Assembly: GCA_028691615.1 (NCBI GenBank)
Contig: JAQUYX010000007.1
Location: 1 to 40,044 of the forward strand
Length of the DNA stretch: 40,044 nucleotides
DNA from: Victivallaceae bacterium
Lineage (GTDB): Bacteria > Verrucomicrobiota > Lentisphaeria > Victivallales > Victivallaceae
Reading direction: 5' to 3'
Shown: one piece after another, positions 1 through 40,044 of the stretch
How the letters are laid out: the number at the start of each line of letters is the position of its first letter
How positions within the stretch are numbered: position 1 is the stretch's first letter
Made by a program: the position numbers and the translations under genes
The notes under the pieces: model-generated
What the model was told of the DNA's origin: nothing
The model's input: only the letters and a program-made list of their open reading frames with translations
Database searches by the model: none

Positions 1-3000
1 CTCCTTCGGCCCGACATCCTGCGGATCAAGCGCAAACTGCCATGCCAGCACCGACAGATCCAAAGTGGACGGACGCACGCCGTTCGAAACCATGTAGGCC
101 GAAGTTTCCGTGCGGATTTTCACCCCCGCGGAGGTCAGGAGCGCCGCGAGAAAGCGGGCGGTTTTGTGCGCGGCATAGTCGCGGCCGAACAACTCCGGCG
201 CCACCGAGCAGAACACAAAATCTCCTTCGCCATGCGGTGCCCGCAGCAGTACGCCCGGCTTATAGGCGTCCCAGTGAGCGGGAAATCCGGTAAAGACCGG
301 AATCTCATAATCCCGCTCGCAGGCAAAATCATTGTCGTCATATCCCGCCAGCCACAGCCCGTCGGCCGTCCGCGATTGCGCCCGCGCATTGCGCAGCTTC
401 TGACGTTCCAAATTCATCGTAAAAGGCAGCCACGACGGCGAGAAATTCCTGCCCGTCTGCAGATAGATCAGCCGGTTGCCCGCATGGACAAACGCGTTGA
501 TTTCAAACCGGTACTTTTCCAACTGCGCAAAATCGGGATCAGCGATCAGAAGCGTATGCACCCCTTCCAGCGATTTTTCGGTGAGATCGGCGATTGTGCG
601 GGCCTCCACTTGCAATTTATCCAGAAGTTTCCGCCCGTCCGATCCGCCAAAAAAGGCGGTGGCTGACGTTTCATCGCGCACGGCGCGTTCGTCCAGATAC
701 GTCAGCATTTTTGCCAGCAGCGTCGTCGGCACCGGGTCGGTGCCGAGCCGTCCGCTGATTTCAAGCTGACACCCGATCCACGCGCCGCGATCGCCGCTGT
801 ACTCCAGAAGCGGCGTCTGGAAGAGATCGAACCCGGAAGTGAGCAGCGCACGGTAATTTCCCTGCGTCGGACGCCGGAACACCGTCCCGGCCACCATATT
901 GCGGTTGCCCCAATTCGACCATGATTGCCCGACCGAACCGATCTGATAGCCCGGCTGTCCGGCACTGCTGCCGCGCCAGAGCGCAAAATCACAATCGGAG
1001 AAGCCCGACAGCACCGGATGCGCCTGGTCGTTCCCAAACGCATACCGTTCGCGGGCATTCATCAGCTCCATTGACGCGGCCTGATCCTGCTCCAGCACCA
1101 GCACGCGAATGCCCCGGTTGGTCAGCGCATTCAGGTCCGGCAGATGGGCGCTCTTTGCGAGACTTTTGCGTCCGGCAAGCACCAATGCCCCGTCCGGCAG
1201 CGCATGCAAGTCGGAAATCGTTTCAAACGGCACATTCCAACGCTTCAACTGCTCCTTCGCCTTTCCTTCGGGGTCGAAAACCAGGAGTTTCCGCTTCAGA
1301 ACCGGAGGCGTCACCGGGGGGAAGATTTCGATTGCCATGGTGCGGGTGATTGTGGACTTGGATTCGTCGGAACCAATCAGTTCGGCAATCAGTTTCCGGT
1401 CGCTTCGTACGGAAACTTTGGGCAAGGAAAATTCGATCAACTCCAAGTGCGAGGAGAACGCGTCGACTTTTACCGGCCGGGTCAGCAGCACGGTACGGTT
1501 GTTCGTCGCGTCGCGCAGCGATAGTTTCAGTTGAAACGAGCGCTTGTGCGGCAGATCATTCATGATCGCGATTTTTTTGCGCACGGTTTCGCCGCTCCAA
1601 AACGCGTGATCGCTCTCCCAGAGGTCCTGTCCCGCGCCGAAGAAATCCATCGCCACCGGATTCCATGCGGCCAGAAATTCCGCTCCCGCCGCCACCGGGC
1701 GCATGTCCGGCTCCCCGGCGTGGCTGTGCGGCGGCTGATACGCGCCGCGCGAGAGAAATTCCGGCTCGATCCACGGGAGGGAATACGCGTCGGGAATTGC
1801 TTTGAGCCGGTCGCTGCGCTCGACGCCCGCCATCAGAAAACTGCCGCTGACGGCATAACCGAAGGCGCCCAGCCCGTTCACTCCCTGCAACCGCCACGCA
1901 CTCATCGTGTCGCGCATGATTCGCGACAGCACGTCGCCGTAGAGGGCGGAAACGAAGGAGTAGCGGCGTTTGTCGCCCTTTTCCGACTGTTCGTAGAGCA
2001 CCGAATGCATGGGCCCTGTGACCGGCATATAGCGATACGCGCGGTTGCCGAAGAAACGGACGGCGTTTTCATAATACATCGGACGCTTCTGATTGGGCGT
2101 CATGATCGGATAATAATAGCTCATCGGATAGGGGATGTTCATCTCGCCGATGAAAAGCGGCAGAGAGGGCTTGAGCATGTAGCGTTGTGCAAATGCGCGC
2201 AATTCCTGCACCGGCGCTCCCCAGGTGTGATACAAATGCGTGGAGTAGACCTGCCCGACTTCGCCGGAACCGCCGGTAATCGCCAGCGCGCCGGGGAAAA
2301 ATTCTTTGTGGAGACGGTTGATTTTTTCCAACCGGCTCTGGCGTGCCAGCCGCATTCCGGAGACATTGGGATCTTTTCCGGTGCCAGGCACGATGTTGCC
2401 GGCGGAATCGAAGTTGGGATACGACGCGCTTTTGCGCGGGATGCCGAAGTATTCGGGATGGTGGGAGCCGGGGTGCAGATTGTACCAGATGTCCGTCACC
2501 AGAACGGCGATGGAGGGGTGATTGCGGTAGCGTTCGATTTTCACCGCCTGCGAAAGACCTTTGCGGATGATCGCTTGCGCCTGATCGTCGGTGAGTTTCT
2601 CCTGCTCGCGGTAGGGCACGAGGAATACTTGCGGCATGGCGAGGAATCCAACTTCATCGGCGACCTGAAACACCGTGGACTGCTCCGAACGGGTCACATA
2701 GCAGCTGGTGTGACGCATACGTTTGAGCGTCAGCAGCCGGTTGCGGTACGCGTCCGGCGAGGTGGTGAATCCCGGTTCCCAGATGGCCGCCATCGTGCTG
2801 GAGTCGCACAGCAGCCGGATCGGTTTGCCGTTGAGCAGATAATCCTTTCCGCGAACACTCAATTCCCGGAAACCGAACCGGATTTTTTCCGTATCCAGCA
2901 CGCGCTTTGCCCCGTCAGTGAGCGTCAGCTCCAGAAAATAGAGATTCGGATGCTTCAGATCCCAGAGCTTTGGTCCGATGTAATCGATCGAGACGCGCTC

Positions 3001-4269
3001 GGCGTAGGGCATGGTGCGGCGCTCGACCACCTCTCCGGTGGCGGCGTCGCGGAAGGTCAGGGACAGTGTTCCGTCCAGTCCCGGCGCAGCACCCTGAAAG
3101 TGGAGGTTTGTTTTGCCTTCGGAAAGCATTGTTTCAACGACCGGCAACCCGAAATTGCGTTCGGGCTGGACATCCAGCCAGATCGCATCCAGCACGCCGC
3201 CGCGCAACTGTCCGCGTTTGGCCGTGGAGTGCAGTTTGAGCCGCAGTTGATTTTCCGCGTCGAATCGCACGGCGCTGGAGAGGTCGCAGTTGACGATGAA
3301 ATCGTCGTCGGGGCCGAATTTTCCCAGACTTTTTCCGTTGAGAATGACCTCGGAATCCGCGCGCAGATAGTCGCATTTGAGCCGGATATTTTTGCCGCGC
3401 CAATTGGCAGGGGCAAAGAACGTGCGGGAAATCTCGACATCTTCGTATTCAGAGAAGTTTTTTCCGGCAATCGCCGACACCGGTTTTCCACTCTTGTCGC
3501 GAACGGCGGCGGACGCATTGGCGCCGCGCCAGCTCCCCGGAATCATCAAATAGCAAGCGGGCGTACTCTTTTCCGGCATCTTTGCCGGGGCGATCTGCCA
3601 ATATGCCGCAAGCGAGAAACGCCGCCGTTCGGCGGTGTTCCGCTGCCAGGCGCGGGTCAAATCCCAGCAGATTTTTTTGGCGAATCCGGCGATCGCCGGT
3701 TCATTGCCATAGCGAAGAGGCGGCTCCTTCACGTGATCCGGCCCTTCGAGCGTGACGGATTGAAGCGTGATTTTGCTCCCGGCGGGTACGCGCCCGAGCC
3801 GCAGACTGGGAAGGCGCACGCGTTCGGCGTCGATGGCGGCAAGGAAGGGGATTTCCACATCCGTCCAACGCCCGGCGGAGAGGGAAATCATCTGCGAAGC
3901 CTCTTTGGCAAGCATGGTCCACTTGGGGTGGTTGAGATAACAACTGGCGTTGATCTTGAGATCGCGGTCGGATGTCGCGCGGAAGCGGAGAATATAGCGG
4001 TTCCCGGCCACGATCTTGACGTTCGCGTGGGCGTAGAACTCCACCGCAAGAACATGTTTGCCCGGTTTCACCACGGTACAGCATGCTCCGTCCGGCACGA
4101 GCGCGAACGAGGCCTCGGCCTGTTTGCGGTTCACCGTCAAGCCGATCGCTTTTTTGCCCGTTTCGGGGGAACGGAAATCGACATGGACCAGTTCCCCTGC
4201 AAAGACCGATCCGGCAAGGAGAAGCACTGCGCAGACCCCGGCCACTTTTGTTTTCTGTAAAAAATCCAT
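1..4269 (-). CDS. Secreted GH2-like glycosidase (beta-galactosidase-like), 3' end beyond window
   Basis: An uninterrupted frame of 1423 codons runs from the ATG at 4269 off the left edge, so the C-terminus is missing. AGAGGAAAG lies just upstream of the start. Residues 1-24 form a signal peptide ending in SVFA, so the product is exported. Order: a carbohydrate-binding-like beta region (about 25-200), a GH2 sugar-binding jelly roll (about 225-365, with ISRTFFAPANWRGKNI and ILNGKSLG), an Ig-like domain (about 365-460), then a TIM barrel from LLNGKPIRLLCDSS (about 465). Strand 4 carries RNHPSI, but the usual Asn-Glu acid/base pair is replaced by VTDIWYN near residue 590. FIGEMN near 708 could supply the nucleophile. 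About 500 further residues hold Ig-like and unassigned domains. It is the last visible gene of the operon with the pseudopilin and sialidase-like gene. The fold is secure; activity and substrate are not. Confidence 0.85.
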   Translation of the reverse strand, partial: MDFLQKTKVAGVCAVLLLAGSVFAGELVHVDFRSPETGKKAIGLTVNRKQAEASFALVPDGACCTVVKPGKHVLAVEFYAHANVKIVAGNRYILRFRATSDRDLKINASCYLNHPKWTMLAKEASQMISLSAGRWTDVEIPFLAAIDAERVRLPSLRLGRVPAGSKITLQSVTLEGPDHVKEPPLRYGNEPAIAGFAKKICWDLTRAWQRNTAERRRFSLAAYWQIAPAKMPEKSTPACYLMIPGSWRGANASAAVRDKSGKPVSAIAGKNFSEYEDVEISRTFFAPANWRGKNIRLKCDYLRADSEVILNGKSLGKFGPDDDFIVNCDLSSAVRFDAENQLRLKLHSTAKRGQLRGGVLDAIWLDVQPERNFGLPVVETMLSEGKTNLHFQGAAPGLDGTLSLTFRDAATGEVVERRTMPYAERVSIDYIGPKLWDLKHPNLYFLELTLTDGAKRVLDTEKIRFGFRELSVRGKDYLLNGKPIRLLCDSSTMAAIWEPGFTTSPDAYRNRLLTLKRMRHTSCYVTRSEQSTVFQVADEVGFLAMPQVFLVPYREQEKLTDDQAQAIIRKGLSQAVKIERYRNHPSIAVLVTDIWYNLHPGSHHPEYFGIPRKSASYPNFDSAGNIVPGTGKDPNVSGMRLARQSRLEKINRLHKEFFPGALAITGGSGEVGQVYSTHLYHTWGAPVQELRAFAQRYMLKPSLPLFIGEMNIPYPMSYYYPIMTPNQKRPMYYENAVRFFGNRAYRYMPVTGPMHSVLYEQSEKGDKRRYSFVSALYGDVLSRIMRDTMSAWRLQGVNGLGAFGYAVSGSFLMAGVERSDRLKAIPDAYSLPWIEPEFLSRGAYQPPHSHAGEPDMRPVAAGAEFLAAWNPVAMDFFGAGQDLWESDHAFWSGETVRKKIAIMNDLPHKRSFQLKLSLRDATNNRTVLLTRPVKVDAFSSHLELIEFSLPKVSVRSDRKLIAELIGSDESKSTITRTMAIEIFPPVTPPVLKRKLLVFDPEGKAKEQLKRWNVPFETISDLHALPDGALVLAGRKSLAKSAHLPDLNALTNRGIRVLVLEQDQAASMELMNARERYAFGNDQAHPVLSGFSDCDFALWRGSSAGQPGYQIGSVGQSWSNWGNRNMVAGTVFRRPTQGNYRALLTSGFDLFQTPLLEYSGDRGAWIGCQLEISGRLGTDPVPTTLLAKMLTYLDERAVRDETSATAFFGGSDGRKLLDKLQVEARTIADLTEKSLEGVHTLLIADPDFAQLEKYRFEINAFVHAGNRLIYLQTGRNFSPSWLPFTMNLERQKLRNARAQSRTADGLWLAGYDDNDFACERDYEIPVFTGFPAHWDAYKPGVLLRAPHGEGDFVFCSVAPELFGRDYAAHKTARFLAALLTSAGVKIRTETSAYMVSNGVRPSTLDLSVLAWQFALDPQDVGPKE

Positions 4270-4325
4270 CTGGTGCTTTCCTCTTTATGACATGACAATC
4301 CTGCGAAAACGCGATGCTGCAATCC

Positions 4326-5084
4326 TCAGTTTTTCATGCCGCATCCAAAAAAGTTGCGATAATCCACGCCCTGCGTATCGTTGTTGATCTGAATGGGAAT
4401 CTCGGTGGCATTGCTGCTCACGGCATGGCCGTCGAGAAAAACAAGATTGGCGTTCTGTCCGCCGGAGTGGCGGAACCCGACGTTGTCGGTGGATTTCCGG
4501 TTCGCCAGCGGGACCAGACCGACGGTTTTGCGCTGCACCCAGCTCTTGTCCGTGATCCAGCCGTCCCACTGCGCGACCGGGCACTCGATGTCGGTAAAAA
4601 TCATCCGTCCGCTAGGGCGGCTGACGCGTTTCACATTGTTGTTGGTTCCTTTGCGGACATCATCGGGCGTATCGTGTCCGGCCATGAAATAATTGATGCC
4701 GTAGTTGTTGTAATGCACTTGCTCCGGGGTGCCGTCGCGCCCGGTGGAAACCGGACAGGTGAAAACCGATATGCGATACCGCCGCCGGGTTCCCCCCAGA
4801 TTGACGAATTCGCCGTCTCCGTTGGTCCCGCCGAGGTATTGGCACAGCGTGCGCGTCCAGGCATAGCTGGAACCGCCGACAATTCCGATATAGGTGGAAA
4901 TAAAACCGTTATTGTCATCGGTGTACATCAGTTCTGCGTTGCCGATCTGTTTGAGGTGATTGACGCACTTGATTGCGTTTGCCTTGTCTCTGGCTTTGGA
5001 CAGAGCGGGCAGCAGCATTCCCGCGAGGATTGCGATGATGGCGATGACCACGAGTAATTCGATCAGGGTAAAATTCCGTTTCAT
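4326..5084 (-). CDS. Type II pseudopilin-like protein (prepilin methylation / H-X9-DG family)
   Basis: A 252-residue protein with a class III prepilin leader. MKRNF is followed by [20 protein letters not shown], so prepilin peptidase would cleave just before the Phe or Thr and the hydrophobic helix would assemble in the inner membrane. The conserved [11 protein letters not shown] segment follows the helix. Near the C-terminus FRHSGG and LVFLDGH form a variant of the H-X9-DG signature, with 11 rather than 9 spacer residues. The start at 5084 is chosen over upstream codons because AAGGAG sits 6 bases before it and the leader must be short. It lies 32 bp after the sialidase-like gene and 56 bp before the GH2-like gene, so all three are probably cotranscribed. 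Family membership is clear. Its role, perhaps export or surface display of the neighbouring enzyme, is inferred. Confidence 0.9.
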
Positions 5085-5116
5085 AGATACTCCTTTTTTT
5101 GAATGAAGATCGGAAG

Positions 5117-6211
5117 TCAGCGTGGAAACAGCGGGTGAATCGGCGCCTTGTTTACCAGTCGTGCGATAAAACTTGTCTCTTCGACCAAGGCTCCGGCACA
5201 AATATCCTTTTCGGTAATGCACGATAGGTAAATCTCTTTGTCCGTCACCCGGCCTTTGTCGTATACAATGGAAATATGACCGGAATCGTCTTCCACCGCA
5301 TCGGGATACGAAACATTGTGACGATTGTCCAGAAGCAGGGAGGCCGGCCAGCTTTTGCCGTCGTCAAACGACAGAAACGCCGTAAGATTGGTGCGTTCCT
5401 TCGGATGGTTGCTGTTGATCCGCAAAATGTTGCCGGACTTCAACCTCGCGATGTAAAACCGGCTCGGCGGCGCGGTCAGCGAACCGGAAATCCCGTCGCT
5501 CCATACCACTCCGCCATCCTGCGATACGCTCTCCGCAATCGTCGCGGTGCTGTTGGTGCGGGCAAACAAATGCAAAGAACCGTCCCGATGCTCCAGAATC
5601 ATGCTCTCGTCAAACCACGTGGGGATTTTTTTTCCGCCGGTGCAAAGTTCCCAGCTTTTTCCGCCGTCGGACGACTGCGAATACATATAATGATCGCCGC
5701 TGCGCAAATAGGCGCAAAGAAGAATCGTGCCGTTCCGGAGGACCGTCGGTTTGCAGCGCAAAAATCCATCTGTAACATAAAACGGTTCCGACCAGACAAT
5801 TTCGTCCGCATCGGGGTTGTCCGTGGTCATGCACCATGTTTCGTGATGCTCCACTTCGGGGCGCCCCCATCCGAGGATCTGCGTCCAGAAGACGCGCAGC
5901 ACCCCGTTCGGGTCCATCCACAACTCGACGTCGATGCAGCGGATTCCTTCGGCGGTCACGCTTTCCATGACCAGAATCGGGTCGCTCCAGGTGGCGCCGT
6001 TGTCGTCGCTGCGAACGAGCAGATTATAGTTGCGCATATCCGGTTCGCACATGCCGCCGGAGTACCATCCGGCAAAGAGCCGTCCGCCGGGCGTCCGTTC
6101 GATGGTCGGACACCCCTGCCACAGCCGCCGCGCAGTCTGAAAGCATTCCGCCGGAGCCGTGTGGATGACGGCTGGAATTTTGATTCTGGATTGAGGATGC
6201 ACCGGATTCAT
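5117..6211 (-). CDS. Sialidase-like BNR-repeat protein
   Basis: A 364-residue six-bladed beta-propeller protein of the BNR/sialidase superfamily. Four Asp-box motifs are visible: SDDNGATW (68-75), SSDGGKSW (180-187), SQDGGVVW (230-237) and SFDDGKSW (281-288). The segments [18 protein letters not shown] (201-218) and [20 protein letters not shown] (301-320) match the region that carries the acidic and tyrosine residues in this superfamily. There is no signal peptide, so it should act in the cytoplasm, unlike the secreted glycosidases nearby. AGGAG precedes the ATG by about 9 bases. It is the first gene of the operon, directly behind the promoter at 6255-6283. The true substrate may be another acidic sugar or not a sialoside at all; the superfamily also includes non-sialidase hydrolases. 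Confidence 0.82.
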
Positions 6212-6254
6212 GAAAAGATTCTCCTGAGTTGGTTTTGCATTTTGTCATAAATGA

Positions 6255-6283
6255 ATTATACTATATTGGGAAAAGGATTGCAA
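6255..6283 (-). promoter_or_regulatory. Sigma70-type promoter of the sialidase-pseudopilin-GH2 operon
   Basis: Read on the minus strand, TTGCAA (6278-6283) is followed by a 17-bp spacer and a perfect TATAAT (6255-6260). Transcription would start near 6248, giving a leader of about 37 bases with AGGAG ahead of the sialidase-like ATG at 6211. The divergent AraC gene starts at 6336, so the regulator's binding sites should lie between about 6284 and 6335. ATCGT occurs twice there, but I see no convincing repeat. Confidence 0.7.
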
Positions 6284-6335
6284 TCGTAAAAATCATCGTT
6301 CTATTTCAATTTTCGATACAGGGGTTGCGTCTGCC

Positions 6336-7208
6336 ATGAACAGTGTATATGGAAACGAGTGGAAAGATTATCACACCGACCTGCTTTCTCCAGAACAGTT
6401 GGCTACGCTTTCGGGCATACAGGAAACGCTTCCGCCATTGGTGATCAATGTATCGCATTGGCATTGTGTCAAAAACTGGCGTGTTCCCCCGCGCCGGATT
6501 ATGGACAATTTGCTGTTGATCGTCTGCTCCGGGCGCATTGAGGTCGAGCTGGAGGGGGAGAAGAGGATTCTCGGCAAGGGCGAATATGTGCTGATCCCCG
6601 AAAATGCGCTTCATTCCTATGGAATTGCGGAGGGGGAGGAGTCTTGTTCCAACTATGTGTTGCATCTTCTGTCGCTCTTGCAGCGGCCGGGGAATCTTTT
6701 CGACTGTTTTCGTTCGCCGTTTCGGAAACTGCACCACCCGGAGGCGCTCTTTGAACAGCTGGATTTGGGGATTGCGCTGCGAAATCATGTACGCACTCTG
6801 GGGGAATCCTTTGTCGCGCAGGGGATCCGGGTCCTCGCGCGGGAGGCGCTGCTGGACGGGGATTATCTGCCGAGAATCCGACAGGAACGGGATTCCCGGG
6901 TTGCCCGTATTCTGGCGTTTATTCATCAGAATTACACCGCCAACATCAGCATTTGTGACATCGCCGCGGCGGTTCAGCTTAAGGAAGTGCAGTTCCGGCG
7001 GATTTTTCAGCGGGAAATCGGCATGACTCCGGCAAACTATCTGCATCGGCAGCGATTGTTGCATGCGGTTCCGCTGTTGTTGCGCGGTTCCGAAAAGCTC
7101 GATGACATCGCCGCGGCTTCCGGCTTTCACTCCACCAGTTATTTCTGCCGATCCTTTCGCAAGTTCTACCGGATGACACCGGCGCAGTTTCGCCAATCAT
7201 ACCGCTGA
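6336..7208 (+). CDS. AraC-family transcriptional regulator (module A)
   Basis: A 290-residue regulator. The N-terminal half is a cupin-like sensing domain: VPPRRIMDNLLLIVCSG, then EVELEGEKRILGKGEYVLIP, and HSYG. The C-terminal 110 residues form the double helix-turn-helix of AraC/XylS proteins, with ISICDIAAAVQLKEVQFRRI in the first unit and KLDDIAAASGFHSTSYFCRS ahead of FRKFYRMTPAQFR in the second. AGGGG lies about 11 bases before the ATG. The gene is divergent from the sialidase-pseudopilin-GH2 operon, with a 124-bp shared region, so it most likely senses a sugar released by that operon's enzymes and activates it. The ligand cannot be told from sequence. Its stop codon (7206-7208) is in frame with the following pseudogene remnant, a sign that downstream DNA was rearranged. 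Confidence 0.92.
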   Translation: MNSVYGNEWKDYHTDLLSPEQLATLSGIQETLPPLVINVSHWHCVKNWRVPPRRIMDNLLLIVCSGRIEVELEGEKRILGKGEYVLIPENALHSYGIAEGEESCSNYVLHLLSLLQRPGNLFDCFRSPFRKLHHPEALFEQLDLGIALRNHVRTLGESFVAQGIRVLAREALLDGDYLPRIRQERDSRVARILAFIHQNYTANISICDIAAAVQLKEVQFRRIFQREIGMTPANYLHRQRLLHAVPLLLRGSEKLDDIAAASGFHSTSYFCRSFRKFYRMTPAQFRQSYR

Positions 7209-7950
7209 TGTGCGGAGATCGAAAATTACCCGAGAACATCCTTGGGCAAAACTACTTACGGAACTGTGCTGGAGGGCGTTCTTTCGCTGGCGTTCGGATG
7301 CGATGCGCTCTCGTATGTATGGAATGTGCATCAGGAAAATTCTTTGGAGTTTGACTTGTCGTTTTTCCGGCGGATCGCGCGTTGGAACGATTTCTTTCAA
7401 AGGCTTCTCCCCCGGCAAGCCCTCACAATTTCCGGACTGAACGCGGTGCGATCTCTGCGACACCCTGCCAATGTTTCGGGCCGGAAATGGTATGAACTGG
7501 GCATTTCTGAAGCGCTTGATTTTCTCCAGCACGGAATCGCAGTATTCATGGAGGATGCCCCGGCGGGGAAGGGGCTGTCGTTGTTGACCGCATCTGCAAA
7601 AAGAGAATTTCGGCTGCACCTCTTTCGTTTTGGAACATGCCAACGGCCATCGTCTGGCCGTGTGCGGACTTCCCGGAAAATTCAATCGGGAGCTCTCCGA
7701 GGCAAAACACCGCCAATTGACGGCACTGGTCGGTTGGATCTCGGCCGGTCAGTGCCGGGTGCTGCCCCAAACAAGCCATGCGCAGGTGCTGATTCCGCTG
7801 TTGCGGGAGAATCGTTTGTTCGGGATCGTCGTTCTGAATAGTTCGATTGAACCAATTGCGCTCTCTTTGGAATTGCGCGATTTGCCGGAGGATTGCAGGA
7901 GTGTCGAATGGAGAAAAGGAGTTTCTTTCCATCGTTCAGAAATCAGTTGA
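7209..7950 (+). pseudogene. Decayed C-terminal part of a carbohydrate-active protein (A-tract frameshift)
   Basis: A protein-like frame begins immediately after the AraC stop (CAEIENYPRTSLGKTTYGT) without its own start or N-terminal half. It runs through GVLSLAFGCDALSYVWNV to SLLTASA at about 7596. It then continues in the next frame as KENFGCTSFVLEHANGHRLA and ends at TGA 7948-7950. Removing one A from the five-A run at 7598-7602 restores a single frame of about 247 codons. The tail (AQVLIPLLRENRLFGIVVLN) resembles the C-terminal domain of large glycosidase-like proteins that I associate with Lentisphaerota; this is recall, not a search. With no start, no RBS and a frameshift it is almost certainly non-functional. 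A TTG at 7242 could open a short frame but would make only the unshifted part. Confidence 0.6.
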
Positions 7951-7957
7951 TTTCGGA

Positions 7958-9022
7958 ATGAATTTTCAGGAAGAGTGTGTTGCCCCGGATGATCCGGGAG
8001 CGCGGGTTCAAAGTCCATATTCTGGGGATTGGATCACCTTGCTGGCAGGGGCGGCTCACGACTGGTGTCCGGTGGAGATGCGTTGTCCCGGAAGTGAAGC
8101 GGCCGGAGCGCTTCAGCGCGAACTCAAGGAGGACGGGATTTTTCTGCTCCGTTCGAAACACGGACCGGACGGTCCTTTCGAACGCACGAAGATCTTTTCC
8201 GAGCGTATGGACCTGCAAAGACTTCCGCTGCCGTTGCGGTCCCGGAAGCGGTGGGTTGTTCCCGGTCAGCAGCGGATCGGCTCCTTGCTGGTTCCGGTGG
8301 TGCTTCTCTCCGATGACGATGGCGTATCCTGGCGCAAAGTCGTGGTGAAACATCCGTCGATTCCGCAGCAGATCATCCCGCCGGACAAGGGGCTTCGCTG
8401 GCTCCAGCCGGGACTCTACACTCTATCCGACGGACGGATGCTGGCGGTGTGGAACAACACCACCCCGCTGCCGGAGCTGGATCATTCGACCCAGCCAGGC
8501 CTTGATCGGAGCGTTCAGGACGGGACATGGGAGGATGTGTTCACCAATCGGGACGTGCTGCATGCCGCAATCTCCGACGATGAGGGCAGAAGCTGGCGCG
8601 GCTTCCGCGAGATCGCCCTCAACGAGCACCGTAATGACGGGGATTTTCGAACAGTCGGCGGTTCCTGGGCGCTCTTTGACAAGAGCGTCCACCAAAATCA
8701 GATTCTGGAACTGCCGGACAACAAGATTCTGGTGCACTTCGGGCAGAATCCGGTTTGTACGCGAACGATGATTTTTGACTTGGGTTATCTGGATGCTACA
8801 GAGCGGAAAGGGGATTTTTTTGCCGGCTGCCGGGAGTCCCCAACTGATTTTTATCTTGCTCCACGGTCGAATGTTCTTTGCGAGGAGAAGCGGAGGTGCG
8901 CGGTCAGCGGTCGGCGCGCTTGCTTTGTCCAATCACCGGCCAGACGGTGCTGTCCGTGCCGTCTCCGGCACCGGGTGCAAGGCGGAGAAAAGATTCCCGG
9001 CGGTCGCTGTCGGATTCGTTGA
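7958..9022 (+). pseudogene. Truncated BNR/sialidase-like protein fragment
   Basis: An open frame from the ATG at 7958 gives MNFQEECVAPDDPGARVQSP. It then shows sialidase-superfamily features: two Asp-box-like motifs, LSDDDGVSW (about 118-126) and ISDDEGRSW (about 206-214), the segment LQPGLYTLSDGRMLAVWNNT, and SVHQNQILELPDNKILVHFG. Similarity ends near ERKGDFF (about 8822). The rest of the frame is low-quality sequence that runs over the 3' end of the minus-strand gene starting its stop at 8904. Full-length relatives should continue for a further lobe of the propeller, so the C-terminus is missing. The N-terminus also looks compressed. No good RBS precedes the ATG. It sits 7 bp after another decayed gene, so both probably belonged to one lost carbohydrate operon. 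It could still be translated as a shortened protein. Confidence 0.55.
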
Positions 9023-11879
9023 CCAGAGCGTTGAAGCTGAAACGTTCATTCGCGGTTCCATGCAACTGGGGCCACGGAATCGAGACAAGATAGGTGGTCG
9101 TTTTCCCGCTCCGGGTGACGTTGCTCCGGAACGTCGCCGATCCCGACCAGCAATGCTGAAGTTGTTTGCCGTCCTCTCCGAGCGCACACCCGATTTCCAG
9201 AACCTTCTTGCCGCTGTCAAAAGCGAAGAGCAGTTGGAGGGAATCGCCCTTCCAGATCGAGTCGGCACGGTTTGACGGACGGTGTTCGTCATCGGTGACG
9301 ACCACTTTGATGTTCAGGTCGGTTCCGTTGTCGGCAAGGAAGATCTTGGCGGAAAGGTCGTCGTCGTTTTTGCGCAGACGGAACACGTTGCCGGGATCCG
9401 CGTCAAAGAGTTCGACCAGCTGATCACGCCGGTTCAACTGTGCATAGGGCTTGGCTGTGAACTCCCGCTCCGGCAGAAACAGCGGCAGCAACAGGACACT
9501 GCATTCGTCTTTTTCTCCATTTGTAAGGGAATATGCCACGCGCAGAGTCTGGCGGACGGTCTTGGGAGATTCGGAGGAGCCGTGCAAGATTGCTTTGAAA
9601 TTTTTGCGTTCCTGCGGTGCGAGAGTCAGTTTTGCCGGAAGTTCCGCGCGAATCCCTTCGGGAGCGAATGCCGTAAGCGTCATGGTCTGTTGTTTTTCGT
9701 CAGGATTGAAGGCGAAAAATTCGACGATGGAAGGGGTTGAGCTTGCCAGGAGCACCGGGGATGATACGGCGGAGAGCCCATTGGGCCGGATCGCAATTTG
9801 CGAAGCATTGCGAAGCCGAATGGTGAAGGGAGTTTTTGAAATCGGACACCGGACCAGATCTCCTTTCTTGGCCAGCGCCGTGATGTTGCCGGCCAGATCA
9901 ATTCGTTCGACCTGATTCGCGTCCGTTTTCAAATGTAGTTCTTTTGCTCTCTGATGGGGGGTCTTAAGCCATACGGGCAGAAGCAGATCCCGTTCCCGTC
10001 CGAAGAGCAGCACGCTCATTTGCCGGTCGTCGACAAGGGTACGGAGGAATTTTGTATCGCCGCCGAAGAGCGTTGTCAACGTGTTGTAGACGACGTAGAC
10101 TTCTTTGGGATAATAGTCATTGGTCAGCATTCCGTAATTGTGTTCCGGATTGCCCGGATCGAAGCCGTCGTTGCGCAAATCGTACCAAGTGTAACCGATC
10201 GAACCGCGGGACCATGCGAAAAGCAGTTTTTGAAATAACGCCTCCGCCTGCGCCGATTCCCCGAAACCGGTGCTGGTCAATGCCGTCTCATGGGCATACC
10301 ACGGCATCGTCCCGGCAATTCCGATGCGTTCTCGCATTGGCAGAAGCTTCCGGTCAATGATGCTCGCAAAACCCGACTGCGGGCCGTGCCCGTGAAAGCA
10401 GTGAATGTCAAAAAGATCTTTGCAGAGCGTCATTGCCCGTTCCTGAAACTGCCCCTTTTCGTTGAAATTGCAGAAGCCTGCGCTCATGAGCTTTGCATGT
10501 GGGGCATGTTTTTTGATTTCCTCCCGGGCGATTTCGGCGAGCTGGTGGTATTCCTCGGGAGAAAAGACGGCAAATGTCATTAGATCCGGCTCGTTCCATA
10601 TCTCAAAATGGTCGACCTTTCCGCCGAATTTCTGAAAGACTTCCGCGCAGAAAGTCCGCCAGAGATCGAGCCGGGGCATGCCCGCCCACGGACGTTGTTT
10701 GAGCTGAGGATCCTGCGGATTCTGATTCGCCCAAGGGGCGGAACCGTTAATTAACAGCACTGTTTTGATCCCGCGCGAGAGAAAGACATCCATGGGAAGC
10801 GTCTTCAATCCATACCGCCAAGTATTCTTTCCCGGCCAGATGGAACCGATCCCCACTTCATCGCGGATAAAGGAGATCCCCGCTGTCCGGCACGCATCGG
10901 CCTCCGTGGTCCAGGTTGTCGGGTCCTGTTTCCAGTGGGTTTGCACCCCGAAGCGGAAATTGCCCTCTTGGTACGGGAGGTCCAGCGTGGCGGGTTTGAA
11001 GAATGCAAAGGATCGGGTGACGTTCATCTGGCCATTCGGGATTGCATTGGAGGTGATCTCTGCCTCCACGCGGTACAGACCGAACTTCTTTGGAATTGGC
11101 AATGCGAAAAAGCGGCGGGAACGGCGTCCGATGCTGTCTTTTCTTTCCGTGGGCCTGCCGATGATGTTTCCCCCGGCGTCGCGGACGGTGAACTTTACTT
11201 GAAACGCATGCTCGGCATCGGTTGGGTTGAAAATCTCCGCATAGCAATAGGTGGATACCAAGCGAACCGGGTGTCCGGTGACAAGATGAAACTCAAAAGG
11301 GGGAGGGATGTTTCGGACTGCTTCTCCGGTGAGGGGCGTTGTTTTCTCCTCGATTTTGGTGATGAAGATTTCACCCTCCCCGGAGTCCGAAGGATAATCG
11401 AATGCGAGACCATACAAACGCACGGGCTGATCGATTTTTCCGTTTTTTTTCGCGTTTTTTCCGGAGAGCCAGGAACCGCCGACTTTTCCGTCGTGAAGGA
11501 TGGTATATGTCAAGGTCGCCCGTCCGAGTTCATCAAAGCGTGCGGTGGCCGGAAACTGGAAAACTTCCCCTTCCCGGTCGACCAGACGCAGATCAATGAT
11601 TTTCGGGGTGGATTTCTCCCCTGCCGCCACGGAAACTTTGACAGTCAAAGTGCGAAAGAAAGGCAATGCTTTTGTCCCGATCCAGCCGAATTCCGCCCAG
11701 CGTTTTTTTGACGCGTCCCAGGAAAAAAGCAACGCGGCTTTGCCGTCTTTTTGAACCGGTTCGATCTTCTGTCCGGCCGAGGTGAATGGCGCGCCGGTAC
11801 GGGTTTTCAGGTCGAACTCGGCGGCGAAGAGAGAAGATACGACGCTGCAAATAACCAAGAGGTAAATTATTTTTTTCAT
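8904..11879 (-). CDS. Secreted clan GH-A glycosidase with C-terminal CBM9-like domain
   Basis: A 991-residue exported enzyme. A signal peptide covers about residues 1-19 (ends SSLFA). An N-terminal beta-rich region (about 20-300) precedes a TIM barrel starting near NFRFGVQTHWKQDP. FEIWNEPD places the acid/base at Glu430. WYAHETALTS offers Glu531 as nucleophile, the expected spacing for clan A retaining glycosidases such as GH39 and relatives. A beta-sandwich follows, and the last 180 residues (ELFDADPGNVFRLRKNDDDL to the end) resemble a family 9 carbohydrate-binding or DOMON-type module. GGAG precedes the ATG. The start lies 4 bp after the stop of the GH39-like gene, so the two are cotranscribed. 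Family number and substrate cannot be fixed by eye. It meets the decayed + strand fragment tail to tail. Confidence 0.87.
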   Translation of the reverse strand: MKKIIYLLVICSVVSSLFAAEFDLKTRTGAPFTSAGQKIEPVQKDGKAALLFSWDASKKRWAEFGWIGTKALPFFRTLTVKVSVAAGEKSTPKIIDLRLVDREGEVFQFPATARFDELGRATLTYTILHDGKVGGSWLSGKNAKKNGKIDQPVRLYGLAFDYPSDSGEGEIFITKIEEKTTPLTGEAVRNIPPPFEFHLVTGHPVRLVSTYCYAEIFNPTDAEHAFQVKFTVRDAGGNIIGRPTERKDSIGRRSRRFFALPIPKKFGLYRVEAEITSNAIPNGQMNVTRSFAFFKPATLDLPYQEGNFRFGVQTHWKQDPTTWTTEADACRTAGISFIRDEVGIGSIWPGKNTWRYGLKTLPMDVFLSRGIKTVLLINGSAPWANQNPQDPQLKQRPWAGMPRLDLWRTFCAEVFQKFGGKVDHFEIWNEPDLMTFAVFSPEEYHQLAEIAREEIKKHAPHAKLMSAGFCNFNEKGQFQERAMTLCKDLFDIHCFHGHGPQSGFASIIDRKLLPMRERIGIAGTMPWYAHETALTSTGFGESAQAEALFQKLLFAWSRGSIGYTWYDLRNDGFDPGNPEHNYGMLTNDYYPKEVYVVYNTLTTLFGGDTKFLRTLVDDRQMSVLLFGRERDLLLPVWLKTPHQRAKELHLKTDANQVERIDLAGNITALAKKGDLVRCPISKTPFTIRLRNASQIAIRPNGLSAVSSPVLLASSTPSIVEFFAFNPDEKQQTMTLTAFAPEGIRAELPAKLTLAPQERKNFKAILHGSSESPKTVRQTLRVAYSLTNGEKDECSVLLLPLFLPEREFTAKPYAQLNRRDQLVELFDADPGNVFRLRKNDDDLSAKIFLADNGTDLNIKVVVTDDEHRPSNRADSIWKGDSLQLLFAFDSGKKVLEIGCALGEDGKQLQHCWSGSATFRSNVTRSGKTTTYLVSIPWPQLHGTANERFSFNALVNESDSDRRESFLRLAPGAGDGTDSTVWPVIGQSKRADR

Positions 11880-11883
11880 CCGT

Positions 11884-13149
11884 TCAATACTCCAGAAGGT
11901 AAATGCTTGACGATGTTTGTTGGGGCAGCTGAATGATTCCCCGTGAAATTTGGCAATCGATCTTCTCCAGATCGTGATTTTCGTCGAGCACCCGTACCGT
12001 CACTTCGGCGGGACAGCCGGACACTTCAATCTTTTGCGGTTCCGTTTTGAAACAGCTGATCAGCGCAGCATGGCGACCTGTTTGATCGCATCCGGCGAGC
12101 ACGGCGACTTCTCTGGTGTCGGAGTCCGCCTTGAGTCGCTCGCTGTAACGCAAGAATTCCCCGTATGTCTTCAGCGCGGAAAAGCATTTTGTCGTCGTAT
12201 TTCTGCGGAACGCAAACACCCCCCAGGCGGTGGTTGTCACCGTATAATATGCGGCTTTGTCCAAAGGGGTGTCCTGCCAAAGAGTCAGAACCAGCGTGAT
12301 GAAAGCCGCCGCGTCCATGTTCTTGAGGTCTTTTTCTGGATTTTTGCTCTGTTGCCGTGGGACATAATGCCATTCGTTGAGGTGGATTTCTGTTTTGGCA
12401 TAGCCGATCTCGTCGAGAAATGCGCGAACTTCGGCGGGACTCTGCGTCAGAAGCGCGAAAGGGTCTGAGGTGTAACAGTGATAACTGTAAAAATCGAGCG
12501 GTACGGCGTTGGCGGCGCAAAAACGCAAAAAATCCCGGGAATCGTCATTCCAATAAGCATGAGCGGGACCGCCGATTTTGAGGTGAGGGAAGGCCTCTTT
12601 CAGTGATTTAGCCGCAGTCCGGAAAAAAGATCGGAATTCGTCGCTGGTCCCTGTCCACATTTTCGGTCCGATATCCGGTTCGTTCCAGATCTCCCAGTAT
12701 TCAATGTCGTAAGTGAATCCATTGGCCCATCCTCCGGTGTAATGCCGGATGATGTTTGCGGCGATTTTGCTCCACTGCGCTGCGTCTTTGGGCGGGTGGG
12801 TGAAATATTTGTGAATACTGTGCTCAATCGAAGGCCCCAGCCGATAAAAAACTTTTGTTCCGGCGGCAATGCAGTTGGCCAGATAGTCGTCAGTCTGTTC
12901 GAAGTAATAGTTCTTCGGATCGTCGGCGTCGGCGTCAAAGCGTGGAAAGATCAGATGCGGATCGACCAGACGCATCCCCGGATTCTCAAGCGGCGCGTCA
13001 TGCAACCGGGCGAACTCCAGATGCATTTGTGCAAACGGCTCCCGGATATTCATGCCGACCTCTTCATTAAAAAGAGGGGGGGCGAGATTGCCTCCGTTCA
13101 ACGGCTTGATCTTACCGATTTTTTGGTTGGAAAGAGAGATGCGAGGCAT
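11884..13149 (-). CDS. GH39-like glycosidase (beta-xylosidase type), cytoplasmic
   Basis: A 421-residue TIM-barrel glycosidase of the beta-xylosidase/alpha-L-iduronidase type. EYWEIWNEPD places the acid/base at Glu157, and EIHLNEWHY places the nucleophile at Glu259. LRLVDPH-type substrate-binding sequence near the N-terminus (FARLHDAPLENPG, MRLVDPHLIFPRFD) and the C-terminal beta-sandwich (IEVSGCPAEVTVRVLDE) fit the family. I use the ATG at 13149 because AAAGGAG lies 10 bases upstream; an in-frame ATG at 13203 lacks one. There is no signal peptide, so it probably trims imported oligosaccharides after the exported partner acts outside. It follows the pseudopilin by 94 bp and precedes the secreted glycosidase by 4 bp. 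Substrate specificity is unknown. Confidence 0.87.
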   Translation of the reverse strand: MPRISLSNQKIGKIKPLNGGNLAPPLFNEEVGMNIREPFAQMHLEFARLHDAPLENPGMRLVDPHLIFPRFDADADDPKNYYFEQTDDYLANCIAAGTKVFYRLGPSIEHSIHKYFTHPPKDAAQWSKIAANIIRHYTGGWANGFTYDIEYWEIWNEPDIGPKMWTGTSDEFRSFFRTAAKSLKEAFPHLKIGGPAHAYWNDDSRDFLRFCAANAVPLDFYSYHCYTSDPFALLTQSPAEVRAFLDEIGYAKTEIHLNEWHYVPRQQSKNPEKDLKNMDAAAFITLVLTLWQDTPLDKAAYYTVTTTAWGVFAFRRNTTTKCFSALKTYGEFLRYSERLKADSDTREVAVLAGCDQTGRHAALISCFKTEPQKIEVSGCPAEVTVRVLDENHDLEKIDCQISRGIIQLPQQTSSSIYLLEY

Positions 13150-13243
13150 GGGAAGGGCGCTCCTTTCTGGGAACGGTTTGCTCCTCTGATGAATCAAAAT
13201 CAAAGATTGCCTGATGGCAGATGATTCTCGGGAACGCGCATGA

Positions 13244-13987
13244 TTAATTGATATACGTATAGGTGGCGCTGTCCGCTTTCATATATCCGACGGAAAGGGA
13301 AGGCAACTTGTGAATCGCGCGAAGGGTCTCGACGAATTCTCCCGGTGCAGTAGCCCCGGCGTGCCCGTCGGCAAAGACGATGTTGCCTTTTCCCGCATGA
13401 ATATCGACAAAGCCGAAACTTGAAGACTCTCTTACGCCTTGCATCAGGTAGACACTCTCCATCATGGTTCCATTTTTGAATGCGCTGCAGCCCCAGCTGG
13501 GGGTCTGGGAAGGCATGGAAAACCGTGCAAATGCCATGGTTCCGTCCCAGGCCGCGCCCGATGAGATAAAGCCATACTTTTCGGGAAGTGTCCGCTTGGT
13601 TCCAGCAGCTTCCGGGATTGCCTGTCCATAGGTTCCAAATTCTCCGGGTTGATTGCTGCGCAGTTTCAGCTTGGGGCAGAAATAGATCTTTTCGGTGGCA
13701 TGAACCGGTCTGCCTTGGGTTCCGCTTGTCAGAAAATCGCGGCCCAAGAGGAAATACGCGCCCTGGTGTGCGGTATTCAACTGGTATTGGAGATGCTGAT
13801 TGTAGGAGTCCAGATACAAAGTCTGGAGATTTCCCATCTGCTTGAGATTTCCGACGCATGTGACTGCCCGGGCCTTATCGCGCGCCTGATTTAATGCGGG
13901 CAAAAGCATACCAGCCAAAATCGCGATGATCGCGATCACAACCAAAAGTTCAATGAGGGTAAAAAAGACGGCTTTTTCTGCTTTCAT
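13244..13987 (-). CDS. Type II pseudopilin-like protein (prepilin methylation / H-X9-DG family)
   Basis: A 247-residue protein with a short basic leader (MKAEKAVF) followed by [20 protein letters not shown], nearly identical to the helix of the pseudopilin at 4326-5084. The post-helix block [19 protein letters not shown] is also shared. The C-terminus has [12 protein letters not shown], an exact H-X9-DG motif. The middle of the protein (about residues 60-190) is unrelated to the first copy. It is the first gene of module B, behind a strong promoter, and is followed by two glycosidases. GGGGAGAG lies 6-8 bases before the ATG. A conserved anchor with a variable body, encoded next to a different enzyme set, suggests a locus-specific partner for export or surface attachment. 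That role is inference. Confidence 0.9.
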
Positions 13988-14048
13988 AAATTCTCTCCCC
14001 TTTTCAGCCTTGTGTTGTTTTTTTTCGACTGCAACCTACACTGATCGA

Positions 14049-14077
14049 ATTATATCTTAAAAAAGCGCGATTGCCAA
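14049..14077 (-). promoter_or_regulatory. Sigma70-type promoter of the pseudopilin-glycosidase operon (module B)
   Basis: On the minus strand TTGGCA (14072-14077) is followed by a 17-bp spacer and a perfect TATAAT (14049-14054). Transcription would start near 14042, about 55 bases before the pseudopilin ATG at 13987. The -35 element lies inside the first of two direct repeats, which suits control by the divergent AraC protein. Confidence 0.7.
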
Positions 14078-14094
14078 TGAAAAACGTGCCAATG
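14072..14094. promoter_or_regulatory. Direct-repeat operator candidate for the AraC regulator
   Basis: TGCCAATG occurs at 14072-14079 and again at 14087-14094, a 15-bp period. A partial third copy, TGCCAT, lies at 14108-14113. The repeats start at the -35 element of the minus-strand promoter and extend upstream of it. AraC-family proteins commonly bind such direct half-sites next to -35. Binding by the protein encoded at 14169-15002 is inferred. Confidence 0.5.
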
Positions 14095-14168
14095 TCTATT
14101 GTGATTGTGCCATTTGTCCGATTGAAAATTTTTTTTATGAAGTATTTTATAGAAAACCGGAGATTTTC

Positions 14169-15002
14169 ATGAGTCGAAAAATATTTACGTTGGAAGGAGT
14201 TCCGCGTTTTTACCGGATGCTCCCTAACGTCATGACGATCGAATTAGCGACGGATCACCTTTATCGGCACAATCACAACGTGCTTCCGACTGTATTTGTC
14301 TGTTTTACCGGCGGTCGACGCGGTCCGTCTTCCCAATTTATAATCAATGAAGTCCTCACTTCAACAGGAGAGGGAGGCGCACGATTCTCGGTGCTTCTTC
14401 CGGGGACTCAAATGCACACGATCCGGCCCCAGCGGCACGATGAGATCGCAGTCTGTTATCCGGCCTCTGCGACAGAATTCTGGGCGCCATACAAGGAAAA
14501 TACCGGTAAATTCGAAGAGACCGCCCGTTACGGGCAGTTGCAGGACACCCTGCGGGAGACGTTGCGCCATATCGAGGAGCCGGGGGTGGCCGATCATGTG
14601 GATCTGCTGATCCTTCAAATGGTCGCGGAGGTGCTTGCCTCACGGAAAAAAATGCAGCAAAACGGGACTGTCGATCCGCGAATTGAGAACATCGCCAGTT
14701 ATCTGCGCGGACATTTCACTGAGGAAGTCAATTTCGAGTGGCTCTTCAAGCAGTATGGAATGAGCCGGCGAACCTTCTATCGGCAATGGATGAAAAGCAA
14801 TACGGTCCGGCCGCTTGAATTTCTGATGGAGCATCGCCTGCAATATGCCGCCAAACTTTTGCGGGACAAAGCGTTGTCGATTCAGGACGTCGCCTTTGAA
14901 TGCGGTTTTCAGTCCGCCCCGTATTTCGGTCAGTGTTTCCAGCGGCGCTTCTGCGTCTCCCCCTCCGCCTTTCGGCGGAAACCCGAGAAACGGAAGGCGT
15001 AG
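14169..15002 (+). CDS. AraC-family transcriptional regulator (module B)
   Basis: A 277-residue regulator with an N-terminal sensing domain (ATDHLYRHNHNVLPTVFVCF, LLPGTQMHTIRPQRHDEIAV). The C-terminal AraC-type DNA-binding domain covers about residues 172-273: IENIASYLRGHFTEEVNFEW, then FKQYGMSRRTFYRQWMK, and SIQDVAFECGFQSAPYFGQC followed by FQRRFCVSPSAFRR. The upstream region is AT-rich and has only a weak RBS (CCGGAGA about 8 bases before the ATG). It is divergent from the pseudopilin-GH39-glycosidase operon, with 181 bp between starts, and that space carries the direct repeats at 14072-14094. It probably activates the operon in response to a breakdown product. It is only distantly similar to the AraC protein at 6336, so the two likely sense different glycans. 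Confidence 0.92.
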   Translation: MSRKIFTLEGVPRFYRMLPNVMTIELATDHLYRHNHNVLPTVFVCFTGGRRGPSSQFIINEVLTSTGEGGARFSVLLPGTQMHTIRPQRHDEIAVCYPASATEFWAPYKENTGKFEETARYGQLQDTLRETLRHIEEPGVADHVDLLILQMVAEVLASRKKMQQNGTVDPRIENIASYLRGHFTEEVNFEWLFKQYGMSRRTFYRQWMKSNTVRPLEFLMEHRLQYAAKLLRDKALSIQDVAFECGFQSAPYFGQCFQRRFCVSPSAFRRKPEKRKA

Positions 15003-15032
15003 CCATTCTGTGGAAATTTTGTTGCTTCCTGA

Positions 15033-15194
15033 CTCCATTTGACAGCACTGCCAAAAGTTCCGTCTTTTGACGTCGTGACCGCTTCTTTGGTTGACAAATT
15101 CTTCTATCATAGCAACAAGGCGGTTCTGGATGCAATCACATCGGATCTGATTGCAGAGATCACGACCAGTGCCAACAACCTCAGCGTCGTTTAG
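15033..15194 (+). pseudogene. Phage tail-type protein fragment
   Basis: A short frame between two stops reads ASLVDKFFYHSNKAVLDAIT then SDLIAEITTSANNLSVV and ends at TAG 15192-15194. HSNKAVLDAIT resembles a repeat common in phage tail-fibre and tail-collar proteins (recalled, not searched). No start with an RBS is visible; GTG at 15075 or TTG at 15087 could give 35-40 residues. It lies 41 bp before the LamG-domain gene, which is itself tail-like, and is best read as the 3' end of a deleted tail gene. Confidence 0.45.
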
Positions 15195-15235
15195 ACGGCG
15201 TTGGCGGCAATCCATGGAATGGAGGAAGAAAGATT

Positions 15236-16186
15236 ATGAGTATTGCAAGCAAACTTACCGATCTTGAGACTGTGCGCGCTGCGCTGGTAACTTCAGTCAA
15301 TGCCCAGGGGGGCGCGCTCGCGGCGGGGGCGACGCTCTGGAACATCAAAAGCGCCGTGGACGCGATCACCACCGGCGGCGGTTCTTCGGACTATTACCGC
15401 TGCGCGAGTGTGGACACCACCGCGCAGACGTGGACAGGATACAAGGCCGTCCTGACTGACGGTGTTTATTCTTTTGAGAGCACGGTCACGACCGGGTTAA
15501 CCTACACCAGCGTCGTCCCGGTGGTGAACTCAATCTACACCGCGGACGCGCTGGTGAAAATCGGATCATTGTGGACGGGGATTCCGACAGACGGGCTTAT
15601 GTTTTATGCGCCGCTGGATCAATCTCACACGATGGCGGGAACGGGGCAGACTTTGAATGTGGTCGGCGCGGTGAGTTACACGACGGAGAACAACGTGCCT
15701 TGCGCAGTATTCGCAGGGAACGCAGGAATCTATGCGGCGTTGAACGGGCAATATGCTTCTGCAAGCATTTCTCTATGGGCGAAGTCGGATGCCACGGGAG
15801 GCGTCGCCTATCCTGTTGTTGCGATGCTTGGCACTTCCTCCTACAATCAATCATCGAACACCAATACAGTTATGCTCTATGATACAACCGCGAATCTATG
15901 CGCCGGAGATGTGGTGACAAATCTTCAAACAGAAAATCCTTTGCCATCATTGAGCCACATTGTCTACACCTATCAGAATAACGAGAGGAAGTTGTATGTG
16001 AATGGGACGCTGATCGCCTCCGACACGGCAAGCAGCGGAACGGTCATTGCAGACTACGTCGCTATTGGCTGTACGTCGTATGGGTTGAATGGAAGTCAAG
16101 GCTATAACGGAAAGATTGCAAGGGTGCGCGTGTATAACCGCGCTTTGAGTGCGGATGAAGTCCAAAAACTCTATAACGAGATTTAG
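15236..16186 (+). CDS. LamG/concanavalin-like domain protein, phage tail type
   Basis: A 316-residue protein preceded by a strong RBS (GGAGGAAG, about 7 bases before the ATG). Residues 1-50 (ASKLTDLETVRAALVTSVNA, then LWNIKSAVDAITTGGG) look like the N-terminal adaptor of tail proteins from gut phages and prophages. Residues 120-316 form a LamG-like jelly roll: GLMFYAPLDQSHT, then ASISLWAKSDAT, KLYVNGTLIASDT, GKIARVRVYNRALSADEVQK. Such domains bind glycans or surface ligands. There is no signal peptide. No capsid, terminase, lysis or integrase gene is nearby, so this is an isolated cargo gene or prophage relic, though its frame is intact. A host adhesin function is possible, but the missing export signal argues against it. 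Confidence 0.75.
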   Translation: MSIASKLTDLETVRAALVTSVNAQGGALAAGATLWNIKSAVDAITTGGGSSDYYRCASVDTTAQTWTGYKAVLTDGVYSFESTVTTGLTYTSVVPVVNSIYTADALVKIGSLWTGIPTDGLMFYAPLDQSHTMAGTGQTLNVVGAVSYTTENNVPCAVFAGNAGIYAALNGQYASASISLWAKSDATGGVAYPVVAMLGTSSYNQSSNTNTVMLYDTTANLCAGDVVTNLQTENPLPSLSHIVYTYQNNERKLYVNGTLIASDTASSGTVIADYVAIGCTSYGLNGSQGYNGKIARVRVYNRALSADEVQKLYNEI

Positions 16187-16208
16187 AAAAAAAGCACCAC
16201 GGCTTGGG

Positions 16209-16228
16209 GGAATGGAATTTTCCATTCC
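16209..16228. terminator. Possible bidirectional terminator hairpin
   Basis: GGAATGGAA (16209-16217) and TTCCATTCC (16220-16228) are perfect inverted repeats between two convergent genes that end at 16186 (+) and 16242 (-). On the minus strand a run of seven T follows after about 15 bases (16188-16194). The U-run is not adjacent to the stem, so this is a weak call. Confidence 0.4.
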
Positions 16229-16241
16229 ACCCGGTTCGTCA

Positions 16242-17168
16242 TCATTTTGGGACAAAAATATGGTTCCGAACCTTGACGACGGAGGTTAAGAGCCAATTCG
16301 GGAGCCATCGGCGGAGAAAATTTCGGAAATTCCTGTCGCTGTAATGAAAAGGCGCGTAGGCGGTGTGACGCAATGTCTTAAAAAAGACCGAGCGGTATTT
16401 CCCGTTGAAGGCATACTGGGTGGGTTTCCGCCCCGAAAAATGAATTGCCGCCGGATCTTTTTGCGCATCCAGAAAATCCCGTCGCATTTCTTCGGGATAC
16501 TGTGCCAGCAATTTACGAAGAATCAAGCTCTGGACATTCCAGCAATGGGGAAGCGCCAGCCAACGATTCTTAAAGATCTGATTCAAAAGAGCCTGATCAT
16601 GCCGCAAATAAGGATTTGCAAGGGCTGTTTCCAGAAGTTCAAGGAAATTCATTTTTCTTAAAACGTCCAGATCCATGAGGCATACGCCCGTATTAAAGTA
16701 GCTCTCAAGGGAAAAGCCCAACGCTTCGAGTTCGTCGCGTCTGGCGCCATAATCAAGGCATGCGCCGATCGGAAATCCCTGTAAATTAAAGTCGAACAGG
16801 AGTTCAATGTTTTTCACTGGCAGGATGTCGCAGTCCAGATAAAGCACTTTCGACACGTCGGGAAGCCAATCGGTCAAAAATAATCTTGCATTGGCCAGCG
16901 GGGACAATGTCGGCAGAGTCGGAATCCCGGCGAGGCTTTCGGGCGTGATTTCATGAAACAGGAAACAACAATCCCGCAGTTTTTGAAGCGATTTTATGTT
17001 CTCCTGTGCTTGGGAAGAGAGTCCCGCATGGAAAATATGGAAAATGATATTTCGCGCTGTATTTGTTGCGGACAACAGCACTCCGGCAATCATGACATTG
17101 CAAAAAATCGCATATTTTTCGTCCGTCGCGACGACAATGTGAATCGAATCGTCAGGCGTCTTTTCCAT
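16242..17168 (-). CDS. Glycosyltransferase family 8
   Basis: A 308-residue GT-A fold enzyme of the family that includes LPS glucosyl- and galactosyltransferases. HIVVATDEKYA starts the nucleotide-binding fold. VLYLDCDILPVKN gives the metal-binding DxD at Asp112 and Asp114. SYFNTGVCLMDLDVLRK and the LRHDQALLNQIF segment are GT8 landmarks, and AIHFSGRKPTQ is the late His-containing motif. The start at 17168 has GGGAG 5 bases upstream and lies 2 bp after the preceding gene's stop. The enzyme should transfer a hexose from a UDP-sugar to a growing surface glycan on the cytoplasmic face. It is the last gene of the polysaccharide run and faces the phage-like gene. Donor and acceptor are unknown. Confidence 0.88.
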   Translation of the reverse strand: MEKTPDDSIHIVVATDEKYAIFCNVMIAGVLLSATNTARNIIFHIFHAGLSSQAQENIKSLQKLRDCCFLFHEITPESLAGIPTLPTLSPLANARLFLTDWLPDVSKVLYLDCDILPVKNIELLFDFNLQGFPIGACLDYGARRDELEALGFSLESYFNTGVCLMDLDVLRKMNFLELLETALANPYLRHDQALLNQIFKNRWLALPHCWNVQSLILRKLLAQYPEEMRRDFLDAQKDPAAIHFSGRKPTQYAFNGKYRSVFFKTLRHTAYAPFHYSDRNFRNFLRRWLPNWLLTSVVKVRNHIFVPK

Positions 17169-17170
17169 GT

Positions 17171-18847
17171 CTACTCCCAATTCAATCCGGACTGATAATC
17201 TCTTGAATGACGGTACAACCATAGAATGGTTCGGAAAACCTGAATCACTCTGGTCATTTTAACAGAAAAAGGCTGATCCGCACCCATGATGAATCCGATT
17301 TGTCTTTTCAAGACATTCAATCGCGTCCGGTTCATGCGCTTCACATTCGCGCTGGCATTGTTGGTGTGGCAGCGGTAACGCACCAGCGGAATTTCCGTTT
17401 CATGAATGGCAAAACCTTCGAGCAGAAGTCTGAGGTAGAAGTCGTAGTCATCGCAAGGTTCGGCCGCACTTCGGAACCGTAAATGCTTCTGCTCCAGAAA
17501 CACCCGGCGCGGAATCATGATGCAGCTCGCGCTTTTAATCAGATTGTGTTTCAATAACTCTTCATACTGATTTTGGTCTGCGAGGATGGGTTCATTCTGC
17601 GGCGCCACACGACCGTCCGGGAAGAAAAATTCGACCGGCGACGCGGTCAGGCCGGTTTCCGGTTTTTCCTGAAAAACCGCCAATTGTTTTTCCAGCTTGT
17701 CCGGCTTCCATAAATCGTCATGATCGAGGAAGGCGAGGTAGCGGCCCCGCGCAAGTTCAATTCCCCGATTGCGCGCGGCGGCCATCCCCCGGTTGTCCTG
17801 CCGGAAATAGTGAATCCTCGCATCCGTAAAACTTCCGGCGATTTTTGCGGTTTCCTCCTCCGATCCGTCATCGATCAGCCAAAGCTCCCAGTCCGTGATC
17901 GTCTGCTCGCAGACCGACCGGACCGTTTCCCGCAGCATTTCTCCGGTGTTGTACACCGGAATAATCACCGAAACCGTCACCTGATCCATCGGCGGCGAAA
18001 TCGGCGGCGAAGGAATCTTGGCGACAAAACGCGATCTGCGCAGTTTTCTTGCGACGGCTCGAAGCAAAGTCAGCGGGAACACCAAAAACGTCCCCAGCTT
18101 CAACCGCCCCGATGCGAGAATAATCTTGCGCTCTTCAAAGGTTAAAATCGGATCACAGTCAAAATATTTCAGATAGAGGTCGATGTGTTTTCTGAAAATC
18201 TTTTTTCTGGCCTCCAGACGATCGGCGTCTGCCGTTGACGAACTCATCAGCGACCGGGCGCGCTGCCGGTAGAAGAAAAGCGGTTCCGGTATGCGATAGA
18301 CCTCTCCTCCCTCGGCAAGCAGGCGGATCAGCAAATCCCAATCCTCAAGCACCTTCAGCGATTCGTCATACCCTCCGACACGGAGGAGATCTTTTTTGCG
18401 GAAACAACTGCAGCAGCAAATCAGATTATTGCAGAGCAGCTGGGCAAAGCTGTAATCCGGCTGCTCGAAAATCCCGTTCTCCACGCCGAATTTCACCGTG
18501 ATGCAGCATGTTACCAGCACGTTTTCGTGGGTTTTCAAATACTCCGCCGCCCGGATTGGATACGATGGATCGATCAAGTCATCCCCGTCCAGCGGAAAAA
18601 TATAATCCCCGCGCGAATGGGCAATTCCCGCATTGCGCGCGGAGGCAAGGCCGCCATGCGGCTTGTGGATCACACGCATTCTCGTGTCTTTTGCCGCATA
18701 GGATTCCGCCAGCGCCCCGGTTCCGTCGGTCGATCCGTCGTCTACAACAATGCACTCCCAGTCATCTCCGGGAATCGATCGGACGCAGTCCAGCGTTTCC
18801 GCAAGATACCGCTCCACATTCCAGCTGGGAATCAGAATCGAGATCAT
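17171..18847 (-). CDS. Tandem (two-domain) family 2 glycosyltransferase
   Basis: A 558-residue protein with two complete GT2 domains. The first (residues 1-220) has SILIPSWNVE, VVDDGSTDG (35-43) and LDGDD (86-90), and an EDW acceptor motif near 168. The second (about 290-500) has SVIIPVYNTGE, LIDDGSEEE and LDHDD (374-378). A basic linker (about 240-285) joins them and could touch the membrane. Both DxD-type motifs are intact, so both may be active and could add two sugars in sequence. The start at 18847 overlaps the preceding stop in an ATGA arrangement, with GGAGG upstream. Longer upstream frames lie within the previous gene. Its role in a surface polysaccharide or glycoprotein glycan is inferred from the neighbours. 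Confidence 0.88.
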   Translation of the reverse strand: MISILIPSWNVERYLAETLDCVRSIPGDDWECIVVDDGSTDGTGALAESYAAKDTRMRVIHKPHGGLASARNAGIAHSRGDYIFPLDGDDLIDPSYPIRAAEYLKTHENVLVTCCITVKFGVENGIFEQPDYSFAQLLCNNLICCCSCFRKKDLLRVGGYDESLKVLEDWDLLIRLLAEGGEVYRIPEPLFFYRQRARSLMSSSTADADRLEARKKIFRKHIDLYLKYFDCDPILTFEERKIILASGRLKLGTFLVFPLTLLRAVARKLRRSRFVAKIPSPPISPPMDQVTVSVIIPVYNTGEMLRETVRSVCEQTITDWELWLIDDGSEEETAKIAGSFTDARIHYFRQDNRGMAAARNRGIELARGRYLAFLDHDDLWKPDKLEKQLAVFQEKPETGLTASPVEFFFPDGRVAPQNEPILADQNQYEELLKHNLIKSASCIMIPRRVFLEQKHLRFRSAAEPCDDYDFYLRLLLEGFAIHETEIPLVRYRCHTNNASANVKRMNRTRLNVLKRQIGFIMGADQPFSVKMTRVIQVFRTILWLYRHSRDYQSGLNWE

Positions 18848-20010
18848 TCCGCCTCCGGGTGTTTCTCTTCGGCAAGCGGAACCTTGATAAAATGCGTCCG
18901 CTCTTCGTTTCCGGAATCGACAAGGAATCCCATACTCGTGCAGTTCGCGCAATCGTTTTGCGCTTCCCCTTGGCCGAGTGCCGCGGCATGAGAGGCGCGC
19001 CGCAGCAGCCGATAGTCCGGCAAGTTCCAAATCTGGTCGATTCGGCTTTCCAGAAGATTGCCGAACCAAAGGGTTCGCTGTGCGATCCGGTCATACATCA
19101 GCACTTCACTTCCCCCGCAGGGATAGACCACTGCGTCCGGCCCCACCATAATCTGAAGATACGGAAAGGAACAGCGCAGCCGGTTCTTGCGCGGGGCGGC
19201 AAAAAGCGGCGGGAACTCGCATTGACGGTCAAAATCAAGTTGCTGCGCAACCCGCATGGCTTCCAGAATTTTCGCATCCGCCTTCTCCTGATGGAGAAAA
19301 AGCGAGTCTTCGCGATCCGGAATTGAGAAAAAGTCGGGGTTCCCCGAGTCGGAGAAGCGCCGTTTGCAGGAATAAAATTTCATGTATGCGCCCTGAAAAC
19401 GGCAATTCCCGAGGCTGTGACAGAATTTTACATGTTCCGGCATTTCGTCAATGTTTTTTGCGGAATATGCATAGTAGAGCACAATCGGCAAATCCGGCGC
19501 CATCTGACGCAATGCTGCAAGATTTTTCAGCACGCGTTCCAATGCGCCCGGCCGACCGCTGAGAACGGCATGGGTCTCCGGGTGGAGCGAGTGCAGCGAG
19601 ACGATCACCTCGGAACAATATCGGGCGGCAAGGGAAAGCGAACGACCTTCGAACAACTCGCCGTTGGTGTTGATCGAACGGCCGATCCAAGGATACTTTT
19701 CGGCGGTGAATTGGAGCATCTCCGGGAGGGCATCCCACAGCAATGGTTCTCCCATTCCGGAAAAACATACGCCCTGGAGCAGCGATGGATGCAAATGTTT
19801 TAAGAGTGTGCGATACTGTTCCGCGTTCATCTGTGTGCTTCTGGCATTGCTCCGGTAGTCGAAGCCGCAGAACGAACAGGAATAATTACAGCGGTACTGT
19901 CCCATCAGATGCAGGAAAGTTGGTCTGGAAAACACATACTCTTTTCCCAGATACATTTCCCGGCGGGACAGCCTTTCGTTCCATTTTCGAAGGAAGGACT
20001 CACCGATCAT
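18844..20010 (-). CDS. Radical SAM protein with SPASM-like C-terminal cysteines
   Basis: A 388-residue enzyme. CNYSCSFC (Cys41, 45, 48) is the CX3CX2C motif that binds the S-adenosylmethionine-cleaving 4Fe-4S cluster. GMGEPLLWDA is the GGE-type SAM-binding strand. The C-terminus has further cysteines, RCSFPYLQI, VVYPCGGSEV and CANCTSMGF, arranged like a SPASM or twitch domain carrying auxiliary clusters. I place the start at 20010 (MIGESF), overlapping the upstream stop by 11 bases; an ATG at 20025 is also possible and neither has a strong RBS. Relatives mature peptides or modify sugars and proteins. Here it lies among glycosyltransferases and next to a B12-dependent radical SAM gene, so a glycan or sugar-nucleotide substrate is likely. 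The reaction is unknown. Confidence 0.82.
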   Translation of the reverse strand: MIGESFLRKWNERLSRREMYLGKEYVFSRPTFLHLMGQYRCNYSCSFCGFDYRSNARSTQMNAEQYRTLLKHLHPSLLQGVCFSGMGEPLLWDALPEMLQFTAEKYPWIGRSINTNGELFEGRSLSLAARYCSEVIVSLHSLHPETHAVLSGRPGALERVLKNLAALRQMAPDLPIVLYYAYSAKNIDEMPEHVKFCHSLGNCRFQGAYMKFYSCKRRFSDSGNPDFFSIPDREDSLFLHQEKADAKILEAMRVAQQLDFDRQCEFPPLFAAPRKNRLRCSFPYLQIMVGPDAVVYPCGGSEVLMYDRIAQRTLWFGNLLESRIDQIWNLPDYRLLRRASHAAALGQGEAQNDCANCTSMGFLVDSGNEERTHFIKVPLAEEKHPEAE

Positions 20011-21487
20011 GATGCTTGCTCTCATTTTGTCTGGAAAACAGTTTTGCCAAGTGGCTGCGCAGACGAAGCCGTCCGATTCGCAAGCGGATTCTTCTGAGGA
20101 AAGGCAAGCCCGATCGACGCCAATTGTACTGGTCAAATTGATCTGCGACCCGAAGCGCCAGCTTCTGCAATTCCGGAAGAGTCATGCCTTCGACAAAGCA
20201 GCGCTCCAAGCTGGACTGCGAATATTTTGAGAAATCCATCTCCGGGGAAACCGTTCCCTCGGCAACCAGTTGATCCCAGATCGGCGTACCCGGAAGCGGC
20301 GAAAAGACATTGACTTCCGCAGTATTCGGGCGCAGCTTTTCCATGAACGCGAGCATATCAAAAATATCCTGTCTGCGCTCTCCCGGATAATTCATGATGA
20401 AAAATCCGCCCCACTCGATCTGTGCCTTGCGCACCAGCGCGATCTGCTCTTCAATGCGGGCGGTGGTGATTCTCTTCCCGACAATTCCGAGCATTCTGTC
20501 GTTGCCCGATTCAATCCCGAAGAAGATATTGACACATCCGGCTTCCTTCATCCGGCAAAGCAACTCTTCATCGATCAGATCAAGCCGGGTGATGCATGCG
20601 AACGTGAGTTCGGGGATCTGCTTGAGCGCGGCAAGCAATTCCAACGTATATTTCCGGTTCGCGGTAAAGGAGTCATCCCAGAAGTTGACAAAATGCGAAC
20701 CACTGTGCTTGGTCAACATTTGGATTTCCTCGACCACCTTTTCGATGCTTCTTCTTCTGACGCGGTTGGTCCAGATGGCTTTTGCGCCGCAGAAAGTGCA
20801 TGAGAACGGACATCCTCTGCTGGTAAGCAAATTGTTTCCGGGAAGATATCCCGGGTTGAGGAACATGGAAAAATCGACGAGGGGCAATTCATCCAGATCG
20901 GCAATCAATTCTCTTTTTTCGGTTACGCAAACGGTTCCGTCTTCGCGCCGGAATGCGATCCCGCGAATTTCCGGCAAGGCGCAGTTGTCATTGCGGGTGA
21001 TCGCATCGATGAGTTCCGGAGTTGTCCGCTCTCCTTCCCCCAGCATCGCGTAATCAAAATTCCTGTCATTCTCCAGAATGTTTTTGGCGAACATGGTGGC
21101 GTGGAATCCGCCCACCAGAACGGCGGCTTCCGGGAAGAGCTCCTTGGTCATTGCCGCGATCTTGGTTGCCATGGAGAACTTGCTGGTCATGGCGGTAATC
21201 CCGACGATATCGGGGTGAAACTCGTGAATAATCCGTTTGATTTCCAGCCAGACCGGATGATCCGGATTGTGGAGCGCCTCCGGAATTTTGTGCTGTTCGA
21301 GGAGGCGGTCGCGATATCCCAGACGTCTTCCAACGAGTGCGGGATCGAAGTCGGAATCGTAAATTCCGACTTGGTATCCGCGCTCTTTGAGAATGCTCCC
21401 CAGTGCGCCGAACGTAATCGGATACGTCGGAATGCCAATTGAGAGAAATCGATTATAAGGCGGATTGATCAGAAGGATCTTTTTCAT
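20000..21487 (-). CDS. B12-binding radical SAM protein
   Basis: A 495-residue protein of the cobalamin-binding radical SAM class. Residues 1-200 form a Rossmann-like B12-binding domain (ILLINPPYN, PDIVGITAMTSKF, VLVGGFHATMF, YAMLGEGERTTPELI) without the usual DxHxxG lower-axial His motif, as is normal for this subclass. The radical SAM core begins at RGCPFSCTFCG (Cys226, 230, 233) and continues with FWDDSFT and FFGIESGNDRML. A basic helix-rich tail (about 440-495) follows. The start at 21487 is chosen for MKKILLINPP and the GGGAAG upstream. Known relatives methylate unreactive carbons or rearrange rings (BchE, HpnP types). Between glycosyltransferase genes it may C-methylate a sugar or lipid carrier, which is inference. 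Confidence 0.87.
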   Translation of the reverse strand: MKKILLINPPYNRFLSIGIPTYPITFGALGSILKERGYQVGIYDSDFDPALVGRRLGYRDRLLEQHKIPEALHNPDHPVWLEIKRIIHEFHPDIVGITAMTSKFSMATKIAAMTKELFPEAAVLVGGFHATMFAKNILENDRNFDYAMLGEGERTTPELIDAITRNDNCALPEIRGIAFRREDGTVCVTEKRELIADLDELPLVDFSMFLNPGYLPGNNLLTSRGCPFSCTFCGAKAIWTNRVRRRSIEKVVEEIQMLTKHSGSHFVNFWDDSFTANRKYTLELLAALKQIPELTFACITRLDLIDEELLCRMKEAGCVNIFFGIESGNDRMLGIVGKRITTARIEEQIALVRKAQIEWGGFFIMNYPGERRQDIFDMLAFMEKLRPNTAEVNVFSPLPGTPIWDQLVAEGTVSPEMDFSKYSQSSLERCFVEGMTLPELQKLALRVADQFDQYNWRRSGLPFLRRIRLRIGRLRLRSHLAKLFSRQNESKHHDR

Positions 21488-21503
21488 ATCCACTTCCCTT
21501 CTG

Positions 21504-22553
21504 TTATAAGATTTGTTCTGAAAATACATCGTTCGGACGTCCCCAGTCTTCTGCATTGATATTGTAGGCAATCTCTCCGGAGTCGATGCCGGACAGAATT
21601 TGCGGCAACTGCGTCAAGGGATTGCGATTCTGCTGCGCGGCCCGACTGTGATCGGCGTGGTAAATCACGCATGGATAGAGGAAAATACACTGGCGCATTC
21701 CCGCCGCCTGCATTTGGTGGCACATGATCAAATCCAACCCGGTGAATGTATCAATCGTTTCAAAGTAGCCGTGACAGCGCTCGAAAGCGGCTTTGGTGGC
21801 CAAAGTGAAATCGCCGGGGGCGGCTATACTGATCTGGTCAGAATACTCCCAAAGCGTTTTATAATAGTGCCTTATAATGGATGGGCGGAAGATGCTTTTC
21901 CGCAACCCCTTGAACTTCATCGAACAAGGCCAGAAGCCACTCAACCGATAAAAAGCCCGGCGGAGATCCGATCTGACAGGATAACTGCTTGCCGCGGCAT
22001 AACACATGAAAACCTGCGATTCCATGACGTTCTCTATCGCTTTCTCCGACAATTTCCCGGAGCTCAGAACATCACGCCATTGATAATCGAATCGGTCGGT
22101 ACGGTAAACGGTATTCTCGTCCAAAGTACCGCTTAGCAGCAGATCCATCAGACGACTGGAAAAAACGATGTCGGGATTGGTCGTCAGAACCCATTTGGAA
22201 GTGGCGCGCCGGATTCCGATATTTTTGCCGGGGTATTCCAAGACCGGCATCTTCCGGGAATTAACATAGCTTTCATGGGTTTCTTTGCCAATGGTGATGA
22301 TTCGAATTTTGAGGTAATCGCGCTGGGGATTCCACGCGATCGCATCCGCGAGGCCGGGGCGGTCGGAGAGCGGATTCCATTCAACCACGATCAATTCCAC
22401 GGCACGCTTTCTGCGCGAAGTTTGCATGGCGAGCGCATTCTGGAAGAGAGTCAGGCGATCCATAAAATTTCCGGCATAGTCATCATTGCGCGCGGTAATG
22501 ACAATGCTTAACTGACAATCGGATGTTGGTGTCATCGTTGCAAAAACTTTCAT
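21504..22553 (-). CDS. Glycosyltransferase, GT2-like
   Basis: A 349-residue protein with a GT-A type N-terminus: CQLSIVITARNDDYAGNF, then ELIVVEWNP and KNIGIRRATSKWVLTTNPDI. TNPDIVFS stands where the DxD metal motif is expected, so metal binding may use a variant. The middle (about 170-250) is poorly conserved to my eye. GDFTLATKAAFERCHGYFET resembles the acceptor-side loop of GT2 proteins, and FTGLDLIMCHQMQAAG fits the late catalytic Asp region. The ATG at 22553 overlaps the preceding small frame's stop (ATGA). It is followed after 16 bp by the B12 radical SAM gene. It probably takes part in assembling the cluster's glycan; donor and acceptor are unknown. Confidence 0.75.
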   Translation of the reverse strand: MKVFATMTPTSDCQLSIVITARNDDYAGNFMDRLTLFQNALAMQTSRRKRAVELIVVEWNPLSDRPGLADAIAWNPQRDYLKIRIITIGKETHESYVNSRKMPVLEYPGKNIGIRRATSKWVLTTNPDIVFSSRLMDLLLSGTLDENTVYRTDRFDYQWRDVLSSGKLSEKAIENVMESQVFMCYAAASSYPVRSDLRRAFYRLSGFWPCSMKFKGLRKSIFRPSIIRHYYKTLWEYSDQISIAAPGDFTLATKAAFERCHGYFETIDTFTGLDLIMCHQMQAAGMRQCIFLYPCVIYHADHSRAAQQNRNPLTQLPQILSGIDSGEIAYNINAEDWGRPNDVFSEQIL

Positions 22554-22777
22554 GATTCACAAAGCCGTTGGGCATGGTGGAGAACCGATTCTATCCGGTA
22601 ATATAACTTACGATAGACCGGTTTCAAGCAATGTCCAAAGTTTTTTGTGAAAACTCGGGACGCCGTTGGGAAAACAATCTCGACGGCACAGACAAAAGTC
22701 CCCGCCGAAAGACGCGAAGCGAGTTCGGTCAGTGCCGTCAATTTCCATGGTGCGCACCAATAAACTTGAATTTTCAT
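22550..22777 (-). CDS. Small hypothetical protein, translationally coupled
   Basis: A 75-residue frame (MKIQVYWCAPWKLTALTELA and onward) with no recognised domain, signal peptide or membrane segment. It has several aromatic, Cys and His residues (WCAPW near the N-terminus, HCLKPVYRKLYYR in the second half). Its stop shares an ATGA with the glycosyltransferase start at 22553, which supports translation. No clear RBS precedes the ATG at 22777. It could instead be the 3' remnant of a longer transferase gene. It would be the first gene of the minus-strand run that ends at 16242. Confidence 0.4.
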   Translation of the reverse strand: MKIQVYWCAPWKLTALTELASRLSAGTFVCAVEIVFPTASRVFTKNFGHCLKPVYRKLYYRIESVLHHAQRLCES

Positions 22778-22782
22778 TTCAT

Positions 22783-22811
22783 TTGGGTTGTAAACAAACG
22801 CAGGGTATGAT
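22783..22811 (+). promoter_or_regulatory. Candidate promoter for the + strand radical SAM gene
   Basis: TTGGGT (22783-22788), a 17-bp spacer and TATGAT (22806-22811) lie 54 bp before the ATG at 22865. The match is moderate (four of six and five of six). The region is AT-rich and lies between divergent genes. Confidence 0.4.
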
Positions 22812-22864
22812 AAAGTACATTTTTATATCGTTGAAATCTTTCAATTTGGAAAAGGGAAACATCT

Positions 22865-24559
22865 ATGGCGGTCGGAAAAGTCCTGCTCATTATTCCCAGA
22901 TGGACTGCGTTCAGCGGCAATTCGGATGTCTTTGAGTTTGCGGAGTATTACCACACTTTTCCACTGGGGGTTCCATATCTTTGCGCCGCGCTGAAAGCGC
23001 ATGGAATCGAATGCGACGTTTTGAATTTGCCTCTTGCCGACGGGATTGATGCCGTCAGGATTCATCAACAGCTTGATTCGACGACCTATTCCATTGTCGG
23101 ATTCGGCGGCAACAGTTTGATCTATCCGCGGTTGAAGCTGATTGTGGATGCGGTCAGGCAGCATCCCTCCGGACCGATCACAGTTCTGGGCGGCATCGCC
23201 ATGTCGTCGGAACCGCGCTTTTCCATGGAAGCGCTGCATCCTGACTACGGGCTGGTCGGCGATGGAGAGATCACGCTCCCACGGCTTTGCTCGGATCTTT
23301 TCGATGGGAAGGCCCCCGATTTTCCCGGACTGTGGCAGTGGGACAAGACGAACAATCTCAAAGGGAGCCCGACGGACGGGAGCATGATCCCGGATCTGGA
23401 CAAGATTCCTTTCCCCGATTACGGAAGTTGCGGATTTACGCAATGGCTGGAGCATCTCCCATGCAATTCGCTTCCTGCGCTCCTGTTGCAAGACACCTTT
23501 CACAAACGGCGTTATTATCAGATCATGGGAAGCCGTGGCTGCCCGTTTCACTGTTCGTTCTGCTTTCACATCACCAAATACCGGGAACGGTCGATGGAGA
23601 ATATTTTTGCGGAACTGGAAGAGGCTTACCGCAAATATCATTTCAATTCCCTGATTTTGCTGGACGATCTTTTCTGCAACAGACAGGAACGGGTCATGGA
23701 CTTTTGCGATCGGCTGGATCAATTCGCACGGAGGACCGGAGAAAAGTTCGAATGGTTTGCACAGGGGATGGTCAATCGGATGAGCCGGGAATTGCTTTTG
23801 CGGATGAAGGAAGCGGGATGCCGGGTTGTCAGCTATGGGTTTGAAAGTTTTGATTGCGAAGTGCTTCGCAGTATGCACAAACCGATTCATCCGGAAGAAA
23901 TTGCCGCATGTTACAAGCTGACGCATGAATGCGGTCTCGGCGTGAGCGCGAATTTCATATTCGGCGATATTGCCGAAACGATGGATTCATGGCAGACGAC
24001 CATTGAATATTGGAGAAAAAACTGCACGAAAGACATTGATATTTTTCCGATCATTCCGTTGCCCGACAGTGAAATCTACCGTCACTGTTTTGCGATCGGA
24101 AAAATTACCGATAAGAATGATTATTTTATGCGGCAACTCCCGTTATCCAATCTGAACAATATGAATTTTACCCGAATCATGACGGATGAGGAACATGCGC
24201 AGATGCTTCGGGAGATCCAGAGACTTTCCGGACAGGCGCTTCCTGTCGCAATCGGGGGCGGCTTGCGCAAAAATAGCGACATGCCGTCCCGTTACTCTCT
24301 TTCATTGCATTGTCCGTGGTGCAAGAAACGCATTTTGCAGGAGAATTTGGAGCTTAACAGGCGCACTTTGATCGCAAACCGCCACTCAATGCGCGGATTT
24401 TGGGGAAAATTTTATTGCCCATTTTGCTCCGGACGATATCTCCTGTTCGGCGGATTCTTTTTCCTGGCATATTGCAGGAGTGTCGTCATCCCCGCAGTGC
24501 TGCCCGGATGGCTCAGAACGCTTGGGAAGAAAGCGCTCCGACCAATCAGAAGTTTATGA
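22865..24559 (+). CDS. B12-binding radical SAM protein with C-terminal zinc-ribbon-like tail
   Basis: A 564-residue protein. Residues 1-200 form a B12-binding domain (KVLLIIPRWTAF, VGFGGNSLIYPRLK, ITVLGGIAMSSEP, YGLVGDGEITLPRL). The radical SAM core starts at RGCPFHCSFCF (Cys226, 230, 233), with LILLDDLF, RVVSYGFESF and VSANFIFGDIAETM following. After the core comes an unusual tail: CPWCKKR (about 482) and CPFCSGR (about 518) make a likely Cys4 zinc ribbon. A hydrophobic stretch (YLLFGGFFFLAYCRSVVIPA) and a basic C-terminus follow and may touch the membrane. AAGGGAAAC precedes the ATG. It is the only + strand gene in the polysaccharide cluster and overlaps the convergent FkbM gene by 6 bp. 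Substrate unknown; neighbours suggest a glycan or lipid-linked sugar. Confidence 0.85.
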   Translation: MAVGKVLLIIPRWTAFSGNSDVFEFAEYYHTFPLGVPYLCAALKAHGIECDVLNLPLADGIDAVRIHQQLDSTTYSIVGFGGNSLIYPRLKLIVDAVRQHPSGPITVLGGIAMSSEPRFSMEALHPDYGLVGDGEITLPRLCSDLFDGKAPDFPGLWQWDKTNNLKGSPTDGSMIPDLDKIPFPDYGSCGFTQWLEHLPCNSLPALLLQDTFHKRRYYQIMGSRGCPFHCSFCFHITKYRERSMENIFAELEEAYRKYHFNSLILLDDLFCNRQERVMDFCDRLDQFARRTGEKFEWFAQGMVNRMSRELLLRMKEAGCRVVSYGFESFDCEVLRSMHKPIHPEEIAACYKLTHECGLGVSANFIFGDIAETMDSWQTTIEYWRKNCTKDIDIFPIIPLPDSEIYRHCFAIGKITDKNDYFMRQLPLSNLNNMNFTRIMTDEEHAQMLREIQRLSGQALPVAIGGGLRKNSDMPSRYSLSLHCPWCKKRILQENLELNRRTLIANRHSMRGFWGKFYCPFCSGRYLLFGGFFFLAYCRSVVIPAVLPGWLRTLGKKALRPIRSL

Positions 24560-25573
24560 TTTCGCGTTCGGATAGCCGATCAGCATTAATTCCCAAAACG
24601 TTCCCGGTCGATGCCATTGCAGTTCAAAATGATAATCCGTAAGCGTTTCCCTCAGAATGGCATAGGTCTGAACAAACTCTTCTTCGCTGTGATAGATCGC
24701 CAGGGACAATACCGGACGGTCGCGCCGGATGGCGTCCAGGGCCCCCTGCAAAAATGCCACGCCATATCCCTCCGTGTCCGCTTTGATCATCCCGATCCGC
24801 CCTTCGTGCGTCGAGGCAAAATCGTCCAATGTCGTCACCTCCACGCGGGAATCTCCCCCACAGTCCAGCGAGGTTCCGACGGAGCCGTCGTCATCGATCT
24901 GCATAACTCCTTTTTGCCAAGACAGAGCGCAGGGGACCAGAAGGTATTTCGCTTCCGGGATCTGATTGCGTTTCATTGCCGCCAGAAACCGTCTGCAATT
25001 TTTGGCGGACGGCTCGAAGGCCCAAACAATCGAGGGCGCGTATTTCAGCATCGCCCATGTGGAATCGCCGGAACATGCGCCGACGTCGACAAAAACTTTT
25101 CCCGCGCAATACTGCCGGACAGACTCCGGGAAATCGCGCAGTCCGTGGTGATAAACCAGAGATTCCGGAAGCAGTTTGTCCTGAGCCGCCGCTTGAAAAT
25201 CCGTATTGGCGAGCATGGTTTCGTCGCGCTTTTTTTGTTCCGCGAGTTCCGGAGTGATCGGGCAATCCTCCCAGACGTCCAGATTGACCAGAAAATATTG
25301 TTCTGCAATTCCATTGGGCGGATAAATTCCGCGTGTCCGGCAGAATTGATCGGCCATATCAATTGACGCGCAATTCATCCCGATGAAAATTCTCTCCAGA
25401 TCGGCACGCGTTTGCGCGGCGAAAAACCTGCTGGCGTTATCCCCCCGGCAAAAACGCCACTTACCGCCCAGAATATTCAGAATCAGTTTCAGTTTTTCGC
25501 ATACGACGGACGGGAAAAGTTCGACAAGCGGATAGAGTCCGGCGCGAACTGCTTTTCTGAGAGTCACGCCCAT
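24554..25573 (-). CDS. FkbM-family SAM-dependent methyltransferase
   Basis: A 339-residue protein. The C-terminal half is a class I methyltransferase fold: VFVDVGACSGDSTWAML is the glycine-rich SAM-binding motif I, VWAFEPSAKNCRRF is motif II, and IKADTEGYG is the FkbM-type motif. VLSLAIYHSEEEF and FELQWHRPGTFWELMLIGY complete the domain. The N-terminal 130 residues are helical and unassigned. FkbM enzymes usually O-methylate sugars or polyketides, so this one probably caps or decorates a sugar of the surface glycan. The start overlaps the preceding epimerase stop by 10 bp, so the two are coupled. Its 3' end overlaps the convergent radical SAM gene by 6 bp. Confidence 0.88.
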   Translation of the reverse strand: MGVTLRKAVRAGLYPLVELFPSVVCEKLKLILNILGGKWRFCRGDNASRFFAAQTRADLERIFIGMNCASIDMADQFCRTRGIYPPNGIAEQYFLVNLDVWEDCPITPELAEQKKRDETMLANTDFQAAAQDKLLPESLVYHHGLRDFPESVRQYCAGKVFVDVGACSGDSTWAMLKYAPSIVWAFEPSAKNCRRFLAAMKRNQIPEAKYLLVPCALSWQKGVMQIDDDGSVGTSLDCGGDSRVEVTTLDDFASTHEGRIGMIKADTEGYGVAFLQGALDAIRRDRPVLSLAIYHSEEEFVQTYAILRETLTDYHFELQWHRPGTFWELMLIGYPNAKS

Positions 25574-26565
25574 TTTGCAAAGGTTCCGGCTTGTTTATTG
25601 CGGTCATACCATTGAATCATATCCCGAATGCCCTCCTCCAGCGGCATTTCCGGAGTATAATTTCCGACCGTGTCTTGTAAAAACGTTGCGTCTGCGGATT
25701 TGCGTTTGCGCCCCTCTGGTTTTTCGGTATCGAACACCACCTTCGGTGATTTTCCACTGACCTCCAGAATGGTTTTAACCAGATCGCAGACTTTAATGTC
25801 ATTGTCGAATCCGAGGTTCACCGGCCTTGCATCCGTGCGGTTCTCCAAGATCAGCATCATCAGTCGTACGGCGTCCTTGGCGTGGATGAAGTTTCGGCTT
25901 TGTTCGCCGGAGCCCCAAACGACAAGCGGATTGTCGCCATCCAAAACTTTTTTGACCAGCATGGGAATGACATGACTGTTCATGCCATGCCACAAATAGC
26001 GTCCGCCGTAAGGATTGAACGGGCGGCAAATCGCAATGTCCATCTGATAATTCTCATGATAGTAGGTCGCGGCAAGTTCTCCGACGCGTTTGGCCCAGCC
26101 ATAGCCGGAATTGACGGATTCTGGATTTCCGGTAAAGACCGGAAGTTCCGGCGTCGGGATCGGCGCATCATCGGGGTAAACGCAGGAAGAACTGACCATC
26201 AGAACTCTGCCGGTCCGGTTTATGCGACACGCTTCCAATACATTCAGTTGGATTGTGGTGTTCGAATAAAACATTTCAGCATTGTGTATATTGCTGAACG
26301 CCACTCCGAACGCGATTCCCGCCAGATTAAAAACGACCTCATATCCGGCGAGATGACGCACTGCGACGTTGATGTCGCGCAGATCTCCTTCAATAATCTG
26401 CACGCTGCCCTTCAGAAAATCCAGATTTTCCCGTGTTCCGGACGCGAAGTTGTCGATCACGGAAACTTTGGCGCCCGCGTTGACCAGCTCTTCACACAAA
26501 TACCCCCCCAGAAAGCCGCAGCCCCCCGTGACAAGTACGCGCTTCCCGCGATAAAACTCAAACAT
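25564..26565 (-). CDS. NAD-dependent epimerase/dehydratase (nucleotide-sugar)
   Basis: A 333-residue extended short-chain dehydrogenase. VLVTGGCGFLGGYL is the NAD-binding glycine motif. VMVSS-type strand MVSSSCVYPDD supplies the catalytic Ser, and YGWAKRVGE supplies the YxxxK pair. The substrate-binding half includes CRPFNPYGGRYLWHGM and VVWGSGEQSRNFIHAKDAV. These fit nucleotide-sugar epimerases, 4,6-dehydratases and GDP-fucose synthase-like enzymes, and I cannot choose among them. The start at 26565 has GGGAGG about 9 bases upstream and overlaps the stop of the GDP-mannose 3,5-epimerase-like gene by 8 bp. It likely works in sequence with that enzyme to make an activated sugar for the cluster's glycosyltransferases. 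Confidence 0.87.
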   Translation of the reverse strand: MFEFYRGKRVLVTGGCGFLGGYLCEELVNAGAKVSVIDNFASGTRENLDFLKGSVQIIEGDLRDINVAVRHLAGYEVVFNLAGIAFGVAFSNIHNAEMFYSNTTIQLNVLEACRINRTGRVLMVSSSCVYPDDAPIPTPELPVFTGNPESVNSGYGWAKRVGELAATYYHENYQMDIAICRPFNPYGGRYLWHGMNSHVIPMLVKKVLDGDNPLVVWGSGEQSRNFIHAKDAVRLMMLILENRTDARPVNLGFDNDIKVCDLVKTILEVSGKSPKVVFDTEKPEGRKRKSADATFLQDTVGNYTPEMPLEEGIRDMIQWYDRNKQAGTFAKWA

Positions 26566-27526
26566 TTTTCGCGACCTCCCCCGCAATCCATTCGTAGGTG
26601 ACACGCATTCCCTCTATCAACGGCCGACTCGGACTCCAGTTCAGCTTCTTCCGGATCAGCGTGTTGTCGGAACTGCGCCCGCGGACGCCCAGCGGCCCGC
26701 TCACATGATGCAAATGGATCTTCTTGCCGGCAAATTCCATGGCCATGCCGGCCAGATTGTTGATCGAGATCAGCTCGTCCGAGCCGATATTCACCGGCCC
26801 GGTGAATTCCGATTGCATCAACCGGCGGATGCCTTCCAGACATTCATCGATGTAAAGAAACGTTCTGGTCTGCTCCCCGTCTCCCCAAATGTCAATCGTA
26901 CCGCCGTCCGGGCATTCGGCGACTTTGCGGCACATCGCGGCGGGAGCCTTCTCCCGCCCGCCCTGCCACGTTCCATAAGGGCCGAAGATATTGTGAAACC
27001 GGGCGATATGAACGTCAATGCCATAATTTCTGGCATACGAGAACCACATGCGTTCGCTGAAAAGTTTTTCCCATCCGTATTCGCTGTCCGGTCCCGCCGG
27101 ATAAGCGTCGGACTCCTTGAGCCCTCCGTTGAACGCCTCTCGCTGAAGCGTTTCCGGGTAGATACAGGCGCTGGAACTGTAAAAAACTTTATCGATATGA
27201 TGCCGGTGCGCACATTCGGCCATATTCAGATTGATGGTTGCCGAATTGTGCATGACAATCGCGTCATGTTCTCCCGAGAAGATATACCCGGCGCCCCCCA
27301 TATCCGCAGCCAGCTGATAGAGCTCGTCGAAATGCATTCCCGACGCAATCCGGTCGCAGAAAACCGGGTCCCGCAAATCTCCAAGGATAAATTCATCCGC
27401 AGCGGTTTCCCGGAACTCTGGCGATTTAATGTCTACGGCGCGCACACGATAGCCTTCCTTTTTCAACCGATAGACCAAATGTCCTCCGATAAAACCTCCG
27501 GCTCCGCAAACCAATGCTGTTTTCAT
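26558..27526 (-). CDS. GDP-mannose 3,5-epimerase-like enzyme
   Basis: A 322-residue extended short-chain dehydrogenase that strongly resembles GDP-D-mannose 3,5-epimerase, the plant-type enzyme making GDP-L-galactose and GDP-L-gulose. The run of landmarks is nearly complete: CGAGGFIGGHL, YQLAADMGGAGYIFSGEHDA, INLNMAECA, FYSSSACIYPE, ESDAYPAGPDSEYGWEKLF, RFHNIFGPYGTW, GGREKAPAAMCRKVA. The catalytic Tyr and Lys are in YGWEK, and the conserved Cys lies in SSSACIYPE. I use the ATG at 27526; the frame continues upstream to 27751, but that region contains the promoter. It is the first gene of the operon, about 50 bases downstream of the predicted transcription start. The name rests on motif recall; relatives with other donors exist. 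Confidence 0.85.
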   Translation of the reverse strand: MKTALVCGAGGFIGGHLVYRLKKEGYRVRAVDIKSPEFRETAADEFILGDLRDPVFCDRIASGMHFDELYQLAADMGGAGYIFSGEHDAIVMHNSATINLNMAECAHRHHIDKVFYSSSACIYPETLQREAFNGGLKESDAYPAGPDSEYGWEKLFSERMWFSYARNYGIDVHIARFHNIFGPYGTWQGGREKAPAAMCRKVAECPDGGTIDIWGDGEQTRTFLYIDECLEGIRRLMQSEFTGPVNIGSDELISINNLAGMAMEFAGKKIHLHHVSGPLGVRGRSSDNTLIRKKLNWSPSRPLIEGMRVTYEWIAGEVAKNV

Positions 27527-27581
27527 AAGCGCGAACTTCTTTATTGTTTTTTTTGGGATCAATGGCAAGCGATATTGATAT

Positions 27582-27610
27582 AATCTAGCATGACGACTGG
27601 CGGTTGTCAA
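27582..27610 (-). promoter_or_regulatory. Strong sigma70-type promoter of the sugar-nucleotide operon
   Basis: On the minus strand a perfect TTGACA (27605-27610) is followed by a 17-bp spacer and TAGATT (27582-27587), in a TAGATTATAT context. Transcription would begin near 27575, about 50 bases before the ATG at 27526. Confidence 0.65.
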
Positions 27611-27985
27611 ATTATGAACCGGTCTTCCGCGCGAGATTATTATTTTTGCAGCTGGCAAGACGCTCCGGTAACACGTCTGAAACTGAAAAAAACTTTTCCA
27701 TTTCAAATATGTAACTTTTTTAATTGCCGAAGCTATAATTTTCGGGTGCATCCCTTGAAAAATGCGAATGCAAAGGTTGGTTTAACATTTAAAATTCGAG
27801 GCTGTATTCAGGCGTTTCATCCGCCTACTTCATGGAGGTAATATATATCTCAGAAGAACTTAAAGAGCATTTTCCTACATTTCATGGAATCCTCTCACAA
27901 AAAGCGCACAATCCAACCATCAATCTTTCGACTAACTTCTCTCTCTTATTTCAAGAATTACTTATAGTAATTCCGATGCTCGGAA
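27611..27985. other. AT-rich intergenic stretch without a supported gene
   Basis: This region is visibly richer in A and T than the flanking genes and lies between the sugar-nucleotide operon promoter and the transposase remnant. A + strand frame of 65 codons at 27832-28029 has no RBS, no recognised motif and overlaps the remnant, so I do not call it a gene. A small palindrome-like GGCGTTTCATCCGCC sits at 27811-27825. I see nothing else that can be named. Confidence 0.5.
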
Positions 27986-28525
27986 TTAATTTTCTGGAAG
28001 CAATTCATTCCATCCTGAAAGTCGTCTAATGCGTCCACTACATTTTCCGAACGCCGAGCATGGAAAGAAATAGACGATCTTGTTCGGTGGTTTCAGTAGA
28101 CCAGCGAGTGTTGACCGTTTCTGTTTTAATCGAGGTTGTTTCGATACAGTCGAACCAATCAATGGATTGTCAATGCCAAGGCACTTCATTTGAGCAATTG
28201 CATTTTTCACCGAAATGACATCAGGGATGTTGCCGGGTTGTTTGGCGAATGCAATCGGTTCGCGGTCTTTTACGGAATAGAGAGTCAGCAATTTGATTGC
28301 CGGAAGGCCATCCCGGTCTTTGTTGAAGCCTTGACGCGCTTCTCTCTGATTTTCGGAATAGGTCGATACGGTTGTGGAATCCAGTGCGATCACCGGATTT
28401 TTGTCAAGTTTGGCGGCACGGCATCCCGGAGAGTTGGGAGGAACAGCGCAAACTCTTCCTTGCGTAAGGGGATCGAAAGGACGCATATATCGTATTATTG
28501 ACAAATGGACAGCATGACTTTTCAC
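27986..28525 (-). pseudogene. IS4-type DDE transposase remnant
   Basis: The minus-strand frame contains a recognisable transposase core at about 28157-28423. CRAAKLDKNPVIALDSTTVS holds the first catalytic Asp (LDST), followed by EARQGFNKDRDGLPAIKLLT and DREPIAFAKQPGNIPDVIS, typical of IS4/IS1634-like DDE enzymes. Upstream the sequence is not transposase-like (TQGRVCAVPPNSPG). Downstream, after GIDNPLI, where TDNGYYS-like sequence with the second Asp is expected, it turns into unrelated residues. Both ends and the remaining catalytic acids are missing, so the element cannot move. No terminal inverted repeats are evident. It lies between the polysaccharide cluster and the tRNA gene. Confidence 0.7.
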
Positions 28526-28534
28526 AAACCGGGG

Positions 28535-28674
28535 TGGTCACTTTGAGGTGGGATAAAGAGCGGGTCAAGTCCCCCCCCGGATTCTGTAAAACTGAGAGAA
28601 ACTGCCGATTTGAGAAAACGTGCCGTGTATCCCATCGCAAAGAGAGAAAGCAATGATGGTCGTTTTGAGGTGGG
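28535..28674. repeat. Pair of 18-bp direct repeats
   Basis: TGGTCACTTTGAGGTGGG (28535-28552) and TGGTCGTTTTGAGGTGGG (28657-28674) match at 16 of 18 positions, 122 bp apart. They lie between the transposase remnant and the tRNA gene. They may be duplicated ends of a lost insertion sequence; no gene lies between them. Confidence 0.5.
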
Positions 28675-28694
28675 TTCGGTGGGTAAAAGGCAAC

Positions 28695-28718
28695 AAAAAA
28701 GCCGCTCGGATGAGCGGC
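28695..28718 (-). terminator. Rho-independent terminator of tRNA-Ala
   Basis: On the minus strand the inverted repeat GCCGCTC / GAGCGGC (28701-28718, four-base loop) is followed by six T (28695-28700). It begins 14 bases after the CCA end of the tRNA. Confidence 0.8.
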
Positions 28719-28731
28719 GTAAATACAAAAA

Positions 28732-28809
28732 TGGTGGAGTATAGGAGACTCGAACTCCTGACCCCCACACTGCCAGTGTGGTGCTCTAAGCCAACTGAGC
28801 TAATACCCC
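28732..28809 (-). tRNA. tRNA-Ala (anticodon GGC)
   Basis: The minus strand folds into a complete 78-base cloverleaf including encoded CCA (28732-28734). The acceptor stem GGGGTAT pairs with ATACTCC and has the G3:U70 wobble that identifies alanine tRNA. The anticodon stem CCACA/TGTGG encloses the loop CTGGCAG, which reads GGC for GCC codons. The T arm is AGGAG-TTCGAGT-CTCCT and the D arm GCTC/GAGC. A promoter lies upstream and a terminator downstream, so it is a single-gene transcript. Confidence 0.96.
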
Positions 28810-28832
28810 ATGTCGTTGTACGACGAAGCCTT

Positions 28833-28860
28833 AATATAGCTGTTTTTCTCAAAAAAACAA
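28833..28860 (-). promoter_or_regulatory. Candidate promoter of tRNA-Ala
   Basis: On the minus strand TTGTTT (28855-28860), a 16-bp spacer and TATATT (28833-28838) would start transcription about 17 bases before the tRNA 5' end. The -35 match is weak. Confidence 0.45.
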
Positions 28861-29103
28861 CCGCGTTTTCGCTTTTTTTTGAAAAAATACATTTTTTCCT
28901 GTTTGAAGCCGGTACTGACCAAACTCGCGCCGCGTCTTTGGGGCCAGCACGGGCAGACCTCCCGACAACCGGGAACATCGCACTTAAAACTTGATTTTCC
29001 ATGACTGATGCGATATATTGTCTTATTCCGGCATCTGACGTCGGAAGCCACCGAATCGGCCTCCTTCTCAGCCAGACCTCTTCATTAAGGATTTCGGCAA
29101 GCT

Positions 29104-30291
29104 ATGAATCTACTGCTCCTTTGTCTTTCTGCTGTTACCGCTCTCGCATCGGTTGCTGCGTTCCTCCTCCTGCGCGATCGCCGCCGCGACGACACCCGCA
29201 TGGAACAATTGGTTCTCGCCGAATTCGCCCGCGTTCGCGACGAGATGGCCAACCAGCTCAAGAACGTTTCCGATTCCCTTGGGAAAACACTCGGGATTCT
29301 CAGCGACCGGCAGGATCAACGGCTGGAACAAATGCGCGTCGCTCTCGAACACAATCTCCAATCCATTCAAAAGGACAACGCGGAAAAATTGGAGAAAATG
29401 CGCGAAACCGTCGACGAAAAACTTCAGACGACCCTCGAAAAAAGACTCTCCGACTCCTTTAAACTGGTCTCCGAACGGCTCGAACAAGTTTGTAAGGGAC
29501 TCGGGGAAATGCGCTCCCTGGCCACCGGAGTCGGTGATCTCAAACGAGTCCTCACCAATGTGAAGGCACGGGGAACCTGGGGGGAAATTCAACTTGGCGC
29601 CATGCTCGAAGAGGTTCTTACCCGCGAACAGTACTGTGAAAACGTTTCTACCAAAAACAATACCGAGCGTGTCGAATTCGCCGTTCGGCTCCCCGGCAAG
29701 GGCGATGCGGACAACGCGGTTCTTCTCCCCATCGATGCAAAGTTTCCCGTCGAAGATTACCAGCGGATTCTGGACGCCGCCGACAACGCCGATCCGGAAG
29801 CCCTCGAAAACGCGGCCCGCCAGCTCGAAGTCAGAATCAAAGGCTGCGCCAAGGATATTTCGGACAAATATGTCAATCCTCCGGTCACAACCGATTTTGC
29901 CATTCTCTACCTCCCGACCGAAGGACTTTTTGCAGAGGTCGTCCGCCGTCCGGGACTGACCGATTTGCTCCAGCGCCAATATCGGGTGGTCGTCGCCGGA
30001 CCGACTACGCTCTGGAGCATTCTCAACAGTCTTCAAATGGGGTTTCGCACTCTCGCCATTGAGAAACGCTCCAGCGAGGTCTGGAAAACGTTGGAGGCGG
30101 TCAAGGCGGAGTGGTGCAAATACGCAGAGGCCTTGGAGGCCGTACAGAAAAAAATTCAGCAGGCTTCGGAGTCGATCAGCAGCACCCAAGTCCGCGTGCG
30201 CGCTGTCGGCCGTAAACTTCGTGAGGTTAACGCCATGGAATCCACCGCCGCCGCTGATGCGCTGCTGGATTTGGATTCCACGGAGAAATAA
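29104..30291 (+). CDS. rmuC: DNA recombination protein RmuC
   Basis: A 395-residue protein with the RmuC layout. Residues 1-23 form a membrane anchor (LLLLCLSAVTALASVAAFLL), residues 25-150 a long coiled coil, and residues 150-360 the nuclease-like RmuC domain. The domain is marked by ARGTWGEIQLGAMLEEVLT (around 157), VEFAVRLPGKG, LPIDAKFPVEDYQRI, DFAILYLPTEGLFAEVVRRP and RVVVAGPTTLWSILNSLQMG. Its length is close to the usual size. RmuC limits inversions at short inverted repeats and processes damaged DNA. It starts a mostly + strand run of core genes. AAGGAT lies 14 bases before the ATG, a weak RBS. Confidence 0.95.
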   Translation: MNLLLLCLSAVTALASVAAFLLLRDRRRDDTRMEQLVLAEFARVRDEMANQLKNVSDSLGKTLGILSDRQDQRLEQMRVALEHNLQSIQKDNAEKLEKMRETVDEKLQTTLEKRLSDSFKLVSERLEQVCKGLGEMRSLATGVGDLKRVLTNVKARGTWGEIQLGAMLEEVLTREQYCENVSTKNNTERVEFAVRLPGKGDADNAVLLPIDAKFPVEDYQRILDAADNADPEALENAARQLEVRIKGCAKDISDKYVNPPVTTDFAILYLPTEGLFAEVVRRPGLTDLLQRQYRVVVAGPTTLWSILNSLQMGFRTLAIEKRSSEVWKTLEAVKAEWCKYAEALEAVQKKIQQASESISSTQVRVRAVGRKLREVNAMESTAAADALLDLDSTEK

Positions 30292-30449
30292 GTGTTTCTT
30301 TTTTCAGAGCGGATGCTGCAATGTGTCTTGCTTATCTAATACAAGAATACAACTTTACTTTTAAACTCCCGCATTTTTTCCTTGTACTTCCGCCGGGAAT
30401 GTTGTATTTTTTGAGATGACGTAAAAAAAACGCTCGGAAAGGGGCCTCT

Positions 30450-31238
30450 ATGAAAATTCCAGCTTCTCAAATCGCCGTCACTCTTTACAATCTGCGCGAC
30501 TATTGCCAAACCGAGTCCGATCTTGATCGCACTCTTGCCAAAGTCCGCGCCATCGGCTATGAAGCCGTGCAGGTTTCCGCTGTTCCGCTGGAGGCCGCAG
30601 TCATCAAACGCGCGCTGGACAAGAACGGCCTGTTCTGCTGCGCCACGCACGAAGGGCTCGGCGCTTTGGAGCAGGACACGGAGGCTGTGCTCGATAAGCT
30701 GGATGTGCTTGAGTGTGACTTTTCCGCATTGGGTGCCCCGCCGGTCGAGTATCGCGCCAGTGTCGAAGGGCTTGATAAGCTTTGCAGCATCATGAATCGC
30801 GCCGGAGAAGCATTTGCCAAGCGCGGCAAAGTGCTCGGCTATCACAATCATCAGTTTGAATTTCAACGGCTTCCCGGACGCAGGGAAACGGCATTCGAGT
30901 ATTTCTATGACCACACCGATCCGCACCTGGTGGAGTCGGAACTGGATGTTCACTGGGTGACCCGGGGCGGCGGCAGTCCCGCGGCGTGGATCGAAAAACT
31001 CGGCAACCGCCTTCATAAGGTGATTCATTTCAAAGATTTTACGATTCTCGACGGAGAAACGCCCGTTTATTGTGAAGTCGGGGAGGGCAATCTTGACTGG
31101 CCGGGGATTCTGGCCGCGTGCCGGAAAGTCGGAGTGCGCTTTTACAGCATCGAGCAGGATATGCCCTTCAAAGATCGCGATATCTTTGATTCGATCGCCA
31201 TCTCCTTCGCCAATTTGCGCAAGCTCGGCGTCAACTGA
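30450..31238 (+). CDS. Sugar phosphate isomerase/epimerase-like TIM barrel
   Basis: A 262-residue protein of the xylose isomerase-like TIM barrel superfamily. AKVRAIGYEAVQVSAVP opens the barrel. Metal and substrate ligands appear in LGYHNHQFEFQ, VESELDVHWVTRGGG, VIHFKDF and EVGEGNLDWPGIL, with IEQDMPF at the end. The pattern matches the AP_endonuc_2-type isomerases and epimerases acting on keto sugars or inositols in the cytoplasm. There is no signal peptide. GAAAGGGG precedes the ATG by about 6 bases. It stands alone between rmuC and ribF, so context does not name its substrate. The family fit is firm and the reaction is not. Confidence 0.87.
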   Translation: MKIPASQIAVTLYNLRDYCQTESDLDRTLAKVRAIGYEAVQVSAVPLEAAVIKRALDKNGLFCCATHEGLGALEQDTEAVLDKLDVLECDFSALGAPPVEYRASVEGLDKLCSIMNRAGEAFAKRGKVLGYHNHQFEFQRLPGRRETAFEYFYDHTDPHLVESELDVHWVTRGGGSPAAWIEKLGNRLHKVIHFKDFTILDGETPVYCEVGEGNLDWPGILAACRKVGVRFYSIEQDMPFKDRDIFDSIAISFANLRKLGVN

Positions 31239-31366
31239 AAAAACATCCCCCTCGGAAGCCGTTTTTGCCGGAACAGGGGAAATATCGGAATTTTCGCTGC
31301 AAGGAGTGACGGGGCGTCGGATGCGTTCGGTCGCAACGAAACAGGGAATTTTCGGGACTGCGGCGG

Positions 31367-31391
31367 AATGACGGCTTGAAAAATCGTCATT
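31367..31391 (+). terminator. Weak terminator-like hairpin
   Basis: AATGACG (31367-31373) pairs with CGTCATT (31385-31391) around an 11-base loop, followed by only a few T. It lies between the isomerase-like gene and ribF. It may be a weak terminator or chance. Confidence 0.25.
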
Positions 31392-31434
31392 TTGCAGTAC
31401 CTTATCCGTCATATATGGAGTTTTTGACGGATTT

Positions 31435-32391
31435 ATGACGGATACGTTTTTTCCCATCTACGGAATGACACCGGGACGTTTTGCCGGCGGCCCGTTCCGG
31501 CGTTTTGCCGTGGCATTCGGTGTCTTTGACGGAGTGCACCCCGGACACCGAAAGGTGATCGGCGCACTCCGAAATATGGCGCAAAAGCACCATGCCGCAG
31601 CACTGGCGGTGACCTTTGATCCCCACCCGCGCGCGGTGCTGGCTCCGCAGGACCCGCCGAAGCTGATTCTGACATTGCCGGATCGCATCCGCAGGCTCCG
31701 CCAAGCGGGGGCGGATGAAGTTTTGGTCATCCCCTTTTCTGCGGAAATCGCCCGTCTGGAACCGGTGGAGTTTTTAGATAAATTCTTCTTTTGCCCCGGC
31801 ATGGAGATCGTCGGAATTGCCGTCGGCGAAAACTTTCGCTTCGGCAACAAAGGCGCAGGCAATGCGGAGACGCTCCGACAATTCGCCGCGGCGCACAAGA
31901 TGGATTTCGCGGCCGTTCCCATTGAACAATATGGACAGGAGGTCGTCAGTTCCAGCGCCATACGCAGGCTGATCGCTTCGGGGCGGCTGGACGAAGCATC
32001 CCGTTTTCTGCAGGAACGCTACGTCATTACCGGCACGGTCACACAGGGCGTCCACTACGCCTCGACCGCGTTGGAAACGCCGACGGCCAATCTGGACCCC
32101 GGCAATCTGGTGCTTCCGCCGGACGGAGTTTACGCGGCCGTGGCAGAGCTTGAGTCGGAACAGCGTTATCCCGCAGTGGTCAATATCGGACTCTCGCCCT
32201 CGTTCGCATGGGGAGGGCGCCGCCGGGTGGAAGCGCACCTGCTGCATTTCCATGGAACGCTTTACGGGAAAAAACTCTCGCTGGAATTACGCAAATTTCT
32301 GCGCAGCGAACGAATTTTCCCAGACGGCGAAGCACTCAAAAAACAAATAGCCCTTGACATCGACGCGGTTTCCGCCGCCGTTGCACAATGA
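31435..32391 (+). CDS. ribF: Bifunctional riboflavin kinase / FAD synthetase
   Basis: A 318-residue protein with the two RibF domains. The N-terminal adenylyltransferase has AVAFGVFDGVHPGHRKVI (about 23-40), VTFDPHPRAVL and the VGENFRFGNKGAGN segment, and ends with VSSSAIRRLIASGRLDEA. The C-terminal kinase has TGTVTQGVHYAS, LETPTANLDP (the PTAN motif) and PPDGVYAAV, and closes with ELRKFLRSERIF. It phosphorylates riboflavin to FMN and adenylates FMN to FAD in the cytoplasm. Length is typical. GGAG lies 15 bases before the ATG, so translation initiation looks weak; no better start is in frame. No FMN riboswitch is visible upstream. Confidence 0.96.
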   Translation: MTDTFFPIYGMTPGRFAGGPFRRFAVAFGVFDGVHPGHRKVIGALRNMAQKHHAAALAVTFDPHPRAVLAPQDPPKLILTLPDRIRRLRQAGADEVLVIPFSAEIARLEPVEFLDKFFFCPGMEIVGIAVGENFRFGNKGAGNAETLRQFAAAHKMDFAAVPIEQYGQEVVSSSAIRRLIASGRLDEASRFLQERYVITGTVTQGVHYASTALETPTANLDPGNLVLPPDGVYAAVAELESEQRYPAVVNIGLSPSFAWGGRRRVEAHLLHFHGTLYGKKLSLELRKFLRSERIFPDGEALKKQIALDIDAVSAAVAQ

Positions 32392-32420
32392 AGATTGGTC
32401 CGGAAAGGAATCCTTAACTT

Positions 32421-33497
32421 ATGGAAAAACGAATCTATCTGGTCAGCGATCTCGCCGGAGAATTGGGGGTCCCGCGTACCACCATCAATGATTGGCTCTC
32501 TAAATTCGACCGCTACATCGACAGTGAAAACCGGGGAAAACGCAAAGTTTACAACGAAAATTCCCTGACGGTTCTGAAGGAGATTTCCGCCCTGCGCGCG
32601 TCCGGCAAGAGTGCCTTCGACATTGAGAAGGCGCTCTCCGCGCGTTACGCCGTGCATCCCGACCCCGTGCCGCCCGCCGCGCAGCCGCTTCCTGAAAATT
32701 CCGGTTCTCCAGCTTCCGCCGATTCCAAAGAGCCCTCCGGCTCCCAGACTGACCCCGGTGCCATGCTGATGGTGACGCATGCGGCGGAAAAGATCAGCGC
32801 GGGGTTGTTCGATGAATTTACCAAGCTCACCGACCAGATGGCGCGACAGGAAGTTCGCCACAAACAAAGTCTCGCGCGGCTGGCGATGCTCAGCGGCCTT
32901 TTGCTTCTGCTGACTTTGGGGTTGGGCGTGATCGGCGGAGCGGCCTTTCTGAAATTCGTCGAGGTGCGCAGTCAATCCGATGCGGCGCTGACGCGCAGAA
33001 TGGTTGAAGGCACGAATTTGGTCCGTGACGATCTGGCCGAGAAAAACCGCCAGCAGATTCTCCGGCAGGAACAGTTGGCCAAGCGCCAGAACGACACTGT
33101 CGACCGGATTATGCTCGGCGTCGATCGCTTTCAGATCAAGAGTTCGGAGCGGGAAGAACGGCTGGAAAAAGAAATTCGCATGCAGAAAGAACTTTTCAGC
33201 GATCTGGTGCGCAGAATCGAAGAACAGAACAAGCAAAACCGCGCCGCAGAGCTGGCCGCCGCGCGCAACTCCTTCGAGCGGGAACTCGAATTGGTTCGCC
33301 GCACTACCGCCATCGAGATCGACAAATACGAGAAAGCCAGCAGAAATTCGGAACGCACCGCTTCGGAATTGCGTGGCAAGCTCGACGCGACCGATGGACT
33401 TTATCGCACGCTCAAACGCGATTTTGAGACGATGCAAAAGGAAAATGTCCTTTTGCGCAAACAGATCGAATTGCTCACGGAAAACAAGAAAAAATAA
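32421..33497 (+). CDS. Membrane-anchored MerR-type HTH protein with long coiled coil
   Basis: A 358-residue protein of unusual design. Residues 1-75 resemble a MerR winged helix (LVSDLAGELGVPRTTINDWL, then YNENSLTVLKEISALRASG). A proline- and serine-rich linker follows (about 78-115), then a helical region, one transmembrane helix (about 154-179, LSGLLLLLTLGLGVIGGAAF), and a charged coiled coil to the end (about 185-358). The HTH end should be cytoplasmic and the coiled coil would then face the periplasm. AAAGGA lies 11 bases before the ATG. It lies 29 bp after ribF and 14 bp before uppP. MerR-like domains tied to coiled coils and membranes are known from chromosome-anchoring proteins such as RacA, but homology to RacA is not claimed. 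I cannot assign a function. Confidence 0.82.
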   Translation: MEKRIYLVSDLAGELGVPRTTINDWLSKFDRYIDSENRGKRKVYNENSLTVLKEISALRASGKSAFDIEKALSARYAVHPDPVPPAAQPLPENSGSPASADSKEPSGSQTDPGAMLMVTHAAEKISAGLFDEFTKLTDQMARQEVRHKQSLARLAMLSGLLLLLTLGLGVIGGAAFLKFVEVRSQSDAALTRRMVEGTNLVRDDLAEKNRQQILRQEQLAKRQNDTVDRIMLGVDRFQIKSSEREERLEKEIRMQKELFSDLVRRIEEQNKQNRAAELAAARNSFERELELVRRTTAIEIDKYEKASRNSERTASELRGKLDATDGLYRTLKRDFETMQKENVLLRKQIELLTENKKK

Positions 33498-33511
33498 AGG
33501 CTCGCATTTTT

Positions 33512-34306
33512 ATGGAATTTTTAATGATCGCGTTTCTTGCCGCCGTTCAGGGTGTCGCGGAATTTCTTCCGGTAAGCTCATCCGGCCACTTGGCTGTGCT
33601 CGGGAAACTCTTCGGCTTCGATCCGGAAAGCAATCTGAAACTGGGTATCGTCCTTCATGCGGGAACGCTCTGTTCTATTTTTGTGGTCTATTTCCCGCGT
33701 CTCCTGGCTTTCCTTAAGCCTCCCTATCGGTGGCGTGCGGCCGCAATGGTGATTGTTGGAAGCATTCCCGCCGGTTTGGCGGGGATTGCACTTAAACTCA
33801 GCGGCATAGCCTCCGGAATTTTTGAAAACTTCTGGGTGATCGGCTGCGGATTTTTGACAACCGGAATCATTCTCTGGATCGGGCGCCGCGCCGCCGCTTC
33901 CGTCGCCGACGGGACCACTGTGGATCGCACCCGCTGGTACACGCCCATCGTCGTCGGCATCGTTCAAATGCTGGCGATCATCCCCGGCATCTCCCGCTCG
34001 GGATCCACCATCGGCGCGGGACTCAAATGCAAATTGCGCGCCGACGCCGCGGCGGAGTATTCCTTCCTGCTGGCAATCCCCGCAATCGGCGGCGCGGGGC
34101 TGGTTGAACTGCTCAAAAGCACTGAGCCGATTCAGAAGGGGGAGCTTTCGATGCTCATCGCCGGATTTTTTATCTCCGCGGCAGTCGGAATCGCCGCCTT
34201 GAAAATTCTGATCGTGCTTTTGGAAAAAGCACGGTTTCATTACTTCGCGTGGTATCTTTGGACTATCGGCACAATTGTCCTGCTGATGGCCCTTATGGGA
34301 TACTGA
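33512..34306 (+). CDS. uppP: Undecaprenyl-diphosphate phosphatase
   Basis: A 264-residue polytopic membrane protein of the BacA/UppP family. The first signature, AAVQGVAEFLPVSSSGHLAV, holds the catalytic Glu17 and the SSSGH motif. The second, IIPGISRSGSTIGAGL, supplies the Arg and Ser of the PGxSRSG loop. At least six hydrophobic helices are visible. The enzyme dephosphorylates undecaprenyl diphosphate to recycle the lipid carrier for peptidoglycan and surface polysaccharides. It overlaps nothing and ends 4 bp before the convergent permease gene. AAAGG precedes the ATG. Confident call. Confidence 0.96.
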   Translation: MEFLMIAFLAAVQGVAEFLPVSSSGHLAVLGKLFGFDPESNLKLGIVLHAGTLCSIFVVYFPRLLAFLKPPYRWRAAAMVIVGSIPAGLAGIALKLSGIASGIFENFWVIGCGFLTTGIILWIGRRAAASVADGTTVDRTRWYTPIVVGIVQMLAIIPGISRSGSTIGAGLKCKLRADAAAEYSFLLAIPAIGGAGLVELLKSTEPIQKGELSMLIAGFFISAAVGIAALKILIVLLEKARFHYFAWYLWTIGTIVLLMALMGY

Positions 34307-34310
34307 GTTC

Positions 34311-35270
34311 TTATTGACGGTTGTCCGCGGCAAGTTCTTTATTCTGGAAGAGCGTCACCGCCCACAACGTCCCGATGAACGCGTACAGGAGCGAGTACAC
34401 CAACGCCGTCAGAACATATCCGAAGGGAATCATCCGTCCCGTCGTAATCGCATCTGCGGTCCAATAGTACTGCCAGTTGGGAATCAGTGCATAGCAGCAG
34501 GCAAAAAGCCCGTTCACAAATCCGCTGTCCGTCTGCCGCTGAAAGAGATAACTGGAAATCAGTCCAAGAAACAGAATCACCGCGCAGCAACACAGTGTCG
34601 TGACCATATCAAACCGCAAGGACAGGATCACCGCGAAGAGCGTCATCACTCCGACCGCCATCCCGACCAGCAGGAACGCAAACAGGAGATTCCGTAACGA
34701 CAGCTCCGGGTGCGAACTGCTGAAAAAACATACCGCCAACAGGATTGGCAATAAAACCAACACTCCCAGCGTCGTCGCCGCCGGAAAACTGTAGCCTTTC
34801 CAGAAGTTCATCGCCATGCCGAAAAGACATCCGACCAGCAATGTTCCGAGATAGGCAAAATAAATCACCATGTCGAAACGAAACTCATCCGTGGCAATGT
34901 AGGTCGCCAGAAACCCTCCGACCATCCCGAGAAAAACAAAAATACCCCCGGCCAGCAGAATTCCGGTGATTTTGGCAAGCACAAAACACATCCGGTTCAC
35001 TGGCTTGGAAAGCAACAAAAGCACCGTCCCGTTGCGCATCTCGCGCGAAACGGTGTAGGTGCTTGACAAGATTACCGCCAGCATTCCGAAGGTCAGCGTC
35101 GCTGCAAGCGCGCCGTCCACCACCAGCTTGAGCTGTTCGGAAAACACAAAGAGCGTGACTGACGGCAGATGACCGAGAATCACCAGCGTGGCCAGCAGCA
35201 TGATACAGAAAATCGGCTCCCGGATCGACTCCTTGAACGTATTGTCGGCGATTCGAAAGAAATTGAACAT
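34311..35270 (-). CDS. ABC-2 type transporter permease
   Basis: A 319-residue membrane protein with about six to seven hydrophobic segments. An N-terminal MFNFFRIADNTFKESIREPI precedes the first helix, and TYTVSREMRNGTVLLLLSKPV is the cytoplasmic coupling region typical of ABC-2/NosY-type permeases. The long C-terminal hydrophobic part ends in a short basic tail. AGAGG lies 8 bases before the ATG at 35270; an upstream GTG at 35279 is less likely. The ATP-binding subunit is not in the window, so it must be encoded elsewhere. The gene lies 26 bp after the secreted CWB2-like gene, so the two may be cotranscribed. The substrate is unknown. Confidence 0.82.
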   Translation of the reverse strand: MFNFFRIADNTFKESIREPIFCIMLLATLVILGHLPSVTLFVFSEQLKLVVDGALAATLTFGMLAVILSSTYTVSREMRNGTVLLLLSKPVNRMCFVLAKITGILLAGGIFVFLGMVGGFLATYIATDEFRFDMVIYFAYLGTLLVGCLFGMAMNFWKGYSFPAATTLGVLVLLPILLAVCFFSSSHPELSLRNLLFAFLLVGMAVGVMTLFAVILSLRFDMVTTLCCCAVILFLGLISSYLFQRQTDSGFVNGLFACCYALIPNWQYYWTADAITTGRMIPFGYVLTALVYSLLYAFIGTLWAVTLFQNKELAADNRQ

Positions 35271-35296
35271 CAACAGCACCTCTTTCCGAGAAAAAT

Positions 35297-35938
35297 TTAT
35301 TCCAGAGAAGGAAGCGCTTCTCCATTGGCGGCTCCCGCCGGCGCGACGCTCGGTTCCGCAGGCGCGGCCGCGTTTCCATCGGGATTGGGAACCTGCGACG
35401 ACGCCCCGGATTTCTCCTCGCTCTGGCGATTGGGACGGTACAATTTCCCGCTGCGGATTTCCCGGTCGAGCTTCTCGAAGTTGCGATCCAGATTGGAGAG
35501 CGCGAGCATGTCCGAAAGCATCACCGCGATCCGCTGATAATTTCTGCCGCTGACCACCGCGATCGGCATGGACGGATCAATCCGGTTCAGATAGCGCTGC
35601 GGAACAATATCCGGTCCGCCAATCACCACGATCCGCTTGGGATTGACAAAGCTGATGAACCTGGTCAGATTTGCTTCGGAGACTTCCAGCGCCGGGGACT
35701 TCTCCTTCGGAGGACAGAAATAAATCTTGTCCATGCTGCGCGCCGGCAACAGCAGAATCGGCTGGCGGCTTTCCGCCTGAATCAACTCCGCCATCATCCG
35801 GGGATACAGCAAGTTGGAGGTGACCACCAAAGTAACCACATCGCGCTTGGGGCCCTCGTAGGGCCATGCTCCGCCGTAAACGACAGACATGCAGACAGAC
35901 AAAGCGCAAAACATTGTCAAACAAATTTTTCCGATCAT
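35297..35938 (-). CDS. Secreted protein with CWB2-like segment and Pro/Ala-rich tail
   Basis: A 213-residue exported protein. Residues 1-22 are a signal peptide (KICLTMFCALSVCMSVVYGG). The body has TLVVTSNLLYPRMMAELIQA, ILLLPARSMDKIYFCPP and FVNPKRIVVIGGPDIVPQRY, which recall the putative cell-wall-binding repeat 2 fold (a domain that reads 'ILL...KKIYIIGG'). The last 40 residues are rich in Pro, Ala and Gly (AAAPAEPSVAPAGAANG). AGAGGG lies 7 bases before the ATG at 35938. It is upstream of the ABC-2 permease. Assignment to CWB2 is tentative and rests on pattern recall. An export or surface role is the only firm inference. Confidence 0.65.
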   Translation of the reverse strand: MIGKICLTMFCALSVCMSVVYGGAWPYEGPKRDVVTLVVTSNLLYPRMMAELIQAESRQPILLLPARSMDKIYFCPPKEKSPALEVSEANLTRFISFVNPKRIVVIGGPDIVPQRYLNRIDPSMPIAVVSGRNYQRIAVMLSDMLALSNLDRNFEKLDREIRSGKLYRPNRQSEEKSGASSQVPNPDGNAAAPAEPSVAPAGAANGEALPSLE

Positions 35939-36217
35939 CGTGAACCCTCTTGTTCTATCATGGTTGATAGTAAAATAAACCGCATTTAAACATTTCATCC
36001 AGACCTTTGCACCCGCTTCCGGGCTCTTTTCGAAAGGTCTCAGGCAGCATCGGCACTACACCGGACAACTCTGCTCTCTTATATAATAAACCAATCCGCA
36101 AAAGTTGCAAATCAAAATCCGCTTTTTCTTATGAAAAAAACAGGTTGATTTCCACGCCGGAACACTGTATATTACTTTTGAGCATCCTTTCGAAAAAATC
36201 ATACCGGAATCGGGCGA

Positions 36218-36922
36218 ATGAACACAAAAGATCCCTCCCGCATCAGCAGCAATCTTGAAGACTATCTGGAAGCAATCGCAGGAATCATCGAGGAAAAAAA
36301 ACACGCCTACACCCGCGACGTGTCCGAAAAACTTGAAGTCTCCTCCTCCTCCGTTTCCAGTGCACTGCAAACCCTCGTCGAACGCGGCATGGTTCGTCCC
36401 TCTCCGCAGCGCGGCGCTCCCATTCTCCTGACCGGCGAAGGCGCCGAACGCGCCGCCGTCATCCGCCGCCGCCACGAAGCGCTTCGCGGCTTCCTCTCCG
36501 ACGTGCTCAAAATCGAACGCGACGAGGCCGACCGTATCGGATGCCGCATCGAACATGTGATCGGAGAAAAGGTCATTTCCCGGTTGACCGCGCTCTCCGA
36601 GGCGATCGTCACTCGCCCCGACTGCGCAGAACTGCGCGCCTTCCTTGACAAGGCCATGCCGCAGATCAAGGTCGATTCCGACGAGGATCTCATCTGTCTG
36701 AACCAGCTGCCGGACGGTCGCAGCGGCGTAGTTGTCAAAGTCGACGAAACCTTGCGCGGCCTGCGGAAATTCGCCGATCTCGGCATGGTGCGCGGTACGC
36801 TGTTGACCATGGAAGGGCGTGCGCCGTTCGGCGATCTCATCCGGGTCAAAGTGATGAATAGTTCGCTTACTTTGCGCAGCCGGGACGCCGCCTGCATTCA
36901 AGTGCGGCTGGTGGAGCGCTGA
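36218..36922 (+). CDS. DtxR/MntR-family metal regulator with FeoA-like C-terminus
   Basis: A 234-residue regulator. Residues 1-75 form the winged helix (SNLEDYLEAIAGIIEEKKHA, DVSEKLEVSSSSVSSALQTL). Residues 80-145 are the metal-binding dimerisation domain (RRRHEALRGFLSDVL, DEADRIGCRIEHVIG), with the Cys/His/Glu-type ligands of iron- and manganese-responsive repressors. The C-terminal 75 residues look like a FeoA/SH3-like domain (RGLRKFADLGMVRGTLLTME). It most likely senses Mn or Fe and represses uptake genes, none of which is in the window. The start lacks a strong RBS (GGGCG 2 bases before), and an upstream promoter is not obvious. Confidence 0.88.
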   Translation: MNTKDPSRISSNLEDYLEAIAGIIEEKKHAYTRDVSEKLEVSSSSVSSALQTLVERGMVRPSPQRGAPILLTGEGAERAAVIRRRHEALRGFLSDVLKIERDEADRIGCRIEHVIGEKVISRLTALSEAIVTRPDCAELRAFLDKAMPQIKVDSDEDLICLNQLPDGRSGVVVKVDETLRGLRKFADLGMVRGTLLTMEGRAPFGDLIRVKVMNSSLTLRSRDAACIQVRLVER

Positions 36923-36971
36923 TCCGAGGTTCTTCGATGGGGGGGAGGGCAGAAAAAATTTGCCCCGCGTC

Positions 36972-37637
36972 TTACTTGTCCACGCAAAGTTCATTGAGCG
37001 CCCGGCGCAACGCCAGACATTTCTCCCGGGAAACATGCCGGGATTCTCCTTCGCCTTCGTGAATGTACTCCGACACGTCAACCGCCCATGCGCCGGCTGC
37101 TGCGGCTGCGGGAATCCATTCGGGAGTGATGGCTCCGGAAAGCACCATTCGCGTTGAACATTTGCCGATCAATTCTCCGGCAAGCTCTGTAAGATATTCT
37201 CCATTTTTCTCCCGTGTTTCCACTGACGGATGAAACCAATCCAGATTGACCGCGTTGAATTCGCGGCAGCGCTCGATGTCCAGTTTCCCGGCGGTCCGCA
37301 ACCCTTGCGCATGGCAGCAGTCGATCAATTTGAACGATTCTCCGAAGAGATCCCGCAGTTTGCGCGCCTCCTCGACGGCAAGTTTCGAACATTGCACCGT
37401 GGCGATTCCGGACCGGCCGACCGCCTCGGCGATCGTTCCGGCATTGTCAAAATGCGTGACCAGCACCCCTGTCACGAATGGCGGCAGCGCCGCGGCCAGA
37501 CGCGCCGCCGTGCTCGGCAGGATAAAATCATGCCCGGCAAACCGCTGTCCGACCTGAAATCCCACTGCCGCAGGTTCCGCCGCCAGCGCCGCCTCCAGAT
37601 CCGATTCATCCGTAATTCCGCAGAGTTTCAGAAACAT
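36972..37637 (-). CDS. Phosphoribosylanthranilate isomerase-like protein (divergent TrpF)
   Basis: A 221-residue TIM barrel that resembles TrpF. LKLCGITDESDLEAAL is the N-terminal signature, with the catalytic Cys in LCGIT. AAVGFQVGQRF and VLVTHFDNAGTIAEAV follow the expected strands. LSGAITPEW and WAVDVSEYI match the usual LAGGL-PEN and VDVSSGVE phosphate-binding segments. The GGTG loop that holds the catalytic Asp region is missing, replaced by VNLDWFHPSVETREKNG. The start at 37637 overlaps the coaX stop by 10 bp, with GGGAGAG 7 bases upstream. No other trp gene is near; it closes an operon with M16, ispD and coaX. It may be a true but divergent TrpF or a repurposed relative. Confidence 0.65.
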   Translation of the reverse strand: MFLKLCGITDESDLEAALAAEPAAVGFQVGQRFAGHDFILPSTAARLAAALPPFVTGVLVTHFDNAGTIAEAVGRSGIATVQCSKLAVEEARKLRDLFGESFKLIDCCHAQGLRTAGKLDIERCREFNAVNLDWFHPSVETREKNGEYLTELAGELIGKCSTRMVLSGAITPEWIPAAAAAGAWAVDVSEYIHEGEGESRHVSREKCLALRRALNELCVDK

Positions 37638-38335
37638 TTTAACACTCTCCCGGCACACACTGCGCCACGCAAGGTAAAATCCATCCCGCCGTCCCGCAAT
37701 TCCGGCAGCGCTTCCAGATAAAACCGCCGATCTCCTCCGCAGACGACCACCACCGCATGGGGCATTCTCCGGCGGAAATCATTCACAAGTTCCCGCACCA
37801 TTCCCACACTTCCGAGCATGGTTCCGCGCAGCATCGCCTCCCGGGTGTTCCGGCCTGTCCCCTCTGGAATTTCCCCGACCGGAAGAAGCGGCAACGCCGC
37901 GGTGTGATCGTGCAGACTATGCAACAGCAGCGCCCGGCCGGGGAGAATCGCGCCTCCCGCGAAACGACCGTGCCCGTCCAGTGTTTCCAGCGTGATTGCC
38001 GTCCCGCAATCTACGACAATTCCCGGAATCAGTCCTTTTTCCCGCAGCGCCAGAAGGTTGGCCGCGCGATCCGCGCCGAACGTCGAAACATCCGCATCGG
38101 CAAAGTCAATTGCATGCGCAAGCATTTCCGCCGTCGGGAAGACTGCTTCGTTTGCATTGAAAATCTCCCGGATGCGCGGCACCACGGAAATCACGCAGAA
38201 TCGGGCCTCCTGCGGGAAAAGTTCACGCTTCAAATCCGCCGTGTCAACCGTCTGAACCGGCCCGGAGAGTTCTCCGGAGCGCACCTCGACAAAAGAGGTG
38301 TGCGTGTTGCCGACGTCCATTGCATAATGATTCAT
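37628..38335 (-). CDS. coaX: Type III pantothenate kinase
   Basis: A 235-residue ASKHA-fold kinase. MDVGNTHTSFVEV is the phosphate-1 motif, FGADRAANLLAL the conserved GADR motif, and IVVDCGTAITLETLD the phosphate-2 motif with the catalytic Asp. FAGGAILPGRALLLHSLHDH and REAMLRGTMLGSVGMVREL complete the family pattern. The enzyme makes 4'-phosphopantothenate, the first step to coenzyme A, without feedback inhibition and typically with a monovalent cation. GGAGG lies about 10 bases before the ATG, within the end of ispD. The gene begins 2 bp after ispD and overlaps the trpF-like gene by 10 bp, so it is in a core-metabolism operon. Confidence 0.94.
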   Translation of the reverse strand: MNHYAMDVGNTHTSFVEVRSGELSGPVQTVDTADLKRELFPQEARFCVISVVPRIREIFNANEAVFPTAEMLAHAIDFADADVSTFGADRAANLLALREKGLIPGIVVDCGTAITLETLDGHGRFAGGAILPGRALLLHSLHDHTAALPLLPVGEIPEGTGRNTREAMLRGTMLGSVGMVRELVNDFRRRMPHAVVVVCGGDRRFYLEALPELRDGGMDFTLRGAVCAGRVLKCF

Positions 38336-38337
38336 GC

Positions 38338-39009
38338 TTATAAGTCCTCCGGGTAGGTGATCTTGCGGTTTTCCCCCGGACTGGGAACGATTGTCACAAT
38401 TTCTCCGGCAAACTGCATGACCCCCGCGTCGTCGGTAAACGACGACTGCCCGGTCAGCGTTTGATAAGCATGCCGCAGTTTGCCCAAGGCAAACACCTGC
38501 GGCGTCTCAACCGCCCAGAGATCTTCCCGCGCGACCGACGCGACAATCGTCCGTCCATCCCCGCCGGTGCGTTTGAGGGAGTCGCGCACCGCCTTTCCCG
38601 GCACCGCACCGGACTGGTTGGCCCAAACCTCCGCGAGACACCGCTCCAGAAGCTCCAACGAAGAATAAGGACGGGCTGCATCCTGAACGACCGCCAGATC
38701 GTCGGTCGGCTCCTGTTCCAGCACGGATAACGCGTGCTGCACCGATTCCGTGCGGGTCGCTCCGCCGGGGATCAGTTCCACATGCAATTCCGGGCAGAAC
38801 TCTTCCACCGCTGCGCCGAACACGGCTTTTTTCTCTTCCGGCACCACCAGCAGAACGCGTCCCGGACAGATTTTCCCATAACGCGCCAGCACATGCGTAA
38901 AGAGGGGACGCCCCTGCAATTCGCAGAAGAGCTTGTCCTTCCCGAACCGCGCGGCGCTTCCGGCGGCCGGCACGATCAGATGCCAGATTTTTCTTTCACT
39001 TGTGCTCAT
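38338..39009 (-). CDS. ispD: 2-C-methyl-D-erythritol 4-phosphate cytidylyltransferase
   Basis: A 223-residue nucleotidyltransferase of the non-mevalonate isoprenoid pathway. WHLIVPAAGSAARFGKDKLF is the N-terminal CTP-binding loop. VLLVVPEEKKAVFG, LIPGGATRTESVQHAL and VVQDAARPY carry the central motifs, and the Lys and Thr of AVPGKAVRDSLK and the TPQVF segment complete the active site; SFTDDAGVMQFAG closes the fold. It couples CTP with MEP to give CDP-ME. The start at 39009 (MSTSERK) lies 14 bp inside the end of the M16 gene; a longer frame upstream to 39069 is entirely within that gene. It is followed by coaX after 2 bp. Confidence 0.94.
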   Translation of the reverse strand: MSTSERKIWHLIVPAAGSAARFGKDKLFCELQGRPLFTHVLARYGKICPGRVLLVVPEEKKAVFGAAVEEFCPELHVELIPGGATRTESVQHALSVLEQEPTDDLAVVQDAARPYSSLELLERCLAEVWANQSGAVPGKAVRDSLKRTGGDGRTIVASVAREDLWAVETPQVFALGKLRHAYQTLTGQSSFTDDAGVMQFAGEIVTIVPSPGENRKITYPEDL

Positions 39010-40044
39010 CGAACAGCTCACGGTCGGTTCCCGGAACAAAGCGGACGCCGAATTTTTGTAAAAACGCAATCATGCTTTCATAAGTCGGCATTTGGTGATT
39101 CATCAGATAGTCCAGCGTTTGACGCGGATTGGGCGCAAGCGTCTGGTCAATGTTGATGTACCGCTCAATCTCCTGAATGCGCATGTGAAGGACATAGCTT
39201 GCCACCACCTCCCGGAACCGTTTCCGGGTCAGAAATTTCTCCGGCGCGGCGAGCACCTTGCCGATTAGTTCGATCGCCTTGTCCCGGTTGGCGTTGCTGA
39301 CCATCGTCAGGATGTCCGCACACCCGTAATTTCCGCTGAGAAGCCGGGCGGTTCCAAAGACAAAATAAGCCAGCGCATGTTTTTCCCGCACCAGTTTGAA
39401 CAGCGGACTCTCCATCCCGGCGGACAGCAGGGTCATTCCCAATTTTGCATAGGCCAGCTCCTCCGCTTTCAAGGAGGTATGGAAGTCGATCACCGTCTTC
39501 TCCTCGAAGGCGCAGGGATGTTCGGGAATCAGTTTGCGGTCCGGACGGAAGGAAAAGGTGCGTTTCAACTGCGTCGGCGCAAATTCCATCTTCTTCGGTT
39601 CAAACGGCGTGGTCCCGACATAAATCAATTTTGCCGGACGGGAAAATTCACGGTGTTGAAAATCCAGATACGCTTCGTAGGTGAGATTTTCCAGATCTTC
39701 GCGCGCGCCGAGCGGACCGTAATAGTCGTAATATTTGCGGGAAAGGTTAATCAGATACGCTCCGGCCTGATCGGTGAAATTGTCCTTGTACTCTTCCAGA
39801 ACCACTTGCCGCTCCCGCTCGAAAAGCTCCCGCGACGGTTCGAAATCGACGATCCGGCGCAAAAATTCCGGCGCGTGTTTGCGGATCTGGCTCTCCAAAC
39901 CCTGCAGAAAAAAACGCACGTGCAGAGCGCCGGTGCACGCGTTGGAGGAGATTGCCGACTTCTCGTATCCGGCTTCCAGCGGACGCACGGCATATGACAT
40001 GATGTGTTCCGCCAGATGACTCACCCCCCGGATCGGCTTCTTTT
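38996..40044 (-). CDS. M16-family zinc metallopeptidase, N-terminus beyond window
   Basis: The frame enters at the right edge as KKPIRGVSHLAEHIMSYAVR and runs 349 codons to the stop at 38996. HLAEH is the inverted HxxEH zinc motif of insulinase-like peptidases, with the third ligand expected about 75 residues later in the ERERQVVLEEYKDN segment. NLTYEAYLDFQHREF and LIYVGTTPF fit the first M16 domain. LLSAGMESPLFKLVREKHAL belongs to the second, C-terminal domain. Relatives are processing peptidases in the cytoplasm or periplasm. The missing 5' part prevents a statement on signal peptide or start. It is first in the operon with ispD, coaX and trpF-like. The catalytic half appears complete. Confidence 0.88.
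   Translation of the reverse strand, partial: KKPIRGVSHLAEHIMSYAVRPLEAGYEKSAISSNACTGALHVRFFLQGLESQIRKHAPEFLRRIVDFEPSRELFERERQVVLEEYKDNFTDQAGAYLINLSRKYYDYYGPLGAREDLENLTYEAYLDFQHREFSRPAKLIYVGTTPFEPKKMEFAPTQLKRTFSFRPDRKLIPEHPCAFEEKTVIDFHTSLKAEELAYAKLGMTLLSAGMESPLFKLVREKHALAYFVFGTARLLSGNYGCADILTMVSNANRDKAIELIGKVLAAPEKFLTRKRFREVVASYVLHMRIQEIERYINIDQTLAPNPRQTLDYLMNHQMPTYESMIAFLQKFGVRFVPGTDRELFDEHK

Follow-up and report, generated by a model that had tools for sequence, protein, structure and literature searches.

The window analysed here is a stretch of 40,044 nucleotides from Victivallaceae bacterium (contig JAQUYX010000007.1 of assembly GCA_028691615.1). It carries a gene for a MerR-like protein, predicted to be membrane-tethered, located between ribF and uppP. 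The genes and features of this locus, in window coordinates, are the following:

31404..31411, minus strand: third TGACGGAT box, inverted
31425..31443, plus strand: pair of TGACGGAT boxes at 11-bp spacing within the promoter region of ribF; a candidate for the binding site
31435..32391, plus strand: ribF (FAD_syn and Flavokinase, Pfam), conserved upstream partner; its true start is probably downstream of 31435
32421..33497, plus strand: coding sequence of the predicted membrane-tethered MerR-like protein, ATG start, 358 amino acids
32436..32639, plus strand: MerR-type winged helix-turn-helix (wHTH), residues 6-73 (Pfam MerR_1; AlphaFold2 pLDDT about 97; Foldseek match to the RacA DNA-binding domain, 5i44)
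32655..32792, plus strand: proline-rich disordered linker, residues 79-124 (proline content, AlphaFold2 pLDDT)
32880..32951, plus strand: single predicted transmembrane helix, residues 154-177 (hydrophobicity)
32952..33491, plus strand: long charged helix, residues 178-357, predicted periplasmic coiled coil (charge, AlphaFold2, heptads; the topology is a prediction)
33512..34306, plus strand: uppP (BacA, Pfam), downstream neighbour, not conserved

The Pfam family MerR_1 matches residues 6-73 of the protein with an E-value of 4.8e-07 (30.2 bits, against a curated cut-off of 21.6), and no NCBIfam family matches its 358 amino acids. An AlphaFold2 model based on 58 sequences gives a confident wHTH, composed of helices 8-15 and 19-28, strands 35-38 and 41-44, and helices 46-60 and 65-75, followed by disorder over residues 85-124 (pLDDT below 50) and by one continuous predicted helix over residues 125-357, mostly with pLDDT above 90. 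Proline makes up 20% of the linker (79-124) and 2.8% of the protein overall. Kyte-Doolittle analysis finds one hydrophobic segment, with a maximum of 2.29 and a core at residues 154-177; exactly one membrane segment is present in all 58 proteins compared, that is the window protein and 57 homologues. The 181 residues C-terminal of the membrane segment are 42% charged and contain no proline, and the heptad contrast of this helix was matched by 7 of 1000 shuffled sequences. The anatomy proposed in a preliminary description of this DNA (DNA-binding-type head, proline-rich linker, one membrane helix, long coiled-coil-like helix) is thus borne out by Pfam, hydrophobicity, AlphaFold2 and heptads; the periplasmic location of the C-terminal part and its coiled coil stay predictions.

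The protein is predicted to have its N terminus in the cytoplasm by the positive-inside rule, because lysine and arginine residues within 15 positions of the membrane segment are more frequent on the N-terminal side across the 58 proteins (mean 4.7, against 3.1 on the C-terminal side). The N-terminal side is the richer one in 49 of them, equal in five and poorer in four; the balance of the window protein itself is just 4 to 3. Canonical MerR regulators possess a dimerisation helix straight after the wHTH, and an effector domain. The present protein departs from this layout, as its wHTH ends at residue 75 and is followed by the disordered stretch and then by the membrane helix, and neither Pfam nor NCBIfam searches found an effector domain on it.

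A protein search of 61 genomes, the window's own included, returned one match each in 45, which argues that the architecture of this reading frame is not a product of chance. With a profile of the wHTH, 62 of 387 genomes of the phylum matched at E ≤1e-6, each with a single copy and all belonging to the order Victivallales; this supplies the phyletic distribution for which the preliminary description had called, and the family is, among the genomes searched, a one-copy family restricted to this order. Named carriers (Lentisphaeria, Victivallales) include Victivallis vadensis DSM 14823, strain zth2 (CP071032, genome label G010) and strain WC36 (CP085689, G037). Ten residues are invariant in the 58 sequences (L11, R19, T21, N23, D24, W25, G39, R41, L52 and L72). 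All of them lie in the wHTH, where conservation is concentrated; averaged over all columns of the alignment, identity is 22%. Loss of the gene is frequent in genus g15, where it is kept in three of 23 sampled genomes; searches of the genomes sampled from families f5, f6 and f8 gave no match. A divergent copy behind ribF was sought in 18 ribF loci of gene-less genomes and none was found. Two further genomes without the gene (G006 and G056) also lack ribF in their assemblies, and these absences are probably assembly gaps; in the genome-wide comparison of boxes described below, G006 was counted as a non-carrier and G056 lay outside the sample.

Among 57 named loci, 52 have ribF immediately upstream in the same orientation, and in at least 12 loci the two genes overlap by 4 bases. 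Co-transcription of ribF and the membrane-protein gene is therefore likely; beyond it, ribF offers no obvious functional clue. Downstream partners vary and include acpS (16 loci), ruvC (5), a queD-like gene (5) and others (apart from uppP and ribF, neighbours were named by eye from their translations). The preliminary description had pointed to uppP as a hint of function, but this gene adjoins the family directly downstream in the window alone. A functional link to uppP was consequently rejected, since the neighbourhood is not conserved. Further along the window, an open reading frame at 34311-35998 on the minus strand gives a weak match to ABC-2 permeases and adjoins a gene for a 233-aa protein without Pfam match, and 36218-36922, a few genes downstream, codes for a metal repressor of DtxR/MntR type with FeoA domain.

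The promoter of ribF contains repeated TGACGG boxes. In the window they start at 31404 (minus strand), 31425 and 31436 (both plus strand), with a weaker box at 31369. Since the first ATG of ribF shares bases with the boxes at 31425 and 31436, translation probably begins at a later codon, such as the ATG at 31465. Footprinting of ribF promoters across the family yielded the 9-mer AAATGACGG upstream of ribF in 19 of 51 loci (in shuffled sequences any 9-mer reaches at most 9) and the tandem pattern TGACGG-N5-TGACGG, an 11-bp repeat forming a 17-bp site; boxes are arranged as 11-bp direct repeats and as facing pairs. In 0.81 Mb of family loci, the commonest distance between two TGACGG motifs is 11 bp (14 cases), followed by 32 bp (8) and 12 bp (5). 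Tandem matches at 11 or more of the 12 box positions occur in 19/51 ribF promoters of carriers, as compared with 13 of 1000 background windows drawn from these loci and with none of 18 ribF promoters of non-carriers (Fisher p 0.001 for the latter). In genome G018 the gene lies about 1.07 Mb from the origin, yet its promoter keeps tandem boxes with one mismatch. The ribF promoter of WC36 has a drifted pair, two ACGG cores 11 bp apart; such a drifted form was not seen at the inspected loci of family f3 and genus g6 (L027 and L023). By this association, the protein is the candidate binder of the TGACGG boxes.

Genome-wide, exact copies of TGACGG-N5-TGACGG were counted, with the reversed pattern as control. 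Within Victivallales, 62 carriers contain 277 sites (control 31) and 35 non-carriers 38 sites (control 15), a difference with Mann-Whitney p of 2.9e-6; as the pattern was chosen post hoc, after the promoters had been seen, and the genomes are related, the p-values for boxes are optimistic and overstate independence. Two or more exact sites are present in 44/62 carriers and in 8/35 non-carriers. The same association holds inside genus g15, whose three carriers have 7, 4 and 6 sites and whose 20 non-carriers have 0-5 each (p 0.0011); the non-carrier with five sites owes them to a tandem array (G102). Spacers with at least four A/T positions, counted by eye, account for 13/17 in the three g15 carriers and for 5/26 in 17 of the 20 non-carriers. 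The association has exceptions on both sides: exact sites are lacking in twelve of the 62 carriers, four of the five carriers of family f3 included, and 20 of the 35 non-carriers have at least one, mostly near the control level. In 34 outgroup genomes of the class without the gene, 61 sites stand against 28 in the control. Of these, 21 come from two genomes of the same class in which the gene was not found, G361 and G252, where the tandem pattern occurs 13 and 8 times. Carriers of family f3 (G038, G052, G057, G060, G295) and of genus g6 (G005, G022) have almost no exact boxes; the site may have diverged there, or the protein may work independently of boxes in these lineages.

In three genomes (G010, G018 and G039), the boxes cluster around the origin of replication as marked by GC skew. 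In strain zth2 (G010), which is assembled in one contig, eight of nine site loci fall between 2.03 and 2.32 Mb; random placement gave a best 300-kb window as full as this with a frequency of 1e-5 (200,000 trials). In samples of GC skew from this genome, negative values prevail between about 0.56 and 2.10 Mb and positive ones past that point, which places the origin near 2.10-2.13 Mb, and recF (identified by eye) lies at about 2.103 Mb. The median distance of the site loci to the skew flip is 85 kb (p 4.5e-5). In genome G018 the skew changes sign abruptly at about 1.677 Mb, from -0.135 (1.664-1.676 Mb) to +0.038 (1.678-1.698 Mb), with exact sites by the flip at 1.668, 1.681, 1.693, 1.719, 1.721 and 1.800 Mb and further ones at 1.426, 1.614, 2.550 and 2.927 Mb; its rRNA at 1.790 Mb, on the plus strand, points away from the flip. 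G039 belongs to another family; a single 216-kb contig, 8.6% of its genome, carries six of its eight exact sites along with the gene and a RecF homologue. The skew of that contig is shallow, and its cumulative curve reaches a minimum at about 40-80 kb. Scans of parts of this contig for tRNA and Rfam families gave no rRNA landmark, and a 16S model found no match in G010. For WC36, rRNA orientation points to an origin in the interval 2.96-3.25 Mb; the gene is at 3.106 Mb, and exact boxes were not found in this genome.

The dnaA gene is located away from the skew origin in both G010 (536752) and G018 (3045797, C1). In zth2 it lies almost opposite the skew origin, near the skew maximum. This position raised the question of a terminus organiser similar to MatP, a reading that was rejected because GC skew, rRNA orientation and recF place the cluster at the origin.

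The wHTH was compared with known structures. Its best Foldseek match is the RacA DNA-binding domain (PDB ID 5i44, E 1.5e-3, probability 1.00; E-values for 5i44 and 5i41 range from 1.5e-3 to 2.7e-3), and BldC (6ama) is also among the matches. VIA-align superposes the domain on 5i44 with a Z-score of 10.4 and an rmsd of 1.6 Å over 67 residues, tied with MerR regulators, GlnR and others, and on the centromere-binding domain of pSK1 Par (8csh) with a Z-score of 7.1 and 1.7 Å over 53 residues. Sequence searches of the PDB gave nothing useful for the whole protein and a single phage HTH (E 0.005) for the HTH profile. The modelled domain thus has a RacA-type DNA-binding fold, though one common to other MerR proteins and hence not specific, and the fold alone does not separate a regulator from an anchor.

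Several known systems resemble the present one in part. The parS sites of ParB systems are palindromes that cluster at the origin, some of them inside genes. The boxes share with them the clustering at the origin and the location of some sites within genes; differences are that the boxes are direct repeats, that the protein paired with them here is a membrane protein, and that no ParB domain is present (Pfam and NCBIfam searches of the 358-aa protein for the ParB N-terminal domain gave no match). RacA of Bacillus subtilis is not known to have a membrane helix and is recruited to the membrane at the pole via DivIVA; the protein described here carries its own membrane helix in 58/58 sequences and is present in one copy behind ribF. 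The likeness to RacA consists in the N-terminal MerR-type wHTH, the coiled coil (predicted here) and a tether between DNA and membrane (proposed here). RacA binds ram sites, which are concentrated near the origin (PMC6593407). RocS of Streptococcus pneumoniae and pSK1 Par likewise combine an N-terminal MerR-type wHTH, a coiled coil and membrane anchoring, and act in segregation where ParABS is dispensable; RocS also works with a transmembrane segment replacing its amphipathic helix (PMC11500499). Its coiled coil lies between the DNA-binding domain and the C-terminal amphipathic helix, whereas the present protein has its membrane helix in the middle and a coiled coil that is predicted to be external. 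BldC of Streptomyces places MerR-like heads head to tail on direct repeats, RacA binding as a symmetric dimer (PMC5859096). BldC is a soluble regulator of 68 residues with 9-bp repeats and no coiled coil, as compared with an 11-bp candidate repeat, 358 residues and a membrane helix here. MerR-like anchors between DNA and membrane are thus already known, and by analogy the present protein is best read as a variant built as one membrane protein.

The status of ParB in the order was determined with the model TIGR00180 (tallies counted from the result table), which matches in 294 of 387 genomes of the phylum. Outside the class, 246 of 252 matching genomes reach an E-value of 1e-40; in the rest of the class ten genomes match, one at 9.9e-44; within the order 32 match, none better than 1.2e-24. 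The window's own genome has one weak match (1.4e-8) and none to ParB_N, which is found in 18 of the 61 genomes. Chromosomal-grade ParB is therefore absent from the genomes sampled in the order and from most of those sampled in the class, nearly all the remaining phylum has it, and it appears to have been lost from the Victivallales lineage. A simple complementation, with the protein substituting for ParB, found no support, because ParB_N matches are also absent from the Victivallales genomes that lack the gene. Searches of open-licence literature listed no account of the protein, of its sites or of a ParB-free system in Lentisphaerae or Victivallales, and the main text of PMC12283558, in the part available, does not use the word ParB.

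We propose, with a probability of about 0.58, that the protein sits in the membrane and, in the manner of RacA, binds centromere-like DNA and so anchors the origin region. Its cytoplasmic N-terminal wHTH would bind the tandem TGACGG boxes at 11-bp spacing, one box per head, head to tail and on the same face of the helix, as 11 bp is approximately one helical turn, an arrangement that would suit tethering to a membrane. With boxes located mainly within a few hundred kb of the origin, and also in genes, the bound protein would hold the region around the origin at the inner membrane. Reach would come from the flexible linker, and the periplasmic coiled coil would either oligomerise the anchor or attach it to the wall. 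The ribF-anchor operon might also be autoregulated through the boxes of its promoter. We infer a role in segregation or positioning. The earlier suggestion that the protein could link DNA to the envelope finds support in kind from the conserved wHTH residues, the fold match to RacA, the origin-clustered tandem site that tracks the gene, and the loss of ParB; the part that we infer rather than observe is the binding by this protein. The other earlier suggestion, transmission of an envelope signal, is compatible with these findings. The anchor reading is weakened by the 12/62 carriers without an exact site, the 20/35 non-carriers with at least one and the excess in outgroups (61 sites, control 28), and also by the position of dnaA away from the skew origin, opposite to it in G010.

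An unlikely alternative, though the best placed among the others, is a membrane-tethered one-component transcription regulator, whose periplasmic coiled coil would sense the state of the envelope and whose tandem operators would control ribF, the gene itself and other genes, origin clustering being a side effect. Canonical MerR domains are transcription regulators, ribF promoter boxes are present in 19/51 carriers, and several zth2 sites are intergenic and close to gene starts. Against plain operators argues the location of sites inside coding sequences (gene names by eye): nnr, a radical-SAM/methyltransferase fusion, aroA (near its end) and murJ in G010, and a glycosyltransferase-like frame, an acetyltransferase-like frame and thyX (with a triple box) in G018. 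Other sites are intergenic, some near gene starts, and one lies between two open reading frames facing each other. Several sites are deep within unrelated genes, the nearest genes have no obvious common pathway, and a regulatory role would not account for the origin clustering seen in three genomes. Slightly less probable still, the boxes could be centromere-like sites of another Victivallales protein, with the membrane protein acting otherwise, for example as a scaffold of envelope assembly using its wHTH for protein contacts. The link between protein and boxes is one of association, and exact sites are absent from the twelve carriers mentioned, which agrees with such a separate binder; however, boxed ribF promoters are found only where the gene follows, and the wHTH retains invariant R19 and R41 as well as the recognition-helix motif. 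RodZ has the same order of parts (HTH inside, one membrane helix, periplasmic part), but a RodZ-like morphogenesis factor is very improbable and a RodZ substitute was rejected, since Pfam finds no HTH_25 match on the protein and HTH_25 proteins are encoded by separate genes in 58/61 genomes, with or without this gene.

If the anchor reading is correct, the protein is a transmembrane centromere-binding protein, to our knowledge a form not previously known. A further, more tentative step, which we hold to be somewhat less probable than its converse, is a ParB-independent mode of segregation in which an integral inner-membrane protein itself binds the centromere, and origin-proximal direct repeats are mechanically coupled through membrane helix and periplasmic coiled coil to the wall or outer envelope. 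For origin placement and separation without ParABS, one lineage within the PVC bacteria gains here a concrete candidate, with a gene present once per genome, a 17-bp site and a cluster of such sites mapped around the origin in zth2 and other genomes. The boxes would also mark replication origins where dnaA is off the skew origin, as in the two genomes examined.

Weak matches outside the order (L088-L100, from Planctomycetes, Clostridia and Bacillota) were considered as homologues and rejected, because by eye they are ECF sigma factors or ParB proteins that share the common HTH motif only. The HTH core LGxPRTTxNDW of the Victivallales family recurs in proteins unrelated to it, namely in ParB-like proteins of Clostridia and Bacillota and at the end of a Planctomycete ECF sigma factor (L095, L099, L100 and L088-L098).
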